DNA of 64,000 nt, taken from positions 62,001 to 126,000 of the forward strand of contig CADAIP010000010.1 of assembly GCA_902787975.1 (NCBI GenBank). The letters are read 5' to 3'. Below are positions 1-64,000 of this stretch, piece after piece (the stretch's first letter is position 1; every line of letters starts with the position of its first letter). Origin of the DNA: Oscillospiraceae bacterium. GTDB taxonomy: Bacteria; Bacillota; Clostridia; Saccharofermentanales; Saccharofermentanaceae. The notes beneath the pieces were generated by a model. It saw only the letters and a program-made list of their open reading frames with translations. It did no database searches and was not told where the DNA came from. The position numbers and the translations under genes are program-made.

Positions 1-591
1 GATACAGAAGAGCTTGCAGTAAGTCATAGCCATACTGAATCATTAGATAGCACTGACAGCAGATATAACACATTAGACTCTTTTGCCACCGTTAGAGTAG
101 TCGATGGAATATTAGAAGGTTGGAATGGCCAAGAATGGGTTAACTGTGGTTCTGCCAGCCAAAATGGTTTTGCTCACATAGAAGGTGTTGATGGCTTTGA
201 TCCATATACCGAACTTATCGGTGCAACAATAATCAACAACGCAACTCAAATGAGAAATGAATTAGCAAGAAATGGTGATAGTCTTATGCTCAAAAGTGAT
301 TATAGCAGAGGAGTCGCCGGCGTCAGGAAAGGAAGCTTGATCATCGATCTTTATCCGGAATACGTTCAAACACTTGAAGCCGGAGATTATACATTTACCG
401 CATATTTTATCAATGGAGGATCTATTTCCATCAATTTCAAGGTCGAAGACAAGGCTGCTACGAGTGTTCCTGCAACAGGCGAAGCTGTAAGCTCCACAAT
501 GATCTGGGGCGCGGTCCTCGTAAGCATCGCCGTTATCGGTGCAGGCATTGTATTTAATAAAAAAAGGCTTAGCAAAAAGAATCTTAAGTAA
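1..591 (+). CDS. C-terminal part of a cell-surface protein with a sortase-type sorting signal
   Basis: The frame is open from base 1 to the stop at 591, so the start lies outside the window and only about 196 residues are seen. The extracellular part has no family I recognise. The C-terminus shows a VPATG motif (an LPXTG-like signal), then a hydrophobic helix of about 20 residues (WGAVLVSIAVIGAGIVF) and a basic tail (NKKRLSKKN). This is the standard layout of a protein cut by sortase and attached to the wall, or at least anchored in the membrane. A sortase gene lies in the same window at 52035-52769 and could act on it, but the pairing is inferred. A terminator follows 25 bases after the stop. 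Confidence 0.8.
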   Translation, partial: DTEELAVSHSHTESLDSTDSRYNTLDSFATVRVVDGILEGWNGQEWVNCGSASQNGFAHIEGVDGFDPYTELIGATIINNATQMRNELARNGDSLMLKSDYSRGVAGVRKGSLIIDLYPEYVQTLEAGDYTFTAYFINGGSISINFKVEDKAATSVPATGEAVSSTMIWGAVLVSIAVIGAGIVFNKKRLSKKNLK

Positions 592-615
592 ACTTCTGAC
601 TGACACTAAAAATTT

Positions 616-648
616 ACGGGCTGACTCGATGTGAGACAGCCCGTTTTT
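616..648. terminator. Intrinsic terminator between convergent genes
   Basis: An 8-bp perfect stem (ACGGGCTG at 616-623 with CAGCCCGT at 637-644) is followed by a run of five T. It ends the surface-protein gene. The stem may also serve the convergent histidine kinase, although the minus-strand U-tract is poorer. Confidence 0.8.
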
Positions 649-667
649 ATTCCCCATATTGCGGCCG

Positions 668-2341
668 TTATTTCGTGCTTATCTTTGCTTCGAAAACCCC
701 GTCCTTAAGTTCTGTCGTAAGCTTCAGCCTGTGCTGCTCAAGTATCCTTCCGGCGATGGCGATGCCCGTTCCGGGAGTGAACTTGCCGGCTGTTGTTTTA
801 TTCCTGATGGTGATCGATTTAGATGTAATGGCCGCCTCGATCTTTGCGTCTTCGTTTCCATATTTAGCGGCATTATCGACAAGGCAGAAAAGCGCTGTGT
901 TAAAGTACTCCTTTTCGATCTTATATTCAGCATCGCCCTTGATGTCGAGGCCGGCACCTGCTTTGGAAGCGACTTCTTCGAGACACATGCGGATGGAAGT
1001 TTTCGAGAGCTTCAACGACGTCTTGTCGGCAGTCTTTAATAACGCTTCGATGTCCTTGTTCATGCCGGAAGCAGTGGCAAGGATCTCGTCGGCATAACGG
1101 TTCTTGTCAGCTTCGTTCGTGGTGTCTTTAAGGTTCTCGGCATAACCTCCGAGAATTTGCAGAGGCGTCTTCAGATTGTGTGCCAGTGAATCGATCAGGT
1201 TGTTCTTGAAGCGGTTGTTCTCGTATGCCATCTTGTACTGCGAATAAGGCTTTATCGCGGAAAGGCACGGAATGCCGATGCAGAGGACAAGGAGGAATAC
1301 CGCAAGTATTACGAAGAAGGGCCTGAGGAATACCGAATAAGGCAAAGTCTCCATGACATACTCAACCATGTACCACTGGCCGTTGATATTTGTAAGGATC
1401 AGTTTGCCCTGGATAAACGATCCGTCAGAGCCGGACGGGTACGCCACATAGTATTCGCGGGTAATATCGTTGTTAACTATTAATCTTGAATCTTCGTTTT
1501 GAACTGCGCGTTCAAGCTCACCGACACTTCCGGAAAGGAAGATATCCGCATTGTCATTCAGGAATCCGTCAGGTCTTTCTGCAACCTGGTAGATACATGT
1601 ATTTACATCAATACCGTCGTATTCAACATCAGTGTATCTGTCGGCATTTCCGGGTTCGGTAAAATCCCATTTAGCGCCGCCAGCCCGCTCGTTGAGGTAA
1701 CCGTCTACTTCGGAGACTTTTCCTAAATGCAGGGTGTCTCCTTCGATATAAAAAGATCGGACCATGGGCTGGGAATACTGAATGATTCCGCAAAGCTCGG
1801 TTGATGCACGGAAAACCTCGTTTCCATAAAAGTATGCACTCGATAAAGCAGTTGTATTCCAGCTGTTCGATAAGGCAGGATCCATTACACGTTCTACACC
1901 CCATAACTCATCGCACTTTTTGTATTCGATGGTCCAGTCTCTTCCGTTTACGTTGTCGGTTCTTTTTCCCAGTGCGAGCAGATCCTCATCTTTGGTCACG
2001 TATACCCAGTTATGGATGTCCGTCATCTCTACAGGAATAACGTTGTAATCAGATTCATAGATCGTTTCAAAACTGCCGTCTTCACCGACCTTTGCAAACT
2101 TTACGTAGTCAGATGCATACATGTTCGTAAGGATGTCTGTAAAGGTGATGCCATATTTCCCATCATCGATGCCTTCCAGAATCTTCAAGTATTTATTGCC
2201 GATCTCAGAGAAACCGTCTGTTACGGAATGGTCGTAAATATTCTTCATGTATGCTGCCGAAGCCGCGAAAACGATCACTCCAATAAGAAGTCCTGCGACG
2301 AGTCTTCCACACAAAAAACTGAAATAACTCTTTTTCTTCAT
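668..2341 (-). CDS. Two-component sensor histidine kinase
   Basis: 557 residues. An N-terminal membrane helix (about 12-32) and a second helix (about 335-362, LRPFFVILAVFLLVLCIGIP) enclose a ~300-residue extracellular sensor region with no recognised domain. The cytoplasmic part has the H-box HNLKTPL with the phospho-accepting histidine, an N-box (LVDNAAKYG) and a G-box (GTGIAIAGRILEQH). The ATPase domain is short but has the expected motifs. A GGGGGAG Shine-Dalgarno precedes the ATG. The gene follows its response regulator by 28 bases on the same strand, so the two form an operon. The signal sensed cannot be read from the sequence. Confidence 0.9.
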   Translation of the reverse strand: MKKKSYFSFLCGRLVAGLLIGVIVFAASAAYMKNIYDHSVTDGFSEIGNKYLKILEGIDDGKYGITFTDILTNMYASDYVKFAKVGEDGSFETIYESDYNVIPVEMTDIHNWVYVTKDEDLLALGKRTDNVNGRDWTIEYKKCDELWGVERVMDPALSNSWNTTALSSAYFYGNEVFRASTELCGIIQYSQPMVRSFYIEGDTLHLGKVSEVDGYLNERAGGAKWDFTEPGNADRYTDVEYDGIDVNTCIYQVAERPDGFLNDNADIFLSGSVGELERAVQNEDSRLIVNNDITREYYVAYPSGSDGSFIQGKLILTNINGQWYMVEYVMETLPYSVFLRPFFVILAVFLLVLCIGIPCLSAIKPYSQYKMAYENNRFKNNLIDSLAHNLKTPLQILGGYAENLKDTTNEADKNRYADEILATASGMNKDIEALLKTADKTSLKLSKTSIRMCLEEVASKAGAGLDIKGDAEYKIEKEYFNTALFCLVDNAAKYGNEDAKIEAAITSKSITIRNKTTAGKFTPGTGIAIAGRILEQHRLKLTTELKDGVFEAKISTK

Positions 2342-2369
2342 GCTGCTGTCTCCCCCATTATCTCTTAGC

Positions 2370-3038
2370 TCAGTCGAAGCGGTATCCGACCCCGATGAGC
2401 GTCTTGATGCGCGATCCTTCTTTTCTAAGGATCTTACGGAGGTTCTTCACGCGGTTATCGATGACTCTTTCAGAGATAAAGTCATCTCCGCCCCAGGCGA
2501 CCGCAAGCAGAAGTCTTCTCGTGATCGCAACTCCCGGATGCTCCATCATGTACTTGAGGATCTGATATTCCTTGGGCGGCATGTCGACCACTTCGTCAGA
2601 AACCTTCACTTCGAATCTCTCAGGATCAAGAGTGATCTGGCCGCTTGTCAGGATCTTATGCCTGACAACGTCCTGCGCTGACCGCTCGAGCAGTGCCAGC
2701 AGCTTGCTGTACAGTATCGCGAGCGAAAAGGGCTTCACGATGTAATCGTCGGCGCCCAGCTCGTAGCCGTACAAAACATCCTCTTCCCTGACCTTGCCCG
2801 TAAGGAAAACCACCGGCACGTCAGATCTCTTCCTGATGATCTTGCAAAGTTCAAATCCGTCAAGACCGGGCATCATGATATCGAGTACGATAAGGTCGTA
2901 GGATTCATTTAAGATCTTCGAGAGACCGGCGTTTCCGTCCTCGGCAAAGTCGAGCGTGATCTTTTCGCGCCTTCCGAAATAGTCTCCGATGACCTCTCTT
3001 ATCTGACTGTCGTCTTCGACGAGCAAAACTCTGTACAT
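2370..3038 (-). CDS. OmpR/PhoB-family response regulator
   Basis: 222 residues. The receiver domain (about 1-115) has the acidic pocket EDD near residue 8, the phospho-acceptor Asp in LIVLDIMMPG and the conserved Lys in IVKPFS. The C-terminal half (about 125-222) is a winged-helix DNA-binding domain ending in the usual IKTLIGVGYRFD. GGAGGT sits upstream of the ATG. It is the first gene of an operon with the histidine kinase at 668-2341. The divergent metal transporter is an obvious candidate target by position, but the Fur-type box there suggests a different regulator. Confidence 0.93.
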   Translation of the reverse strand: MYRVLLVEDDSQIREVIGDYFGRREKITLDFAEDGNAGLSKILNESYDLIVLDIMMPGLDGFELCKIIRKRSDVPVVFLTGKVREEDVLYGYELGADDYIVKPFSLAILYSKLLALLERSAQDVVRHKILTSGQITLDPERFEVKVSDEVVDMPPKEYQILKYMMEHPGVAITRRLLLAVAWGGDDFISERVIDNRVKNLRKILRKEGSRIKTLIGVGYRFD

Positions 3039-3146
3039 GAGTACCTCCGTCTGAGAGTATGTTACAGGTTCAGTGTATCGTTAGTGTATCGATTTGCAAA
3101 ATCAACGCTTTTACGTCCAAAATTGAGAAAAATTATCAAATTTGTC

Positions 3147-3165
3147 GAAAATGATAATCAGTTTC
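3147..3165 (+). promoter_or_regulatory. Fur-family (Fur/Zur/PerR type) operator
   Basis: GAAAATGATAATCAGTTTC matches 16 of 19 positions of the classical Fur box GATAATGATAATCATTATC. It lies 3 bases upstream of the -35 hexamer of the metal-transporter promoter. A further half-site, ATTATCA, lies at 3132-3138. Metal-dependent repression of the transporter is inferred. Confidence 0.7.
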
Positions 3166-3168
3166 ATA

Positions 3169-3197
3169 TTGACACTCTGAAGGGGCGCTCATATAAT
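3169..3197 (+). promoter_or_regulatory. Consensus sigma-70/A promoter of the metal ABC transporter operon
   Basis: TTGACA at 3169-3174, a 17-base spacer and TATAAT at 3192-3197 form a perfect consensus promoter. It lies inside the longest open frame, which begins at 3084. That frame's upstream portion is therefore not translated, and the ATG at 3240 is the start. Confidence 0.9.
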
Positions 3198-3239
3198 AGC
3201 CTTCCAAACCAACATGTTTTATATAAAGAAAGACGGGAA

Positions 3240-4214
3240 ATGGCTATTAAGGACTTTATCAGAAAATCCATATCACTTATGCTTGCAGGGCTCATGACAG
3301 CCTCCATGTGCGCATGTACGGCAAACACTTCCAAGTCCGGCAAGCTCAACATCGTAACTACCATTTTCCCTGAATACGACTGGGTCAGGAACATCGCCGG
3401 CGACAATATAAACAACATCGACCTGACGCTCCTTTGCGACAACGGCGTTGACATGCACAGCTTCCAGCCGACGGCAAGCGACATCGTAAAGATCTCTTCT
3501 TGTGATGTTTTCGTTTATGTCGGAGGCGAGTCTGACGAATGGGTCGAAGATGTCCTCAAGGAAGCAGTAAATGAAAAAATGCAGGTCGTAAAACTCATGG
3601 ACGTTATTGGTGAATCCGCCGTTGAGGAAGAGATCGTCGAAGGCATGCAGGCTGAAGACGATGAGGACGAAGGCGATGGCGGCACCGAATATGACGAGCA
3701 CATCTGGCTCTCGCTTAAGAATGCGCAGAAATGCGTGCTGGCCATATCCGCTGCAATGGGTGCAGTTGACCCTTCCAACAATAAGAATTATTACATGAAT
3801 TCGGTCAGCTATAACAACACGCTGGATGAACTCGACAAGAAGTACGCAGAAGCCGTTAATAACGCTGGCAGGGACACGATCCTTTTCGCCGACAGGTTCC
3901 CTTTCAGATATCTGACTGATGACTATAACCTCAATTACTATGCGGCTTTCGCAGGATGCTCTGCCGAGACTGAGGCAAGCTTCGACACGGTAGTGTTCCT
4001 TGCGGGCAAAGTTGACGAATTAGGACTTAACGCAGTCATCACCATCGACAGCGGTGACCAGTCGATCGCGAAAACAATTATAGAGAACACTTCATCCAAG
4101 GATCAGGAGATCCTTGTGATGGATTCAATGCAGAGCACGAAGACCTCCGATAACAGGTCTTATGTGGAGATAATGGAAAGCAATCTCGTAGTTTTGGAGA
4201 AGGCACTCGGATAA
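3240..4214 (+). CDS. Metal ABC transporter substrate-binding lipoprotein (ZnuA/AdcA/PsaA family)
   Basis: 324 residues from the ATG at 3240, chosen because the promoter at 3169-3197 and a signal peptide point there. The peptide has a basic start, a hydrophobic core and a lipobox-like end around ASMCAC. The mature protein shows the first two cluster A-I metal ligands, His in VDMHSFQPT and His in DEHIWLS. The usual third His position (F-H-D-x-F) reads FADRFPF, so Glu or Asp nearby may substitute. The fourth ligand is probably the Asp in TIDSGDQS. An acidic stretch (EDDEDEGDGG) replaces the His-rich loop of ZnuA. The stop overlaps the next start (TAATG). Whether the metal is zinc, manganese or iron is not settled. 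Confidence 0.9.
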   Translation: MAIKDFIRKSISLMLAGLMTASMCACTANTSKSGKLNIVTTIFPEYDWVRNIAGDNINNIDLTLLCDNGVDMHSFQPTASDIVKISSCDVFVYVGGESDEWVEDVLKEAVNEKMQVVKLMDVIGESAVEEEIVEGMQAEDDEDEGDGGTEYDEHIWLSLKNAQKCVLAISAAMGAVDPSNNKNYYMNSVSYNNTLDELDKKYAEAVNNAGRDTILFADRFPFRYLTDDYNLNYYAAFAGCSAETEASFDTVVFLAGKVDELGLNAVITIDSGDQSIAKTIIENTSSKDQEILVMDSMQSTKTSDNRSYVEIMESNLVVLEKALG

Positions 4215-4921
4215 TGGAACAGCTCGTTTGCAAAAATCTTAAACTCGGTTACGAGAACATCACCCTCGCTGAAGACTTGAGCTTCAGTGTCGAAAAGGGC
4301 GACTATCTCTGCATCGTAGGCGAGAATGGCGCGGGCAAATCCACTCTCATGAGAACGATATTAAGACTCCAGAAGCCTTTAGCAGGCACCATCGAATATA
4401 ACGATGATCTCACCGCTTCAAAGATCGGCTATCTCCCTCAGCAGACTGTTGTCCAGAAGGACTTCCCTGCTTCTGTTTACGAAGTCGTCCTGTCCGGATG
4501 CCAGAACAGCCTGGGCTTTAATATTTTCTATTCAAAGGAAGCAAAGAAGAGAGCTCACGACAATATGGAGCGCCTTGGAATAAGCGACCTTGCGAAGTGG
4601 AGCTACCGTGACCTTTCTGGCGGTCAGCAGCAGAGAGTACTTCTTGCAAGAGCGCTCTGCGCAACAGAGAAGATGCTGCTTCTGGACGAACCCGTATCAG
4701 GCCTTGACCCGATGGTAACTTTGGAGATGTATGACCTTATCGACAAGCTCAACGATGAGGGCATCACGATAATAATGATCTCACACGACATTGCATGCTC
4801 CGTTAAATATGCGAAGCACGTTCTCCATATCGGAAATAATTTCTTCTTCGGAACCGTTGATGACTACAAGACATCAGCTGCCGGCGCGAAGTATCTGGAG
4901 GGAGGTCATCACCATCATTAA
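4214..4921 (+). CDS. Metal ABC transporter ATP-binding protein (ZnuC/AdcC-like)
   Basis: 235 residues. Walker A GENGAGKST, Q-loop LPQQ, signature LSGGQQQR, Walker B LLLDEP and the switch His in ISHD are all present. The C-terminus ends GGHHHH, a His-rich tail suited to metal binding. The bases coding that tail also contain the GGAGG Shine-Dalgarno for the downstream permease. It overlaps the binding-protein gene by one base and is the second gene of the three-gene uptake operon. Confidence 0.95.
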   Translation: MEQLVCKNLKLGYENITLAEDLSFSVEKGDYLCIVGENGAGKSTLMRTILRLQKPLAGTIEYNDDLTASKIGYLPQQTVVQKDFPASVYEVVLSGCQNSLGFNIFYSKEAKKRAHDNMERLGISDLAKWSYRDLSGGQQQRVLLARALCATEKMLLLDEPVSGLDPMVTLEMYDLIDKLNDEGITIIMISHDIACSVKYAKHVLHIGNNFFFGTVDDYKTSAAGAKYLEGGHHHH

Positions 4922-5747
4922 TACGTTGATCTCATACTTCTCATATCCGTTCGTAAGATACGCGCTCATAGTAGGCGTGCTGATCGCACTGTGCTCATCA
5001 CTGCTCGGCGTAATCCTCGTATTGAAGCGATTCTCATATATCGGAGACGGTCTTTCACATGTCGCATTCGGTGCGATGGCCATAGCAGCAGTAGTGGGCC
5101 TTACAGACCGCATGATCCTAACTCTGCCCATCACGATAGTCTGCGCGATCCTTCTTTTGTGGACAGGCCAGAATACAAAGATAAAAGGTGACGCGGCAAT
5201 CGCCATGATATCCGTCGGAGCGCTTGCAGTAGGTTATCTCCTGATGAACCTCTTCCCGACTTCTTCTAATATCTCAGGCGACGTCTGCACAACGCTTTTC
5301 GGTTCCATGAAGATCCTTACGCTTACCAAATCTGAGGTAATCCTCAGTATCGTTCTGTCGGTCGTAGTGGTAATTCTTTTCGTGGCTTTCTACAACAGAT
5401 TCTTTGCGGTGACTTTCGACGAGAGCTTCGCGAAAGCAGTCGGCACGAAGACCAATCTTCTGAACCTTCTCATCGCGACCATAATCGCGGTGATCATCGT
5501 TCTTGCAATGAACCTCGTAGGCTCACTCCTCGTATCCGCGCTGGTCATCTTCCCTGCGCTGTCTGCAATGAGAGTCTTCAAGAGCTTCCGCTCGGTAACC
5601 ATCTGTGCGGCTGTTATATCTGTCGTCTGCGCACTTATCGGAATCATAGTCTCGATCCTGATGGACACACCGGTTGGATCGACGATAGTCATAACAGACA
5701 TCGCCGCTTTCCTCGTGTGCACTATCATCGGTAAGATCAAAGGCTGA
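4917..5747 (+). CDS. Metal ABC transporter permease (ZnuB/AdcB-like); start codon uncertain
   Basis: About 273-276 residues with seven to eight hydrophobic segments and the family motif GDGLSHVAFGA. The frame has no ATG or GTG near the Shine-Dalgarno GGAGG at 4901-4905. Candidate starts are ATT at 4917 (11-base spacing, used here), ATC at 4914, or TTG at 4926 (20-base spacing). The longest frame would begin inside the ATPase gene at 4791, but its extra residues look like an out-of-frame shadow. Relatives begin about 6-7 residues before YFSYPF, which fits 4914 or 4917. This is the last gene of the operon. Confidence 0.85.
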   Translation: MNTLISYFSYPFVRYALIVGVLIALCSSLLGVILVLKRFSYIGDGLSHVAFGAMAIAAVVGLTDRMILTLPITIVCAILLLWTGQNTKIKGDAAIAMISVGALAVGYLLMNLFPTSSNISGDVCTTLFGSMKILTLTKSEVILSIVLSVVVVILFVAFYNRFFAVTFDESFAKAVGTKTNLLNLLIATIIAVIIVLAMNLVGSLLVSALVIFPALSAMRVFKSFRSVTICAAVISVVCALIGIIVSILMDTPVGSTIVITDIAAFLVCTIIGKIKG

Positions 5748-5800
5748 TCAGATATCAGGATCTACGTTGGAACGTATTTTGTCATAGACCTCTTCTTCGT

Positions 5801-6622
5801 TTAAGCCTTTCCTTCCTTAAACATCTTCATCATCTCGTTTGTAAGGCTGTATTCATCGGGCTGGAGCTCGATGTCTTCCCTTGAACGCCACTCGGCAACT
5901 TTGAGCTCGCCTTCATCCATCTTAATGGTGTCGTCGCCGTCAACGTCGCAGTAGAAACCGACGAGGATATCGTCAACGATTCCCCACGGCTGTGATTTGT
6001 AGTAACGGATATTCTTGACCTTAAGACCCGTCTCTTCCATCGCTTCACGCGCGACAGTCTCTTCCAATGTCTCGCCTATCTCGGTAAAACCCGCGACGAG
6101 AGCAAAGTGTGCAAAGCCTGTCCTGTATTTGGTCACAAGGATCTTATCGCCGTTCGTGATGCCGACTATGACTGCGGGAACCACGCGCGGGTAGAGCACG
6201 TTGCCGCATTCACACCTTAACGCGCGCTCCTTGCTGTCTATATAAGTTTCTTTTCCGCATATGCCGCAGTATCTGTTTCCGCGGTACCAGTTCGCGAGCT
6301 GGAGCGCCGTGAAAGCAAGGAAAACATTCTCCTTCCCTGCTATGCCGGAACGTCTGAAAGACTTTACGTTCACGAATTCATATCCGTCAGGAATACCGGT
6401 TCCTTCCCTTGCATCAAGGAAGAAATAATAATCTTCGTCGAGCGCGAAAAGATAGACCAGCTTGTCTTTAAGCTCTTCATCAAGCTCACTTACGCGCGGG
6501 AATGCTTCGCCCCTGACCAGGATATCCTGGTGTCTGAAGGCCATAACAAAACTGCCTGAAGCAGGCTTTCTGTCCGGATAATAATGGTTATCCAGCTTAT
6601 GCGGGTAAATGTCCTGTATCAT
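5801..6622 (-). CDS. nudC: NADH pyrophosphatase (NAD-capped RNA decapping Nudix hydrolase)
   Basis: 273 residues from the ATG at 6622; a GTG three codons upstream is possible but less typical of the family. A four-cysteine zinc ribbon (CGICG ... CECG, about residues 105-128) precedes the Nudix domain. The Nudix box GX5EX7REXXEEXGX is complete, from GFTEIGE through REAMEETG. The SQPW motif (YKSQPWG) that marks the NADH pyrophosphatase subfamily follows. It hydrolyses NAD(H) to NMN(H) and AMP and, in characterised homologues, removes NAD caps from RNA. It stands alone, convergent with the permease gene. Confidence 0.93.
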   Translation of the reverse strand: MIQDIYPHKLDNHYYPDRKPASGSFVMAFRHQDILVRGEAFPRVSELDEELKDKLVYLFALDEDYYFFLDAREGTGIPDGYEFVNVKSFRRSGIAGKENVFLAFTALQLANWYRGNRYCGICGKETYIDSKERALRCECGNVLYPRVVPAVIVGITNGDKILVTKYRTGFAHFALVAGFTEIGETLEETVAREAMEETGLKVKNIRYYKSQPWGIVDDILVGFYCDVDGDDTIKMDEGELKVAEWRSREDIELQPDEYSLTNEMMKMFKEGKA

Positions 6623-6748
6623 GGTTTTCACGTCTTTCGCGGTTTTTCAAGATTTTAGCAATAGTGCCGTGAGATTTAAAGATTGCTTAAAGATAATTCC
6701 TTAACTCAGCGATACTATATGCTTATAAAATGCAGTGAGGTGCCATTC

Positions 6749-7690
6749 ATGAAATACCAGCTTAACAACAAAACACTTACATCAGGACTTGTCGGCACAT
6801 GGTCCTGGGGCAAAGGAAACAACGGCTCGAAAATGATCTTCGGCCAGAATTTCACTAAAGAACAGCTTAAGGAAGTTTTCGAGAAGGCGTACGCATCGGG
6901 TTTCAACGCGTGGGACACCGCCGAAGTTTACGGCATGGGAACTGCTGAAACTCTCATAGGAGAATTCATCAAGGACAAGCCGGACGTGTTTATCTCGACC
7001 AAGCATTTTCCGGGCAAGAGATACAAAGACGGCGAGACACGCGCTGCGCTCGAAGCAAGCCTTAAGCGCCTCGGATTATCCAAGGCCGACCTGTATTTTC
7101 TGCACTCGCCCAAGAATATCGAGAGCAACATGAAAGAGATGGCCGAACTCTACAAAGAAGGCCTGATTGGCAGCATCGGCCTGTCCAACGGCAACCCGGA
7201 GCAGATTGCTCTGGCGTGTAAGATCCTTGAGGAAAACGGCGCGCATCTTGATGCCATACAGAACCACTACAGTCTTTTCGCGATGGAAAGAGAAGCATCC
7301 ACACTTGCCTTCTGCAAAGAGCACGGTATTTTGTTCTTCGGCTACATGCTTCTCGAGCAGGGTGCTTTGTCAGGCCATTACAACAAAGACCACCACTTTG
7401 AGACTTTCTCAATGAGAGGCCTGATGTTCGGAAAATCAAAGTTTAAGAAGTCCGATGCACTGATCAGCTACATCTGCGGGCTGGGCGAAAAATATTCCAT
7501 CGATTCATCACAGATCGCTATCGCCTGGGGCGTGTCAAAAGGCATAATTCCGATTGTCGGCATTAACAAGCCCCGTCACGTGGAACCTCTCGCAAAGGGC
7601 CTTAATCTGGAGCTTGCAGACGAGGAGATCTCACGCCTTGAAGAACTTGCGCTCGCAACGGGAATCAAGCAGAAAGGCACGTGGGAATAA
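6749..7690 (+). CDS. Aldo/keto reductase
   Basis: 313 residues from the ATG at 6749, preceded by GTGAGGTG; the open frame extends further upstream without a better start. The (beta/alpha)8 barrel carries the catalytic tetrad: Asp and Tyr in WDTAEVYG, Lys in ISTKHF and His in YFLHSP. The C-terminal cofactor part shows IVGINKPRHV, the nucleotide-phosphate binding loop of the family. It reduces carbonyls with NAD(P)H; the substrate is unknown. It is monocistronic, and the hairpin array at 7699-7948 begins 9 bases after the stop and may end its transcript. Confidence 0.9.
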   Translation: MKYQLNNKTLTSGLVGTWSWGKGNNGSKMIFGQNFTKEQLKEVFEKAYASGFNAWDTAEVYGMGTAETLIGEFIKDKPDVFISTKHFPGKRYKDGETRAALEASLKRLGLSKADLYFLHSPKNIESNMKEMAELYKEGLIGSIGLSNGNPEQIALACKILEENGAHLDAIQNHYSLFAMEREASTLAFCKEHGILFFGYMLLEQGALSGHYNKDHHFETFSMRGLMFGKSKFKKSDALISYICGLGEKYSIDSSQIAIAWGVSKGIIPIVGINKPRHVEPLAKGLNLELADEEISRLEELALATGIKQKGTWE

Positions 7691-7698
7691 AAATGAGA

Positions 7699-7948
7699 AT
7701 ACCGTCCCAAAGACGATTTCTTGAGTTGGGACGGTATAGCGGAGTTGAATTTGTAAGACAACATACCGTCCCAAATGTTATTTTGCCGTTTGGGACGGTA
7801 TCTTTTTGCCTCAAAGCGATCTCAAATTGAAATCTGACACCGTCCCAAATGCGTTTTTCTAAATTGGGACGGTATGCGTGAGTAATTCGGATGATGTTAT
7901 GAAGAAAAAATACCGTCCCATTGGCTCTTTTCGCGTTTGGGACGGTAA
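7699..7948. repeat. Four-copy array of a 39-bp palindromic hairpin unit
   Basis: Units at 7699-7737, 7763-7801, 7837-7875 and 7910-7948 are each exactly 39 bp. Each has arms ATACCGTCCCAA and TTGGGACGGTAT (10-12 bp conserved) around a variable loop of about 15 bases. Periods are 64, 74 and 73 bp. The spacers are unrelated to each other. The array fills the gap between two convergent genes. It is not a CRISPR, since each repeat is a hairpin with its own variable loop. Roles as terminators, REP-like elements or processing sites are possible. Confidence 0.9.
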
Positions 7949-7981
7949 ATCAAATAACAAATTAATATCAATGAAATGATA

Positions 7982-8389
7982 TCAGAACGTGAACTCTTCC
8001 GGTGCAGCCGTGAATGAGCTGAATGTGGCTGTTGCATCCTTGAAGAAGAGGACCTGTGTGTTGTCGTCATCAGGGTTATACATTCCCTTAAGATCAGGAT
8101 ACTTCTCGAGCATGGCAACCTTAACGTCTCTTGAATCATCGTTGATGAGTTCGCCTGATACGCGGAGCCATGTTCCTGTCTGTCCGTCAAAAGCGCAGAT
8201 CTCAGCCTTCGGATTTGCAGCGAGCTGCTTTGAAACGGGCTTAACCTTGCCTGTCTGAATATAAAGCTTTCCGTCATAAACGAGTACTGTTCCGAAAGGT
8301 CTTACTCTCGGCTGGTCACCGTCAACTGTTGCGAGGTAATAAGTTCTTGTCTTGTCCAAAAATTCAGATACTTTCTCGATGTTTGACAT
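7982..8389 (-). CDS. Pyridoxamine 5'-phosphate oxidase-fold flavoprotein
   Basis: 135 residues, a typical length for the small FMN-binding split-barrel family. The N-terminus YYLATVDGDQPRVRPFG matches the first strand pair and the conserved RPFG flavin-binding segment of the PNPOx-like group. AAAGGAGATAACTACC precedes the ATG. The function is probably an FMN- or F420-type oxidoreductase of unknown substrate. It is the downstream member of a small minus-strand cluster with the Dabb protein (33-base gap). Confidence 0.85.
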   Translation of the reverse strand: MSNIEKVSEFLDKTRTYYLATVDGDQPRVRPFGTVLVYDGKLYIQTGKVKPVSKQLAANPKAEICAFDGQTGTWLRVSGELINDDSRDVKVAMLEKYPDLKGMYNPDDDNTQVLFFKDATATFSSFTAAPEEFTF

Positions 8390-8422
8390 GGTAGTTATCT
8401 CCTTTTATTTGCTTTTAAAATT

Positions 8423-8731
8423 TTACTCTTTAACTTCGTAATCAAAGCTGCTTCTTATCTTCACGTACGGTCTTACCTTCGTGTTGGCAACTTCAACATG
8501 CAGAGGATTGGAAGAATAGTTCTTCAGAGCTTCCTCGTTTTCGAAAAGTGAATCGAGCATTGCATCGCCGCTTGAACTTGCAAGCTTATCTGTGTTTACT
8601 TTTATCTCAACAAGACCCGGGATCTTGCCTTGAAGGCCCTCAAGACCTTCCTTGATGCCTGCCTTTATCTGTTCTTTCTCACTGTCTGAATATTCGTCTT
8701 TAAGTGTCCAGACTATAACGTGTCTTACCAT
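8423..8731 (-). CDS. Dabb (stress-responsive A/B barrel) domain protein
   Basis: 102 residues. It begins MVRHVIVWTLKDE, the characteristic first strand of the dimeric alpha/beta barrel Dabb family, and has the LHVEVANTKVRPYV segment near the end. CAGGAGGTTTT lies before the ATG. It sits 11 bases downstream of the lipoprotein gene at 8743-10302 and 33 bases upstream of the flavoprotein, so co-transcription is likely. No catalytic function can be read from the sequence. Confidence 0.85.
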   Translation of the reverse strand: MVRHVIVWTLKDEYSDSEKEQIKAGIKEGLEGLQGKIPGLVEIKVNTDKLASSSGDAMLDSLFENEEALKNYSSNPLHVEVANTKVRPYVKIRSSFDYEVKE

Positions 8732-8742
8732 AAAACCTCCTG

Positions 8743-10302
8743 TTATTTCAGCATGTCTGCAGTGTAGTATCCGCTGTCGATGAGGATCTCTACGTAGTTG
8801 TTGCTGTCAACAAAGATGGGATCACAGAGATAGGAATTTACGTAATCGTATCCGTTGTGGAAAGTGATTGTATCGTTGATCTCAATTGTCTGTCCTTCAG
8901 CGATCTGCTTGACCATCTTAACGGTCCTGTCGACAAGGGTTCTGGTGTCCTTAAATACCGACATCGACTGCTTGCCGTTAATGATGTTCTTAACGTTTGC
9001 GATGTCGCAGTCCTGGCCGGTGATGATGGGATAAGTGCCCTTGTAATATGTCTCGAGCGCCTGGGTAACGCCCAACGCTGTTGAATCGTTGGAACAGAGC
9101 CATGCATCGATCGTCTCGCCATCCATATAGAACGCTCCAATGATGTTCTCTGCCCTGACCTGTGCTTTTTCAGTGGACCAGACATCCGTGGAAACATCAT
9201 TAAAATATACCTGGCCTGACTGGACCTTCAGAACACCCCTATCAATATACGGCTGGAGGACATCCATTGCGCCGCTGTAGAAGAACTGGGCATTCATGTC
9301 GGAAGGATCGCCTGCCGTGATCTCAATGTTATAGGTCGTGCCTGCAGGTGCACTGTCGAGACCCAGCTGGTTAACAATGTACTCGGCCTGAAGCTCTCCG
9401 ACTGCATAATTATCGAAAGTTACATAGTAATCGATCTGAGCATTCATAATAATGCGGTCGTAACAGATAACCGTAACGCCTTTATTGTGAGCTTCTTCCA
9501 CAACCTTACTCAAACTTTCAGGGGAGATTGCCGCGATGATCAGGACTTTGCAGCCCTGGTTTATCTGGTTCTCGATCTGCGATATCTGGGTGTTGATGTC
9601 ATTGGAAGCATACTGGAGATCAACGTTAAAACCCTGTGACTCCAGCTGGCTCTTAAGCATATTTCCGTCGCTATTCCATCTCATGAGATCTTTTGTAGGC
9701 ATTGAGATGCCGATCTTGTTCTCAGCAAGAGGATCTGCGACCACACCAGGATCCGGGACCGGGTCTGAACTGCCACCGCCGTTGTAGGGCTCAAGCTCAA
9801 TGTTTGCAACCAGAGATTCAAGCGTTTCCTTGAACTTCTTGTCTGACTTTTTGGTGACGAGCCAATCGTCGTCTTTGAGTACGAAATCGATCGTTATCTT
9901 CTTAGTCTTGTTTGGTTTTACTTCACGGATCTCATCAAGATATTCATCAAATTCAATATCGAAATATGATTCAGAGATCTCTTCTGCGTCAGGATACTTA
10001 AGCTCGATCGTGACAGTTCCTTCTTTGTATTTCACATCGACTTCGGATTCGGTGATCTCAAATTTGGAACAGTCCAAAACGGTTGAGAGGATCTCTGCAC
10101 GTTCGTTAAAAAATGTGAAAGCCGTCTCTTCCTTTGCATCAACATATTTGGATGCATCCTTGCCTGCAAGGACCTTCGACACATAGGAGTCAAGCGCATC
10201 CTCCATGGCAGCCTTCTGCTTGGCCTTGGAAGAGGTGCATCCGGTCGAAGTCAGAAAAAGACCGGCTGCCATAAATGCCGCGATTACTTTTGAAGCTTTC
10301 AT
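8743..10302 (-). CDS. Lipoprotein fusing an unknown N-terminal domain to a sugar-binding (ChvE/xylose type) domain
   Basis: 519 residues from the ATG at 10302, chosen for its GGGAGGTGGAAT leader; the longer frame to 10329 adds nine unlikely residues. The signal peptide ends at lipobox TSTGC. Residues about 25-195 form an alpha+beta domain resembling the small lipoprotein domains that precede other Firmicutes surface modules. After a Gly/Ser/Pro linker (GGGSSDPVPDPG), residues about 200-519 match periplasmic binding protein family 4: ISMPTKDLMRW, AAISPES, CYDRIIMNAQIDYYVTFDN, ITAGDPSDMNAQ and TGQDCD. These are typical of ChvE-like sugar binders. No ABC permease or ATPase is adjacent, so it may be an orphan binder or a sensory component. 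Confidence 0.85.
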   Translation of the reverse strand: MKASKVIAAFMAAGLFLTSTGCTSSKAKQKAAMEDALDSYVSKVLAGKDASKYVDAKEETAFTFFNERAEILSTVLDCSKFEITESEVDVKYKEGTVTIELKYPDAEEISESYFDIEFDEYLDEIREVKPNKTKKITIDFVLKDDDWLVTKKSDKKFKETLESLVANIELEPYNGGGSSDPVPDPGVVADPLAENKIGISMPTKDLMRWNSDGNMLKSQLESQGFNVDLQYASNDINTQISQIENQINQGCKVLIIAAISPESLSKVVEEAHNKGVTVICYDRIIMNAQIDYYVTFDNYAVGELQAEYIVNQLGLDSAPAGTTYNIEITAGDPSDMNAQFFYSGAMDVLQPYIDRGVLKVQSGQVYFNDVSTDVWSTEKAQVRAENIIGAFYMDGETIDAWLCSNDSTALGVTQALETYYKGTYPIITGQDCDIANVKNIINGKQSMSVFKDTRTLVDRTVKMVKQIAEGQTIEINDTITFHNGYDYVNSYLCDPIFVDSNNYVEILIDSGYYTADMLK

Positions 10303-10391
10303 ATTCCACCTCCCGGGTAACGGGTTCATCCCCTTTTTGAATCCATGCCTGACGGTATGTCATTTCTTCGCTCGCTCCATAATTATATCAG

Positions 10392-10420
10392 TTGCAGCGT
10401 ACAAATAAATGTGATATCTT
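10392..10420 (+). promoter_or_regulatory. Promoter of the TetR-phosphotransferase operon
   Basis: TTGCAG at 10392-10397, a 17-base spacer and TATCTT at 10415-10420. The palindromic operator begins 2 bases after the -10 element and covers the expected transcription start. Confidence 0.65.
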
Positions 10421-10422
10421 TG

Positions 10423-10442
10423 TTATTGAACGCGTTCAATAA
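10423..10442 (+). promoter_or_regulatory. Perfect 20-bp palindromic operator for the adjacent TetR regulator
   Basis: TTATTGAACGCGTTCAATAA is a perfect palindrome located 13 bases before the TetR start codon and immediately after its -10 box. Position and symmetry are those of an autoregulatory TetR operator; binding itself is inferred. Confidence 0.8.
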
Positions 10443-10455
10443 CTGGAGGCAGACC

Positions 10456-11034
10456 ATGCAAAAAGACGAAAAACTCAACATAACAAAAGAGAAACTGCTC
10501 GATGCCACTTTCGCACTGATGGAAGAAACAGACGATCCGCTTAACGTCACTTCGCGCCAGATAGCAGAACGCGCAGGCGCCAAGCCCTCCATGATCAATT
10601 ACTGCTTCGGTTCAAGAGAGAACCTTATCTATCAGACTTTTCAAAAGCAGTACCTGAATTTCCTGGAAGATAAAGAAATTGCGAAGCTTATCACTTCAGA
10701 TATTACTCCCGGGGAACTGCTTAAAAAGCTTCACTTTATTGTCGCAAAATGCCTTGTCGAAAACCCGAAATTCACAAAAGCAATAACCCCTTACGTTCTC
10801 TTCAACAGGGACCTCTCACAGGATTCTTTTAGCTTTACGTACGTGAAGAAACATTATGCCGGCCGCAAGACCGACAAAGAGTGCAAACTCATCGCGTATG
10901 AGATGTCTTCAATGATGCAGCTGATCATATGCAGAAAAGAAGACATCAAGAAAGATTTCGGCATCGACCTGAACAAAGAAAAAGAGCTCAAAAAATACAT
11001 CGACATGCGCATAGATCTTCTTCTCGGAGAATGA
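10456..11034 (+). CDS. TetR-family transcriptional regulator
   Basis: 192 residues from the ATG at 10456, which has GGAGG seven bases upstream. The N-terminal HTH (about 10-60) includes VTSRQIAERAGAKPSMINYCFGSRENLI, where AKPSMINYCFGSRENL is the TetR recognition helix with its following conserved segment. The C-terminal ligand domain is divergent. The longest frame starts at 10345, but those residues would read through the promoter and operator. Its stop is one base from the next start, so it controls and is co-transcribed with the phosphotransferase-like enzyme. Confidence 0.9.
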   Translation: MQKDEKLNITKEKLLDATFALMEETDDPLNVTSRQIAERAGAKPSMINYCFGSRENLIYQTFQKQYLNFLEDKEIAKLITSDITPGELLKKLHFIVAKCLVENPKFTKAITPYVLFNRDLSQDSFSFTYVKKHYAGRKTDKECKLIAYEMSSMMQLIICRKEDIKKDFGIDLNKEKELKKYIDMRIDLLLGE

Positions 11035-11035
11035 C

Positions 11036-13363
11036 ATGAAATACATATTTGACTTAAGAACGATACCCGAAGAAAAGCTCAGTGTATCAGGCGGAAAGGC
11101 AGCATCCTTATCGCTCATGATGAAGAACCTGAAGATGAATATTCCTATGGGATATGTCATCACCGCGGAAGGTTTCCGCGATGGAAAACTGACAGATGAA
11201 GCATCCGAAGAATTGAACGGGATTATAGCCAAACTAGACAGGCTTAAGACTTATGCCGTCAGGTCATCTGCGATAGGCGAAGACGGCGAGAATAACTCAT
11301 TTGCAGGTCAGTATGAGACCTTAACTGACGTTATCGTGCCGGAGATCAGGAATGCCGTAAAACACGTGGCGGATTCGGCAAAGAGCGAACGGGTTGAAGA
11401 ATACAAAAGCCGCAATGACGTCTCTGGCGAAGGCATCGGCATCGTTATACAGGAGTTCGTAAAACCTGAGTTTGCAGGCGTTATCTTCACCTCCGACATC
11501 ATCACGGGAAAAGACGATAAGATCGTCGGCAATTACGTTCACGGTGAAGGTGAGAAACTCGTATCAGGAAGCGAGAATGCAGAAGAGTTCAGAATAGGCG
11601 CTTTAAAACTTTCTTACGAAGGCAATCCCGAGCTGGCGAGGTTTTCTAAGACGCTTCGCAGATATTCACTCGCGATCCGCTCATTTTACGGTGTCCCGAT
11701 GGATATCGAGTGGGCTGTATCAGGCGGCAGAGTCTATATCCTGCAGGCACGTCCCATCACGACTTTGAAAAGGATCTCCGTAAAAGATTACGATGTCAAC
11801 GGAACACGCTCAGGCTATAAGCTTCTTACCAAGACCAACGTCGGCGAGATCTTCACAAAGCCAGTAAGTCCCATGACTTTCAGCGTTCTGGAGAAGATCA
11901 ATGAGTTCCTGGGGCTCCCCGAATGGCTGGACAACATCAACGGCCAGGCATACATGAACATATCTGTAATGTGTTCTCTGATGGTGGCTTTCGGCAAGAC
12001 TCCCGAAAAAGCTTACGATACCGTAAAAGACCTTGTCGGCGGGATCCCTTCGGGCGTTGAGATCCCCATATCGCCCTTTGACAAGAAGGCCTTCAAACGC
12101 AATCTTTGGAATCTTCTTTTCCCGAAGAACAAATCGAAGCTTTCCAAAAAGGAAAAGCACGATATGGTGCTTCATTTAGATGACATATCGGAAGAACTTA
12201 TAGCTGAGATCAGAAAGATAGAAGATAACGCTTCACTCATGAAATACTGGGACGATGTGTTGATTCCAAAGCTTAACGACGGACTTGCATCGATCCTGAC
12301 AGAGAGCGGAATGTCACTGGTGCCTCTTTTCGGAACGCGCAAAAAGATCTCGAAGATCGCAGGCGAAGACATGGCAAACCGCCTTTTAACAGGCTGCGTT
12401 GGTGTGCTCGCATCGATGAAGCCGGTACTTTTGTTGGAAGATGTCGCCGAAGGAAAAATGACGCGTGAAGAATACATAAAGATCTGCGGCCACCGCTCCG
12501 TCAACGAGATGGAGCTCATGGAGCCCAGACCTTATGAAGACTCCTCCTTCCCCGACAACCTTCTGAATGACAGAAAAGATGGCGGCTTGAGCCTCCGGTC
12601 GGTCCTTGCAAACCAGGAAGCTTCATTCAAGGAAGCACTGGCTGAATTCAAGTCGAAATATCCTTCAAAGAGCAAGTGGATCGACAAGGAGATCGCCAAG
12701 TTCATTCACGCAAATGATTTCCGGGAAGACATCAGGAGCAAGGGCGTAAGGATCTTCTGCGTATTCAGGGAATACTGCCTTAAGGCAGGCACATTAAACG
12801 GTCTGGGAGACGACATCTTCATGCTCGGATATAAGGAAATGTTCTCACTTTTGAAGGGCGATACTTCCGTCCTGTCATATATTCCCGCCCGTAAACAGAC
12901 TTTTGAAAAGTATTGCTCCTACCCTGCTTTCCCGAACCTTGTAATCGGCCGCTTTGACGCAGATCTATGGCTGGGCGATCCGGACAGAAGGAACGATGTT
13001 TACATCAGCGGCAGAAGTTCAAACGAAGCCGTGTCTTCGGACGTCAAAGGCTTTGCCGGCGCAGCAGGTGTCGTCACCGGAACTGTGCGCGTAATTGAAG
13101 ATATCGATCACATCGGTGAACTCGCAGATGGCGAGATCCTCGTAACCCGTGTAACCAACATCGGCTGGACTGTCGCATTCCATAAGGTATCCGCAATCGT
13201 CACTGACATCGGCGCTCCATTATCCCATGCGGCGATCGTTGCGCGTGAATTCGGCATCCCCGCAGTTGTAGGCTGCCGCAATGCGACGACCGTTCTGAAG
13301 ACAGGCGATACCGTTACCGTTGACGGCGGATGCGGCACGGTGACGGTCATCAAACCCGGATAA
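11036..13363 (+). CDS. PEP-synthase/rifampicin-phosphotransferase-like enzyme
   Basis: 775 residues. An N-terminal PPDK/PEP-synthase ATP-grasp domain (about 1-245) shows VRSSAIGEDGENNSFAG and DIEWAVSGGRVYILQARPIT. A ~400-residue middle region follows. The C-terminal swivelling phospho-histidine domain has APLSHAAIVAREFGIPAVVG with the catalytic His. The order ATP domain, middle domain, His domain matches rifampicin phosphotransferase more than PEP synthase, which has a PEP-binding barrel at the end. At 775 residues it is slightly shorter than characterised Rph enzymes. Control by a TetR regulator suits a small-molecule-inducible function. Rifamycin as substrate is not proven; the middle domain sets specificity and I cannot assign it. 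Confidence 0.8.
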   Translation: MKYIFDLRTIPEEKLSVSGGKAASLSLMMKNLKMNIPMGYVITAEGFRDGKLTDEASEELNGIIAKLDRLKTYAVRSSAIGEDGENNSFAGQYETLTDVIVPEIRNAVKHVADSAKSERVEEYKSRNDVSGEGIGIVIQEFVKPEFAGVIFTSDIITGKDDKIVGNYVHGEGEKLVSGSENAEEFRIGALKLSYEGNPELARFSKTLRRYSLAIRSFYGVPMDIEWAVSGGRVYILQARPITTLKRISVKDYDVNGTRSGYKLLTKTNVGEIFTKPVSPMTFSVLEKINEFLGLPEWLDNINGQAYMNISVMCSLMVAFGKTPEKAYDTVKDLVGGIPSGVEIPISPFDKKAFKRNLWNLLFPKNKSKLSKKEKHDMVLHLDDISEELIAEIRKIEDNASLMKYWDDVLIPKLNDGLASILTESGMSLVPLFGTRKKISKIAGEDMANRLLTGCVGVLASMKPVLLLEDVAEGKMTREEYIKICGHRSVNEMELMEPRPYEDSSFPDNLLNDRKDGGLSLRSVLANQEASFKEALAEFKSKYPSKSKWIDKEIAKFIHANDFREDIRSKGVRIFCVFREYCLKAGTLNGLGDDIFMLGYKEMFSLLKGDTSVLSYIPARKQTFEKYCSYPAFPNLVIGRFDADLWLGDPDRRNDVYISGRSSNEAVSSDVKGFAGAAGVVTGTVRVIEDIDHIGELADGEILVTRVTNIGWTVAFHKVSAIVTDIGAPLSHAAIVAREFGIPAVVGCRNATTVLKTGDTVTVDGGCGTVTVIKPG

Positions 13364-13399
13364 GCCGTCATAAGAAAACTCTTTTTCTCCGAAATCGAC

Positions 13400-13518
13400 T
13401 GATCAGTTTTTTGCCTATGTTTTTGGGCTCAAAAAGCTGTTCAAAAACCTGTTTTTTCCGAGAATCCACTTTTTTGCTCATGTTTTCGGGAGGATTCAGA
13501 TAGGCAAAAAACTGATCA
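13400..13518. repeat. 19-bp inverted repeat enclosing an 81-base T-rich loop
   Basis: TGATCAGTTTTTTGCCTAT at 13400-13418 is the exact reverse complement of 13500-13518. The loop holds shorter A/T-rich inverted words such as TTTTTGGGCTCAAAAA. It occupies most of the 312-base gap before the TIR gene. The rest of that gap (13519-13675) shows only the TIR leader and its GGAGAGGG Shine-Dalgarno. It could be a terminator for the upstream gene or a mobile-repeat remnant. Confidence 0.75.
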
Positions 13519-13675
13519 ATAATTCAATTTGTTGTCTGTTCCCGAAAATCCGCATTGCAACATCTCTCCTGATAAAACTGTATTAAGATTGAGTGCTGTA
13601 ACGGTATCGTCAATAAAAAATTTCTTACTTTATGTTAATATTAAGCGAGGAATAACGACAGGAGAGGGTAGCTCC

Positions 13676-16600
13676 ATGATAGATTTTTATAATGCTTTCA
13701 TTTCGTACAGACATGCTGATCTCGACTCTAAGATCGCCGAACACGTACAAAAGCAGCTCGAGCATTTCCATGTGCCTCACAAGCTCAAGAAAAAGCTAAA
13801 GCACGAGAAGATCACGCGTATTTTCAGGGATAAGGACGAACTCCCTATCACAAGCGACCTGACCGAGACGATCACCAACGCTCTCGAAAAGGCCGAGTAC
13901 CTCATCGTAATCTGCTCCACAAACACCAAGGAGTCGATGTGGGTAAAAAGAGAGATCAAGACCTTCCTTCAGACACATACGATGGACAAGGTCCTGACGG
14001 TTCTTTGCAACGGCGAACCTTATGAGGTTATCCCCGAGGAATTGCTCACTACCACAAAGGAATATGTTGATGAGACAGGCATGACTCATACGGTCGAAGT
14101 TCCGATCGAGCCTTTGTCATGCGATTACAGACTCCCGAAGTCGACTGCCGACAAGGAAGAGCTTCCCCGTCTGGCCTCCGCCCTCCTGGGATGCTCTTAC
14201 GACGAACTTCAGAGAAGAAGAAGACAGTACAGGATCAGACGCGCGACATCCATCATTGCCGCAGTATTTGCAGTGCTTATCGCTTTGGGCGCCTACCTCG
14301 GATATACGACCAAGAAGATCAACGACAGCTACATGGATTCATTAAGGAGCAGATCCAAGTATCTTGCAAATGAAGCTGAGCAGCTTTTGGCTGAGGGCAA
14401 GAGAACCGATGCTCTCCAGGTCGCCCTTGCCGCACTTCCGAATGATTCACAGAAAAACATGCCCGTAACGGCTGAAGCAATGTACGCGATCACAGAGACT
14501 ACGGCTGCTTACGAATCAAGGATGGGCATAACTAACTACTATGCTCTTTGGAATTATAAGACTGCAAAACCGATAAAAAAGACAGTGCTTTCAGTAGACG
14601 AGAAATATCTTGCGGCACACGATGAGGCCGGTCATGTTTACTGTTGGAACGCGCAGACAAACAAACTGCTTTTCGACAGGGACTGCATACAGAAACCGGT
14701 AGATATCATTTTTATGGATGAAGGCCAGCTCCTGATAGTATTCAGCGATCATATTGAGTCATATCATGTGGAAAGCGGCGATCGCGTGTGGGAATTCCAG
14801 GTCGAATCCTCTTCCGAAATCTTTGCTGGCAAGATTATATATGCTAACCATTCCGTATATTTCGATAACGGCGAAGGCACGGTCGCCAGGCTCTCCGGAA
14901 GAGACGGAAGCATATTAGACACTTACAAGGTTCTTGAAGGCGGAATCTTCACATATGTCAGAAATCTGGCTGTTTCTCCTGACGGAAAGTTACTCGGATT
15001 CGTTGATGATACGACGAATTACGGTACATCAACCATATATCTTTACAATACGGAAACAGGTAAAGAATATTCTGCAGACATAGAATCTACTATCGTTACA
15101 AAACTGGTGTTTGCCGGCAACGACCATCTGTTCTTTATGACAGATTCCGGTACTCTCAGCTCATCCACCACATACAACAATGAAATTACATTTATTGAAG
15201 TCGCAACTATGCATTTCTATTGTTTTGACCCTACGATGAAGCTGCTTTGGACCAAAGATCTACAATACAACGATATGGCCGTCTGTATGGGAGTATTGGA
15301 TCTCCCTTCCCGCGATTCCGTTATGCTTTATGTCGGCAACGCTGCAGTAATTGCCAATAAGAATTCCGGAGAGACGACAAATGAATATAGAATCAGCAGT
15401 TCCATCGTAACTGTAGCCGACTTCAACAATAACGATCTTCCGGAATTCATCTGCAGACACGGAGAACTGGTTTTCGCGCTTAATGAAGAAACTAACAGAA
15501 TGTACTCTTATAACGTTCTGGGTCAAAATGTATCTCATGGTATTATAGGCGATAAAATCTATAGCGTGGAAAGCGGCGGAACGGATATCATTTGCTACTT
15601 CCGTTACATGGAAGATGACGAGTGGACAGGGATAGATGCCTACGGCGGATTCACCACAGGTACGGATTATCAGAAATTCTGCGATGACGGAGAATATCTC
15701 GTTATAGCTTCTAAGATTACCGAGACCACCCTTATCAGAGTAAGCGTTATCGATATGGATACCGCAAAACTTGTTTTCTCCGAAGACGTGGATACCGGAG
15801 AATCATACTTACAGCATTTTGATGTTCAATTAGTCGACGGTGAATTCTACGGTATTTTCCATAATAACATCTATTCGATCGACATTAAGAAAGAAAAAGT
15901 TAAAGATCTTGGTGTTGAACTGGCTGCAACAGATGAAGTTACTAACGGAAAGATCATCAATGCCATATCAGTGGGAGGTGAATTAACCGTAAATGTATGG
16001 GACCTCGATGGAAGTAATCATATCGAGTTCAAACCATATATCTTAGATGATTATTCACTCATACCCGGTGATCCCACATATATCGAGTGTTTGGACAAGG
16101 TCTTTATTCCCGTGGAAAACTCAATGCTTGTTGCAGACCTCAAGACTTCAAAGATCAAGGAAATGGACACTCCGGATAACTGGTTTGTCAAATCTATCTA
16201 TTCCTGTTACATAACAATATCCGAAGACGGATCTAAAGTCCTGTTTTCTGACGATAACATCATATATGTAACCGATGATTCATTAAAGGAACTGTATACC
16301 ATCCATTGCATAAGCACAGACCGCCTCGGCGCCATTTTCAAGGATAACACTTTGTACGTTATCGCCGACGACTACCTCATGATATACAACGCCGATACCG
16401 GAGAACAGATAAGCAAGATCTCGATTACTCTTTTCGGAACAGGAATAGCCGAATTGAGCTTTAACGATAAAGCCCACGAGCTTTTTATCAAAACAGGCGA
16501 TCAGATCAATATCCTTGATACGGAAACCTGGACAGAGATCACGAGCATCGAGACTGTTTACTGCTATCATCCGGGCACCGATCGTTTCTTCGTATACGCG

Positions 16601-16732
16601 TACCAGACAAGCTATGAATGCATGCCAGGCTACATTAAGCACTACACGCTGGACGACCTGATCGAAAAGGCCCTCCGGTATCTGGACGGCGCAGAAGTCC
16701 CTGCCGAGCTTAAGGATAAGTACGGCATCTGA
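13676..16732 (+). CDS. TIR-domain membrane protein with a large beta-propeller-like C-terminal region
   Basis: 1018 residues from the ATG at 13676, with GGAGAGGG upstream; the frame is open further 5' without a plausible start. TIR domain about 4-150: FISYRHAD, the loop RDKDELPITSDL, and WVKREI with Glu93 at the position of the SARM1 catalytic Glu (WVHKEI). A basic stretch (RRRRQYRIRR) and one membrane helix (about 192-210) follow. Then a short helical segment (KYLANEAEQLLAEGKRTDALQ) leads to roughly 700 residues of WD40/PQQ-like repeats such as VSPDGKLLGFVDD and SEDGSKVLFSDDN. The topology puts TIR inside and the propeller outside. NAD cleavage and a role in signalling or defence are inferred from the family. 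Confidence 0.88.
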   Translation: MIDFYNAFISYRHADLDSKIAEHVQKQLEHFHVPHKLKKKLKHEKITRIFRDKDELPITSDLTETITNALEKAEYLIVICSTNTKESMWVKREIKTFLQTHTMDKVLTVLCNGEPYEVIPEELLTTTKEYVDETGMTHTVEVPIEPLSCDYRLPKSTADKEELPRLASALLGCSYDELQRRRRQYRIRRATSIIAAVFAVLIALGAYLGYTTKKINDSYMDSLRSRSKYLANEAEQLLAEGKRTDALQVALAALPNDSQKNMPVTAEAMYAITETTAAYESRMGITNYYALWNYKTAKPIKKTVLSVDEKYLAAHDEAGHVYCWNAQTNKLLFDRDCIQKPVDIIFMDEGQLLIVFSDHIESYHVESGDRVWEFQVESSSEIFAGKIIYANHSVYFDNGEGTVARLSGRDGSILDTYKVLEGGIFTYVRNLAVSPDGKLLGFVDDTTNYGTSTIYLYNTETGKEYSADIESTIVTKLVFAGNDHLFFMTDSGTLSSSTTYNNEITFIEVATMHFYCFDPTMKLLWTKDLQYNDMAVCMGVLDLPSRDSVMLYVGNAAVIANKNSGETTNEYRISSSIVTVADFNNNDLPEFICRHGELVFALNEETNRMYSYNVLGQNVSHGIIGDKIYSVESGGTDIICYFRYMEDDEWTGIDAYGGFTTGTDYQKFCDDGEYLVIASKITETTLIRVSVIDMDTAKLVFSEDVDTGESYLQHFDVQLVDGEFYGIFHNNIYSIDIKKEKVKDLGVELAATDEVTNGKIINAISVGGELTVNVWDLDGSNHIEFKPYILDDYSLIPGDPTYIECLDKVFIPVENSMLVADLKTSKIKEMDTPDNWFVKSIYSCYITISEDGSKVLFSDDNIIYVTDDSLKELYTIHCISTDRLGAIFKDNTLYVIADDYLMIYNADTGEQISKISITLFGTGIAELSFNDKAHELFIKTGDQINILDTETWTEITSIETVYCYHPGTDRFFVYAYQTSYECMPGYIKHYTLDDLIEKALRYLDGAEVPAELKDKYGI

Positions 16733-16757
16733 GTTTAATAAGGTTTTCGAAAATGCT

Positions 16758-16786
16758 GGGCGTCTCCTTACGGGGGCGCCCTTTTT
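16758..16786 (+). terminator. Terminator of the TIR gene
   Basis: A ten-pair GC-rich stem (GGGCGTCTCC with GGGGGCGCCC, including G-U pairs) is followed by TTTTT. It begins 25 bases after the stop codon. Confidence 0.8.
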
Positions 16787-16804
16787 GCGGGTAAGGACGG
16801 GTAC

Positions 16805-16838
16805 AGGACACGTTTTTGAGCGAAAACGTGTCCTTTTC
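16805..16838. terminator. Second hairpin between convergent genes
   Basis: Perfect 12-bp stem AGGACACGTTTT / AAAACGTGTCCT around a 6-base loop, followed by TTT. It is a backup terminator candidate between the TIR gene (+) and the DHH gene (−). Confidence 0.6.
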
Positions 16839-16857
16839 GAACACTGTCACATACAAA

Positions 16858-16882
16858 CAAAAAGGATGCCTCGCAGCATCCT
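16858..16882 (-). terminator. Terminator of the DHH phosphoesterase gene
   Basis: On the minus strand a 7-bp stem (AGGATGC / GCATCCT) is followed by a run of T. It lies 18 bases after the DHH stop codon. Confidence 0.8.
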
Positions 16883-16899
16883 CTTTATAATCACATTTC

Positions 16900-18393
16900 T
16901 TATCTGTTCGTCCTGGGCTTGTAGAACTTGTCGAAAAGCTCGCCCTTTACGATGTAGATATCGTGCTCGTCATCCGCTCTGACGGTCAGGTAATCGCCGA
17001 TGTCGCCTGAGTAGTACTTATCCTCAGTCCATGCCGTGAAGAGCTTTACAGGCTGCTCCAGGGGCTTTGCAAATACGACGGAATTGGTGACTGTTCTTAC
17101 CGTCTTGGCAAAAGGCATGACCTTCTTGACCTCGCCGGTGGCTCTGTTCTTGATCCTCGGCTCGTATTCGAAGTCTCTCGTGAAGACGAAGTTTGTAAGC
17201 TGATAGCTGCTTAAGAGCTTCTTTTCCTTGATGGGATAGATCTCGCCTTCAACACCGATCATGAGATATGCCTCATCGTCGATGACTGTATCAACGTCGC
17301 CTTCGAGAGTTCTGATGTTGATGGGCGTACCGCTCGGGAAAACATCAGTAAGTCTGATGCAGCCCAGAGTCTGGGAGACTTTGTCGTAAGCCTTCCATTT
17401 AGAAGTGTTGAGCTTCGTATTCTTGGCATAGATAACGAGATATCTGTCGTAATACCACTGGAGGCGCTCTTCGATGGTCTCCTTGGCAGACTTGGTCAGG
17501 AAGTCGGGCATCATGGTGCCGCCGGCCTTGAGCATGTGACCGCCGCCACCGCCGCCTAAGCCTTCTGCGAGGAATGCCGCAAGCTCATCTGCATGAACTT
17601 CCTTGGAGCAGCTCCTGACGGAAAATTTGACCTCATACTGGCTCTCGTAGAACGCAACGCATACGTTAACGTTTTCGGTCTCAAGGGCAAAGTCGCTAAT
17701 GACACCCAAGATGCAGGGGTCACAGGCCTCAGCTTCGATGACCAAATATCTGTTGCTCTCGTGGAACTCGTAGTTCATGATGGCCTTGCCTGTGATCTGG
17801 AGTTCATCGAGAGAGATGTTGGAGTTGATCATCTCTGTGACTGTGGCTTTGTTTATGACCAGCTGGTCAAGCATATCGCGGTCTAACGGGTGTGATACCT
17901 CCGACAGTCTGTTGGTATCGGAGAAAAGTCCGTAGTAAAGTGCCGTTGAAAGCATTCTGTTGTCATTCGGGTTAAAGCCTTCGTTACGGATAAGGTTCCA
18001 GCAAAGTGTCGAGCAGCTGCCGACATCACTTCTGATATAGCTGATAGCCGTTGCAGGAATTTCTGATTTCTGATGATGATCGATGATACCGATCCTCTTT
18101 GATTTCGTGGTCGTGACGTTCTTCTGTCCGTACTGACAGTCAACGTAAATGACGAGCTCGGGCTCCTCGGCAAAGAACGGTTCGTACTCAACGGGAACGT
18201 CAAGTTCCTTGCACATGATCATGAGATTGCTCTTCTTGATCTCGTTGCGGCCTCTGTAGATAAACCTAGCCTTCTTATTGTTCTGTTGGAAATACCACAT
18301 CAGTGCGTATCCTGAGGCTAGTGCGTCAGCGTCCGGATTATCGTGGCACTGAATAACGATATTCTTGTACTTCAAAAACTCTTTTAATTCCAT
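16900..18393 (-). CDS. DHH/DHHA1 family phosphoesterase
   Basis: 497 residues. The DHH domain has the metal-binding motifs HDNPDADALAS (about 16-26), VDCQ, and DHHQ (IGIIDHHQK). The DHHA1 domain has GGGGGGHMLKAGG. The layout is that of NrnA-type oligoribonucleases and c-di-AMP/pAp phosphodiesterases. However, about 180 residues extend beyond DHHA1, longer than the usual ~320-residue NrnA. The extra C-terminal region has no domain I recognise. It is monocistronic with its own terminator. Substrate unresolved between nano-RNA, pAp and cyclic dinucleotide products. Confidence 0.88.
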   Translation of the reverse strand: MELKEFLKYKNIVIQCHDNPDADALASGYALMWYFQQNNKKARFIYRGRNEIKKSNLMIMCKELDVPVEYEPFFAEEPELVIYVDCQYGQKNVTTTKSKRIGIIDHHQKSEIPATAISYIRSDVGSCSTLCWNLIRNEGFNPNDNRMLSTALYYGLFSDTNRLSEVSHPLDRDMLDQLVINKATVTEMINSNISLDELQITGKAIMNYEFHESNRYLVIEAEACDPCILGVISDFALETENVNVCVAFYESQYEVKFSVRSCSKEVHADELAAFLAEGLGGGGGGHMLKAGGTMMPDFLTKSAKETIEERLQWYYDRYLVIYAKNTKLNTSKWKAYDKVSQTLGCIRLTDVFPSGTPINIRTLEGDVDTVIDDEAYLMIGVEGEIYPIKEKKLLSSYQLTNFVFTRDFEYEPRIKNRATGEVKKVMPFAKTVRTVTNSVVFAKPLEQPVKLFTAWTEDKYYSGDIGDYLTVRADDEHDIYIVKGELFDKFYKPRTNR

Positions 18394-18512
18394 AACAACT
18401 ACCCGAATTTACAAAGTTGCTCCACCATTGTACCAAAAAGATAGGAATAACGCACTTATAAATGGGTGGCATTTTGGTGACATCTCGAAAAAGTTATCTC
18501 AACCGCAAGGCT

Positions 18513-19301
18513 TCAGCGGGTGGAAAGCCCCAGTTTCCTTCTGTTTGTGACCAGGAGCACAATTGCCGTTATGGGCACTGCGAAAACATAAATTGCGGCA
18601 TATGCGAGCAGGAACACCGGCTTATCCATGGGCCAGACAGCGGTAAGGATCCCGCAGTAGAGGTTGCTCAATGAGTGAAGGATCATGCAGGGCCAGATCT
18701 TCTTTGTCCTTGCCGCAACGAAGCCAAACGAGAGTCCTAATACGAACGTGTAGAAGAACTGTGCAGGACCCTGTGAGATTATGTGAGGCAGCGCAAAGAA
18801 AAGTGCTGACAGCAGTATCGCGGGCTTTGTTCCCAATACCATGAGCCTGTCGAAAAAGATCTTTCTGAAAAGGATCTCTTCCATTACCGGCGCGAAGACC
18901 AGGAGCAGAAATCCATAGAACAGTGGCTGCGCGAGGATATCTTCAGCCGTAGTCGCAGGCGTGCTGATATTTAGGATCTTGATCAGGACCGCAATGGGGA
19001 ACTGTGCAAGAAAGGAAAATCCTGACTGGATCAGGAATATCTTTCCCATGTTTGCAAAAGAGGGCTTCATCAGAGGCGTGTCGCTTTTCGAGACGGGCAT
19101 ACCAAGCAAAACAAGATATGCCAGAGGCATCGCGACCGCATAGGGGATCACCGTCGCGCAGAGAAGCTGCCTTGCTATTTGAGGCATGCTGCCGAACAGA
19201 TATGTATCACCGAGATAAACGAGTCCTTTGTAAATTCCAAACCAAATGACGAGAGACAAAATGACTCTAATTACCGTCAACCATTTCTTCTTCGTATCCA
19301 T
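18513..19301 (-). CDS. CPBP-family intramembrane glutamic protease (CAAX protease-like)
   Basis: 262 residues from the ATG at 19301 (AGGAG 10 bases upstream); the ATG at 19328 is an alternative. There are six to eight membrane segments. Active-site motifs of the Abi/CPBP family are present: EEILFRKIFFDRL (EExxxR), FALPHII (FxxxH) and a later LHSLSNL His motif. The gene overlaps the upstream DUF3021 gene by 35 bases and so belongs to the LytTR-DUF3021 operon. Relatives process peptides or contribute to bacteriocin self-immunity; the target here is unknown. Confidence 0.87.
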   Translation of the reverse strand: MDTKKKWLTVIRVILSLVIWFGIYKGLVYLGDTYLFGSMPQIARQLLCATVIPYAVAMPLAYLVLLGMPVSKSDTPLMKPSFANMGKIFLIQSGFSFLAQFPIAVLIKILNISTPATTAEDILAQPLFYGFLLLVFAPVMEEILFRKIFFDRLMVLGTKPAILLSALFFALPHIISQGPAQFFYTFVLGLSFGFVAARTKKIWPCMILHSLSNLYCGILTAVWPMDKPVFLLAYAAIYVFAVPITAIVLLVTNRRKLGLSTR

Positions 19302-19746
19302 CTTCCTGATGCTCCTTATGAAATTCATTCAAAGCATCGTTCATTTTGTCGGTACGGGCTTTCTTGACGAAATACGTAATGGTCTGGGCTATCGTGAACG
19401 TAATGACAAACATCACAGCAAAGAGCAGCAGATCTTCCGGTTTGAGAAAGCTGCTTCTTGTATAAAGACCCAGCATCGCAAAACCAAAGTACAGCGGCGC
19501 AAACATAATGTTGACGAGCACGTACGGCTTGTTTTGTGCCCACTTTGTTCCGATAAGATACGTCCTTACTACTGTCAGAACAAACAGCATGGTGTAGACC
19601 AGGAACAGCCTTAAGATGATCTCAGGATTTATGAGCCATCCGAAGTAAGCCATGATACCGGCAAGCAGAACAACGCTTGCGGAGAAAACCGTCGTCACGA
19701 TGATGAATGCTTTTTTACATGACTGCTTAAGTCTTTTAACATCCAT
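19267..19746 (-). CDS. DUF3021-type four-helix membrane protein
   Basis: 159 residues from the ATG at 19746, nine bases after AAAGGAG; the ATG at 19755 would sit directly on that Shine-Dalgarno. Four hydrophobic segments and a charged C-terminal tail (KEHQEDGYEEEM) match the DUF3021 family, which is nearly always encoded just after a LytTR regulator, as here. In such pairs the membrane protein is thought to modulate the regulator. The Shine-Dalgarno lies within the last codons of the LytTR gene, indicating translational coupling. Confidence 0.8.
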   Translation of the reverse strand: MDVKRLKQSCKKAFIIVTTVFSASVVLLAGIMAYFGWLINPEIILRLFLVYTMLFVLTVVRTYLIGTKWAQNKPYVLVNIMFAPLYFGFAMLGLYTRSSFLKPEDLLLFAVMFVITFTIAQTITYFVKKARTDKMNDALNEFHKEHQEDGYEEEMVDGN

Positions 19747-19747
19747 G

Positions 19748-20200
19748 TTAAGCATCTCCTTTCATGCCGATGGTCTTCTTGAGATCTCCGACGTAACCAC
19801 GTGAGACAATGACTGTCTCGCCGTTTGCGAGAAGGAGCCTTAGCTTTCTTCCCTCGTCAGGAGATATCTTTCGGACGGCATTTACGTTTACGATCTGAGC
19901 CTTTGAGATGCGCACAAAACTTCTCGTTCTGCACATTTCTTCGAGTTCATAAAGAGTGTTTCTGACCTTGTAAACTGACGCTGAAGTGTATGCGAAAACA
20001 TATCTGTCCACTGCCTCGAAATACAGTATCTGCGAGAAGGATACGGGTACGCTGTCGCCGTTGTCTTTGATCCCGATCAGCCTGTCATGTGCACTTTTGA
20101 CTGCGCTTATCAGGTTCTCAACTTCAGCATCCATTTCCTGAAATCTGATCTCGACTTCAGTCTCTTTAATGTCCTTTTTCTCTTTAAGGATCAAACGCAC
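19748..20200 (-). CDS. LytTR-domain DNA-binding regulator
   Basis: 150 residues from the GTG at 20200, which has GGAGG seven bases upstream; the longer frame to 20359 lacks a signal for initiation. A short N-terminal helical part is followed by the LytTR domain (about 50-148): ILYFEAVDRYVFAYT, FVRISKAQIVNVNAV and SRGYVGDLKKTIGM. There is no receiver domain, which is normal for LytTR regulators paired with DUF3021 proteins. An upstream TATAAT near 20304-20309 on the minus strand is a possible -10. It is the first gene of a three-gene operon with DUF3021 and the CPBP protease. Confidence 0.87.
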   Translation of the reverse strand: MRLILKEKKDIKETEVEIRFQEMDAEVENLISAVKSAHDRLIGIKDNGDSVPVSFSQILYFEAVDRYVFAYTSASVYKVRNTLYELEEMCRTRSFVRISKAQIVNVNAVRKISPDEGRKLRLLLANGETVIVSRGYVGDLKKTIGMKGDA

Positions 20201-20528
20201 TTTAATGCCTCCGTCAGGCCCACTATCCTCTATATGTTTCCGCGCTTCAAGAACATCCTGCATAAGATGTACTTTTGCGTGAATAAGTTGCCACGTAAAA
20301 CTATTATACCCATTCTCACAGCGCGTCGAAAATGCAATTGACAACACCCTCACCTGCAAGTAAGATGAATGTGCAACAGATCAATTAGTTATTCGCGTTC
20401 TGCTGCCGCGACGCTTTTTATAAGCGGGGTTAATAATGATAAGAACCTTGGAATCTCATCATGAATGACAAATAAGTGCGCTTAACATAGCGCGAAGTTT
20501 TGCTGTTCGTGAAAGGAGGTTCTTTTTT

Positions 20529-21257
20529 ATGCTTCACGACAAAGATTTTGAATATTACGAGAAGATCGCTCACTGGAGTTTTGACGAGTACGACTGTCAC
20601 ACAGAGAGCCTGACGGACTGGGATCTTTATGAGATCTTAAAGTCTGTCGCAACACCGGATTCGCACGTGCTGGATCTCGGCACCGGCGGCGGCGAGAAAC
20701 TGCTTGCAAATTATCCTGACTGCGCGGAAATCGTGGGCACGGATTACTCGCCCAACATGGTCGCCACAGCCCTCGAAAACCTTGCAAAGAGCGGCCGCAA
20801 AAACATCACGTTCAGGGTGATGGACAACCTTCACATGGATGTCCCTGACGGACATTTTGACGTGGTCGTCGCGCGCCACACCTGCATTGATGCAGAGCAG
20901 ATCATGCGCTGCCTTAAACCCGAAGGGTTTCTTCTGATCAGAGGCGTCGACAAGTACGACTGCTGGGATCTGAAGAAGACCGTGGGTTACGGACAGGGTT
21001 TTGACGATCCGGTTCCGATAAGCATCGTCGACTATGAGAATGTTCTGGCTGCAGGTTTTCGCGACGTGGAACTGGTACCTATCCACGAACGCGAATTCTA
21101 CAAAGACGCAGCGACATTCAAGGCATTCCTCGAAGTCGTACCGATCCTTGACCACATGCCGGAAGATGAAGTCCTTGACGGTTACATCGCAAGGAACACC
21201 TACTCCGGAAGGGTCAGGCTCATACGACGCTACTACGGGATAACCGCGAGAAAGTGA
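20529..21257 (+). CDS. Class I SAM-dependent methyltransferase
   Basis: 242 residues. Motif I is VLDLGTGGGE (about 49-58), then GTDYSPNMVATA for the acidic loop and PDGHFDVVVARH for motif II/III. An AAAGGAGG Shine-Dalgarno precedes the ATG. The 328-base gap upstream (20201-20528) holds divergent promoter-like sequences and nothing else I can name. Convergent with thiC; the two stop codons abut. The substrate cannot be predicted; small-molecule or rRNA-type targets are equally possible. Confidence 0.87.
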   Translation: MLHDKDFEYYEKIAHWSFDEYDCHTESLTDWDLYEILKSVATPDSHVLDLGTGGGEKLLANYPDCAEIVGTDYSPNMVATALENLAKSGRKNITFRVMDNLHMDVPDGHFDVVVARHTCIDAEQIMRCLKPEGFLLIRGVDKYDCWDLKKTVGYGQGFDDPVPISIVDYENVLAAGFRDVELVPIHEREFYKDAATFKAFLEVVPILDHMPEDEVLDGYIARNTYSGRVRLIRRYYGITARK

Positions 21258-22565
21258 TCAGAGTATATCGATATACTCGCCTGCGAGGGCTTTATTCATG
21301 CTCCTGACTGCGCAGAACTTGCCGCACATGGAGCATGTATCCTCGTGCTCGGGTGCCCTGTCATCGCGGATTGCTTTGGCGGTCTCAGGGTCAATGGCGC
21401 ATGCCCACTGGCCTTCCCAGTCGAACTTTCTTCTGGCCTTTGCCATCTTGTTGTCTTCGTCCATCGCGTGAGGGATCTTTTTCGCGATGTCGGCAGCATG
21501 TGCAGCGATCTTGGATGCGATGATACCCTGCTTAACGTCGTCAACGTTGGGAAGAGCGAGGTGCTCGGCAGGAGTTACGTAGCAAAGGAAAGCGGCGCCT
21601 GAAGCGGCTGCAATCGCACCTCCTATTGCGGAAGTGATGTGATCGTATCCGGGTGCGATGTCAGTTACGAGGGGTCCTAAAACGTAGAAAGGAGCGCCCA
21701 TGCAAATGCTCTGCTGGATCTTCATGTTTGCTTCGATCTGGTCCATCGGCATGTGGCCGGGGCCTTCTACCATGACCTGCACGTCCTTCTCCCACGCGCG
21801 CTTTGTGAGCTCGCCGAGTCTTACAAGTTCTTCTATCTGGCAAACGTCACTTGCGTCAGCAAGGCATCCCGGACGGCAAGCGTCACCAAGAGAGATCGTT
21901 ACATCGTATTCCCTGCAGATGTCGAGGATCTCGTCATAGTATTCGTAGAATGGATTCTCGTTACCCGTCATGCACATCCATGCAAAGATCAGTGAGCCGC
22001 CTCTGGATACGATGTTCATCTCTCTTTTGTGCTTCTTGATCTGGTCAATCGTGTGTCTTGTGATGCCGCAGTGAAGCGTTACGAAATCAACGCCGTCTTC
22101 AGCATGAAGCCTTACAACGTCGATGAGATCTTTTGCAGTAAGTGTCGCAAGATCTCTCTGATAGTGGATTACCGCATCGTAAACAGGGACCGTGCCGATC
22201 ATGGCAGGACACTCTGAAGTAAGCTTACGTCTGAAAGGGATCGTGTCGCCATGTGATGAGAGGTCCATGATGGCATCCGCGCCCATCTCGACAGCGGCGT
22301 TAACCTTCTGCATCTCGATGTTGTAATCCTTGCAGTCGCGCGATACGCCGAGATTAACATTTATCTTTGTCTTGAGCATTGAGCCGACACCCTCGGGATC
22401 GATGCACTTGTGATTCTTGTTTGCACAGATCGCGACCTTGCCTTCTGCTACCCAGTTACGGATCTCTTCTTCTGTTCTGTATTCCTTCGCAGCAACGATC
22501 TTCATCTCGGGTGTAACGATGCCTTTTCTTGCTGCTTCCATCTGTGTCTTGTAAGTTCTTTCCAT
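21258..22565 (-). CDS. thiC: Phosphomethylpyrimidine synthase
   Basis: 435 residues from the ATG at 22565 (GAGGAG upstream). This radical-SAM enzyme converts aminoimidazole ribotide to HMP-phosphate in thiamine synthesis. Seen: the C-terminal CX2CX4C iron-sulfur motif CSMCGKFC, the segments [22 protein letters not shown] and [17 protein letters not shown], and TPAEHLALP. The length fits the shorter clostridial/archaeal ThiC without the N-terminal extension. Its Shine-Dalgarno overlaps the thiD stop codon, and it is the last gene of the TPP-riboswitch-controlled operon. Confidence 0.97.
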
Positions 22566-22576
22566 ATGTATTCTCC

Positions 22577-23374
22577 TCATATTTTGTATTTGGTTTTTAA
22601 GTCGTGTCCATGATCTAACGGTCCTCTTCCGTGACCCAGATCAAGGCCTGCTGCTATTGCTTCCGTGATATATTCTTTCGCGCGTGTTACTGCCTGCGGA
22701 ACATCCATTCCCTTTGCAAGATTGCACGCGATAGCGCTTGATAAAGTGCACCCCGTTCCGTGCGTGTTTTCGTTATCTATCTTCTGCATCGCGAAAACAC
22801 AAACTTCACCGTCGTGATACAAAACATCATTTGCGTTTTCTTCCGAATGACCGCCCTTGATGAGCACCGAACATCCGCATTCTTTATTTATCTTTTCTGC
22901 GGCATTTTTCATGTCATCTTCTGCATTTATCTTCATGCCTGAGAGCACTTCTGCTTCCGGCACGTTCGGAGTAACAAGCGCTGCTAACGGAATGAGTTTT
23001 TCTTTTAACGCTTTCACGCTCTCACTGTTAGACAGATCAGCTTCGCTCGTTGCAACCATGACAGGATCGACAACAAGTTTTTTCACGTTATAAAACTTCA
23101 TTCTTTCAGCAATGATCTCCACCATTTCTTTGCTTGGTATCATGCCTGTTTTTACCGCATCGGGAACGATGTCTTCAAACACAGAATCAATCTGGTCTTT
23201 AAGGAAGTCACCTGTGGCGTTTTGTATTGATCTGACACCGGTTGTATTCTGCGCAGTAAGCGAAGTGATAACTGACATTCCGTACACGCCGTTTGCGAGC
23301 ATCGTCTTAAGATCTGCCTGTATTCCGGCGCCGCCCGAGCAGTCGCTTCCGGCAATGGTCAAAACCTTTTTCAT
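22577..23374 (-). CDS. thiD: Hydroxymethylpyrimidine/phosphomethylpyrimidine kinase
   Basis: 265 residues, the usual ThiD length. The N-terminus [20 protein letters not shown] is the ribokinase-fold substrate site, [10 protein letters not shown] follows in the middle and the anion-hole motif [11 protein letters not shown] lies near the end. It phosphorylates HMP and HMP-P to HMP-PP. Its start overlaps the thiM/E stop by four bases and its stop overlaps the thiC Shine-Dalgarno, so translation is coupled. Confidence 0.96.
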
Positions 23375-24744
23375 CGGCTCCTCCTTAAGTCTTCAAATGC
23401 ATCTTTAAGTTCTTCAGCGGCCAGCTTCGGGTCTGCTGCTTTCATGATCGCCGACACCGCACAGATGCCTGCAATATCAATGCCTTTGAGCACACCGAGA
23501 TTCGTGCTGTTAAGTCCGCCGATCGCATTTACCGGGATCGGCACGGCCTTTGTGATCGCATCCAGAGTTTCAGTTGAAGTAAGAACCGTTTTGACTTTGG
23601 TCGTAGTCGGATATATCGCTCCGACACCAAGATAATCAGCACCGTCTTCGTATGCTTTCAGAGCTGCTTCAACAGTCTTTGCGGTGGCACCAAGAATCCT
23701 GTTGTTCCCGATTAACTTTCTTGCTTGTTTTACAGGCATATCCTCAGCTCCGACATGCACGCCTTCAGCGCCTGATGCGAGCATGACATCTACCCTGTCA
23801 TCTATTATCAGAGGCACGTTGTATTCGCTTGTAAGTGCATGGACTTTCTTTGCAAGATCGATGTAGTCACGTGTTGATCTGTTTTTCTCGCGAAGCTGGA
23901 TCAAAGTGACTCCGCCTTCCAAAGCAGACTTCACTCTTGCAAGAAATTCGTCTTCTTCATATAAAGTGCTGTCGGTGATGAAATACATCGTGGGATCGAA
24001 GCTGATTTTCTTTTCACTCATTGCATCTAAAAGTTTCACCATAAATGTTCCTGTTCCGTCTGCTGTGCGCGCTGCTTCTTCACCGCACATCTTGAAAAAT
24101 CCGCACGCATCAACAACGCTCTGGAAAGTGTTTTCGCGCGCAAGATAAGTCGCGATCACAGCGCCTAAAATGCATCCTGTTCCGGTAACGGAAGAAAGCA
24201 TTTCAGTGCCGCCGTTAACTTCTGTAACCGATCCGTCAAAACCTATGAAATCAGTCTTTCCGGTGGCAAGAACAATTGCGTTTGTATCTGCAGAAATCTT
24301 CAGGATCGTGCTGCGCACGGACTCTTCATCAATGCCTGTTTTCGCATCGACACCGATGTCTTTATATGCATCATTTCCTATCGCTAAGATCTCGGAATAG
24401 TTTCCCTTAATGACTGCAAATCTGCCTTCGGAAATAAGGTCTTTTACGAAGCTTTTTCGAAGTTCGGAACACGCGCTACCTACTGCATCGAGAACGACCG
24501 GAATCCCCTTGTCATTTGCGGCTTTGAGCGAGAGCTTCATGGACGTCATCCTGACATCTGAGATGTTGCCGAGATTTATGAGCAAAGCAGACGCGGTCTT
24601 TGTTATCTCCTCAACTTCCAAAGGGTGCTCAGCCATTATCGGCTTGGCACCCAGAGCAAGAACAGCATTAGCTGTCTGATTGATCGAGATCGGATTGGTT
24701 ATGCAGTGGATCAGGCAGGTTTGTGCTCTGTCTGCTTTTTCCAT
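23371..24744 (-). CDS. thiM-thiE: Fused hydroxyethylthiazole kinase / thiamine-phosphate synthase (ThiM-ThiE)
   Basis: 457 residues holding two enzymes normally separate. Residues about 1-245 are Thi[26 protein letters not shown] and [13 protein letters not shown]. Residues about 250-457 are Thi[58 protein letters not shown] and INAIGGL with the phosphate sites. The fusion links thiazole salvage to joining with HMP-PP. A GGAGGTGCC leader supports the ATG at 24744, which overlaps the thiW end by 34 bases. The fused order is known in some Firmicutes. Confidence 0.95.
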
Positions 24745-25259
24745 AAGGCACCTCCTGCAATGATCTTATGCTGCATCTTCTTAAGCACTCCGACATGCTG
24801 GAGCCTGTACAAAAGGATTGCCGCGATGCTTCCGCCGATCAGGGTGCCGCACGTAAAAGACGGCACGTAGAAAAACCATCCGAGTCCTTCTCTTCCGCAG
24901 ATGTAAGTCATGACCGGATAAGATACGATCGCACCTATTATTCCCGTTCCGACGATCTCGCCCAAAACGGCAGCCCAGATCTTACCCTTGGTAACCTTAT
25001 AAAGTATTCCAGACAAGAGCGCGCCGAACACCGCACCCGTAAGCGCGAGCGGCGGAATGCCCATCACGCACATCCTGATGATGCCTATAAGAAGCGCAAC
25101 AAGAAACGCATCAACTGGGCCCAATAAAACTGCAGCGGTGATGTTGATCAGATGCGCCATCGGGCACATTCCCTCGATTCTCAAAAGCGGCGAGATCACA
25201 ACTCCGATCGCGATCAGAAGCGCCATTACCGACAGTCTCAACACATTGTATCTTTTCAT
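24711..25259 (-). CDS. thiW: ECF-transporter S component for a thiamine precursor (ThiW-like)
   Basis: 182 residues from the ATG at 25259 (GGAAGGAGACAAAA upstream); the longer frame would run into the riboswitch terminator. Five to six membrane segments, an early GVVISPLLRIEGMCPMAHL segment and Ala/Gly-rich helices are typical of ThiW, the proposed thiazole transporter S component. It would use a shared ECF energizing module encoded elsewhere. It is the first gene after the TPP riboswitch, which fits a vitamin-precursor importer. Confidence 0.88.
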   Translation of the reverse strand: MKRYNVLRLSVMALLIAIGVVISPLLRIEGMCPMAHLINITAAVLLGPVDAFLVALLIGIIRMCVMGIPPLALTGAVFGALLSGILYKVTKGKIWAAVLGEIVGTGIIGAIVSYPVMTYICGREGLGWFFYVPSFTCGTLIGGSIAAILLYRLQHVGVLKKMQHKIIAGGALWKKQTEHKPA

Positions 25260-25280
25260 TTTTGTCTCCTTCCGGACACG

Positions 25281-25314
25281 AAAAAAGGGAGCTGCCTGAT
25301 CACTGACAACTCCC
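25281..25314 (-). terminator. Riboswitch-controlled terminator
   Basis: On the minus strand a GGGAG ... CTCCC hairpin is followed by TTTTTT, located between the TPP aptamer and the thiW start. It is the expected expression platform: TPP binding favours termination. Confidence 0.8.
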
Positions 25315-25330
25315 TTCAAAACACTCTGTG

Positions 25331-25413
25331 TTAAGCATCCCTACGTTGGCATTATCCAAATCAGGTTCTCGGTCGAAGGTCGCACCTTCCTCTCAGCCTG
25401 TATACAAGCTCCC
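25331..25413 (-). promoter_or_regulatory. TPP riboswitch (THI element)
   Basis: Read on the minus strand, the aptamer shows the conserved pieces in order: GGGAGC, CTGAGAGG, GACC ... GAGAACCTGAT, GGATAAT and GTAGGGA. These are the pyrimidine- and pyrophosphate-sensing arms of the THI box. It controls the thiW-thiM/E-thiD-thiC operon. The terminator at 25281-25314 follows. Confidence 0.97.
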
Positions 25414-25514
25414 GTTTCCGTATTCAATTTTCGAAAAGAAGATTACACTAACATATCTATAAGTTCAAGAGGTTTTTGAAATTATTTGCGTATCTGGACT
25501 CCAGATATAAACGC

Positions 25515-25611
25515 AAATAAAAACCTCACCCAAGACCACGAATCCTGAAGTGAGGTAATATTTTTCCTACTTCGGAAGCAACCGTCTCTGCAGACCGTGC
25601 TATCCTGAAGT
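25515..25611 (-). ncRNA. Candidate ~92-nt small RNA or attenuator with its own promoter
   Basis: A minus-strand promoter (TTGACT at 25636-25641, 17-base spacer, TAGAAT at 25613-25618) starts a transcript near 25606. The transcript ends at a hairpin CCTCAC/GTGAGG (25524-25555) with a TTTTTATTT tail. GAAGTAGG (25566-25573) can pair with CCTCACTTC (25547-25555) in place of the terminator stem. The words TTCAGGAT and GGTCT occur twice. I recognise no known RNA family. It lies upstream of the TPP riboswitch but is separated from it by its own terminator. Confidence 0.55.
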
Positions 25612-25612
25612 A

Positions 25613-25641
25613 ATTCTAACATCGAGTATAAAAGCAGTCAA
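25613..25641 (-). promoter_or_regulatory. Promoter of the candidate small RNA
   Basis: TTGACT and TAGAAT hexamers with an exact 17-base spacer on the minus strand. Confidence 0.6.
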
Positions 25642-25751
25642 CGAATGTCTTCTAAATTGTCCTTATAATCAAGCTTGCCTTCAGATTTGCACTGAATCAT
25701 AAAAAATGTACAATGTTGTTCGTGTAAGTCAAAAGAACAGGGGATAGATCA

Positions 25752-26741
25752 ATGTCATTTAAAAAAGTTATATCTGTTGTAGTAATTATCGCCATCGTAG
25801 CAGGTGCGCTTTGTTCCTGCACTTCGAAAAAACGTGTACACATTCCGCACCGTTTTGCATCTGCTGAAGAAGGTCGCGAGCTGATGCTCTCCAACGAGGA
25901 TAACTACTATAGTCACTTCTCACAGAATGATCTTGATTACAAGATGCAGAAGACCGGCGCGACAATGGAAGAATATAAAGCATTTGCTGCAGAGCAGGTG
26001 CAGGACTTCACCGCTGTCGAAAAATCTTTCATCAACCGTCGAATCAAGAACATCGAGAAGACACTTGAAAAGAATGGTTATGAACTGCCTGAACTTGATG
26101 AGATCGTTTTCATCAAGACCACTATGGAAGAAGAGCTCGGTGCCAGCGGTTATACACACGGAACCCAGATCTATCTGAACGCTACGGTCATCTCCGCCTA
26201 TTCTTTAATGAGCGTCTTCCCTGAGACCGCGCAGCTGGCTGATGAGCTGATCTGTCACGAGATCTTCCACTGCCTTACAAGAAACAATCCCGAATTTAGG
26301 GAAGACATGTATTCGATAATTAACTTCACGGTTGCAGATTCCGATTTTGAGATCCCCGCAAGCGTTTTCGAGTATCACATCACAAATCCGGACGTTGAGC
26401 ATCACGACTCATATGCGACTTTCATCATCGACGGCGAAGAAGTCCCGTGCTTTACGGACTTCATTACGACAATGCACTTCGAAGAATCCCAGTCTACATT
26501 CTTCTCCTGCAGCGAGACCGCACTCATTCCGATCGACGGCAGGGACACCTACTACACACCTGCCCAGACTTCCAATTTCTATGAGATCTTCGGTGAGAAC
26601 ACCGGCTATGTCGTAGACCCTGAAGAGTGCATGGCAGACAACTTCGCATATGCGATCGTCTACGGTATCGAAGGGCGCGATAATCAGGGCTATCCGAGTT
26701 CTGAGATCATCCAGGCCGTTATAGATTACCTGAAGAAATAA
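25752..26741 (+). CDS. Putative zinc metallopeptidase lipoprotein
   Basis: 329 residues. Signal peptide with lipobox ALCSC. The motif CHEIFHCLT (about residue 175) is an HExxH zincin site. A later EECMADNFAYAI carries a Glu and Asp arranged like the third zinc ligand region of gluzincins. The protein would be membrane-anchored outside the cell and cleave peptides, but no named peptidase family was recognised beyond the motif. AGGGGATAG precedes the ATG. It is monocistronic and is followed by a parS-like site and a terminator. Confidence 0.7.
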   Translation: MSFKKVISVVVIIAIVAGALCSCTSKKRVHIPHRFASAEEGRELMLSNEDNYYSHFSQNDLDYKMQKTGATMEEYKAFAAEQVQDFTAVEKSFINRRIKNIEKTLEKNGYELPELDEIVFIKTTMEEELGASGYTHGTQIYLNATVISAYSLMSVFPETAQLADELICHEIFHCLTRNNPEFREDMYSIINFTVADSDFEIPASVFEYHITNPDVEHHDSYATFIIDGEEVPCFTDFITTMHFEESQSTFFSCSETALIPIDGRDTYYTPAQTSNFYEIFGENTGYVVDPEECMADNFAYAIVYGIEGRDNQGYPSSEIIQAVIDYLKK

Positions 26742-26746
26742 TTAAA

Positions 26747-26760
26747 GTTCCACGTGGAAC
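26747..26760. promoter_or_regulatory. parS-like ParB binding site
   Basis: GTTCCACGTGGAAC, the 14-base core shared with the two sites beside parA (45105, 45163). The outer bases are A and G rather than T and A. It lies just after the metallopeptidase stop codon, 18 kb from parA. Confidence 0.75.
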
Positions 26761-26766
26761 GGTAAA

Positions 26767-26804
26767 AGGGGTGCCTCGTATGAGGGGGCGCCCCTATTTT
26801 ATTG
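26767..26804 (+). terminator. Terminator after the metallopeptidase gene
   Basis: Stem AGGGGTGCC / GGCGCCCCT (one G-U pair) with an ATTTTATT tail. Confidence 0.75.
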
Positions 26805-26816
26805 CCCTTTTGGGGA

Positions 26817-26934
26817 TTCCACCTTTTATTCCACCTAAAAGTGGTCAAACAGGTGGAAGATCAGGTGGAATTCGGGCATTTTCCACCTGTTTTTCCATGT
26901 TTTTTGTCTCGAAAAGGTGGAAAAAAAGTGGAAT
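26817..26934. repeat. Cluster of six exact TTCCACCT octamers in both orientations
   Basis: TTCCACCT at 26817, 26829 and 26881; its complement AGGTGGAA at 26851, 26863 and 26915; a seventh degenerate copy at about 26928. All lie in an otherwise featureless 250-base gap between convergent genes. Pairs can form hairpins (26829 with 26851, 26881 with 26915). Function unknown. Confidence 0.8.
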
Positions 26935-26992
26935 GCGTTTCCGCTGCCGCCCTGGGCAATAAATAGGATGCCGCAAGACATCCTTTTGAAGT

Positions 26993-28192
26993 TTATTTTC
27001 CCAACCTGTACTTAAAGTCCTTATACCCGAAGTCTGTCAGCTTCTCGAAAACACCGTCAGCCTTCAGTCCGTAGATATCCGGCAGCGGCATGCCGTTAAA
27101 TGTGTTGTTCTTGCATGTCGTATAGATCGCCATGTCGCCGAAAACGAGCATGTCGCCAGGATTAAGTTCGCGCTCAAAACCATATTCGCCGATAACGTCG
27201 CCCGACAGACACGTGGGGCCTGCAAGGCGGTAAATAAAAGGCTTTTTGCAGTCACTGTCAGCGTCCAGAAGCGGTGGCGTATAGGGCATCTCAATGACAT
27301 CAGGCATGTGGCATGCTGCACTCGCATCTAAGATCGCGATCTTAACGCCGTTGTTTTCGACCACGTCGAGTACGTGAGTTAAAAAGTATCCTGCATTTAA
27401 TGCAACTGCTTCGCCGGGCTCAAGATAGACCTGGACATCCCATTTGTCACGCGCATATACGAGAAGCTTCTCGAGTCTTGCAACATCGTAATCAGCTTTT
27501 GTGATGTGATGTCCGCCGCCCATGTTGAGCCATTGCATACGTGAAAGAACGTCGCCGAACTTCTCTTCAACCGCCTTCAAAGTAATCTCCAGCGCATCGG
27601 AATCCTGCTCGCAGAGAGTGTGGAAATGAAGACCGTCTAAAAGCTCCAGCAGTTCAGGAGTCATGTCCTTATCCCAGACAGCCCTGGTGACACCCAGACG
27701 GCTCCCTAAAGCGCACGGGTCATATATCTCGTGGCCTTCCTGCGTGGAGCATTCAGGGTTGATACGAAGGCCTACGCTCTTGCCGTTCAGCTTTGCAGTC
27801 ACACCGAACTTTTTAAGCTGGTTGATCGAGTTGAAAACGATGTGGTCAGCGTACTTTAAAAGCTCATCGAATTCGTCATCCCTGTATGCAGCGCAGAAGA
27901 CATGAACCTCGCCTTCGGGCATCTCTTCTTTGCCAAGGCGCGCTTCATATAAACCGCTTGCTTCGGTGCCTGAAAGACACTTTGAAAGAAGCGGATAGAA
28001 ATCGTAATTCGAGAATGCTTTCTGCGCAAGAAGGATCCTGCATCCGGTGTGTGACATAACCGAAGAGAGCACCTCAGCGTTGTGCAGAAGTTTCTTCTCA
28101 TCGATAACATAACAAGGTGTTTTCAAAGCCTTGATACCGTCACCGTTTATAACATTTTCGATCCCGAAAAAGATCTCGTTCATGGCCATCAT
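26993..28192 (-). CDS. nspC: Carboxy(nor)spermidine decarboxylase
   Basis: 399 residues. A PLP-dependent fold-III decarboxylase related to diaminopimelate decarboxylase. The PLP lysine is in LLAQKAFSNYD, the glycine-rich phosphate loop in NMGGGHHITKADYD, and HTLCEQ follows the pattern of NspC. It releases CO2 from carboxyspermidine or carboxynorspermidine. It starts in the stop codon of the dehydrogenase gene (ATGA overlap) and is the last gene of the polyamine operon. Spermidine rather than norspermidine is likely because putrescine is made upstream in the operon. Confidence 0.93.
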   Translation of the reverse strand: MMAMNEIFFGIENVINGDGIKALKTPCYVIDEKKLLHNAEVLSSVMSHTGCRILLAQKAFSNYDFYPLLSKCLSGTEASGLYEARLGKEEMPEGEVHVFCAAYRDDEFDELLKYADHIVFNSINQLKKFGVTAKLNGKSVGLRINPECSTQEGHEIYDPCALGSRLGVTRAVWDKDMTPELLELLDGLHFHTLCEQDSDALEITLKAVEEKFGDVLSRMQWLNMGGGHHITKADYDVARLEKLLVYARDKWDVQVYLEPGEAVALNAGYFLTHVLDVVENNGVKIAILDASAACHMPDVIEMPYTPPLLDADSDCKKPFIYRLAGPTCLSGDVIGEYGFERELNPGDMLVFGDMAIYTTCKNNTFNGMPLPDIYGLKADGVFEKLTDFGYKDFKYRLGK

Positions 28193-29448
28193 TCAACCAG
28201 TACGGGTGCGTGAGATTCGCGCTTGGGAAGGCCGTACTTATCGAGTGCTTCGATGAACGGATCGGGATCGAATTCTTCTACTGTGTGAACGCCCTTCTCT
28301 GTCCATTTGCCAGTGAGGAGCATCATGGCACCGCACATTGCAGGAACGCCTGTTGTATAGCTGATCGCCTGGCTCTCGACTTCCTTGTAGCACTCCTGGT
28401 GATCGCAAACATTGTAGATGTAATAAGTCTTGTCCTGTCCGTCCTTCTTGCCTGTGAAGATGCAGCCGATATTTGTCTTTCCGTGTGTGCGGGGGCCGAG
28501 GCTTGCAGGGTCAGGGAGAAGCGCCTTCAGGAACTTGATCGGGACAATCTCGTGGCCTTCAAAGTTGATCGGTGTTGTTGAGAGCATGCCGACGTTTTCG
28601 AGACACTTCATATGTGTAAGATAGCTCTGGCCGAAAGTCATGAAGAAGCGGATACGCTTAACTTCAGGGATGTTTACGGCGAGAGACTCAAGCTCTTCGT
28701 GGTGGAGAAGATACATGTCCTTCATGCCGACGGAATCAAAATCGTATTCTCTCTTGATGCTCATCGCAGGGATCTCTACCCACTTGCCGTTTTCGATGTA
28801 GCTGCCCGGAGCGGATACTTCGCGGAGATTGACTTCAGGGTTGAAGTTTGTAGCGAAAGCATAGCCGTGGTCGCCGCCGTTGCAGTCTAAGATATCGATG
28901 GTGTCGATAGTATCGAACTCATGCTTTTTAGCGTATGCGCAGTAAGCCTGTGTAACGCCGGGATCGAAGCCGCAGCCAAGAAGCGCAGTAAGACCTGCCT
29001 GCTCGAACTTCTCTTTATATGCCCACTGCCAGCTGTAATCGAAGTAAGCAGAAAATCCCTTTTCTTCGCATCTCTTCTCGTAGATCTTGCGCCACTCCGG
29101 ATCATCTGTATCCTCAGGCTCATAGTTTGCAGTATCCATGTAGTTAACGCCGCAGATGAGGCATGCATCCATGATGGTAAGATCCTGGTAAGGAAGCGCG
29201 ATGTTCATTACGAGATCAGGCTTGTATGAGTTGATAAGGTTAACAAGTTCGTCTACTTTGTCAGCATCTACCTGCGCAGTCGTAACTACAGTCTTTGTCT
29301 TGCCCTTCAATGCTTCTGCAAGCGCGTCGCACTTTGACTTGGTACGGCTTGCGATGCAAAGCTCCGTGAAAACGTCATCTGCCTGACAGCATTTTCTGAT
29401 CGCAACATTTGCAACTCCGCCACATCCGATTACTAATACTCTGCTCAT
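28189..29448 (-). CDS. Carboxy(nor)spermidine dehydrogenase (saccharopine dehydrogenase family)
   Basis: 419 residues. An N-terminal Rossmann motif VLVIGCGGVANVAIRKC binds NADPH. Family segments include NIALPYQDLTIMDACL, ALLGCGFDPGVTQAYCAYA and TGVPAMCGAMMLLTGKW. It condenses putrescine with aspartate semialdehyde to carboxyspermidine. AGGAGAACGATAA precedes the ATG. Adjacent nspC confirms the pathway assignment. Lysine-pathway saccharopine enzymes are excluded by this context. Confidence 0.93.
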   Translation of the reverse strand: MSRVLVIGCGGVANVAIRKCCQADDVFTELCIASRTKSKCDALAEALKGKTKTVVTTAQVDADKVDELVNLINSYKPDLVMNIALPYQDLTIMDACLICGVNYMDTANYEPEDTDDPEWRKIYEKRCEEKGFSAYFDYSWQWAYKEKFEQAGLTALLGCGFDPGVTQAYCAYAKKHEFDTIDTIDILDCNGGDHGYAFATNFNPEVNLREVSAPGSYIENGKWVEIPAMSIKREYDFDSVGMKDMYLLHHEELESLAVNIPEVKRIRFFMTFGQSYLTHMKCLENVGMLSTTPINFEGHEIVPIKFLKALLPDPASLGPRTHGKTNIGCIFTGKKDGQDKTYYIYNVCDHQECYKEVESQAISYTTGVPAMCGAMMLLTGKWTEKGVHTVEEFDPDPFIEALDKYGLPKRESHAPVLVE

Positions 29449-29463
29449 TTATCGTTCTCCTTT

Positions 29464-30318
29464 TTATGTATTTATGGAAAGGATCAATTCCCTTAAAACC
29501 TTGCATGCCACAGCGGTCGAAGCGCCACTGATGTCGAGCATGGGCGCGAGTTCGTTCAAATCCGCGCCGACTATGTTCGTCTTGCTTACTTCAAGGATCG
29601 CATTAAGCAGTTCCTTGAAGTTCACGCCGCCTGCTTCGGGTGTTCCGGTGCCGCAGAAAACGGACGGATCGAGGCAGTCCAGATCGATCGTGAAATAGAC
29701 TGGAAGATTATCTGACTTAAGTTCGGTGGCGAGTTCTGTAAGACCGTCGAAATCAAACTTGTGCATGTCCGTGTGCTCGTCTGCAAAACGAAATTCCTCG
29801 CGGTCACCACTCCTGATGCAGAACTGGTGGATCCTGCCGTCGCCGACAAGCTCATAGCATCTTCTGATGACGCACGCGTGGCTTAATTTAGCGCCGAGAT
29901 AATCGTCTCTCAGATCCGCATGCGCATCAAAATGGATGATGTGCATTTTCGGATACTTCTCGAAAACAGCTTTTACCGCTGCAAAAGTAACAAGATGTTC
30001 TCCTCCGAGCATGATGGGCAGCTTGCCGTCATTTACGATCTTACGAGCCTGCTCTTCAATGTCCTTAAGCGCATCTTCAGGAGAGCCGAAGCAGAGCTCC
30101 AGGTCGCCGCAGTCGAAGACATTAAGATCTGTCAGGTCCTTGTCCTGATAAGGGCTGTAAGTCTCTATTCCAAAGCTCTCGTGACGGATGGCGGAACTTC
30201 CGAATCTCGCGCCCGGCCTGAAGCTCGTCGTGGAATCAAAAGGCGCGCCGAACAGGACGATCTTCGATTCTTCGTAATCGCTGTCGCAGCCAATAAATGT
30301 CTCTACATTTTTGTTCAC
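29464..30318 (-). CDS. speB: Agmatinase (ureohydrolase family)
   Basis: 284 residues. The binuclear manganese motifs are present: GGEHLVT, HFDAHADLRD and TIDLDCLDPS. It converts agmatine to putrescine and urea. It starts with GTG overlapping the spermidine synthase stop by four bases (GTGA). Agmatinase is preferred over arginase or formiminoglutamase because an arginine decarboxylase lies in the same operon. Confidence 0.92.
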   Translation of the reverse strand: MNKNVETFIGCDSDYEESKIVLFGAPFDSTTSFRPGARFGSSAIRHESFGIETYSPYQDKDLTDLNVFDCGDLELCFGSPEDALKDIEEQARKIVNDGKLPIMLGGEHLVTFAAVKAVFEKYPKMHIIHFDAHADLRDDYLGAKLSHACVIRRCYELVGDGRIHQFCIRSGDREEFRFADEHTDMHKFDFDGLTELATELKSDNLPVYFTIDLDCLDPSVFCGTGTPEAGGVNFKELLNAILEVSKTNIVGADLNELAPMLDISGASTAVACKVLRELILSINT

Positions 30319-31169
30319 GCTTCCACCTCCATCAGCATTTTCTCAAGGTAAGCCGGCAGATAGAACGAGCCTATGTGCAGCTTTGTCGTATAGTACTTCG
30401 TGCTCAGATGCAGGCTCTTCCAGCGCTCCTCATCGAAGTCGTTGATCGGGTGATACTTCTTGCTCGCAAAACCGAAAAGCCAGTAGCCTGCAGCGTATGT
30501 CGGGATATGCGCCTGATACACACGGCTGATCGGGAACGTGTTTACGATCCTCTTGTGGCTTCTCTGCATCGCTTCAGCGTCGTGCTTATAGAACGGGCTT
30601 CCCTGCTGGTTGACCATAATGCCGTCGCTTCTTAACGCGTTATAGCAGATGCCGTAAAACTCTCTCGTGAAGTAACCTTCGGAAGGTCCGAACGGATCGT
30701 TGGAGTCAACGATGATGAGGTCGTACTCGTCCGTCGAACGTCTTATGAATCTAAGCGCGTTATCAAAATAAATATGCACGCGTGAATCGTCCAGCTTACA
30801 TGCGTTCTCGGGAAGGTATGTGCGGCATGCTTCGATAACCTGCGGATCCATCTCAACCAGGTCGATGCGCTTAACGCTCTCGTATCTTGTGAGCTCCTTA
30901 ACAACGCCGCCGTCACCCGCGCCGATAACGAGAATGTCCTGGACATTGGGATGAACGGACATCGGGATGTGCGTGATCATCTCGTTGTAAATGAATTCAT
31001 CGCGCTCTGTCAGCATTACGTCTCCGTCGAGTGCCAGAACCTTGCCGAATTCCGGCGTGTCGAAAATATCGATCTGCTGATAATCGCTCTTGCTTGAATA
31101 AAGATGCCTTGTGACACGCAGACTGTGTCTTACGTCAGGTGCATGATATTCGCTGAACCACAAATTCAA
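30315..31169 (-). CDS. speE: Spermidine synthase-like aminopropyltransferase
   Basis: 284 residues, a typical SpeE length. Family motifs are clear: LALDGDVMLTERDEFIYNEM, VIGAGDGGVVKEL, LVEMDPQVIE, DLIIVDSNDPFGPSE and QQGSPF. It transfers aminopropyl from decarboxylated SAM to putrescine or a related amine. No SAM decarboxylase (speD) is in the window, although the operon also encodes the SAM-independent carboxyspermidine route. Second gene of the operon, 13 bases after speA. Confidence 0.93.
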   Translation of the reverse strand: MNLWFSEYHAPDVRHSLRVTRHLYSSKSDYQQIDIFDTPEFGKVLALDGDVMLTERDEFIYNEMITHIPMSVHPNVQDILVIGAGDGGVVKELTRYESVKRIDLVEMDPQVIEACRTYLPENACKLDDSRVHIYFDNALRFIRRSTDEYDLIIVDSNDPFGPSEGYFTREFYGICYNALRSDGIMVNQQGSPFYKHDAEAMQRSHKRIVNTFPISRVYQAHIPTYAAGYWLFGFASKKYHPINDFDEERWKSLHLSTKYYTTKLHIGSFYLPAYLEKMLMEVEA

Positions 31170-31182
31170 AGCCCATTCCTCC

Positions 31183-32637
31183 TTATACCAAAACGTTAAT
31201 GTTATTAATATCCGGATCTTCCGAACCTGTCATGGAACATCCCTTCGCCTTTGCGTACTGGATGTAATTGATTATATCTTCAGTGATCCTCTCACCAGGT
31301 GCAAGGATCGGGATTCCCGGCGGGTAGCACATAACGAACTCGCTGCAGACAAAGCCCGAACTCTCGTTGATCGGAATACTCTTCTTCTGTGAATAGAAAG
31401 CTTCCTGGGGACTGCAGACAACTTCGGGATCGATGTATTCCTGACTCAAAAGTCCGTCCGGATCTTTCTTGTATCTTCTCTTGATCTCAGCCAGTGCGCT
31501 GACGAGTCTTTCGAGCTCCTGCATTCTGTCGCCGATCGAGAGATATGCGAGGATATTTCCGATGTCGCCGAACTCGATCTGGATGTCGTATTCATCTCTT
31601 AAGATGTCATAAACTTCGATGCCAGCAAGGCCGATGTCTCTTGTATGTACACTGAGTTTTGTAGGGTCAAAATCGAAAATCGAATCGCCGTTGATAAGCT
31701 CCCTGCCGTAAGCATAATAACCTCCGACAGCATTGATCTCTTCTCTGGCATACTCAGCCATCTCGACGACTTTGCGGAAAACTTCCTTACCGCGGAGTGC
31801 CAGATTTCTTCTGCTGATATCAAGGCTCGACATGAGAAGATAGCTGCCTGACGTTGTCTGCGTAAGGTTTATGATCTGTCTTACGTGTCTCTCGCTTACG
31901 TTTTCGCCGATGAGCAAAAGGCTTGACTGCGTAAGGCTTCCGCCGCTCTTATGCATTGAGACCGCAGCCATGTCGGCACCTGCCTTCATTGCGGAAACAG
32001 GCATGTTATCACCGAAATAAAAGTGCGTTCCGTGAGCTTCGTCTGCGAGGCAGAGCATGCCCGCTTCGTGAGCCATCTTTACGATCGCGCGTATATCGCT
32101 GCAGATACCGTAATAAGTCGGGTTGTTGACCAGTACTGCAACCGCATCGGGATTCTCTTCAATGGCCTTCTTGACCTGGTCGCGGCTCATGCCGAGAGAG
32201 ATACCCAGACGGCAGTCAACTTCCGGATTAACATATACCGGGATCGCGCCGCAAAGGACAAGGGAATTGATAACGCTTCTATGCACATTTCTCGGCAGGA
32301 TGATCTTATCGCCGTGCTTACAGCATGACAGCACCATGCTCTGTACAGAGCTCGTCGTACCGCCAACCATAAGGAACGCATGGCTTGCGCCAAACGCATC
32401 TGCAGCAAGGATCTCAGCTTCGCGGATAACCGATATCGGATGACAAAGGTTATCCAAAGGCTTCATGCTGTTAACGTCGACGCCTACGCACTTCTCACCA
32501 AGAAACGCCGTAAGCTCCGGGTTGCCCTTACCATGCTTATGTCCCGGCACGTCGAAAGGAACAACGCGCATTTCACGAAATCTCTCAAGCGCCTCATAGA
32601 TCGGGGCACGTGTCTGATCAATTTCAGGTCTTTCCAT
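31183..32637 (-). CDS. speA: Arginine decarboxylase (Orn/Lys/Arg decarboxylase family, short form)
   Basis: 484 residues from the ATG at 32637 with GAGGTGG upstream; the longer frame would cross the leader terminator. A PLP enzyme of the short fold-I class without a wing domain. DVPGHKHGKGNPEL is near the start, the PLP lysine is in SMHKSGGSLTQSS, and LADEAHGTHF precedes it. Arginine specificity is inferred from the agmatinase two genes downstream; lysine or ornithine would leave that gene without a substrate. First gene of a five-gene polyamine operon behind a structured leader. Confidence 0.9.
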   Translation of the reverse strand: MERPEIDQTRAPIYEALERFREMRVVPFDVPGHKHGKGNPELTAFLGEKCVGVDVNSMKPLDNLCHPISVIREAEILAADAFGASHAFLMVGGTTSSVQSMVLSCCKHGDKIILPRNVHRSVINSLVLCGAIPVYVNPEVDCRLGISLGMSRDQVKKAIEENPDAVAVLVNNPTYYGICSDIRAIVKMAHEAGMLCLADEAHGTHFYFGDNMPVSAMKAGADMAAVSMHKSGGSLTQSSLLLIGENVSERHVRQIINLTQTTSGSYLLMSSLDISRRNLALRGKEVFRKVVEMAEYAREEINAVGGYYAYGRELINGDSIFDFDPTKLSVHTRDIGLAGIEVYDILRDEYDIQIEFGDIGNILAYLSIGDRMQELERLVSALAEIKRRYKKDPDGLLSQEYIDPEVVCSPQEAFYSQKKSIPINESSGFVCSEFVMCYPPGIPILAPGERITEDIINYIQYAKAKGCSMTGSEDPDINNINVLV

Positions 32638-32650
32638 AGTCCACCTCAAA

Positions 32651-32770
32651 CAAAAAACGCAAGCTGTGTAATTACACAACTTGCGTCCGATTTACAATAT
32701 TACCTTCGTTTATCCCCATACAGGTGTCCTTGGGCACCGGCATGAAGAATATCAGGCAGAGTCTATATAG
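32651..32770 (-). promoter_or_regulatory. Structured leader with intrinsic terminator upstream of speA
   Basis: On the minus strand a near-perfect 30-nt hairpin (32657-32686; ACGCAAG/CTTGCGT plus TGTGTAA/TTACACA) is followed by TTTTTT, 14 bases before the speA start. Just upstream is a domain closed by GATATTCTTC (32744-32753) with GAAGGTAATATT (32696-32707). Inside it is a GGTG/CACC arm (32723-32738). This is the layout of a ligand-, ribosome- or polyamine-controlled attenuator. It matches no riboswitch class I know. Confidence 0.6.
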
Positions 32771-32839
32771 CAATACTACTTTTACTACTCTTATTGACCA
32801 TTTCACAAGTTTGCGTAAGTCACGCATTCGGTTATAAAG

Positions 32840-33011
32840 TAACCAACTTATAAAACTGAGCTTTTAACTCAATCAATAGATCGGAATTCCGATCATCGGC
32901 AGTGGACCCGGCTGTCCGTATGGCCTTAACTCCATCATGGAGTGGTCCGTAAAATCACCTAAGACTCTGATTAACTTCGTCTATGCTTGATATTTTATGT
33001 CTCCATAAAAC
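32840..33011 (-). ncRNA. Candidate structured RNA (independent RNA or distal part of the spe leader)
   Basis: Starts about 7 bases after a strong minus-strand promoter (33018-33046). In order it can form: TTTTATG-GAGA-CATAAAA; AATCA ... TGATT; a three-way junction closed by GGACC/GGTCC with inner hairpin ACTCC-AT-GATGGAGT and a GGC/GCC arm; the palindrome GATCGGAATTCCGATC; and TGAG ... CTCA followed by GTTTTAT, a weak terminator. No protein-coding frame fits. 6S RNA was considered but its open-bubble rod is not evident. 3' end uncertain. Confidence 0.55.
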
Positions 33012-33017
33012 TCGGTC

Positions 33018-33046
33018 ATTATACAAGGTGTGGCTATAAACGTCAA
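33018..33046 (-). promoter_or_regulatory. Strong promoter for the structured RNA upstream of speA
   Basis: On the minus strand TTGACG, 17-base spacer, TATAAT. Eleven of twelve consensus bases with ideal spacing. Confidence 0.8.
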
Positions 33047-33129
33047 TAAATTCGGGGCTTTCTCAACGATTTTTGTGTGCGGGCGGCATTACGCACGGCT
33101 TCACTTCGGCATCAGACCATATGCCGCTT

Positions 33130-33332
33130 TTTCTCATTTTCAGGGCGAAAATTGCACAAAAACGCCAATTTATGCAATTTTTGGACACTTTTGAGCAAAA
33201 GCTGCATACGGGGTTTGGGGTATGTCTTCGAAAACAGATTGTCTGTAATTGTTTCTCATTTTTCAGGGCAACAATTACAGAAAAACGCTGATTTCTGTAA
33301 TTGTCGGCCGTTTTTTGATCAAACAATTACAG
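33130..33332. repeat. Diverged tandem hairpin repeat with four alternating CTGTAATTGT words
   Basis: Two related blocks (from 33130 and from 33252) share TTTCTCATTTT(T)CAGGGC, then a hairpin around AAAAACGC. The first stem is AAAATTGCA/TGCAATTTT; the second is ACAATTACAG/CTGTAATTGT. The stem words changed together. The 10-mer CTGTAATTGT and its complement alternate at 33243, 33271, 33295 and 33323 (steps 28, 24, 28). No gene is supported here. Confidence 0.75.
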
Positions 33333-33356
33333 ATGAGACTTTAAGCACGGCCTCTC

Positions 33357-33441
33357 TGACGCCAATTAAAAAGCCTTTCTCAACTAGTTGCGCGAAAATT
33401 CTGGCTCTTGACGCCAATTAAAATGGCTTTTGCAACTAGTT
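33357..33441. repeat. 33-bp imperfect direct repeat
   Basis: TGACGCCAATTAAAA ... CAACTAGTT at 33357-33389 and 33409-33441, 29 of 33 bases identical. The second copy runs into the hairpin that follows tRNA-Arg. Confidence 0.8.
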
Positions 33442-33485
33442 AATTTGCCGAAGGCAAATTACTGTCCGTACGTTGCAAAAGCCAT
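33423..33485 (-). terminator. Long hairpin downstream of tRNA-Arg
   Basis: Perfect 14-bp stem ATGGCTTTTGCAAC / GTTGCAAAAGCCAT enclosing a second hairpin AATTTGCC-GAA-GGCAAATT. On the minus strand it begins 7 bases after the tRNA and is followed by TTTTAATT. Likely the tRNA terminator or processing signal. Confidence 0.65.
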
Positions 33486-33492
33486 ATTACAT

Positions 33493-33567
33493 TGGCGCTC
33501 CAAGCAGGAATTGAACCCGCATCTGCGGTACCGGAAACCGCCATTCTATCCATTAGACTATTGGAGC
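33493..33567 (-). tRNA. tRNA-Arg (anticodon CCG)
   Basis: 75 bases including the encoded CCA. Acceptor GCTCCAA pairs with TTGGAGC. The anticodon arm is GCGGT-TTCCGGT-ACCGC with anticodon CCG. The T-arm is GCGGG-TTCAATT-CCTGC. The D-arm is short (TCTAATGGATAGA), as in other arginine tRNAs. It is encoded just after mfd on the same strand. Confidence 0.95.
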
Positions 33568-33583
33568 ATTCAAACTCTGAGTA

Positions 33584-36500
33584 TTATACCTTATCAGATT
33601 CGGGCTTGTCTTCAGGTGTCCGGTTCTCATCAAGGATCCGGAGAAGGCCGATGATCTCAGTTACCGTCTTGTCCTGTTTTACGGAAGACGGCTTGAAAAG
33701 CATGTAGGGCATGCTTCCTGTCGCGTTGATCGTTACTCTAGCGCCATAGAAATGATCTCTCATCAAAGCACCCAGCGCCTGCATGTCTATCTGAAGGTTC
33801 GGGTTGAGATAAAGCCTTACGCCGGCGTTCTTTATGGATGCTTTGGTAAAGCCCAACGTGCCTGCAAGAGATCTCATGAGAGAGACACCCGAGAGGATAT
33901 AGACTTCTGAAGGTGCATCGCCGTAACGGTCGGTGACTTCGTCGATAAAGTCGCTGTAAGATTCGAAGCTTGAGATGTCGCCGATACGCCTGTAGCAGCT
34001 CATCCTGGCCGCCTCATCCTGGATGTAGGAAGAAGGAATGTATGCGTCATAATCGACTTCAACCGTAAAGCCTTTTTCGGAGCTCTCTGAATGGCCAGTA
34101 AGCACATCAGTATCAAGAACTTCGTCTTTGCCGGACTTGAGAAGCCGGACTTCCTCATCAAGAAGTCTGCAGTAGAGCTCATAACCGATGACGTCCATCT
34201 GGCCGTGCTGCTCGGCGCCCAAAAGGCTGCCTGCGCCTCTTACCTCAAGGTCACGCATGGCAATCCTGACACCTGAACCGAGTTCGGTGAATTCACGGAG
34301 GGCATTGAGTCTTTTCGAGGCTTCCTCGTTAAGGGGAGCGTCGGCATTATATGTGATGTAAGCATATGCCTGTCTGTCTGAACGGCCGACACGGCCCTTG
34401 ATCTGGTAGAGCTGCGAAAGGCCGAAGCGGTCGGCGTTCTCGACGATCAGGGTGTTTACGTTCGGCATGTCGACGCCGTTTTCGATGATGGTCGTGCAGA
34501 CGAGGATGTCGTACTTGCCTTCGACGAAGTCTGTGACTACTGCCTCAAGGCCGTTTTCGGGCATCTGGCCGTGTGCATAAGTGACGCGCACGCCGGGCAT
34601 CGCTTTCGCGAGGTTGTCGGCAACCTTATCAATGTCTGATGTCCTGTTGTAAAGATAGAAGATCTGGCCGCCTCTTGCGATCTCACGCATGCACGCCTGG
34701 ACGATGATCTGCTCGTCGTAGCCAAGCACGTATGTCTGTACCGCGCGTCTGTTGAAAGGCGCTTCCTCAAGGACAGAGATGTCCCTGATGCCTGAAAGCG
34801 ACATGTGGAGCGTTCTCGGGATAGGAGTTGCTGACAGAGAAAGCACGTCGACGTCGGTTTTCATGGACTTGATCTTCTCTTTGTGGTTGACGCCGAATCT
34901 CTGTTCCTCGTCGATTACGAGAAGGCCCAGATGCGGCGGTTTTACGTCATTTGAAAGCGCCCTGTGGGTGCCGATGATGATGTCGATCTTGCCGCTCTCG
35001 ATATCAATGAGATTCTGCTTTATCTGCGCCTGTGAGACGAATCTTGAGAGCATGCAGACGTTTACCGGGAAGTCCTTTAATCTGCGGGATAAGTTCTCGT
35101 AGTGCTGCTGCGCAAGGAGTGTCGTCGGCGCGAGCATAATTACCTGTCTGCCGTTCATGACCGCCTTGAACATTGCCCTGAATGCGACTTCCGTCTTGCC
35201 GAATCCGACGTCTCCGCAAAGGAGTCTGTCCATCGGTCTCTCGGATTCCATGTCTGTCTTTATCTCATGTGCCGCGCGGAGCTGATCGTCAGTCTCAACG
35301 AACGGGAATTTGGCTTCGAAAAGTTTCTGCTGCTCATCGTCAGGCGCGCACGCAAAGCCCTTGTTTACGCTTCTTGCGGCATAGATCTTCAAAAGGTCGT
35401 ATGCAACTTTCTTGATCGCATCCCTTGCGCGCGATACTGACTTCTTCCACTCGTCGCCGCCAAGCCTTGAGAGCTTCGGTTCTTTCTCGCCCGGGCCGAC
35501 ATATTTCTGAAGCGAATCCAGATTCTCAGGAAGGATATAAAGCGTCTCACCCTTTGCATAAGTCAGCTTCAGGTAGTCCTTGCGGATCTCGCCGACCCTC
35601 ATGTTGACGAGGCCTTCATATCGGCCGACACCGTGCTTGTCGTGAACTACGTAGTCGCCCGGATTGATCTCGCTGAAGAACTGGATCCTGTTGCCGCCCT
35701 TCTTCTTTTCGGGGCGCTTCTGCTCAGTTCCATATAACTCCTGCTCGCCCAGGATAGTGATTCCCAGAAGCGGATAGTTAAAGCCCGCCGGGAGCGGTGC
35801 ATCGATTATCTCTGTGAAGCAGTCGTATTCAGCCAGACGTTCCTTAAGCTGCTCCCAGCGCCTTCCGTGGTGGGCAACAAGATAAACGTTCTTATTCTCC
35901 TTGAGGAGTGCGGAAAGTTCCTGTGCACGGCCCGAAAAGTTATCTGCCGGGAAGCCTGAAACCGTATGAAGCACTCCGCCCGGCAAACCATTGCCGGAAG
36001 ACTGGAACATGGACAATGTAACAATGTTATCCAGGCCGTCCAATGCCCTCATGAGCTTCGAAATGTTCACCATGGCAGACGGAGCACACGTCGGCGCGAT
36101 ACCTATCTCAAAAGAGTCGCGGCAGCGTTGCACATATTCGCCCGCATAAGCGTTCATGCGCGCATCGATGTCGACCATCTCGTCGGCAAAGAAGACAACG
36201 TCGCTGCCGTTCACGTAATTTATTATGGTCTGATAGTCCTTTAGGATGATCCCAAGCCATCTTGCGATGCCCGAAGGCTCGATTCCGTTGCTGATCTTCT
36301 CAGCGTCGCCCGTTGCCGTTCTGGACAAAAGCTCTGCCGCACGCCTTACTTCCCTCGTCGCCGTGTTCATCTTGGCGAGGTCTTCCTGCACGCGCTCCTT
36401 AATGAGCGATGCTATCTCATCGCGCTTATCTTCAGGGAAAGCATATGCGGATGCAGGGACTGCGGCAGTCTCTTCGAGCTGGCCCGTCGATCTCTGCGTC

Positions 36501-37138
36501 TCCCTGTCGAATGTCTTTATCTGGTCTATCTCGGTATCGAAAAAGCTGACTCTCACGGGTTCCGTATAAGACGGCGAATAGATGTCGACAATGTCGCCTC
36601 TTACTGAGAATTCGCCCTTTTCCATTACCTGCGGGACGTTTTCGTAGCCGTTTAAAAGGAGCTTTTCGACAAGTTCGTCACGCTCCATTTCCATGCCGAC
36701 CTTAAGATCGATTATCCTCTTGCGGAAAACTTCTTTGGGTTCAAGTTTGTTAAGTAGCGCACCTGCCGTTATTACGGCAGCCCCGTATTCGCCTCTGGCA
36801 AGCTCTGAGAGCGCCGCTGAACGGTTAAGCTCTAATTCTCTGGAAGAAGCCTCCGCGCTCACGAGAGACAACTCTGAAGGCGACAGAAGGGTAACCGGCT
36901 CGTCGGTGAATGCCGCACAGTAAGATGCGGTCACGCGCGCCCTTGCGCTGTCTGGTTCGATGAATACAGCCTTGCGGCCGTTAAGGCGGGCCAGAGCCAT
37001 AGCAACATAGACCTTCTGCTCGTTGCACAGGCCCGTGATGTTAAGATGCTTCCCCGTTTTCAGACTTGTGGAAAAGTCAGCGGCGAGCTCTTTGTCGGAT
37101 GCGATCCTTCCAAGGAGTTCGGTGAGGCTTTTATCCAT
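33584..37138 (-). CDS. mfd: Transcription-repair coupling factor
   Basis: 1184 residues, full length for Mfd. In order: UvrB-like N-terminal region; CarD-like RNA polymerase interaction domain (INPGDYVVHDKHGVGRYEGL, about 500); superfamily 2 helicase motifs DRLLCGDVGFGKTEVA, MLAPTTLLAQQH, DEEQRFGV and SATPIPRTL; the RecG-homologous segment IIENGVDMPNVNTLIVENADRFGLSQLYQIKGRVGRS; and a C-terminal regulatory domain. It removes RNA polymerase stalled at DNA damage and recruits UvrA. It overlaps pth by eight bases, the common pth-mfd pairing of Firmicutes. Confidence 0.98.
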   Translation of the reverse strand: MDKSLTELLGRIASDKELAADFSTSLKTGKHLNITGLCNEQKVYVAMALARLNGRKAVFIEPDSARARVTASYCAAFTDEPVTLLSPSELSLVSAEASSRELELNRSAALSELARGEYGAAVITAGALLNKLEPKEVFRKRIIDLKVGMEMERDELVEKLLLNGYENVPQVMEKGEFSVRGDIVDIYSPSYTEPVRVSFFDTEIDQIKTFDRETQRSTGQLEETAAVPASAYAFPEDKRDEIASLIKERVQEDLAKMNTATREVRRAAELLSRTATGDAEKISNGIEPSGIARWLGIILKDYQTIINYVNGSDVVFFADEMVDIDARMNAYAGEYVQRCRDSFEIGIAPTCAPSAMVNISKLMRALDGLDNIVTLSMFQSSGNGLPGGVLHTVSGFPADNFSGRAQELSALLKENKNVYLVAHHGRRWEQLKERLAEYDCFTEIIDAPLPAGFNYPLLGITILGEQELYGTEQKRPEKKKGGNRIQFFSEINPGDYVVHDKHGVGRYEGLVNMRVGEIRKDYLKLTYAKGETLYILPENLDSLQKYVGPGEKEPKLSRLGGDEWKKSVSRARDAIKKVAYDLLKIYAARSVNKGFACAPDDEQQKLFEAKFPFVETDDQLRAAHEIKTDMESERPMDRLLCGDVGFGKTEVAFRAMFKAVMNGRQVIMLAPTTLLAQQHYENLSRRLKDFPVNVCMLSRFVSQAQIKQNLIDIESGKIDIIIGTHRALSNDVKPPHLGLLVIDEEQRFGVNHKEKIKSMKTDVDVLSLSATPIPRTLHMSLSGIRDISVLEEAPFNRRAVQTYVLGYDEQIIVQACMREIARGGQIFYLYNRTSDIDKVADNLAKAMPGVRVTYAHGQMPENGLEAVVTDFVEGKYDILVCTTIIENGVDMPNVNTLIVENADRFGLSQLYQIKGRVGRSDRQAYAYITYNADAPLNEEASKRLNALREFTELGSGVRIAMRDLEVRGAGSLLGAEQHGQMDVIGYELYCRLLDEEVRLLKSGKDEVLDTDVLTGHSESSEKGFTVEVDYDAYIPSSYIQDEAARMSCYRRIGDISSFESYSDFIDEVTDRYGDAPSEVYILSGVSLMRSLAGTLGFTKASIKNAGVRLYLNPNLQIDMQALGALMRDHFYGARVTINATGSMPYMLFKPSSVKQDKTVTEIIGLLRILDENRTPEDKPESDKV

Positions 37139-37661
37139 TAGAGATGATCTCCTCTACTGCCTCACACGCTTTAACGAATGCGTCGTTCATGAGTGACCGG
37201 TCATCTGCGGGCACTTCGGAAAGAACATAATTTACGAGATCCCAGTGTTCAGGTACCGGACCCGTGCCGATCCTGACACGCGGAAACTCCTGTGTTCCAA
37301 GGAGCTGGATCACGGATCTCATGCCGTTATGCGTGCCGGCACTGCCCTTGGGTCTTACCCTGATGGTACCCTTGGCAATGTCGATATCGTCGTAAACAGT
37401 GATGATGTTTTTCGGCGGGACCTTATAGAAATTACTGATCTCAACCAGGCACTCGCCTGAGTTGTTCATGTAAGTCGTTGGCTTGATGATGATGACGTCC
37501 TGTCCTGCAATCTTGCCCTTGCCCCAGAGGCCCTTGTACTTTTCCTTGCCGAGAAAAATGCCATGTTTATCCGCGAGCATATCTACAGCGAGATAGCCCA
37601 TGTTGTGCCATGTATAGATATACTGTTTTCCCGGATTACCGAGTCCGGCCACTATCCACAT
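37131..37661 (-). CDS. pth: Peptidyl-tRNA hydrolase
   Basis: 176 residues, slightly under the family average. GLGNPGKQYIYTWHNMG carries the catalytic His, KPTTYMNNSGE the substrate-binding Asn, and VYDDIDIAKGTIRVRPKGSAGTHNGMRS the conserved Asp and second His. It releases peptides from prematurely dropped peptidyl-tRNA. GGAAGGA lies before the ATG. Operon order glmU-pth-mfd is standard for the phylum. Confidence 0.97.
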   Translation of the reverse strand: MWIVAGLGNPGKQYIYTWHNMGYLAVDMLADKHGIFLGKEKYKGLWGKGKIAGQDVIIIKPTTYMNNSGECLVEISNFYKVPPKNIITVYDDIDIAKGTIRVRPKGSAGTHNGMRSVIQLLGTQEFPRVRIGTGPVPEHWDLVNYVLSEVPADDRSLMNDAFVKACEAVEEIISNG

Positions 37662-37679
37662 AAAGATCCTTCCGGAAGA

Positions 37680-39095
37680 TCAGACCTCTGAACGTCTGTC
37701 GTCGAGTCTGATATAATTCTCGCCTCTCATACGGCTCTTGTCTGCAACCCAGTTATCCTTGTTGAGCTGCTTTGATCTTCCGATACCGAGCGAAAGCGCC
37801 GGAACGTCGGATGTGATCGTTGAGCCTGCGGCAATGTAGCAGTCCTTGCCGAGAACGACAGAGGATACGATATTGGAGTTGCCTCCGATGAATACGTTGT
37901 CCTCGATCGTGCAGCCGACCTTGTCCTGACCATCGAAGTTACATGTAACGGTACCGCATCCGAAGTTAACGTTGCGGCCTACCTTTGAGTCACCGATGTA
38001 TGTAAGGTGACGTGCTCTCGTATACTCGCCGATGTCAGAACCCTTGACCTCAACGTATGCACCGAGTGTTACGTGATCGTCGATCTTGGATTCAGGTCTG
38101 ATGTGCGTATAAGGTCCGATACGGCAGTCCTTGCCGATCGTGCTTGAAGAAACGATCGAGTTATCAACAACCGTGCCGTCGCCGATATCAGAGCAGTCGA
38201 TTCTTGTATTCTCGCCGATGATGCAGTCCTCACCGATGTTTGTGTTGCCGATGAGCGTCGTACCAGGCAGGATAACAGTATCCTGGCCAATCTCTACTGC
38301 GTGGTGGATCCATGTAGCATTGGGATCAACGATCTCGACACCGTTCTTCATGTGGCGGTCGAGGATCCTGTGGTTCATGATGTCTCTTACCTGGGCGAGC
38401 TGCTTTCTGTCGTTAACTCCCCTTGTGTCATCGAAATCGCAGACAACCGCGCCAACCGTGTAGCCGTCACCGATAAGGATTCCGATGGTATCTGTAAGGT
38501 AATATTCCTTCTGGGCGTTGTTCGCGCCGATCCTGCCCAAAGCAGAGATAAGGAGAGGTGTCTTGAAAACATACATTGAAGAGTTGATCTCTTTGCACTT
38601 GAGCTCTTCGGGTGTGCAGTCTTTGTGCTCTACGATCTTGAGAACGTTGCCGTCCTCGCCTCTGATGATCCTTCCGTAACCTGTCGGATCGTCTGCCTCA
38701 GCAGTGATGAGGATCGCTGCGCAATTGGAAGCAGCTGAATCGAAAGCATCGAGTGCCTTCTTGATCGTGTCTGCAGATACCATCGGGCAGTCGCCGGGAA
38801 GAACGATCGTAAGTCCGTCTCTGCCCTCAAGGAAAGGTGCAGCCTGCATTACGGCGTGGCCTGTTCCTCTCTGTTCTTCCTGAAGTACGTATGCGACATT
38901 CTCGCCCAATACGCTTCTGATCTCAGCCTGTGCTTCACCTACTATATATACCTGGTCCTGGCAGCCTGCTTCCTGAAGAGCATCAGCTACCCATTGAATG
39001 ATCGGTTTGCCCGACACCTGGAACACAACTTTAGAATGCTTTGACTTCATTCTCGTGCTCTTACCTGCCGCCATAACAACCGCACTGATTTCCAT
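37680..39095 (-). CDS. glmU: Bifunctional UDP-GlcNAc pyrophosphorylase / glucosamine-1-phosphate acetyltransferase
   Basis: 471 residues. The N-terminal nucleotidyltransferase domain shows VVMAAGKSTRMKSKHSK, QEEQRGTGHAV and LPGDCPMV. The C-terminal left-handed beta-helix has hexapeptide repeats (IGEDCIIGENTRI, IGKDCRIGPYTHIRP) and the acetyl-CoA region DGQDKVGCTIEDNVFIGGN. It makes UDP-N-acetylglucosamine for peptidoglycan. AAGAGG precedes the ATG. First gene of the glmU-pth-mfd operon. Confidence 0.98.
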   Translation of the reverse strand: MEISAVVMAAGKSTRMKSKHSKVVFQVSGKPIIQWVADALQEAGCQDQVYIVGEAQAEIRSVLGENVAYVLQEEQRGTGHAVMQAAPFLEGRDGLTIVLPGDCPMVSADTIKKALDAFDSAASNCAAILITAEADDPTGYGRIIRGEDGNVLKIVEHKDCTPEELKCKEINSSMYVFKTPLLISALGRIGANNAQKEYYLTDTIGILIGDGYTVGAVVCDFDDTRGVNDRKQLAQVRDIMNHRILDRHMKNGVEIVDPNATWIHHAVEIGQDTVILPGTTLIGNTNIGEDCIIGENTRIDCSDIGDGTVVDNSIVSSSTIGKDCRIGPYTHIRPESKIDDHVTLGAYVEVKGSDIGEYTRARHLTYIGDSKVGRNVNFGCGTVTCNFDGQDKVGCTIEDNVFIGGNSNIVSSVVLGKDCYIAAGSTITSDVPALSLGIGRSKQLNKDNWVADKSRMRGENYIRLDDRRSEV

Positions 39096-39164
39096 AAATT
39101 AACCTCTTAAGTTAGTTATTTGGGATTTTACCCCCGACATTATAGCAAATTCTTACTTCTTATT

Positions 39165-39201
39165 AAATGAAAAGCCCTGCACTTATTGGGACAAGTGCAG
39201 G
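39165..39201 (-). terminator. Terminator of ldh
   Basis: Perfect 9-bp stem CCTGCACTT / AAGTGCAGG; the minus strand continues GCTTTTCATTT. Confidence 0.8.
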
Positions 39202-39258
39202 ACTTGGGATTATTTCTTTTCGCGCCCGAAAACAAAGGCGCATCAAGTATCCGCCCTA

Positions 39259-40212
39259 TCAGAGGCCCTCTACGGAAGCGATAGCCTCACGCATATTTGC
39301 CTCAGATTTCTTGAGGAGCTCGTACTCTTCGTCTGTAAGACGCATGTCAATGATCTTATCAACGCCGTTAGCACCGATGAGTGCAGGAACGTCGAGAGTA
39401 ACTCCGGAGATGCCGTACTCGCCGTTGAGTCTTGTGGATACTGTTCTGATAGTGTGCTCGTCTTCTGTGATGCTTCTGAGGAGAGTAGCAGCACTTACGG
39501 CGATACCGTTGAATGTAGCGCCCTTGAGCTTGATGATCTCAGCGCCTGCAGACTTTGTCTTCTGAGCGATCTCAGCCTTAACATCCTCTCCGAAAGGTAC
39601 GCCGATTGCATCTGCGTACTCGTCGATGGACATACCTGCAACGTGAGTGTGGCTCCATGCAGGGAACTGTGTCTCACCGTGCTCGCCGAGGATATAACCG
39701 TGAACGTTTCTAACGTCAACGCCAAGCTTTCTGGAAATGAGGACTCTGAAACGTGCAGAGTCAAGGTTCGTACCTGAACCGATGATCTTGTTTGAAGGAA
39801 GTCCGGACCACTCCGCAACCTTATATGTAACGAGGTCGCAAGGGTTGGAGATTACCATGATGACACCCTTGTTGTAGTGCTCCATGATGCTGTCTGTAAT
39901 GGCATGAGCGAGCTTGACGTTCTTCTTTGCAAGGTCAAGTCTTGTCTCGCCTTCTTTTCTGGGGATACCTGCCGTGATGATGATGCAGTCAGCATCCTTA
40001 ACGTCAGAATAGTCGCCTGCGTGAATGTACATATCGCCGATGAACGGAAGTCCGTGGCTGATATCAAGTGCCTCACCCAGAGCCTTTTCCTTATTGACAT
40101 CAATAAGAACGAGCTCAGAGCAGAGCTGCTGCATTGCGATTGCGAAAGCGGTTGTAGATCCTACCGCGCCTGCGCCGATAATGGCGACTTTTGTTCCTTC
40201 TTGTTTATACAT
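39259..40212 (-). CDS. ldh: L-lactate dehydrogenase
   Basis: 317 residues. Rossmann motif VAIIGAGAVGSTTAFA binds NADH. DCIIITAGIPRKEGETRLDL contains the mobile loop region. VISNPCDLVTY, SGTNLDSARFR (substrate Arg) and GEHGETQFPAWS (catalytic His) follow. The Gln/Arg pattern of the substrate loop favours lactate over malate. It converts pyruvate to L-lactate and regenerates NAD in fermentation. A run of G (GGGGGCATATGAGAC) serves as Shine-Dalgarno. Monocistronic, with a terminator downstream. Confidence 0.95.
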   Translation of the reverse strand: MYKQEGTKVAIIGAGAVGSTTAFAIAMQQLCSELVLIDVNKEKALGEALDISHGLPFIGDMYIHAGDYSDVKDADCIIITAGIPRKEGETRLDLAKKNVKLAHAITDSIMEHYNKGVIMVISNPCDLVTYKVAEWSGLPSNKIIGSGTNLDSARFRVLISRKLGVDVRNVHGYILGEHGETQFPAWSHTHVAGMSIDEYADAIGVPFGEDVKAEIAQKTKSAGAEIIKLKGATFNGIAVSAATLLRSITEDEHTIRTVSTRLNGEYGISGVTLDVPALIGANGVDKIIDMRLTDEEYELLKKSEANMREAIASVEGL

Positions 40213-40407
40213 GTCTCATATGCCCCCTTTTGTAGCAGTATGAATGATATCAAGAATGAATATTCAAATAAAGTCATTATTCGTTGCAAATTTTACCTAA
40301 AAAATGCACTTACAAACTGCCGTGCAAGTGTAATTTGATAATTTGATAATCAAAGTTTTTGCCCTGTTTTATGGGGTTTCAGGCCTGTTTTAGTCCCCAA
40401 AACCGAA

Positions 40408-40436
40408 TTGACGGTTAAAAATGAAGCGGATATAAT
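40408..40436 (+). promoter_or_regulatory. Promoter of the antitoxin RNA
   Basis: TTGACG at 40408-40413, exact 17-base spacer, TATAAT at 40431-40436. Expected start near 40443, directed into the toxin gene from its 3' side. Confidence 0.85.
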
Positions 40437-40442
40437 GAATTC

Positions 40443-40534
40443 ATAGATGAGGCATTACGCAATAGACGGTTGTCCTCAGAAATTGGTTTGGAACGCCGCC
40501 CCAGTTCTTCAGGCTACGGGCGGCTTATTTCTTT
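40443..40534 (+). ncRNA. Antisense RNA antitoxin (type I) opposite the toxin mRNA 3' region
   Basis: About 92 nt from the promoter at 40408-40436 to an intrinsic terminator: stem GCCGCCC (40495-40501) / GGGCGGC (40518-40524) and tail TTATTTCTTT. It is fully complementary to the toxin mRNA downstream of the toxin stop codon and overlaps the last codons (40525-40534). This convergent 3'-overlap matches TxpA/RatA and BsrG/SR4 of Bacillus. Expression and function are inferred. Confidence 0.75.
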
Positions 40535-40713
40535 GTATTTAAACAAAGAGCAATGATTGAAACTATTAATACGCCAATCGTGAGTATCACGATCAACATT
40601 TCGTAATCACTCATGCTGCACCTCCTTTCACCATGAACGAGGTCATGGGTTTACAGGAGGACGACCGCCTAAACACCTAGGTGTTACGATTACCGTTTAG
40701 GGTAATGCCTCAT
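40447..40713. repeat. Long-distance inverted repeats closing the toxin mRNA
   Basis: ATGAGGCATTAC at 40447-40458 and GTAATGCCTCAT at 40702-40713 are perfectly complementary (12 bp). GACGGTTGTCCTC (40465-40477) also pairs with the region 40657-40669 with one mismatch and one G-U. In the toxin mRNA these are its 5' and 3' ends. They allow the end-to-end fold known for hok-, aapA- and txpA-type messages. Confidence 0.85.
40525..40614 (-). CDS. 29-residue holin-like type I toxin peptide
   Basis: Short gene: ATG at 40614, stop at 40525-40527. The peptide starts MSDYEMLIVIL, has one continuous hydrophobic helix (residues about 6-24) and ends CLNTKK. This is the pattern of the Firmicutes holin-like toxin family of type I systems. 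A very strong Shine-Dalgarno (AGGAGGTG, 40619-40626) sits four bases before the ATG. The same AGGAGG can pair with CCTCCT (40655-40660), with the hairpin CCATGA/TCATGG (40631-40648) in between, so translation is probably blocked in the full-length mRNA. A possible -10 (TATAGA) lies near 40720. Confidence 0.8.
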   Translation of the reverse strand: MSDYEMLIVILTIGVLIVSIIALCLNTKK

Positions 40714-40830
40714 AAACAGTCTATATGGCAACGATCACAATGTCATTGCTTTAAAGGGACTTACGCTATCTTTTCAAGATAAATATACATATATTGTCCC
40801 CTTATCAGGATTTAATCGAAAATCGCATGA

Positions 40831-40859
40831 AAAACGGCGCAGGACTTTTGTCCCACGCC
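40831..40859 (-). terminator. Terminator of thrS
   Basis: Stem GGCG-CA-GGAC / GTCC-CA-CGCC around TTTT; the minus strand continues GTTTTTC. 30 bases after the thrS stop. Confidence 0.8.
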
Positions 40860-40888
40860 GCCTGTTATTTGTTTTGTCTGAGCGAAGA

Positions 40889-42715
40889 TCAGATCTCCTG
40901 AGGGAGCTCCAATGTTCTTTCTGCATTGAGCTTTTTGCAGAGTTCAACAAACTTGTCGAGAGCAACGCCCTGGAGCTGCTTGTTGGAGCCTCTTACGTTA
41001 ACAGATACTGTGTTCTCAGCAGCTTCCTTGTCGCCTACAACGAGGATATAAGGATCCTTCATCTGCTTGAACTTCTTGATCTTGTCTCTCATGTTAACGT
41101 CTGTTAAGTCGGACTCGACTCTTACGCCGGCCTTTGTGAGAGCATCAGCAACCTTCTGTGCATACTCATTGTGCTCAGGTCTGATAGGTACGACTGCAAC
41201 CTGATAAGGATTGAGCCAGAACGGGAAAGCGCCCTTGAAGTGCTCTGTGATGATGCCGATGAAACGCTCGAAAGAACCGAAGATGGCTCTGTGGATAACG
41301 ATAGGCATCTTCTGTGCGCCGTCCTTGTCGACGAATGTGAGCTCGAAGTTATGAGGAAGCTGGAAGTCGAGCTGGACTGTACCGCACTGCCACTCACGTC
41401 CAAGAGCGTCCTTGATCTGAAGGTCGATCTTCGGGCCGTAGAATGCGCCGTCGCCTTCGTTGATCTCGTAGTTGCCGTCACCATACTTCTCGTCGAGGAT
41501 AGCCTTGAGAGAAGCCTCAGCAGAGTTCCATGACTCGATATCGCCCATGAAGTCGTCAGGTCTTGTTGAGAACTCGGCTCTGTATGTGATACCGAATGTC
41601 TTGTAGATCTCGTCTGCAATAGCGATTACGTCCTTGATCTCGTCCTTGATCTGGTCAGGTGTAACGAATGTATGGTCGTCGTCCTGACGGAACTCCTGAA
41701 CTCTGAAAAGACCGTTCATCTGGCCGGACTTCTCCTTACGGTGGAGTACATCGTACTCACTGTAACGGATAGGAAGTTCCTTATACGAGTGCATTGTGCG
41801 CTTGTAGGACATCATGGCGTTAGGGCAGTTCATAGGCTTAGCTGCCATTGTATCCTCAGCATCAACGGCGTACTGCTCGGGAGCCTCTTCGCCCTGAACA
41901 GCGTCAGTAGCATTAACGCCCTTTGTGATACCGGGAACGATGAACATGTTGTTCTGATAGTGTGCCCAGTGACCGGAAATGAGCCAGAGCTTCTTATTGT
42001 TGATAAGAGGTGCGGAGATCTCCGTGTAGCCGTGTGCGCCCTGGATCTCACGTGAATACTTCATGAGTTCCTGATAGAGGATCCATCCCCTGGGGAGCCA
42101 GTAAGCCATACCGGGAGCTGTCTCACGGAACATAAAGAGGTCAAGCGCCGTACCTATCTTCTTGTGGTCTCTCTCCTGAGCTTCCTTAAGCCATGCAAGG
42201 TGAGCCTTGAGCTCGTCCTTTGAAGGGAACGCGAAAAGATAGATTCTCTGGAGCTGGTCTCTCTTCTCATCGCCTCTCCAGTAAGCACCGGAAACGTTCT
42301 TGATCTTGAAAGCAGCGCTGAAAAGCTCCTGTGAATTGTCTACGTGAGGTCCACGGCAAAGATCTACATAATCGTCGCCTGTGTAATATATGGATATTGT
42401 CTCGTCTGCAGGCAGATCGACAATAAGCTCATGCTTAAACTTCTGATCCTTGAAGAGTTCCAAAGCCTCATCACGGGAGATGACCTTACGTGTCCAGTCT
42501 TCCCTTCTCTTGATGATCTCATGCATCTTGTCTTCGATTGTCTGGAAATCTTCCTCTGTGACTGTTCTCGGAAGGACAAAATCGTAATAGCAGCCGTCCT
42601 CGATCTCAGGTCCGATCGCGTACTGTACCTCTTTGCCATATAACTCGATTACAGCCTTTGCAAGGATGTGTGCCAAAGAGTGACGGTACACCTTCAATAC
42701 TTCTTCTTTTTCCAT
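40889..42715 (-). CDS. thrS: Threonyl-tRNA synthetase
   Basis: 608 residues. The editing domain carries HSLAHILAKAV (HxxxH) near residue 12 and the Cys/His site DLCRGPHVDNS. Class II motif 2 is FRVQEFRQDDDHTF, and motif 3 with IVIHRAIFGSFERFIGI is followed by the anticodon-binding domain. It lacks the ~60-residue N-terminal TGS domain of longer ThrRS. AGAGGAGG precedes the ATG. No T-box leader is visible in the 200 bases upstream, unlike many Firmicutes thrS genes. Confidence 0.97.
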   Translation of the reverse strand: MEKEEVLKVYRHSLAHILAKAVIELYGKEVQYAIGPEIEDGCYYDFVLPRTVTEEDFQTIEDKMHEIIKRREDWTRKVISRDEALELFKDQKFKHELIVDLPADETISIYYTGDDYVDLCRGPHVDNSQELFSAAFKIKNVSGAYWRGDEKRDQLQRIYLFAFPSKDELKAHLAWLKEAQERDHKKIGTALDLFMFRETAPGMAYWLPRGWILYQELMKYSREIQGAHGYTEISAPLINNKKLWLISGHWAHYQNNMFIVPGITKGVNATDAVQGEEAPEQYAVDAEDTMAAKPMNCPNAMMSYKRTMHSYKELPIRYSEYDVLHRKEKSGQMNGLFRVQEFRQDDDHTFVTPDQIKDEIKDVIAIADEIYKTFGITYRAEFSTRPDDFMGDIESWNSAEASLKAILDEKYGDGNYEINEGDGAFYGPKIDLQIKDALGREWQCGTVQLDFQLPHNFELTFVDKDGAQKMPIVIHRAIFGSFERFIGIITEHFKGAFPFWLNPYQVAVVPIRPEHNEYAQKVADALTKAGVRVESDLTDVNMRDKIKKFKQMKDPYILVVGDKEAAENTVSVNVRGSNKQLQGVALDKFVELCKKLNAERTLELPQEI

Positions 42716-42888
42716 TTGTAAATTCCTCCTCTAGAGTTTTATGCACAGAACCGCTGTGCAGATAGAAGAAGATTGTACCACATATTAATTAAAAATGTTG
42801 ATTTTAAGGGCTTTTCTGATAATTCCCTCATAAATATGCCCGAAAACATGGCATAAAGCCATTTAAAAGAACGTTTGTTCTCAATTGA

Positions 42889-42916
42889 AAAGCCCTTCCG
42901 AAATTGGAAGGGCTTT
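42889..42916. terminator. Bidirectional terminator
   Basis: Perfect 11-bp stem AAAGCCCTTCC / GGAAGGGCTTT with a 6-base loop. It directly follows the tRNA-Ser fragment on the minus strand (tail CTTTTC) and probably was that tRNA's terminator. The rest of 42716-42888 has no gene. Confidence 0.8.
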
Positions 42917-42924
42917 AAGTTCTT

Positions 42925-42984
42925 TGGCGGAGCCGCAGGGATTCGAACCCTGGTGCCCGTGAAGGCAAACGGTTTTCAAGAGGC
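42925..42984 (-). pseudogene. 3' half of tRNA-Ser (UGA)
   Basis: Minus-strand sequence from the anticodon loop to CCA: CTTGAAAACC (anticodon TGA), variable arm TGCC-TTCACG-GGCA, T-arm CAGGG-TTCGAAT-CCCTG, and 3' acceptor CGGCTCC-G-CCA. The 5' acceptor, D-arm and 5' anticodon stem are absent; similarity stops at about 42978-42984. No matching GGAGCCG 5' half is found nearby. This is the form left by tRNA-targeting integrative elements or by a local deletion. Confidence 0.85.
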
Positions 42985-43074
42985 ACTTAAGTATACATAA
43001 TCCGAAAGACTTTTTCAAGTAGCTGTCTGAAAAGCTTCTCTTATATATAAATATAGTACCTTAAAGATATAACA

Positions 43075-44235
43075 TCAGTTGCAGAGATACTCGATAAGTC
43101 TGTCGAGATCCATGTTGTCCTTATAGTCGATAACGATACGGCCGCGGCCTGTGGAGTTATCAAGGACCTTGATCTTGACCTTTGCGCCAAGCTGCTTCTT
43201 AAGTTTTGTCTCAACTTCCTTCGTGCTCAGAGTGAACTGGATGTCAGGGAGCTCTACTGCCTTCTTGCCGGAAGGATTATTCTGGGCTTCGATATACTTC
43301 TTAACGAAAACCTCAGCCTGTCTTACGTTCATCTCGCGTGCCATGATAACATCAGCTACCTTGCGCTGGTCTTCTTTATCCTTAAGAGCGAGGATAGCCT
43401 TGGCGTGACCTTCTGAGAGATCTCCCCTGCTTACGAATTCCTGGAGGGATTCATCAAGATTAAGGATACGGAGAGTATTAGCGATAGTAGCTCTGGGCTT
43501 GCCGAGCTTCTTAGCAAGCTGTTCCTGTGTAAGCTTGTGGGTCTTAAGGAGGTTATCCATTGCAGAAGCTTCTTCAATGGGATTCAAGTCTTCTCTCTGG
43601 ATATTCTCGATGAGAGCCTGTGCCATTGTCTCCTTATCGGAAAGATCTCTTACGATCGCAGGGATTACGGAAAGTCCTGCAATCCTTGCTGCTCTCCAGC
43701 GGCGCTCGCCTGCTACGATCCTGTAGCCTTCACCTTTGCGCTGAACGATGATGGGCTGGATAACGCCGTTTTCTTCAATTGATGAAGCGAGTTCATTAAG
43801 AGCATCGTCGTTGAAGTTCTTTCTGGGCTGGCCGTTATTAGGGGAGATGTCGTTGATCTTGAGATCTACAACGGAATCTCTCTTGTTCTCAGGAATACCG
43901 TCAGATGAAAGAAGAGCACCGAGACCTCTACCCATAGCCTTGCTCTCTGAGATCGTCTTAACAGCTGTCTTCTTTGCAGGAGCTGCCTTAGGCGAAGATG
44001 ATTTAACGGCAGCCGTCTTCTTAACGGGGACGGATTTCTTGGCAGGAGCCTTTGCAACGGGTTTCTTTGTTGCTGTTTTCTTTGCAGGTGCTGCCTTCTT
44101 AGCCGGAGTCTTCTTAGCTGCTGCAGGCTTCTTTGATGCAGTCTTGGCAGCTGTCTTTTTGGCAGCAGGCTTTGCTGCTACAACCTTCTTCTTAGGTGCT
44201 GATTTGGGTCCTTTTCCTAATCCTCTGGTAGCCAT
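43075..44235 (-). CDS. parB: Chromosome partitioning protein ParB with a histone-H1-like N-terminal domain
   Basis: 386 residues, about 100 more than usual. Residues 10-99 are a low-complexity Lys/Ala/Pro segment with repeats like PAKKAAPAKKTATKK, similar to histone H1 tails. ParB proper starts near MGRGLGALLSS (101). It has the CTP-binding box GERRWRAAR, the IENIQREDLNPIEEA segment, the HTH (LTQEQLAKKLGKPRATIANTLR) and a C-terminal dimer domain. The protein also begins MATRGLGKG, so the canonical RGLGKGLGALL leader appears split by the basic insert. AAAGGAG precedes the ATG. Downstream of parA by 12 bases. Confidence 0.95.
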   Translation of the reverse strand: MATRGLGKGPKSAPKKKVVAAKPAAKKTAAKTASKKPAAAKKTPAKKAAPAKKTATKKPVAKAPAKKSVPVKKTAAVKSSSPKAAPAKKTAVKTISESKAMGRGLGALLSSDGIPENKRDSVVDLKINDISPNNGQPRKNFNDDALNELASSIEENGVIQPIIVQRKGEGYRIVAGERRWRAARIAGLSVIPAIVRDLSDKETMAQALIENIQREDLNPIEEASAMDNLLKTHKLTQEQLAKKLGKPRATIANTLRILNLDESLQEFVSRGDLSEGHAKAILALKDKEDQRKVADVIMAREMNVRQAEVFVKKYIEAQNNPSGKKAVELPDIQFTLSTKEVETKLKKQLGAKVKIKVLDNSTGRGRIVIDYKDNMDLDRLIEYLCN

Positions 44236-44247
44236 TTCTATTCTCCT

Positions 44248-45009
44248 TTATGATCTCTTGATTACTTCTTTTGCCAGTGCCTCATATGCTCTGGCTCCCT
44301 TGGAATTCTTGTCATAGTCACAGATGGCAAGGCCGTGGCTCGGAGCCTCTGCAAGCCTTACGTTTCTTGGTATTACGGTCTTAAAGACCTTACTGCCGAA
44401 GTACTTGTCTGTCTCTTCTTTTACCTGTCTTGAGAGCTGTGTTCTCAGGTTAAACATCGTGAGGACAACGCCCAGGATCTCGAGCTCGGGATTGAGCTTT
44501 TTCTTTACGATATTGATCGTATCCATAAGCTGTGAGAGTCCTTCAAGAGCGTAGTACTCGCCCTGGATCGGGATGATCAGTCTGTCAGATGCAGTGAGAG
44601 CATTGATCGTGAGAAGCCCGAGTGAAGGAGGGCAGTCCAGGATTACATAATCGTATGTATCACTTACGGGAGCGATAGCATTCTTAAGGATCTGCTCTCT
44701 GGAGATTACCGTAACAAGTTCGACTTCTGCACCGGCCAGATTAATGTTTGTAGGGCAGATGTCGACGTTCTCGGCATTTGTCTCATAGATTACGTCTGTA
44801 ATGGGTGTGTCATTGATGAGAACATCATAAACCGTCTGTTCAAGCTCACGCTTGTCGATTCCTAGTCCGCTCGTGGCATTAGCCTGCGGATCTATATCTA
44901 TCAGAAGGACTTTTTTCTTTTTCTTTCCGAGAAAAGCAGCCAGATTTACGGCTGTTGTGGTCTTTCCGACACCGCCTTTTTGATTTACAAGAGCAATTAC
45001 TGTTGCCAT
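44248..45009 (-). CDS. parA: Chromosome partitioning ATPase ParA (Soj)
   Basis: 253 residues. The deviant Walker A motif is QKGGVGKTTTAVNLA, DIDPQAN contains the A' Asp, and the Walker B-like segment is YVILDCPPSLG. It binds DNA as an ATP dimer and drives ParB-parS segregation; in Bacillus it also controls DnaA. AAGGAG lies before the ATG. Two parS sites lie 96 and 154 bases upstream of its start, between it and gyrB. Confidence 0.97.
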   Translation of the reverse strand: MATVIALVNQKGGVGKTTTAVNLAAFLGKKKKKVLLIDIDPQANATSGLGIDKRELEQTVYDVLINDTPITDVIYETNAENVDICPTNINLAGAEVELVTVISREQILKNAIAPVSDTYDYVILDCPPSLGLLTINALTASDRLIIPIQGEYYALEGLSQLMDTINIVKKKLNPELEILGVVLTMFNLRTQLSRQVKEETDKYFGSKVFKTVIPRNVRLAEAPSHGLAICDYDKNSKGARAYEALAKEVIKRS

Positions 45010-45104
45010 TTTTTACTCCTTTTCAAACTTTCAGCTATGTAGTAAACTCATTCTATCATTTATATATGAAATAATATATGTCATCTTTAATACAAAAGTG
45101 CCAA

Positions 45105-45120
45105 TGTTCCACGTGGAACA
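45105..45120. promoter_or_regulatory. parS site
   Basis: Perfect 16-bp palindrome TGTTCCACGTGGAACA, one of the accepted parS variants, just upstream of parA. Confidence 0.95.
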
Positions 45121-45162
45121 TTTTCGATTTTGACGGATTTCAGTTTTTGTTTATAACCCGAT

Positions 45163-45178
45163 TGTTCCACGTGGAACA
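45163..45178. promoter_or_regulatory. parS site
   Basis: Second perfect TGTTCCACGTGGAACA palindrome, 58 bases from the first. Confidence 0.95.
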
Positions 45179-45194
45179 ATTTACCTGAATGTAT

Positions 45195-45230
45195 AAAAAC
45201 GGGCGCTGCCCGGCCGGCAACACCCGTTTT
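45195..45230 (-). terminator. Terminator of gyrB
   Basis: Stem AAAACGGG / CCCGTTTT with an inner GCC/GGC part; minus-strand tail TTTTTATAC. It lies 31 bases after the gyrB stop and separates gyrB from parA. Confidence 0.8.
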
Positions 45231-45260
45231 ATGTTCATAAGTATGTTCCTGAAGAAAATA

Positions 45261-47399
45261 TCAGTTGTCGATATTTGCAAGCTTTGCGTTAACCTGGATG
45301 AATTCCTTACGGGGTTCAACCTGATCACCCATGAGGAGTGTGAATGTCTCATCTGCTTCCTGGGCATCTGCAAGAGTTACTCTCAAAAGCTTACGTGTAA
45401 CAGGATTCATTGTTGTATCCCAGAGCTGCTCTGAACTCATCTCACCGAGACCCTTGAATCGCTGGATAAGAGGATTCTCCCACTTGTGAGTTGCCTTGAT
45501 CTCTTCGATCTCCTTATCGTCATAAGCATAATATGCTTCGTCACCTTTATAGACCTTGTAGAGCGGCGGGCAGGCAATATATACATATCCGCCTTCAACA
45601 AGAGGTCTTAAGTATCTGAAGAAGAATGTGAGAAGGAGAGTTCTGATGTGTGAGCCGTCGACATCGGCATCGGCCATGATGATGACCTTGTGATATCTGA
45701 GCTTTGTCTCATCGAACTCATCTCCTATACCTGCACCCAAAGCCATAACTACCGGCTGGAGCTTCTCATTGGAATAGACCTTATCGATTCTTGCCTTCTC
45801 TACGTTGAGCATCTTACCCCAGAGAGGAAGGATAGCCTGATATTTACGCTCTCTGCCCTGCTTTGCGGATCCGCCTGCGGAGTCTCCCTCTACGATGAAG
45901 ATCTCACAGAACTCTGCCTCATCACTCTGGCAGTCAGCAAGCTTACCGGGAAGTGCGTTATTCTCAAATACAGTCTTTCTTCTTGTGAGTTCTCTTGCTC
46001 TCTTTGCGGCATCTCTAGCTCTTGAAGCAGAGAGGCACTTATCCATGATGAGCTTTGCGATATCAGGATGCTCTTCAAGATAGATCTCAAGCTTCTCATA
46101 TACCGCACTGTCAACCATAGGTCTGATCTCTGCATTACCGAGCTTACTCTTTGTCTGTCCTTCGAACTGGGGATCAGGAAGCTTTACAGAGATAATAGCT
46201 GCAAGACCTTCTCTTGTATCTTCACCCTGAAGCTTAACATCGCCGTCCTTGATGAACTTATACTTCTTTGCATAATCATTGATAGCTCTTGTCATTGCTG
46301 CACGGAAGCCTACAAGGTGCGTACCGCCTTCAGGTGTAGCGATGTTATTAGCGTATGTATAAACAGTCTCCTGATAAGAGTCATTGTACTGCAGAGCGAT
46401 CTCTACGAAGTTATCTCCCTGCTTTGTAGCAAAGTAAATAGGAGGTGTGTTGATTGCTTCCTTATGACGGTTCAGATATTCAACAAATGAGATGATACCG
46501 CCCTCATAATGGAGATGCTTCTTAACAGGTTCAGAGCCTCTGTCATCCGTGAGATCGATTGTAACTTCCTTATTGAGGAAAGCCATTTCACGGTAACGTG
46601 TGATCATTGAATCAAAGTCGAAAACGATGTCAGGGAAGATGGAATTATCAGGAATAAAGTTTGTCTTCGTACCTGTATCATTCTTATCACAATTACCTAC
46701 AATGTGAAGAGGAACCGTTGTTTTACCCTTCTCAAATTCAATCTCATAGATATTGCCTTCACGGCGTACCTGGACCTTCATATGATCAGACAAAGCGTTA
46801 ACTACAGACGCACCTACGCCGTGCAGACCACCCGAAATGCTGTAAGCTCCGCCGCCGAATTTACCGCCTGCGTGAAGCACTGTGTGAACGACTTCAACTG
46901 TAGGAATTCCAAGTTTGGGATGATTACCTACAGGAATACCGGAACCGTTATCTGTTACTGTAACAGAACCGTCCTTTTCGAGTACTACATCGATCGTATC
47001 GCAGCGTCCGGCAAGAGCTTCGTCTACGGAGTTTGCAACGATCTCATAGATAAGATGGTGAAGACCTCTTAATGTGGTATCACCGATATACATACCAGGT
47101 CTCTTTCTTACGGCTTCAAGACCTTCCAGGACCTGAATATCATCTTCACTGTATTCACTGCTGTTGGATGTATCGAAGCTGTCCTGATCGCCTTCTGCAG
47201 CAAGAACGTCAGCCATTGATTCTTCCTTAAAATCCTCAGTCAAAGCTCTGGGGTTCTCAGCAAGATTCTTGAGCTCATCATCATCACCATCTTCAACAGG
47301 CTGGAAGTAGAGATCGACTGCGCCGGAAGGGCGTGCCTGAGCATCATTTGAGGCCTGATTCTCCTCAAAATTGAAATTCTTCTCGTCGTTTTCCTTCAT
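45261..47399 (-). CDS. gyrB: DNA gyrase subunit B
   Basis: 712 residues from the ATG at 47399 (AGGAG ten bases upstream). The GHKL ATPase domain begins near residue 85: VLEGLEAVRKRPGMYIGD, NSVDEALAG, VTDNGSGIPVG and GGLHGVGASVVNAL. The Toprim domain has IVEGDSAGGSAKQGR and DADVDGSHIRTLLLT. QRFKGLGEMSSEQLW is near the end. An 85-residue acidic, Asp/Glu/Ser-rich N-terminal extension is unusual. Positions beside recF and remB, plus the C-terminal motif, favour GyrB over ParE, though gyrA is not adjacent; parA and parB occupy that place. Confidence 0.95.
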   Translation of the reverse strand: MKENDEKNFNFEENQASNDAQARPSGAVDLYFQPVEDGDDDELKNLAENPRALTEDFKEESMADVLAAEGDQDSFDTSNSSEYSEDDIQVLEGLEAVRKRPGMYIGDTTLRGLHHLIYEIVANSVDEALAGRCDTIDVVLEKDGSVTVTDNGSGIPVGNHPKLGIPTVEVVHTVLHAGGKFGGGAYSISGGLHGVGASVVNALSDHMKVQVRREGNIYEIEFEKGKTTVPLHIVGNCDKNDTGTKTNFIPDNSIFPDIVFDFDSMITRYREMAFLNKEVTIDLTDDRGSEPVKKHLHYEGGIISFVEYLNRHKEAINTPPIYFATKQGDNFVEIALQYNDSYQETVYTYANNIATPEGGTHLVGFRAAMTRAINDYAKKYKFIKDGDVKLQGEDTREGLAAIISVKLPDPQFEGQTKSKLGNAEIRPMVDSAVYEKLEIYLEEHPDIAKLIMDKCLSASRARDAAKRARELTRRKTVFENNALPGKLADCQSDEAEFCEIFIVEGDSAGGSAKQGRERKYQAILPLWGKMLNVEKARIDKVYSNEKLQPVVMALGAGIGDEFDETKLRYHKVIIMADADVDGSHIRTLLLTFFFRYLRPLVEGGYVYIACPPLYKVYKGDEAYYAYDDKEIEEIKATHKWENPLIQRFKGLGEMSSEQLWDTTMNPVTRKLLRVTLADAQEADETFTLLMGDQVEPRKEFIQVNAKLANIDN

Positions 47400-47483
47400 A
47401 AATGTAAAAACTCCTATTCTTGGCGGCATATTCCGTCAAATGCCCGGAAATGCTGCATTTTTAACACTGTTATTTAAGGTTTT

Positions 47484-47735
47484 TCAGAAGCTTTCCGACA
47501 TATTCAGTCTGTTTAATATCAGACTTGCGGATAAAGAACAAACATATGTTTTATCATCGGTTATTATCAATGATTTCGGTATATCGTCAGTCACATACTG
47601 AAGTCTGCCTTGTTCATCCTCACGGTTAAGGAACTCAGACACATCCTTCTGGGAAGGGAGGACGGTCTCAAGATTGACCACGCAGGTAACCGAAGATTTA
47701 AGTACTGAGAGATCATTGCCGATATGAATGAACAC
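47484..47735 (-). CDS. remB: RemB/DUF370-family small regulator
   Basis: 83 residues starting with GTG at 47735, which has GGAGG eight bases upstream. The N-terminus FIHIGNDLSVLKSSVTCVVNLE and the SLIITDDKTYVCSLSASLILNR region match YaaB/RemB, which lies between recF and gyrB in Bacillus. RemA-family proteins bind DNA as ring-shaped oligomers and activate matrix genes in Bacillus; the role here is unknown. It is followed by gyrB after 84 bases. Confidence 0.8.
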   Translation of the reverse strand: MFIHIGNDLSVLKSSVTCVVNLETVLPSQKDVSEFLNREDEQGRLQYVTDDIPKSLIITDDKTYVCSLSASLILNRLNMSESF

Positions 47736-47867
47736 TTTAAGCCTCCGAATCGTCCGGAAATCCTCTTCTAACCAATAAATTATATCATAAATTAGGAATA
47801 TAATATGCTTATTATAATATTATATTAAAGGAAATAAGCCCGGTTTTTAGTGTAATCTGTCCTAAAA

Positions 47868-49115
47868 TCAGGCTTCAGCTTCGATATTGCCGCTCTCAAC
47901 GCGGTAGAATGCCGCCTTATTTGCGCCCTGCATCACGTCTATCTCTTCGCCTATCATGTTCTTGTCCGTGCATGTGATGAAGATCTGGGCGCCTTTCATG
48001 GCTGATACAAGACTCATTCTCCTTGTCTTATCAAGTTCTGAGAATACGTCATCCAGGATCAGGATCGGGGTAGAGGAGACGAACATCTTGATTATCTCCA
48101 GTTCGGAGAGCTTCAAAGCCAACGCAGCAGTCCTCTGCTGGCCCTGTGAAGAAAAGCTTTTCATGACAAGACCATCAAGTTTGATCACAATATCATCCCT
48201 GTGGATTCCGGTAGACGAAATATGTTTATCTATGTCGTAATTACGTACTGATTTCAGCTTGGCAAGGACCAGATCAGAGAGAATACCCTTAATTCGCCCA
48301 TAATCGCTTTCTGAGAGGCCTTTACTCATATACTCGTCATATTTACTGTTTTTCGTCAGAAACGTTTCTAGGGCCCCTACAACGCCAAATATAGTGTTGT
48401 ACTCTATAGAAAGGTTTTCCTTGCCTCCTGAAATGCTTCCATGATGTCTGCAGGCAATGTCTGAAATCAGCTTTACGAACTTATATCGCTTGAGGATTAT
48501 CTCTGCCGATAGATCTGCAAGTGAATAATCCCAGAAATTAAGCTGCTCATCTACAAGAGACGGCATGCTGTCACTTGATCTAATGCTCTTGAGTAATGCA
48601 TTTTTCTGTGCCAGAAGCCTGCTGTAATTGCTCAGAAGGTTGAAATATGAAGGCGATATCTTGGATATCAGCGTATTTAAGAACTTTCTTCTGAATGAAG
48701 GAGCATTTTTGACGATATTTAAGTCTTCGGGAGCAAAGATAACAATGTTACATACACCGATATATTCCGAGATCTTGTCGGCCGGTGCATTATCTCTTAT
48801 CAAGGTTCTTCCTGGCCTTCCATTCCTGCTTAATTCAGACTTTTCAGTGTAATAACAGGAAGACAAAGAACATGATGAACCGTCGTCATCAATAAGATCC
48901 AGGCTTACTTTATATTCGTTTTCACCGAATTTTATAAGATCAGTATCTTTACTTGTTCTGTGTGAAGTTACGCTAGATGCGACATAAATACCTTCAACAA
49001 GATTTGTCTTTCCCTGGGCATTATTACCATAAAAGATATTAACAGAAGGCCCGACGTCCAAATCGAGCCTTCCGTAATTTCTGAAATTTTCTAGATGTAT
49101 GCTTTTGATGAACAT
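47868..49115 (-). CDS. recF: DNA replication and repair protein RecF
   Basis: 415 residues, somewhat longer than the usual ~370. SMC-like ATPase: MFIKSIHLENFRNY, Walker A YGNNAQGKTNLVEGIY, signature FSSQGQQRTAALALKLSE and Walker B ILILDDVFSELD. It loads RecA on gapped DNA with RecO and RecR. The ATG overlaps the dnaN stop by one base (TAATG). The small S4-domain gene usually found between dnaN and recF is absent. Confidence 0.96.
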   Translation of the reverse strand: MFIKSIHLENFRNYGRLDLDVGPSVNIFYGNNAQGKTNLVEGIYVASSVTSHRTSKDTDLIKFGENEYKVSLDLIDDDGSSCSLSSCYYTEKSELSRNGRPGRTLIRDNAPADKISEYIGVCNIVIFAPEDLNIVKNAPSFRRKFLNTLISKISPSYFNLLSNYSRLLAQKNALLKSIRSSDSMPSLVDEQLNFWDYSLADLSAEIILKRYKFVKLISDIACRHHGSISGGKENLSIEYNTIFGVVGALETFLTKNSKYDEYMSKGLSESDYGRIKGILSDLVLAKLKSVRNYDIDKHISSTGIHRDDIVIKLDGLVMKSFSSQGQQRTAALALKLSELEIIKMFVSSTPILILDDVFSELDKTRRMSLVSAMKGAQIFITCTDKNMIGEEIDVMQGANKAAFYRVESGNIEAEA

Positions 49116-50230
49116 TATCTTCTGATAGGAAGAATGAGATAAATGTACTTGTCACCTTCAACAGGTTTAATGATGCAGGGTCCCTGACCGCCGTTTACTT
49201 CAACTCTGATGATCTCGTCATCGATATTCTTAAGAACATCAAGAACATATCTTGAGTTGAAATCAACATCGATAAGATCGCCTTCAAGGCTGATGTCGAT
49301 ATTCTCCTGGAGATTACCTCTTGCTGAAGTAGCCTGAACAGTAAGCTCTGAAGGATTATTGCTTAAGAATCTTACAGGGCACTTACGGTCGTCAGTCATG
49401 ATGATGAGTGAAGCTCTGTCAACAGCATCAAGGAACTGCTTGCGGTTAATAGTGATAACTGTCTTAGGATTCTTTGTAATGATGGAATCGAAATTAATGA
49501 ACTGACCTTCGATAAGACGTGAGATCATTCTTACGTTGCCGATATCGAAAAGGAGATTCTGCAATGATGTGTAGATATTGATCTCTGCATCATCGTCATC
49601 ACTTAAGATCTTGCTCATCTCGGTAAGAGCTTTACCGGGAACGATGTAATTGATCTTAGGGAAGTCGTTGCCCATGTCTTCACGGTTGATAGCCATTCTG
49701 AAACCGTCAATGGATACGACAGAAAGAACTGAACCGTCGCTTACCACATTACTTCCTGTAAGAACGGGACGTGAAGTATCTCTGGATACAGCAAAGATCG
49801 TGTGGTTGATCATGTTCTTGAGCATCTTCTGGCCCATAACGATCTTCTCTGCTTCCTTCTCGTCAACCTCAGGGATCTTCGGGAACGGTTCGGGATCAAG
49901 ACCGGCAATCTTGAATTCAGCCTGTCCGCACTTGATAGTTGTCTGGAAATTACTGTCGGAAATGATATCAACTTCAGGCTCAGGAAGCTTTCTGATGATG
50001 TCTCCGAAGAACTTGGAATCTATAACAACGGCACCCTTCTCGGTAACATTAGCTTCTACGTCTGCTTCGATACCTGTCTGGAGATCATAACCTGTAAGCT
50101 TGATCTTGTTGTCATCTGATGCCTCTATGAGAATTCCGTTAAGGATATTGACTGTACTGTTAGTTGTAACAGCTCTCTGGACTATGGATACGTTATTTAC
50201 CAAGTCATCTCTGCTGCATGTAAATTTCAT
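49115..50230 (-). CDS. dnaN: DNA polymerase III sliding clamp (beta subunit)
   Basis: 371 residues, the standard length, with three repeated clamp domains. MKFTCSRDDLVNNVSIVQRAV is the typical N-terminus, and the C-terminal hydrophobic pocket residues lie around the ending IKPVEGDKYIYLILPIR. It rings DNA and tethers polymerase and repair factors. It follows dnaA on the same strand after a 360-base AT-rich gap. Confidence 0.97.
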   Translation of the reverse strand: MKFTCSRDDLVNNVSIVQRAVTTNSTVNILNGILIEASDDNKIKLTGYDLQTGIEADVEANVTEKGAVVIDSKFFGDIIRKLPEPEVDIISDSNFQTTIKCGQAEFKIAGLDPEPFPKIPEVDEKEAEKIVMGQKMLKNMINHTIFAVSRDTSRPVLTGSNVVSDGSVLSVVSIDGFRMAINREDMGNDFPKINYIVPGKALTEMSKILSDDDDAEINIYTSLQNLLFDIGNVRMISRLIEGQFINFDSIITKNPKTVITINRKQFLDAVDRASLIIMTDDRKCPVRFLSNNPSELTVQATSARGNLQENIDISLEGDLIDVDFNSRYVLDVLKNIDDEIIRVEVNGGQGPCIIKPVEGDKYIYLILPIRR

Positions 50231-50590
50231 CTGAAAAGTGCCGCCTTTCCACTAATATAAAATATTTCAAACATTATACACTTAATATTATTAAAAATGT
50301 ATAGTTTAACGGTGTTACAAAGTTCGATTTTAGGGACATCTTACGAATATCGGCCTGCTGCCTTTGCAGTATTTAAAGTTAGCTATTATTAGTCTTATTA
50401 TGTCGTGTCTATATGTTCAAAACTGCCTGAAGACCATTATTTTCAAAGGTTTTTGATGACCGTACAATGTATAAAACCAATTTGATTATTGTTCAGAATA
50501 ATACCCTTTTGAACATTGTTACATTTGTATACAAACCGTCTACAGACTATCTACCGGAAGTTTTGCACATAAGAACAAAAAATGTTCAAA
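50231..50590. other. Candidate chromosomal origin (oriC) region between dnaA and dnaN
   Basis: 360 bases of AT-rich non-coding DNA in the usual oriC position. I find no copy of the canonical DnaA box TTATCCACA within one mismatch. Instead the 9-mer ATGTTCAAA occurs three times (50413-50421, 50508-50516 on the minus strand, 50582-50590). The origin could also lie elsewhere, but the neighbourhood (dnaA, dnaN, recF, gyrB, parAB, parS) supports this area. Confidence 0.45.
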
Positions 50591-51928
50591 TCAGACTATG
50601 GACTTATAGATAGCCTCAGCCTCTTTTTTGGTCTCAGGATCCTCATCAACGTTGTCACAACCATGCATGACAGTCGTATGTTTACGTCCGCCGAAAAGCT
50701 GTCCGATCTTCTCGTATTTAAGTTCGAGATAGTCTCTGCAGATAAACATTGCAACGTTGCGTGCCTTTGAAATCTCGGCACTTCTGAGCTTTGAAGTGAG
50801 CTTGTCAGGTGTCAGGTCGTAATAATTTGATACAGCACTGATGACCATGTCAGGCGTCAGATATTTCTTTTTATTAGGCTGGATAATAGGGAGGAGGATC
50901 TTCTGGACGTCATCCAGAGTAAGCTCGCCGTTAGCCAGGGTTACATAAGAAGAAATGGTATTAAATGCACCGTTAAGCTGTCTTATGTTAGTCGTAACGT
51001 TTTCGCAGACATAGTCGATTATCTCGTCAGACAAAGGAAGATTCTCGTTCTCGACCTTACTTAAGAAAATAGCCTTACGTGTCTCAAAATCCGGTGGCTG
51101 GACATCGAACATGATACCGTCCTGGAAACGGGAAGTAAGTCTGTTGTCGAGCTGCGTGAGATTTGAAGGAGCCTTATCGCAGGTGATTACGATCTGCTTT
51201 CCGCTCTCGATAAGTGCCTCGAAAGTATTAAAGAATTCGGTCTGGACACCTTCCTTACCGATAAGGAACTGGATGTCATCGATCAAAAGGACATCGACAG
51301 AACGGTATTTGTTGCGGAATTCCGTGTAATTCTGCTTGCCGATGGTGTTTACAAAAGCATTGGTGAACGCCTCACAAGTCGTGTAGATAACCTTCTTGTC
51401 AGGATTATTCTCGAGTATGGCATTACCTATTGCCTTCATGAGATGGGTCTTGCCGAGACCTGAATTACCCCATAAAAAGAAGGGGTTTCTCTGCTTCTGG
51501 CCCGGCTTTTGTGATACGGAAACTGCAGAAGCATGGGCAAAACGGTTACAGTCACCTACAACGAAGTTGGCAAAAGTATATTCACCGTTAAGACCGGTCG
51601 AAGTTACTACTTTGCTCTTGTTCTCATTATGTGATTTTGTGGTACCGATAACAGTGGAGTTAAGGGCTTTGTTGTCACCCTTAAGGATAAAATTAACAGC
51701 GCAAGGCTTGTCACCGTTAACGAGCTTAATGGCATTCTCGATAGTCTTGCCGAGCTTCTGACTCTTAACGATGCTCAGGGAATATTCGTCTCTGGCTTCA
51801 AGAACGAGCTGGATATCATCAGAGTGGCCTACAGTCATCTTGCTTAGGATCGACTCGTAAGTGACGATGTCGATATTCGGATCATACTGAAGAATTTTTA
51901 GAGCCTTGTCCCAAACCGAACTATCCAT
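50591..51928 (-). CDS. dnaA: Chromosomal replication initiator DnaA
   Basis: 445 residues from the ATG at 51928 (GGGGGG upstream). Domain I about 1-80; AAA+ domain with Walker A WGNSGLGKTHLMKAIG, Walker B VLLIDDIQF and sensor residues near LDNRLTSRFQDG; domain IV with the DnaA signature GGRKHTTVMHGCDNV. The usual base-contacting Asp of GGRDHTTV is Lys here. It unwinds the origin and starts replication. Divergent from the sortase gene across about 100 bases. Confidence 0.97.
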   Translation of the reverse strand: MDSSVWDKALKILQYDPNIDIVTYESILSKMTVGHSDDIQLVLEARDEYSLSIVKSQKLGKTIENAIKLVNGDKPCAVNFILKGDNKALNSTVIGTTKSHNENKSKVVTSTGLNGEYTFANFVVGDCNRFAHASAVSVSQKPGQKQRNPFFLWGNSGLGKTHLMKAIGNAILENNPDKKVIYTTCEAFTNAFVNTIGKQNYTEFRNKYRSVDVLLIDDIQFLIGKEGVQTEFFNTFEALIESGKQIVITCDKAPSNLTQLDNRLTSRFQDGIMFDVQPPDFETRKAIFLSKVENENLPLSDEIIDYVCENVTTNIRQLNGAFNTISSYVTLANGELTLDDVQKILLPIIQPNKKKYLTPDMVISAVSNYYDLTPDKLTSKLRSAEISKARNVAMFICRDYLELKYEKIGQLFGGRKHTTVMHGCDNVDEDPETKKEAEAIYKSIV

Positions 51929-52034
51929 GTAACCCCCCTGTAACATAAATGACGTGCGAATAACATAATATCACGGTTTGGGAGTATAATGAATAAGCAT
52001 CAAATTAAAAAAATTTGCTTTTTGGGACAGAATA

Positions 52035-52769
52035 ATGAAAAGGATAGAGACTCATAAAAAGGCTAAAACAAAGAAAACGGCTGTAAGCACGACCCTGATA
52101 ATCGTAAGTGTCGTACTCCTTTTGGTCGGTATAGTTCTGCTTCTGATAGACCCTATTAAGCGCGCTAACAGGCGCAGGATCTCAAGCGATGCTTTGAATG
52201 AGATCGAAAAGAAGATCGTATCAACAGATCCTTCCGAAGAGCCTGTTGCAACATATGTAGTTCCAAGAAGGGGCAATGAGGTTGAAGGCGAAGGCTACGA
52301 TTTTATAGCCGAGACTGAGGAAACAGAGGAGGAAGAAGAGGAATATTACGAAGAAGATTATGTCGTTCTAAACTCCATCGGAATCCTATATATCGACAGT
52401 ATCAACCTGAGATATTCCGTTTGGGATGAGGCTTCACAGGTATCACTCAGATACGGCCTTGGCCACTACGAAGACTCCGTAATGCCCGGTCAGGACGGAA
52501 ATGCCACGATCCTCGGCCATAACTACAGAGACGGCTCGATGTTTCACAAACTGGGTAATTTAAGCATTGGTGACGAGGTCATTTTCATCGACCTCAACGG
52601 CAATGAGTATTACTACTATGTAGTTTCATCCGACATCGTCAGCGCGGATGACATATTAGATTATGCATTGGGTAATGTTACTGATTCAAAGCGTCTTACT
52701 CTCATAACATGTACTTATGAGTACGGAATGACCGGCTGGAGAAGAGTCGTTATCTGCGAACCGGGCTGA
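52035..52769 (+). CDS. Sortase (class D/E-like)
   Basis: 244 residues. An N-terminal membrane helix (about 17-38), an acidic linker (ETEETEEEEEEYYEED), then the sortase barrel. Catalytic His is in TILGHNYRDG, Cys in LITCTYEYG and Arg in GWRRVVICE. It cleaves LPXTG-type signals and joins surface proteins to the wall. The VPATG protein at 1-591 is a possible substrate. A TATAAT-like -10 lies about 45 bases upstream. The class is judged from size and motif spacing only. Confidence 0.92.
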   Translation: MKRIETHKKAKTKKTAVSTTLIIVSVVLLLVGIVLLLIDPIKRANRRRISSDALNEIEKKIVSTDPSEEPVATYVVPRRGNEVEGEGYDFIAETEETEEEEEEYYEEDYVVLNSIGILYIDSINLRYSVWDEASQVSLRYGLGHYEDSVMPGQDGNATILGHNYRDGSMFHKLGNLSIGDEVIFIDLNGNEYYYYVVSSDIVSADDILDYALGNVTDSKRLTLITCTYEYGMTGWRRVVICEPG

Positions 52770-52890
52770 ATTAATTTAGGTGTATAAAGCATAAATATAA
52801 TAATATGCCCATATTTATAATAATTCTGTTATAATTGGCGCGGGTTTTTAATAAAACTATTCAAATGAGACATTTTTGGAGGAATAAACA

Positions 52891-54171
52891 ATGGTAACGG
52901 CTATCGTTGGCGCAAACTGGGGCGATGAAGGCAAGGGTAAGATCACAGACCTTCTTGCAAATGAATCAGATATCGTAATCAGATTCCAGGGCGGAGCAAA
53001 TGCGGGACACACCATCATCAACGATCACGGAAGATTTGCACTTCATCTCATGCCTTCCGGTGTCTGCCACGAGAATATCGTAAACATCATAGGCAACGGC
53101 GTTGCTCTTGATATCCGTAAGTTCATCAACGAATACAACTCCATCAAGGAGCAGGGATTAAATCCCCAGCTTCTCGTATCAGACAGAGTTCAGGTAGTAA
53201 TGCCTTACCATGTTGATTTCGACAAGTTTGAGGAAGAGAGATTGGGCGGCAAGGCTTTCGGTTCGACAAAGTCCGGTATCGCTCCTTTCTTCTCCGATAA
53301 ATACGCAAAGATCGGTTTCCAGGTTTCCGAGCTTTTCGATGAAGAGACATTGAGAGAGAAGATCAACCGTGTTCTTGAGATCAAGAATGCACTTCTCGTA
53401 AACCTTTATCACAAGGATCCCATCGATCCCGAAGAGCTCCTCAAGGAAATGCTCGAGCAGGGCAAGCTCATCAAGCCTTTCGTTACAAACACACAGGCTT
53501 ACCTCTATGAGGCATTGAAACAGGATAAGAAGATCCTCCTGGAAGGCCAGCTCGGCACAATGAAGGATCCTGACATGGGTATCTATCCGATGGTTACTTC
53601 TTCTTCAACATTGGCTGGTTACGGCTGCGTAGGCGCAGGCATTCCTCCTTATGAGATCAAGAAGATCGTCGTTGTTACCAAGGCATACTCTTCATCTGTA
53701 GGCGGCGGCGCTTTCGTTTCCGAGATCCTGGATGAAGCAGTTGCAAAAGAGCTCAGAGACAGAGGCGGCGACAAGGGTGAGTACGGCGCTACAACAGGAC
53801 GTCCGAGAAGAGTTGGCTGGTTCGACTGCGTTGCTACACGTTACGGCGTAAGACTCCAGGGCGGTACAGACGTTGCCCTCACAAACCTTGACGTTTTGGG
53901 TTATCTTGATAAGATCCCTGTCTGCACGGCTTATGAGATCGACGGTGAGATCACAAAGGATTTCCCGAATCCCACACAGCTCGACAGATGCAAGCCTGTT
54001 ATCGAATACTTACCTTCATGGAAGGGCAAGGGCGAGATCAGAGGTATCACAGAGTACGACAAGCTCCCCAAGGAAGCACAGGATTACGTTGAGTTCATCG
54101 AAAAGGAGATCGGCGTACACGTATCCATCGTTTCCACAGGTCCTGTAAGAGAAGAGATCATCCGCAGATAA
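52891..54171 (+). CDS. purA: Adenylosuccinate synthetase
   Basis: 426 residues, full length. GANWGDEGKGKITD is the P-loop-like start, FQGGANAGHTI carries the catalytic His, and GATTGRPRRVGWFD and KGEIRGITEYDKLP are family signatures. It makes adenylosuccinate from IMP, the first step to AMP. GGAGGAATAAAC precedes the ATG. purA, a lipoprotein and guaA follow in one direction, placing both purine branch enzymes together. Confidence 0.98.
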   Translation: MVTAIVGANWGDEGKGKITDLLANESDIVIRFQGGANAGHTIINDHGRFALHLMPSGVCHENIVNIIGNGVALDIRKFINEYNSIKEQGLNPQLLVSDRVQVVMPYHVDFDKFEEERLGGKAFGSTKSGIAPFFSDKYAKIGFQVSELFDEETLREKINRVLEIKNALLVNLYHKDPIDPEELLKEMLEQGKLIKPFVTNTQAYLYEALKQDKKILLEGQLGTMKDPDMGIYPMVTSSSTLAGYGCVGAGIPPYEIKKIVVVTKAYSSSVGGGAFVSEILDEAVAKELRDRGGDKGEYGATTGRPRRVGWFDCVATRYGVRLQGGTDVALTNLDVLGYLDKIPVCTAYEIDGEITKDFPNPTQLDRCKPVIEYLPSWKGKGEIRGITEYDKLPKEAQDYVEFIEKEIGVHVSIVSTGPVREEIIRR

Positions 54172-54188
54172 TTCACGGGGAATTTAAT

Positions 54189-55877
54189 ATGAAAAATGCT
54201 TTAAAGAGGGCAGCAAGTCTTGTAATGACTACTGTCCTGCTTGCAATTGCTCTTTTGCCGTCAGGATGTACCAGCAGGGCAAAAGACGAGGAAGCAATTA
54301 AGGAAACCACCCGGCAGTTCATTGATGCTTTTCCCACGGGAGATAAAAAAGACATAGAAGAACTTGTTGACGGTGACTTTTCATTCGATATCAAGGACAA
54401 AGACAGAGCCGAACTCGTGTTCAGGGCAGCTTCGAAAACAGAGATCATCGAATACAAAAATATTGAGATCGACAGACAGTCAAATTCCGCCAGAGCAAGA
54501 CTTAAGATTAGTTATGTTGATTTTATAAAACTTACGGACAGCGTCTTCGGCACATACCTGTCAAAAGAAGACTATCTCCAAAAGATAGATAATAATGAAG
54601 GATTAAGCACGACCAATCTTACATTGAGATATCACTACGATAAGGATCTGGGTCGCTGGCTTATTGATGATGCTTCAGCTGAAAAGTATGAGCATCTTTT
54701 CCACGACGCCTTCTGGATAAGTCTGGCAAAGTTATCCGTAAAAGAAGCCAAAGATGCTTTCGAAAACCTTATCCCGGGTCTTGCCAATGGTGAGTTTGAA
54801 CAGGACTACTACACGTTCTGTCTTGAGAACGCCATGATTTTCGGAGACGGAGACAGCGAAGATCCGGCGATCCGTGAAGCTGCAACGGAGTTTGTAAAAT
54901 CCTACTATTCGTACATTGTGGAACAAGGCATCGAAGTAAAGATAGACGATAACTTTAATCCTTACAGTGCAGTTGTTACCGGATATGCGCCCTCAAGGGA
55001 AGATATCCTTGACTATCTGAACACCGACGAGTACGTAACTGAATGGTATATGGCTTATACCAGAGCCGAAAATGCTGCCGATATCAACAGTTACAATGAG
55101 ATCTGGAACCGGTTCTATGCCGGTATCTACTACGATCTGGCCAAGAATATCCCTGACATGAAATGGGACAATTATGAGATCAACCTTTCGATCAGACCGA
55201 CTTCAGAAGACCCGCAGATTGAAAGCGAATGGTACATTTTCCCGCTGACTGTCGACGATATTTACACGGCAACAAAGATTACAAACGAGCAGGAACTCAG
55301 GTGCCGTCAGAAGGCTGTTGAGGCACTTTACTATGCCGGTGAAATTACGGAAGCCCAGTACAAGGCTTATATGGAAGCGATCGAAAGGGACAGGAACAGC
55401 GCAAGCGATCCGAATTCAGGCAACGGTTATACGGTTACCGAGCAGGATGTTAACTGGAGCGGTACAAAGACGCACACCAACCAGGCTGTCGGAGTATACG
55501 AGTACCTTCCTGACTGGTCAGACGGAACGCTCATATACGGCGCCTCTGCACTCGACAGCAACGGCATCTACATGCATTACAGCAAGGAACCCGGTTGGCT
55601 TCATACGGCAGGTTACAACATTGGTGATGACGGCGTTACTGTAATGCTCAAATATGACCACGTATTTCTCGCAGGAGACGAACTGGAATACGACTGGTAC
55701 ATAAACGGGGAACAGTACGGTGATACGGTAAAATTCACCGTTGAAGATGACGGAACTCTCGAATTTGAATTCACTTTTCCCGATTATGAGATCGACAGAT
55801 ACAGCACATGCGAACTCCGTTTGTGGGAGTCGGGACATTCGCATGTAATCGCGTATGTAAAACTGACCAAAACATGA
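54189..55877 (+). CDS. Lipoprotein of unknown function
   Basis: 562 residues. Signal peptide with lipobox LLPSGC. The N-terminal ~150 residues (KETTRQFIDAFPTGDKKDIEELVDGDF) resemble the N-terminal domain of the lipoprotein at 8743-10302. The middle is acidic and helical. Residues about 420-562 form a beta-rich domain (WSGTKTHTNQAVGVYEYL, LKYDHVFLAGDELEYDWYINGE) like an Ig-type module. Starts 17 bases after purA, so it may be co-transcribed. No enzymatic motif seen. Confidence 0.75.
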   Translation: MKNALKRAASLVMTTVLLAIALLPSGCTSRAKDEEAIKETTRQFIDAFPTGDKKDIEELVDGDFSFDIKDKDRAELVFRAASKTEIIEYKNIEIDRQSNSARARLKISYVDFIKLTDSVFGTYLSKEDYLQKIDNNEGLSTTNLTLRYHYDKDLGRWLIDDASAEKYEHLFHDAFWISLAKLSVKEAKDAFENLIPGLANGEFEQDYYTFCLENAMIFGDGDSEDPAIREAATEFVKSYYSYIVEQGIEVKIDDNFNPYSAVVTGYAPSREDILDYLNTDEYVTEWYMAYTRAENAADINSYNEIWNRFYAGIYYDLAKNIPDMKWDNYEINLSIRPTSEDPQIESEWYIFPLTVDDIYTATKITNEQELRCRQKAVEALYYAGEITEAQYKAYMEAIERDRNSASDPNSGNGYTVTEQDVNWSGTKTHTNQAVGVYEYLPDWSDGTLIYGASALDSNGIYMHYSKEPGWLHTAGYNIGDDGVTVMLKYDHVFLAGDELEYDWYINGEQYGDTVKFTVEDDGTLEFEFTFPDYEIDRYSTCELRLWESGHSHVIAYVKLTKT

Positions 55878-55990
55878 GGTTTTACAAACAACGCGATTTG
55901 CACGAATAACGAACAAAAAAGTATCATAGTAGGAACTTTGTCAGAGTATAATTTACCCATAACTTCTATATGATTCCCGGAGGATTTTCT

Positions 55991-57532
55991 ATGGCGCAGG
56001 AGATGATCCTTGTCCTCGATTTCGGAGGACAGTATAACCAGCTTATTGCCAGAAGAGTCAGAGAGCTCTCGGTCTACAGCGAAGTAAGACCTCACACAAT
56101 GAGTCTCGATGAGATAAAGGCACTTAATCCGAAAGGCATCATACTTACCGGCGGTCCTTCAAACGTATACGATGACGATTCCCCGAAATGCTCGCCCGAC
56201 CTATTTAAAATGGGCATTCCTGTACTCGGTATCTGCTACGGCGCTCAGCTCATGAACTATCTTCTGGGCGGCGAAGTGAAGGCTGCTCCGGTAAGAGAAT
56301 ACGGACACACCGACGTTCTTGTCGACACAGACGCAAAGCTTTTCAAGGACGTCTCACCCAAGACAGTATGCTGGATGAGCCACACGGTCTACATCGCACA
56401 GCCCGCGCCCGGATTCAAGATCACGGCTCACACGGAAGTCTGCCCCGTCGCAGCAGCGGAGAACGTTGAGGAGAACCTCTATTGCGTTCAGTTCCATCCC
56501 GAAGTCGTACACACAGTTGAAGGCACAAAGATGCTCGCAAACTTCGTTAAGGACGTCTGCAAGTGCAAGTGCGACTGGAAGATGGATTCATTTGTTGATA
56601 CATCCATTAAGGAGATCCGCGAGAAGGTCGGCACAGGCCGTGTCCTCTGCGCTCTTTCCGGTGGTGTTGATTCATCTGTTGCAGCAGTCCTTCTTTCAAA
56701 GGCTGTCGGCAAGCAGCTCACATGCGTATTCGTTGATCACGGTCTCTTAAGAAAGGACGAAGGCGACGAGGTTGAAGCAGTCTTCGGTCCTGAAGGACCT
56801 TACGATCTTAACTTCATCAGAGTCAATGCCCAGGAGCGTTTCTATTCAAAGCTCGCAGGTGTTGAAGATCCTGAGACAAAGCGAAAAATCATCGGTGAGG
56901 AATTCATCCGCGTCTTCGAAGAAGAAGCAAAGAAGATCGGTGCCGTCGACTTCCTCGTTCAGGGCACTATCTATCCTGACGTTATCGAATCCGGCCTCGG
57001 CAAGAGCGCCGTCATCAAGTCACACCACAACGTAGGCGGACTTCCTGACTATGTTGATTTCAAAGAGATCATCGAGCCCCTCCGTCTCCTCTTCAAGGAC
57101 GAAGTAAGAAAGGCCGGCCTTGAGCTCGGCATCCCTGATAACCTCGTTTTCCGTCAGCCGTTCCCCGGCCCCGGACTCGCTATCAGGATCATCGGCGAAG
57201 TTACTGCAGAGAAGGTTAAGCTCGTTCAGGATGCAGATGCGATCTTCAGAAGAGAAATGCAGCTCGCAGGCTTCGACAAATATGCTAACCAGTATTTCGT
57301 AGCCCTCACCAATATGCGTTCAGTAGGATGCATGGGTGATGAGAGAACATACGATTACGCATGCCTCTTAAGAGCAGTTACAACAACAGACTTCATGACC
57401 GCCGAAGCAGCAGAGCTTCCCTGGTCACTCATCAACAAAGTCACAAGCAGGATCGTCAACGAAGTCAAAGGCATCAGCCGCGTCTTCTACGACTGCACGG
57501 GCAAGCCCCCGGCAACGATTGAGCTTGAATAA
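55991..57532 (+). CDS. guaA: GMP synthase (glutamine-hydrolysing)
   Basis: 513 residues from the ATG at 55991 (GGAGG upstream). The glutaminase domain has [11 protein letters not shown] with the nucleophile Cys and QFHPEV with His and Glu. The ATP-pyrophosphatase domain has the P-loop [11 protein letters not shown]. The C-terminal dimer domain ends [17 protein letters not shown]. It converts XMP to GMP. The guaA 3' end is a known integration site for tyrosine-integrase islands, and such an element lies downstream here. Confidence 0.98.
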
Positions 57533-57550
57533 CCGACAAAAATCATAAGA

Positions 57551-57580
57551 AGCCCGAAATCATTGCGTTTCGGGCTTTAT
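57551..57580 (+). terminator. Terminator of guaA
   Basis: Perfect 9-bp stem AGCCCGAAA / TTTCGGGCT and TTATAAT tail, 18 bases after the stop. Confidence 0.85.
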
Positions 57581-57818
57581 AATATCTTCCGTGAGTTCAT
57601 TTTGAGTTCACTTTGTTTTATTTTGGAATAATCAGAATATTATTTCTGATGTTTTCTGCTGCATAAAAAATCATGTTATGAATGATTAGATTTCTACCTA
57701 AAAAGCATGGTGAATACCTTCCGGTGTGCTTCAATTTTTTCTTTATTTTTCTCAAAAACGATCAAAAACATAATTCCCAACCTGCCTAAAACGGTATTTT
57801 TCGCCCCTCAAAAACGGC

Positions 57819-57867
57819 CTTAGTGTTAAGAACTCTTAACACTAAGTGCCATTTTGGGCACTTTTTT
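57819..57867 (+). terminator. Palindrome plus terminator-like hairpin before the RNA repeat region
   Basis: CTTAGTGTTAAGA / TCTTAACACTAAG (57819-57846), directly followed by AAGTGCC-ATTTTG-GGCACTT and TTTTT. The first of three hairpins of the same type that separate the RNA repeat units. 57581-57818 holds nothing I can name. Confidence 0.75.
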
Positions 57868-57889
57868 GAAATTTCTTCGAAAACGAGGC

Positions 57890-58135
57890 TAAAAAACAAC
57901 CCCTCTCAGTCAAGTAGTAGTGAAGGGAGAAATATCTTCAAACCTGAACCGAAAGAACGAAGCGATAAAAGTCGTGTTCTGCAAAATTGATTTCATGTTA
58001 GTTTTAGGACTTTATATCAAATTTCAGACAACTTTTATTAGCACCCTTCTTTTTGGCTCTCCCCCATTCCTTAAGGGTGAAAGACGTTTTCTTCTTAAGG
58101 CACCCCATAGTGTTAAGAAGTCTTAACACTAAAAG
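57890..58135 (+). repeat. Degenerate first unit of the structured RNA repeat
   Basis: Begins CTAAAAAACA(A)CCCCTCTC then AGTCAAGTAGTAGTGAAGGGAG, nearly identical to the start of the third unit at 58762. Similarity stops after about 60 bases. It ends with the hairpin TAGTGTTAAGA/TCTTAACACTA (58108-58131) and T-run. The structured core is missing. Confidence 0.75.
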
Positions 58136-58207
58136 CTTTTTTCGATTATTCGTCAATTTGACAAGGCCAAAATGCTAGGACAGCAGAGGGGTGTTTGTGG
58201 AGTAAAG

Positions 58208-58590
58208 GTGAAGGATGAAATATTTCGAACTTCACCGCAGCTTGACAATTGAATACTAAACCGAAAGGTACGTTAACTTGTATCGGTGTTAAAATACCAA
58301 GCCAAGTTGATCCCGACCGCGCGATGACCTTCCGAAAGGGAGAGAGCGATAACGGGGATGGATCAGAATCGGGATTGCACCCCGAGGGAGGCGATGACAG
58401 GTACAAAGTCATAATGATACTTCTGTGAAGAGCAGCGGAGGCGAATTGGTCTCCGGGGTGGGATTTCGAAGTTCCCACTCATGATCTCGTAGTCAGCAAT
58501 ACGAGAGCCTTCCGGTTTCCCAGGGAGATTCGAAAGCCAAAAGGCCAGTAGGTCTCTCGCCCGCAGGGGGGCTACAGGAGAAATACTGCG
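58208..58590 (+). ncRNA. Copy A of a ~383-nt structured non-coding element
   Basis: From GTGAAGGATG to AAATACTGCG, nearly collinear with copy B (58794-59175). Helices visible: GTGAAG/CTTCAC; AACTTG/CAAGTT; GATCC (58309-58313)/GGATC (58360-58364); GGAG/CTCC; CTCGT (58486-58490)/ACGAG (58501-58505). At two of these, both partners differ from copy B, keeping the pairs. No open frame is shared by the two copies. I cannot assign a known RNA family. Orientation is taken from the terminator hairpins. Confidence 0.7.
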
Positions 58591-58692
58591 ATAATTCGAG
58601 TTTGAGAACAAGGGTATTGAAACCAGAAGATTTCCACCAAAAACGACTCAAAACTGTCATCAGACAAATGTCAAATTGGGCTCAAAAATGGG

Positions 58693-58732
58693 CCGGTCTG
58701 TTAAAAAGTGTTAACAGATCGGGATATTTTTT
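58693..58732 (+). terminator. Hairpin with T-run after RNA copy A
   Basis: CCGGTCTGTTAA / TTAACAGATCGG (one G-U pair), then TATTTTTTC. Same type as the hairpins at 57819 and 58108. Confidence 0.75.
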
Positions 58733-58793
58733 CAAGTTTTTCAAAAAAACTCAGAAATGATGCTAAAAAACACCCCCTCTCAGTCAAGTAGTA

Positions 58794-59175
58794 GTGAAGG
58801 GAGAAATAACTTCGAACTTCACCGTTACTTGACAACTGAATACTAAACCGAAAGGTACGTTAACTTGTATCGGCGTTAAAATACCAAGCCAAGTTGACTC
58901 CGACCGCGCCATGACATCTTTCGGGAGAGAGCGATAAAGGGGATGAGTCAGAATCGGGGTTGCAACCCGAGGGAGGCGATGACAGGTACAAAGTCATAAT
59001 GATACTTCTGTGATGAGCAGCGGGGGCGGATCAGTCTCTGGGGTGGGATTTCGAAGCTCCCACTCATGATCCCGTAGTCAGCAATACGGGAGCCTTCCGG
59101 TTTCCCAGGGAGATTCGAAAGTCGAAAGGCCAGTAGGTCTCTCGCCCGCAGGGGGGCTACAGGAGAAATACTGCG
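58794..59175 (+). ncRNA. Copy B of the ~383-nt structured non-coding element
   Basis: Second complete copy, offset 586 bases from copy A, with the CCCCTCTC leader at 58773-58781. Paired segments GACTC (58896-58900)/GAGTC (58945-58949) and CCCGT (59071-59075)/ACGGG (59086-59090) are compensated versions of those in copy A. CGGGGTT-GC-AACCCG is a perfect arm. No terminator hairpin like the others follows. The next gene is the minus-strand repressor of the mobile element, about 100 bases on. Confidence 0.7.
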
Positions 59176-59278
59176 GAAAAAGAAATAAATCTATGGATAA
59201 CTATACCTAAAAAAACACGTTAAAACGAAATACGATTATGTGCAGTATTGATCGTGTTTACAAATACAATAGGGGATA

Positions 59279-59902
59279 TCAGTCCTCAAGTATACTGATA
59301 CCCTTAGAAGAGTCCAGGCTTATCTTATAGCTCGTTAAGTTTATCTCGAGTAATCCGATATCCTTTTTTGCTTGATCCAAGCATGTCTTTTCTTTGCGGG
59401 AGAGTTTACTCTTTCCTTCAAGATTGGAAATGGTGTTGTAAAGTGATTCCCATTCGATCATCTTCGAAAGCACGAAGTCGTTTTGGAGTTGGAGCGTGAT
59501 CTTCGAAAGATCAAGGGAACCTTTAACATCAGGATATAAAAGTCTGAAATATGCAAACAAAGTATCTGAAGTAGTAAAGCGGGCGGTATTCCTGATAATG
59601 ACACCATTCTCATCTCTGTCGCCGGAGAGCGTCATTACACCGGACTTGTGAAGAGACAATAATAGTTCAAACAAATTGCCGAGAGTTCTAAAACTCTTTG
59701 TTTCGGATTCGAGATCATTAAGTATGGAATAACTGATTCCCAGTGCAGTTGCAATCTTTCTTAGCTGGTCATCTCGTGGAGTCATCTTTCCTGATTCGTA
59801 ATTACAGATAGAAACATAGTGAATGCCGCTGGCTGCTGCCAACTCTCTTTGAGTCATATCCGCACTCTTACGATAGTATCTGATCCTTTCTCCTATTGTC
59901 AT
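59279..59902 (-). CDS. XRE-family repressor of the mobile element
   Basis: 207 residues. N-terminal HTH (about 2-60): IGERIRYYRKSADMTQRELAAASGIHYVSICNYESGK. The C-terminal part has no peptidase or sensor motif that I recognise. GGAGGTAAGT lies before the ATG. It is divergent from the xis-int genes, with a paired operator between them: the lysogeny-type switch arrangement of integrative elements. Confidence 0.88.
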   Translation of the reverse strand: MTIGERIRYYRKSADMTQRELAAASGIHYVSICNYESGKMTPRDDQLRKIATALGISYSILNDLESETKSFRTLGNLFELLLSLHKSGVMTLSGDRDENGVIIRNTARFTTSDTLFAYFRLLYPDVKGSLDLSKITLQLQNDFVLSKMIEWESLYNTISNLEGKSKLSRKEKTCLDQAKKDIGLLEINLTSYKISLDSSKGISILED

Positions 59903-59909
59903 ACTTACC

Positions 59910-59946
59910 TCCGCAATTAGTGAAAGTTTAACACATAATTAGCGGA
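59910..59946. promoter_or_regulatory. Inverted-repeat operator in the repressor/excisionase divergent region
   Basis: TCCGC-AATTA at 59910-59919 and TAATTAGCGGA at 59936-59946, complementary apart from one base. It lies directly upstream of the repressor start and probably autoregulates it. Confidence 0.6.
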
Positions 59947-59983
59947 AGCATTAATTTTAAGTTGAAATCTTATTGATTTATTG

Positions 59984-60012
59984 TTGTTGTACAACTAAAC
60001 TGTTAGTATAAA
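59984..60012 (+). promoter_or_regulatory. Promoter of the xis-int operon with flanking palindromes
   Basis: TTGTTG, 17-base spacer, TATAAA at 60007-60012. GTTGTACAAC (59986-59995) and TGTTAG ... CTAACA (60001-60020) overlap it and are operator candidates for the repressor. Confidence 0.55.
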
Positions 60013-60057
60013 CGCTAACAAGATTATCAAAACTATTAATATATCGAGGTAACAAAA

Positions 60058-60291
60058 ATGGAAAATATTAAGTTTTATGTAACAGCCGAAGAGCTTTCAG
60101 AAGCTTACGGCATCTGTTTATCCAAGGCCTATAAGTTGATCAGACAGCTTAACGCCGAACTTGAAGCAAAAGGCTTCATTATAGTTCAGGGCAAGGTTCC
60201 GAGAAGATACGTAGAAGAACGTGTATACGGGTATTCTCCGGTATCTTCGATCCGGGAGGAGGAACCCGGTTCTGATAAGGAGGCCGTATGA
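60058..60291 (+). CDS. Small excisionase-like DNA-binding protein
   Basis: 77 residues. A winged-HTH like Xis/MerR-type excisionases: FYVTAEELSEAYGICLSKAYKLIRQLNAEL, then GKVPRRYVEERVYG. It overlaps the integrase start by four bases, the usual xis-int coupling. It would direct excision together with the integrase; a regulatory role instead is possible. Confidence 0.75.
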   Translation: MENIKFYVTAEELSEAYGICLSKAYKLIRQLNAELEAKGFIIVQGKVPRRYVEERVYGYSPVSSIREEEPGSDKEAV

Positions 60292-61370
60292 GTGCACAGA
60301 AAGATATAAATACAGGAAAGTGGTATATCCAGTACCGGTATACCGACTGGACGGGAAAGCGCAAGCATTCGGTTAAGCGTGGTTTTAACACAAAGCGTGA
60401 AGCCGAGGATTGGCTTATAAGTTTTCAGCATAAGAAGGGGTCAAAGCTCAACATATCTTTTGGAGAGTTCACAGAGATGTACTTTGAAGATATGTCGGCC
60501 AGATTAAGAAAGTCAACACTTTTAGGTAAGCGGTATCTGTTTGACTCGAAGATCCTTCCGTATTTCAAGGACAAACAGCTGGATGAGATAACAGTATCCG
60601 ATATCAGAAAATGGCAGAATCATCTCATAAAAACGGAGAAATCTGCCACTTATATCAAGACGATCAATAATCAGATGGCCGCATTATTCAATTATGCCGT
60701 CAGATATTATGATCTTGGTTCTAATCCTTGTGCTAAGGCCGGAACCATAGGTAAATCTAATGCTGACGAGATGAACATCTGGACACTGGAAGAGTTTACG
60801 AAATTCCTTGATGCAATTATCGATAAACCACAGTCATATTTGGCTTTTATGCTTCTCTTCTGGACTGGTATGCGTGTAGGTGAACTCTTGGCTTTAACGC
60901 CGGCTGATATAGATTGTGAAAACCGTGTTATCAGGATTACTAAATCATATCAACGTCTTAAAAAAGAAGATCTTATAACTGAGCCGAAAACAGAATGCAG
61001 CCGAAGGAAGATTACGATACCTGAATTCATAATCCCGTATATTCAAGATTATGAGAGCCGTATCTATGGTCTCAAGAAGAATGATCGGTTATTTCCCTTC
61101 ACAAAGGATTTTCTTGAGCACGAAATGAAGCGGGGAGTCAAAACCTCAAACGTTAAGAAGATCAGGATACACGACCTTCGTCACAGCCATGCAAGTCTGC
61201 TTATATCTATGGGATTTGGTGTAAAGGAAATACAAAACAGATTAGGCCATCAGAAATCATGCACGACACTTGATACCTATTCACATCTGTATCCTGATTC
61301 TCAAGATAAGTTAGCAAGTAGATTGAACAGTATCTATAAAGGAGGCAGCGATGAAAAAGAAGAAGAATGA
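60288..61370 (+). CDS. int: Tyrosine recombinase (integrase)
   Basis: 360 residues. N-terminal arm-binding domain (GKWYIQYRYTDWTGKRKHSVKRGF), core-binding SAM-like domain about 60-160, catalytic domain with Arg in TGMRVGELLAL, HxxR in HDLRHSHASL, Lys in the beta-hairpin region (EPKTECSRRKI), and nucleophile Tyr in TLDTYSHLYPD. AAGGAGGCC leads the ATG. It integrates the element, most likely at the guaA 3' end upstream. Confidence 0.95.
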   Translation: MSAQKDINTGKWYIQYRYTDWTGKRKHSVKRGFNTKREAEDWLISFQHKKGSKLNISFGEFTEMYFEDMSARLRKSTLLGKRYLFDSKILPYFKDKQLDEITVSDIRKWQNHLIKTEKSATYIKTINNQMAALFNYAVRYYDLGSNPCAKAGTIGKSNADEMNIWTLEEFTKFLDAIIDKPQSYLAFMLLFWTGMRVGELLALTPADIDCENRVIRITKSYQRLKKEDLITEPKTECSRRKITIPEFIIPYIQDYESRIYGLKKNDRLFPFTKDFLEHEMKRGVKTSNVKKIRIHDLRHSHASLLISMGFGVKEIQNRLGHQKSCTTLDTYSHLYPDSQDKLASRLNSIYKGGSDEKEEE

Positions 61371-61713
61371 ACATAATCGCAAAAGAAACCGGTCGATTAC
61401 CTTCAGGCTTACAAGAGAAGAAGAGCTTAAGATCAGGGAGCGGATTAACGTTCTAGGTATCCCGATGCAGGAGTTTTTTCTTGATTCATTCACCAGTACT
61501 GAGATAGTTATCTTATGGGGAATGTTTGCGAACGAGCGTCTTGCTATTGAGATTAAAAGATTAAGTAACGTTCTTGAAGATGCCCTCTCTCTTGAAGATG
61601 ATAACATCGATGTTGATGAAGTTCTTGATGATGTGAGGTGTTGCCGCATCTGTCTTGAAGAGATCGAGAGCATCCTCCGGCAAGGGCATCAGCTTCCGGA
61701 GGAACAACTCTAG
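61351..61713 (+). CDS. Small basic ribbon-helix-helix-like protein
   Basis: 120 residues. Very basic start (KKKKNEHNRKRNRS), then ITFRLTREEELKIRERINVLG resembling the RHH region of MobC-type accessory proteins, and an acidic C-terminus with CCRIC. Preceded by GGAGGCAGCG and overlapping the integrase end by 20 bases. It may be a mobilization accessory or regulatory protein; the assignment is weak. Confidence 0.6.
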   Translation: MKKKKNEHNRKRNRSITFRLTREEELKIRERINVLGIPMQEFFLDSFTSTEIVILWGMFANERLAIEIKRLSNVLEDALSLEDDNIDVDEVLDDVRCCRICLEEIESILRQGHQLPEEQL

Positions 61714-61744
61714 GCAGCACGATTAACTTGATTCAACTAACTGA

Positions 61745-61790
61745 AGAGCTTTTTCTTTTCCTGATATCAGGAGAGAAAGAGCTCTTTTAT
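61745..61790 (+). terminator. Terminator within the mobile element
   Basis: Long hairpin AGAGCTTTTTCTTTTCCTGA / TCAGGAGAGAAAGAGCTCT (imperfect) with TTTTATTATT tail, after the xis-int-RHH operon. It lies inside the longest frame of the next gene and supports the ATG at 61821. Confidence 0.75.
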
Positions 61791-61820
61791 TATTCAAACT
61801 ACTACAAGGAGAAATTTAAC

Positions 61821-62708
61821 ATGAAAGATGAAGAAAAAATAAATGTAACGAATACTGCCGTTATAACTGAAGGACAGTCAAACCCAGCTAACAGTGACGA
61901 TATTGCAGAAGAACCTACCGGCCGAAACAAGAAGGTGAAAGGATCTTCCCGCATGATATCCGATGCAATAATCAGCAGTGGAAGATTCTTGAAGCTTTCC
62001 GATAAGGCGAAAGTCCTGTATATGTATCTGATTGTCAGGACGGATGATGAGGGTGCGGTCGAGGCCTATCCGGCTATGGTACTCGTAGGTGCAACAGAGG
62101 ATACTCTTAATGAATTGATCACCAAGAATTTCGTTATAAGACTTAACGACGATGACGTAGTATTGATCAAGAATTTCTTTGAGCAGAACACTCTTAGACA
62201 GGACAGAACGAAACCGTCAAGGTTCCACAATCTTATCGCTGACGTATGTCCGCAAGTTGCGGCTGATTGTCAGCGTAATATAAATCAAGTCAATCAAACA
62301 GAATGTAAAAAGAAAAGTAATTCAGTTCAATCTAAATCAATCCAAGAAGCAGCGGCTGAGAAGAAACCAGATATATCCGTGTTTAATCCCAAGGAGGAAT
62401 ATGTGATTCCTTATGTTATGGATAGGTATGGATATAAGTATGGATTTACTGAAGCAGACGTTAGGTGTCTGGTAGAGCTTGCAGACATGTTAGAGGGCAT
62501 TTCCCGTGAGACAGAACACGATCCTGACGGCTCAGATTATGAATGGATGCAGAGTTATTTTGCAATCAAGTTTAAGACTCTTGAGCGTGAAGATGCCAAA
62601 AGCAAGATCCAGAATAAATATGCCTATTTGAAGACCATGATCGAGAACGATCTTAGGGGCGAAGGCAAGATCCCGGAAGTCTATAAAGACACAAGAAAAG
62701 CAGGTTAA
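61821..62708 (+). CDS. Phage/plasmid-type replication initiator-like protein
   Basis: 295 residues from the ATG at 61821 (AAGGAG 12 bases upstream). The segment SSRMISDAIISSGRFLKLSDKAKVLYMYLIVRTDDEGAVEAYP, followed by NDDDVVLIKNF and LRQDRTKPSRF, is typical of winged-helix replisome-organizer proteins of Firmicutes phages and elements. The C-terminal part (MQSYFAIKFKTLEREDAKSKIQNKYAYLKTMI) resembles a DnaD-like tail. It may let the element replicate as a plasmid after excision. Confidence 0.65.
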   Translation: MKDEEKINVTNTAVITEGQSNPANSDDIAEEPTGRNKKVKGSSRMISDAIISSGRFLKLSDKAKVLYMYLIVRTDDEGAVEAYPAMVLVGATEDTLNELITKNFVIRLNDDDVVLIKNFFEQNTLRQDRTKPSRFHNLIADVCPQVAADCQRNINQVNQTECKKKSNSVQSKSIQEAAAEKKPDISVFNPKEEYVIPYVMDRYGYKYGFTEADVRCLVELADMLEGISRETEHDPDGSDYEWMQSYFAIKFKTLEREDAKSKIQNKYAYLKTMIENDLRGEGKIPEVYKDTRKAG

Positions 62709-62794
62709 GTTGATTGCTTGATGAGAACGATCGGGGGATATATGTGTATCTCCCGGGTGCTCCTCGTCCCTTGTACTAATTTATAGCAGGCTAC

Positions 62795-62870
62795 GCTTTT
62801 TGATATCAAAAAGCACATTTCAGGGAGAACCCTGAGACCCCTAATGCGCCCTGACCGGGCGCTAATTTTA
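62795..62870 (+). promoter_or_regulatory. oriT: Candidate origin of transfer (oriT)
   Basis: A perfect 20-bp palindrome GCTTTTTGATATCAAAAAGC (62795-62814), then the hairpin CAGGG-AGAA-CCCTG (62821-62834), then CTAATGCGCCCT (62841-62852) resembling the RSF1010/pIP501-type nic core TAAGTGCG/CCCT. This is followed by CCGGGCGC, which pairs with GCGCCC. It sits 25 bases before mobC. The hairpin-then-nic layout fits; the exact nick site is inferred. Confidence 0.65.
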
Positions 62871-62894
62871 TGAAAGTACGAGGTAAACATATCC

Positions 62895-63218
62895 ATGAGC
62901 AGAAGGAACAAAGCCGTCGTCATCCGCTTCACCGAAGATGAATGGCGGTCACTTAATGACAAGGTGAAGAAAACAAAAATGCCAAGAGAGAAGTTTTGCA
63001 GAGCGGTGCTTCTTGGGGCCAAGATCAATGCTCCCCCGGATGCGGATTATGTGTCCTTGATCTTCGAGGTCAGGCGTGTCGGCAATAATCTCAACCAGCT
63101 TGTCCGCAAGCTGAATGTTTTGGGAATAGTACATGGACTTGAGCTGGAAAGAAACCAGAACGAGATCCATGAGGTATGTGACATGTTGTGCGATACCTTC
63201 AGGAAGGTGGTGAAGTGA
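62895..63218 (+). CDS. mobC: MobC-family relaxosome accessory protein
   Basis: 107 residues. N-terminal RHH-like AVVIRFTEDEWRSLNDKVKKTKMPREKFCR and the MobC motif VRRVGNNLNQLVRKLN. It binds near oriT and helps the relaxase open DNA. GAGGTAAACATATCC precedes the ATG. The relaxase start lies two bases after its stop. Confidence 0.9.
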   Translation: MSRRNKAVVIRFTEDEWRSLNDKVKKTKMPREKFCRAVLLGAKINAPPDADYVSLIFEVRRVGNNLNQLVRKLNVLGIVHGLELERNQNEIHEVCDMLCDTFRKVVK

Positions 63219-63219
63219 T

Positions 63220-64000
63220 ATGGCGGTAACGAATATGTGGGCAGTAAAAGGCAGTGTATCCTCAGTCGTTAAGTATATCGAGAACCCGGAGAAGACAACC
63301 CCGAGAGATATGCAGCAGGTAATGTCATATATCACTGATACAGACAAGACTGAGCAGATGATGTATGTGACAGGAATTAACTGTGAACCTGAGATCGCAG
63401 CAAAGCAGTTTACTCAGACCAAGCAGCTCTGGGGAAAGGAGGGCGGCAGGGTAGCATATCACGGTTATCAGTCCTTCAGAGCCGGAGAAGTCGATGCGGA
63501 AACGGCGCACAAGATCGGCGTGGAACTTGCGGAGCGGTTGTGGGGAGACAGATTTGAGGTTGTCGTTGCAACGCATCTTAATACCGGACACTACCATAAT
63601 CACTTCTGTTTGAACTCTGTATCGTTCCGGGACGGTTATAAGTATCACGATACTAAAGAAGACATCCGACGCATGAGAGATACCTCTGATGCGATTTGCA
63701 GGGCATACGGATTGTCTGTCGAGAAAGCACCTAAAATCGATCAGAGTAAGCGCAGGAACTATCGTGAATGGAAAGACCAGCGGGAAGGCAAAGTAACGCT
63801 AAGAAGCAATGTAAAGGCTGATATAGATGCAGCCATAGCCTATAGCAGATCTGAGGAGGAATTTGTTTCTGTAATGAGATCTATGGGATATAAGTTTATT
63901 ATCAAAACAGAGACCGGAAAATATCTTAAGTATGCCAAGCTCAGACTTCCAAACTCAGACAGATGTGTAAGGCTTGAGTCCTTAGGCCCGGGTTATGACC
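63220..64000 (+). CDS. Relaxase / mobilization nuclease, N-terminal part (cut by window end)
   Basis: 260 codons are seen and the frame is open at the window edge. Likely nicking Tyr19 in VVKYIENP. The metal-binding His cluster THLNTGHYHNHF (His119, 124, 126, 128) is the signature of MobA/VirD2-type relaxases. It nicks and carries the transferred strand from oriT. Directly follows mobC. No type IV secretion gene is visible before the window ends, so the element could be mobilizable only. Confidence 0.93.
   Translation, partial: MAVTNMWAVKGSVSSVVKYIENPEKTTPRDMQQVMSYITDTDKTEQMMYVTGINCEPEIAAKQFTQTKQLWGKEGGRVAYHGYQSFRAGEVDAETAHKIGVELAERLWGDRFEVVVATHLNTGHYHNHFCLNSVSFRDGYKYHDTKEDIRRMRDTSDAICRAYGLSVEKAPKIDQSKRRNYREWKDQREGKVTLRSNVKADIDAAIAYSRSEEEFVSVMRSMGYKFIIKTETGKYLKYAKLRLPNSDRCVRLESLGPGYD

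Follow-up and report, generated by a model that had tools for sequence, protein, structure and literature searches.

We report that the window, by which we mean the whole 64,000-nucleotide stretch analysed here (positions 62001-126000 of contig 10 in a 51-contig assembly), carries two complete copies of a structured RNA which, judged by homology, are relatives of the canT region of Tn916. The copies are arranged head-to-tail, are approximately 400 nt each and are mutually ≈90% identical, and each of them very probably serves an integrative mobilisable element as a processive antiterminator RNA of the canT type, present here as a tandem duplication. RNAs of this kind are known but have barely been explored, and the array is a tandem variant of them; of greater interest is the wider family. 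Specifically, the window leads to a family-wide fold, supported by covariation, for canT (described in 2024), a known inactivating mutation can be placed on one of the family's most conserved boxes, and two orphan Rfam motifs, pemK and dinG, gain a likely function. Moreover, it becomes testable which parts of the RNA, and which host factors, are required.

The tandem array

The array is located between guaA, which ends at 57532, and genes for an XRE-type regulator, an integrase and mobilisation proteins. The two full copies of a structured element described in the earlier note were recovered both as direct repeats in a self-comparison of the window (58213-58590 and 58800-59175; 94% and 89% identity, spacing 585-587) and as matches to R1, a covariance model of the core made solely from sequences of the window's genus. 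Copy A, full length by repeat comparison (58208-58596, + strand), comprises a core domain at 58239-58424 (R1, 219.7 bits) with the boxA-like element CTTGACAATTGAAT at 58241-58254, of a type enriched within the family, a pemK domain at 58411-58472 (RF02913, 38.2 bits, gathering score 34.8) that opens with AUAAUGAUACUUC, and a 3' hairpin, CUCGU/ACGAG, at 58486-58505 (alignment A5). The corresponding parts of copy B, delimited in the same way (58780-59180, + strand), are a core domain at 58826-59009 (206.1 bits), the boxA-like element CTTGACAACTGAAT at 58828-58841, a pemK domain at 58996-59069 (43.8 bits, gathering score 34.8) and a 3' hairpin, CCCGU/ACGGG, at 59071-59090 (alignment A5). For both copies the predicted folding beats 100 of 100 shuffled sequences (z -4.75 for copy A and -2.56 for copy B), and the window's list of open reading frames contains none of ≥50 amino acids common to the copies, in keeping with the absence of a shared reading frame noted before.

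A third, degenerate copy had been placed at 57890-58135. What stands is a partial copy at 57863-57943 (+ strand; 84% identity to 58737-58817) consisting of leader and 5' hairpin only; the R1 search gave no core match there, and the folding energy of 57860-58105 is at the level of shuffled sequence (z -1.14). The TTAAC-type terminator hairpins are real and precede the fragment and each copy (57818-57855, 58105-58142 and 58693-58730). The leftmost (57819-57846, + strand), a near-perfect inverted repeat scored as a terminator on the minus strand, is a candidate insulator; the intrinsic-terminator-like hairpin before copy A (58108-58131, + strand) was found by the terminator scan, and the one between copies A and B (58693-58722, + strand) has a 12-bp stem and a T-rich tail. 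A promoter scan of the regions before the copies was at chance (13 versus 10.1 ± 3.6 predictions), with none convincing.

The same genome has a third full-length core at C10:5971-6156, upstream of a same-strand gene that appears ATPase-like on the basis of its GDPGEGKS motif. Elsewhere in the window, on the minus strand, there is a TPP riboswitch (25321-25425) and a strong match to the Streptococcus sRNA SpF59 (32896-32948, 71.9 bits); given that this is a clostridial genome, the SpF59 family may be wider than its name.

The mobile element at guaA

The array was suspected to be an element-associated large RNA, and it does lie on a mobile element, upstream of and on the same strand as the integrase and mobilisation genes. 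The gene in between, an XRE/Cro-type HTH regulator (59279-59902, - strand; PF01381), is convergent to the array. It is followed on the + strand by a small gene that is HTH/excisionase-like in position and appearance (60058-60291; no Pfam match), a tyrosine integrase (60288-61370; PF00589, PF14659, PF14657), a NikA-like mobilisation accessory protein (61351-61713; PF21983), a MobC/NikA-like mobilisation protein (62895-63218; PF21983, PF05713) and a gene that continues past the window (63220-64000) and is relaxase-like by its position and a HYHNHF motif in the translation.

The element begins on its left with GAGCTTGAATAACCGAC (57521-57537, + strand), a probable attachment core situated where guaA ends. 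Genome G027 has an element that is 98% identical to that of the window, with the identity starting at window position 57521, but is separated from guaA by a further ≈9 kb, and GAGCTTGAATAACCGAC, from the very end of guaA, recurs at the junction. This arrangement fits tandem accretion of two elements at the guaA attachment site, which places the array inside the mobile element. The ≈9 kb between guaA and the element in G027 (C9:19073-28234) include an integrase-like stretch and no R1 match, and probably represent another element at the same attachment site. A right-hand attachment copy was searched for on the window's contig and not found.

In a comparison with genome G076, identity falls from 97.6% in the element to 89% in and around guaA and 81.5% in the purA region, a pattern that fits recent horizontal transfer of the element. 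The first copy in G076 is a shortened chimera, with its 5' part from copy B and its 3' part from copy A, so the two copies do recombine with one another.

Homology to canT of Tn916

One R1 match (locus L089:1501-1674; 36.7 bits, E = 7.5e-5 per genome) has a modest score and a rough calibration; because the identical score recurs across unrelated families, a single promiscuous element was suspected. Its neighbours carry the Tn916 excisionase (PF09035) and Tn916 integrase DNA-binding (PF02920) domains, and plasmid records that bear a Tn916 excisionase annotation match the stretch at 100% identity; on this sequence evidence we identify the locus as Tn916. The R1 match lies between orf8 and xis, opposite in direction to the overlapping 83-codon orf5.

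canT was reported as a 452-nt region of Tn916 acting in cis as an orientation-specific processive antiterminator, most likely as an RNA (Wirachman & Grossman 2024, PMC11658703). It gives read-through of the T1-T3, gatB, rrnB and lambda terminators, and it works on foreign terminators and with a foreign promoter without other Tn916 genes (PMC11658703). The substitution canT(S3), ATA to TGC, was aimed at a tyrosine and is inactivating (PMC11658703). It starts 283 nt past the orf8 stop, and as this stop is at L089:1376-1378, the substituted bases are L089:1661-1663; these are codon 65 (Tyr) of orf5, in agreement with the targeted tyrosine. They are the first three bases of an AUAAUGAUACUYC box (ATAATGATACTCC in Tn916; AUAAUGAUACU(U/C)C), and the Tn916 pemK match also starts there. 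The box, ATAATGATACT(T/C)C at DNA level, is intact at window positions 58411 and 58996 as well as at L089:1661, and the change that kills canT thus falls within one of the family's most conserved boxes. Moreover, Rfam's pemK model scores above gathering in both window copies and in Tn916, a link that is independent of R1, and the view that no family matches the repeats was therefore mistaken.

The window RNAs and Tn916 canT share the core fold and boxes captured by the covariance model, the pemK domain, the essential AUA box, xis-int downstream on the same strand, an insulating terminator and the location on a mobile element. They differ in that the window has two full copies and a fragment in tandem, which lie at the left edge of the element as integrated and before a convergent XRE gene; the element itself, as far as seen, looks mobilisable, whereas Tn916 is a full ICE. 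Separately, the Rfam family SQ2397, a cis-regulator of an HTH factor, is found upstream of a Tn916-type canT at L086 2733-2962 (219 bits, above gathering) and at L089 236-441 (35 bits, below gathering).

Conserved structure and covariation

Covariation across the family is very strong. In alignment A1, 28 sequences of the window's genus aligned structure-blind, the consensus has 37 core pairs, of which 20 show changes on both sides, and compensated cells number 94 compared with 30.2 ± 4.8 after shuffling; sliding the pairing partners by 1 to 3 columns abolishes the signal. These data bear out the selection for RNA structure that had been proposed from the copies alone. The compensatory differences quoted for this, GATCC/GGATC against GACTC/GAGTC and CTCGT/ACGAG against CCCGT/ACGGG (the latter being the 3' hairpins at 58486-58505 and 59071-59090), were read correctly, and both helices are among those conserved in the relatives' alignments. 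Alignment A2 extends into other families with its 71 matches; here 33 of the 37 pairs changed on both sides and compensated cells number 689 versus 172 shuffled, figures that lean towards the structure since A2 was fitted to it.

A long-range helix closes the core. In the window its strands are ACUUGUAUC and GGUACAAAGU, whose pairing includes one G-U pair and a bulge; the Tn916 strands are CGAUAAGAA and UUCUUAUCG. The helix is absent from the single-sequence minimum-energy folds of both copies, and these folds were for that reason not used as structure. Secondary-structure predictions for canT proved hard for its authors to interpret (PMC11658703).

The pemK and dinG motifs and other RNA families

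RF02913 is filed in Rfam as Cis-reg without a stated function, and no function for pemK or dinG RNA was found in the literature searched. The pemK match spans 61 model positions in each window copy, i.e. it covers one part only, 3' of the core, of the ≈400-nt RNA; the dinG model (RF03082) scores 27.9 and 21.1 in the two copies, below its gathering score of 46.9. Among 40 distant R1 loci, unselected for either motif, 37 have pemK and one has dinG. The start of pemK or dinG falls approximately 12-14 nt before the end of the R1 match at 38 of 40 loci (20/20 and 18/20), and dinG, which occupies this position in L088 and G807, starts with the same AAUGAUACUUC box. Since both motifs start at the 3' end of R1, they seem to represent the 3' portion of a longer RNA and to leave its 5' half uncovered. 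A further count, 67 of 69 R1 matches with pemK or dinG, is not a rate, the set being drawn from the pemK matches listed.

ROOL and GOLLD, named in the earlier note as families to search for, were not among the matches listed for the Rfam covariance models (up to E 10), and neither were HEARO, EAR, raiA or other large Rfam RNAs. The window RNAs resemble the rrn boxA/Nus system, HK022 put and EAR in having a boxA-like box of the rRNA spacer kind and, as we envisage, in being RNAs that modify their own polymerase; in Rfam they match neither EAR nor any other known antiterminator RNA.

The conAn system of plasmid pLS20, composed of the ConAn1 protein and conAn2 RNA, gives processive antitermination in an operon of a Gram-positive mobile element (PMC8955417). 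Like the window RNAs as we envisage them, it acts on a mobile element's operon, but it differs in needing its protein partner for long range. The R1 and pemK models gave no match in the whole of pLS20 and conAn2 was rejected as a relative, with no detectable homology; not every antiterminator RNA of such elements thus belongs to this family.

A boxA-like box at the 5' end

The core begins with the consensus YYUUGAMAAYUGAAUA. The pre-23S rRNA spacers of family-bearing genomes have the same kind of box, e.g. TTGTTCTTTGAAAACTGCACAACG and ATGTTCTTTGAAAATTGAATAACG, which we take to be boxA, the NusB-S10 site of Firmicutes rrn operons; the assembly of the window's own genome has no 23S match. The pattern YTTTGAMAAYT was matched at ≥9 of 11 positions in 37 of 47 distant members versus 44 of 751 random windows, and the active 452-nt fragment of Tn916 starts 3 nt inside the box, so that the box may not be required. 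In copy B the strand before the 5' hairpin can pair with the box (GUCAAGUA/UACUUGAC, window 58783-58834), as it can in the relatives L021, L025 and L030 (CAAUGUCC/GGACAUUG), so that the box could be hidden in transcripts starting further upstream.

Genes and terminators around the relatives

Within 9 kb downstream of 40 loci, 232 of 338 ORFs are on the strand of the RNA. The 120 downstream same-strand proteins examined include 24 tyrosine integrases, 15 large serine recombinases, seven PemK, six NikA-like proteins, five MobA/VirD2 relaxases and five ParA; none of these families is among the 25 listed for 120 control proteins, which came from the same genomes and in which no listed family has more than three occurrences. 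Genes of several kinds come first downstream (integrase, serine recombinase, ParA, AAA ATPase, PemK or a replication-type HTH protein), and homologues are therefore not always beside integrases, a point that the earlier note had proposed to check. The 320 nt before the copy contain a terminator-like hairpin in 20 of 58 cases compared with 39 of 400 control windows (p = 3.5e-6).

Several canT-like RNAs have a c-di-GMP-I riboswitch approximately 0.5-1.3 kb upstream on the same strand (L076 2641-2728, L077 2640-2727, L078 502-589, L096 914-1003 and L094 2930-3022), and these sites possibly mark a signal-controlled promoter region of the elements.

Proposed function and alternative explanations

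For an antiterminator of the canT type we envisage that the RNA, once made, would remain with the polymerase that transcribed it and act in cis, the boxA-like box possibly acting via host Nus factors. A polymerase bearing the RNA would ignore intrinsic terminators further along, both between the copies and inside the xis-int-mob operon, and the hairpins before each copy would halt host-derived polymerases lacking it. Since the XRE gene after copy B is on the opposite strand, read-through would run antisense to this gene before reaching xis-int. A broader and rather doubtful extension is that pemK, dinG and canT form one very widespread class of boxA-bearing, Nus-recruiting antiterminator RNAs and that copies in tandem work as a relay. 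In such a relay, each copy's RNA would carry the polymerase through the terminator before the next copy, and only polymerase from the element's own promoter, re-armed at each copy, would express the transfer genes.

That RF02913 is classed as cis-regulatory, together with the seven PemK toxins among the 120 downstream proteins, could be taken to mean that the RNA is a riboswitch- or attenuator-like leader which senses something and controls the next gene. We consider such a gene-specific role improbable: the first downstream gene varies widely, and canT of Tn916 acts on foreign terminators and a foreign promoter without other Tn916 genes (PMC11658703). Still less credible is a trans-acting, guard or decoy RNA, or the RNA of a type III toxin-antitoxin system, which a large and ornate RNA in tandem repeats on a mobile element might bring to mind. 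The RNA is homologous to one reported to act in cis (PMC11658703), no toxin gene adjoins the array within the window, and the repeats are 400 nt and not short. The guard or decoy role suggested earlier also sits poorly with the relatives, which are upstream of varied same-strand mobile-element genes, as expected for a cis-acting antiterminator.

The array might instead be a decaying remnant with at most one working copy, the second being a by-product of recombination, which is compatible with antitermination by the working copy. The first copy is merely a fragment, G076 has its shortened B/A chimera, and fragments upstream of a full copy are also present in G040 and G022. Both full copies, however, keep pairing where they differ and retain the AUA and boxA-like boxes, and tandem pairs approximately 588 nt apart recur in G009, in G026 and at another G027 locus (C12). 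We thus regard decay as unlikely, and continue to favour two canT-type antiterminators.

Distribution of the family

DNA similarity searches of phage and plasmid collections, and an exact-pattern search in viral contigs, returned nothing. R1 matches occur at order level in 42 of 188 genomes, at class level in 79 of 393 (59 of 219 genera) and in the phylum sample in 17 of 398. The pemK model matches 128 of the 393 class genomes, representing 85 of the 219 genera, and 0 of 14 control genomes. Carriage by about one fifth (R1) to one third (pemK) of the class genomes sampled points to RNA-based antitermination as a switch in common use among clostridial mobile elements. Finally, dinG matches occur in two genomes of the class sample, one of them at an R1 match.
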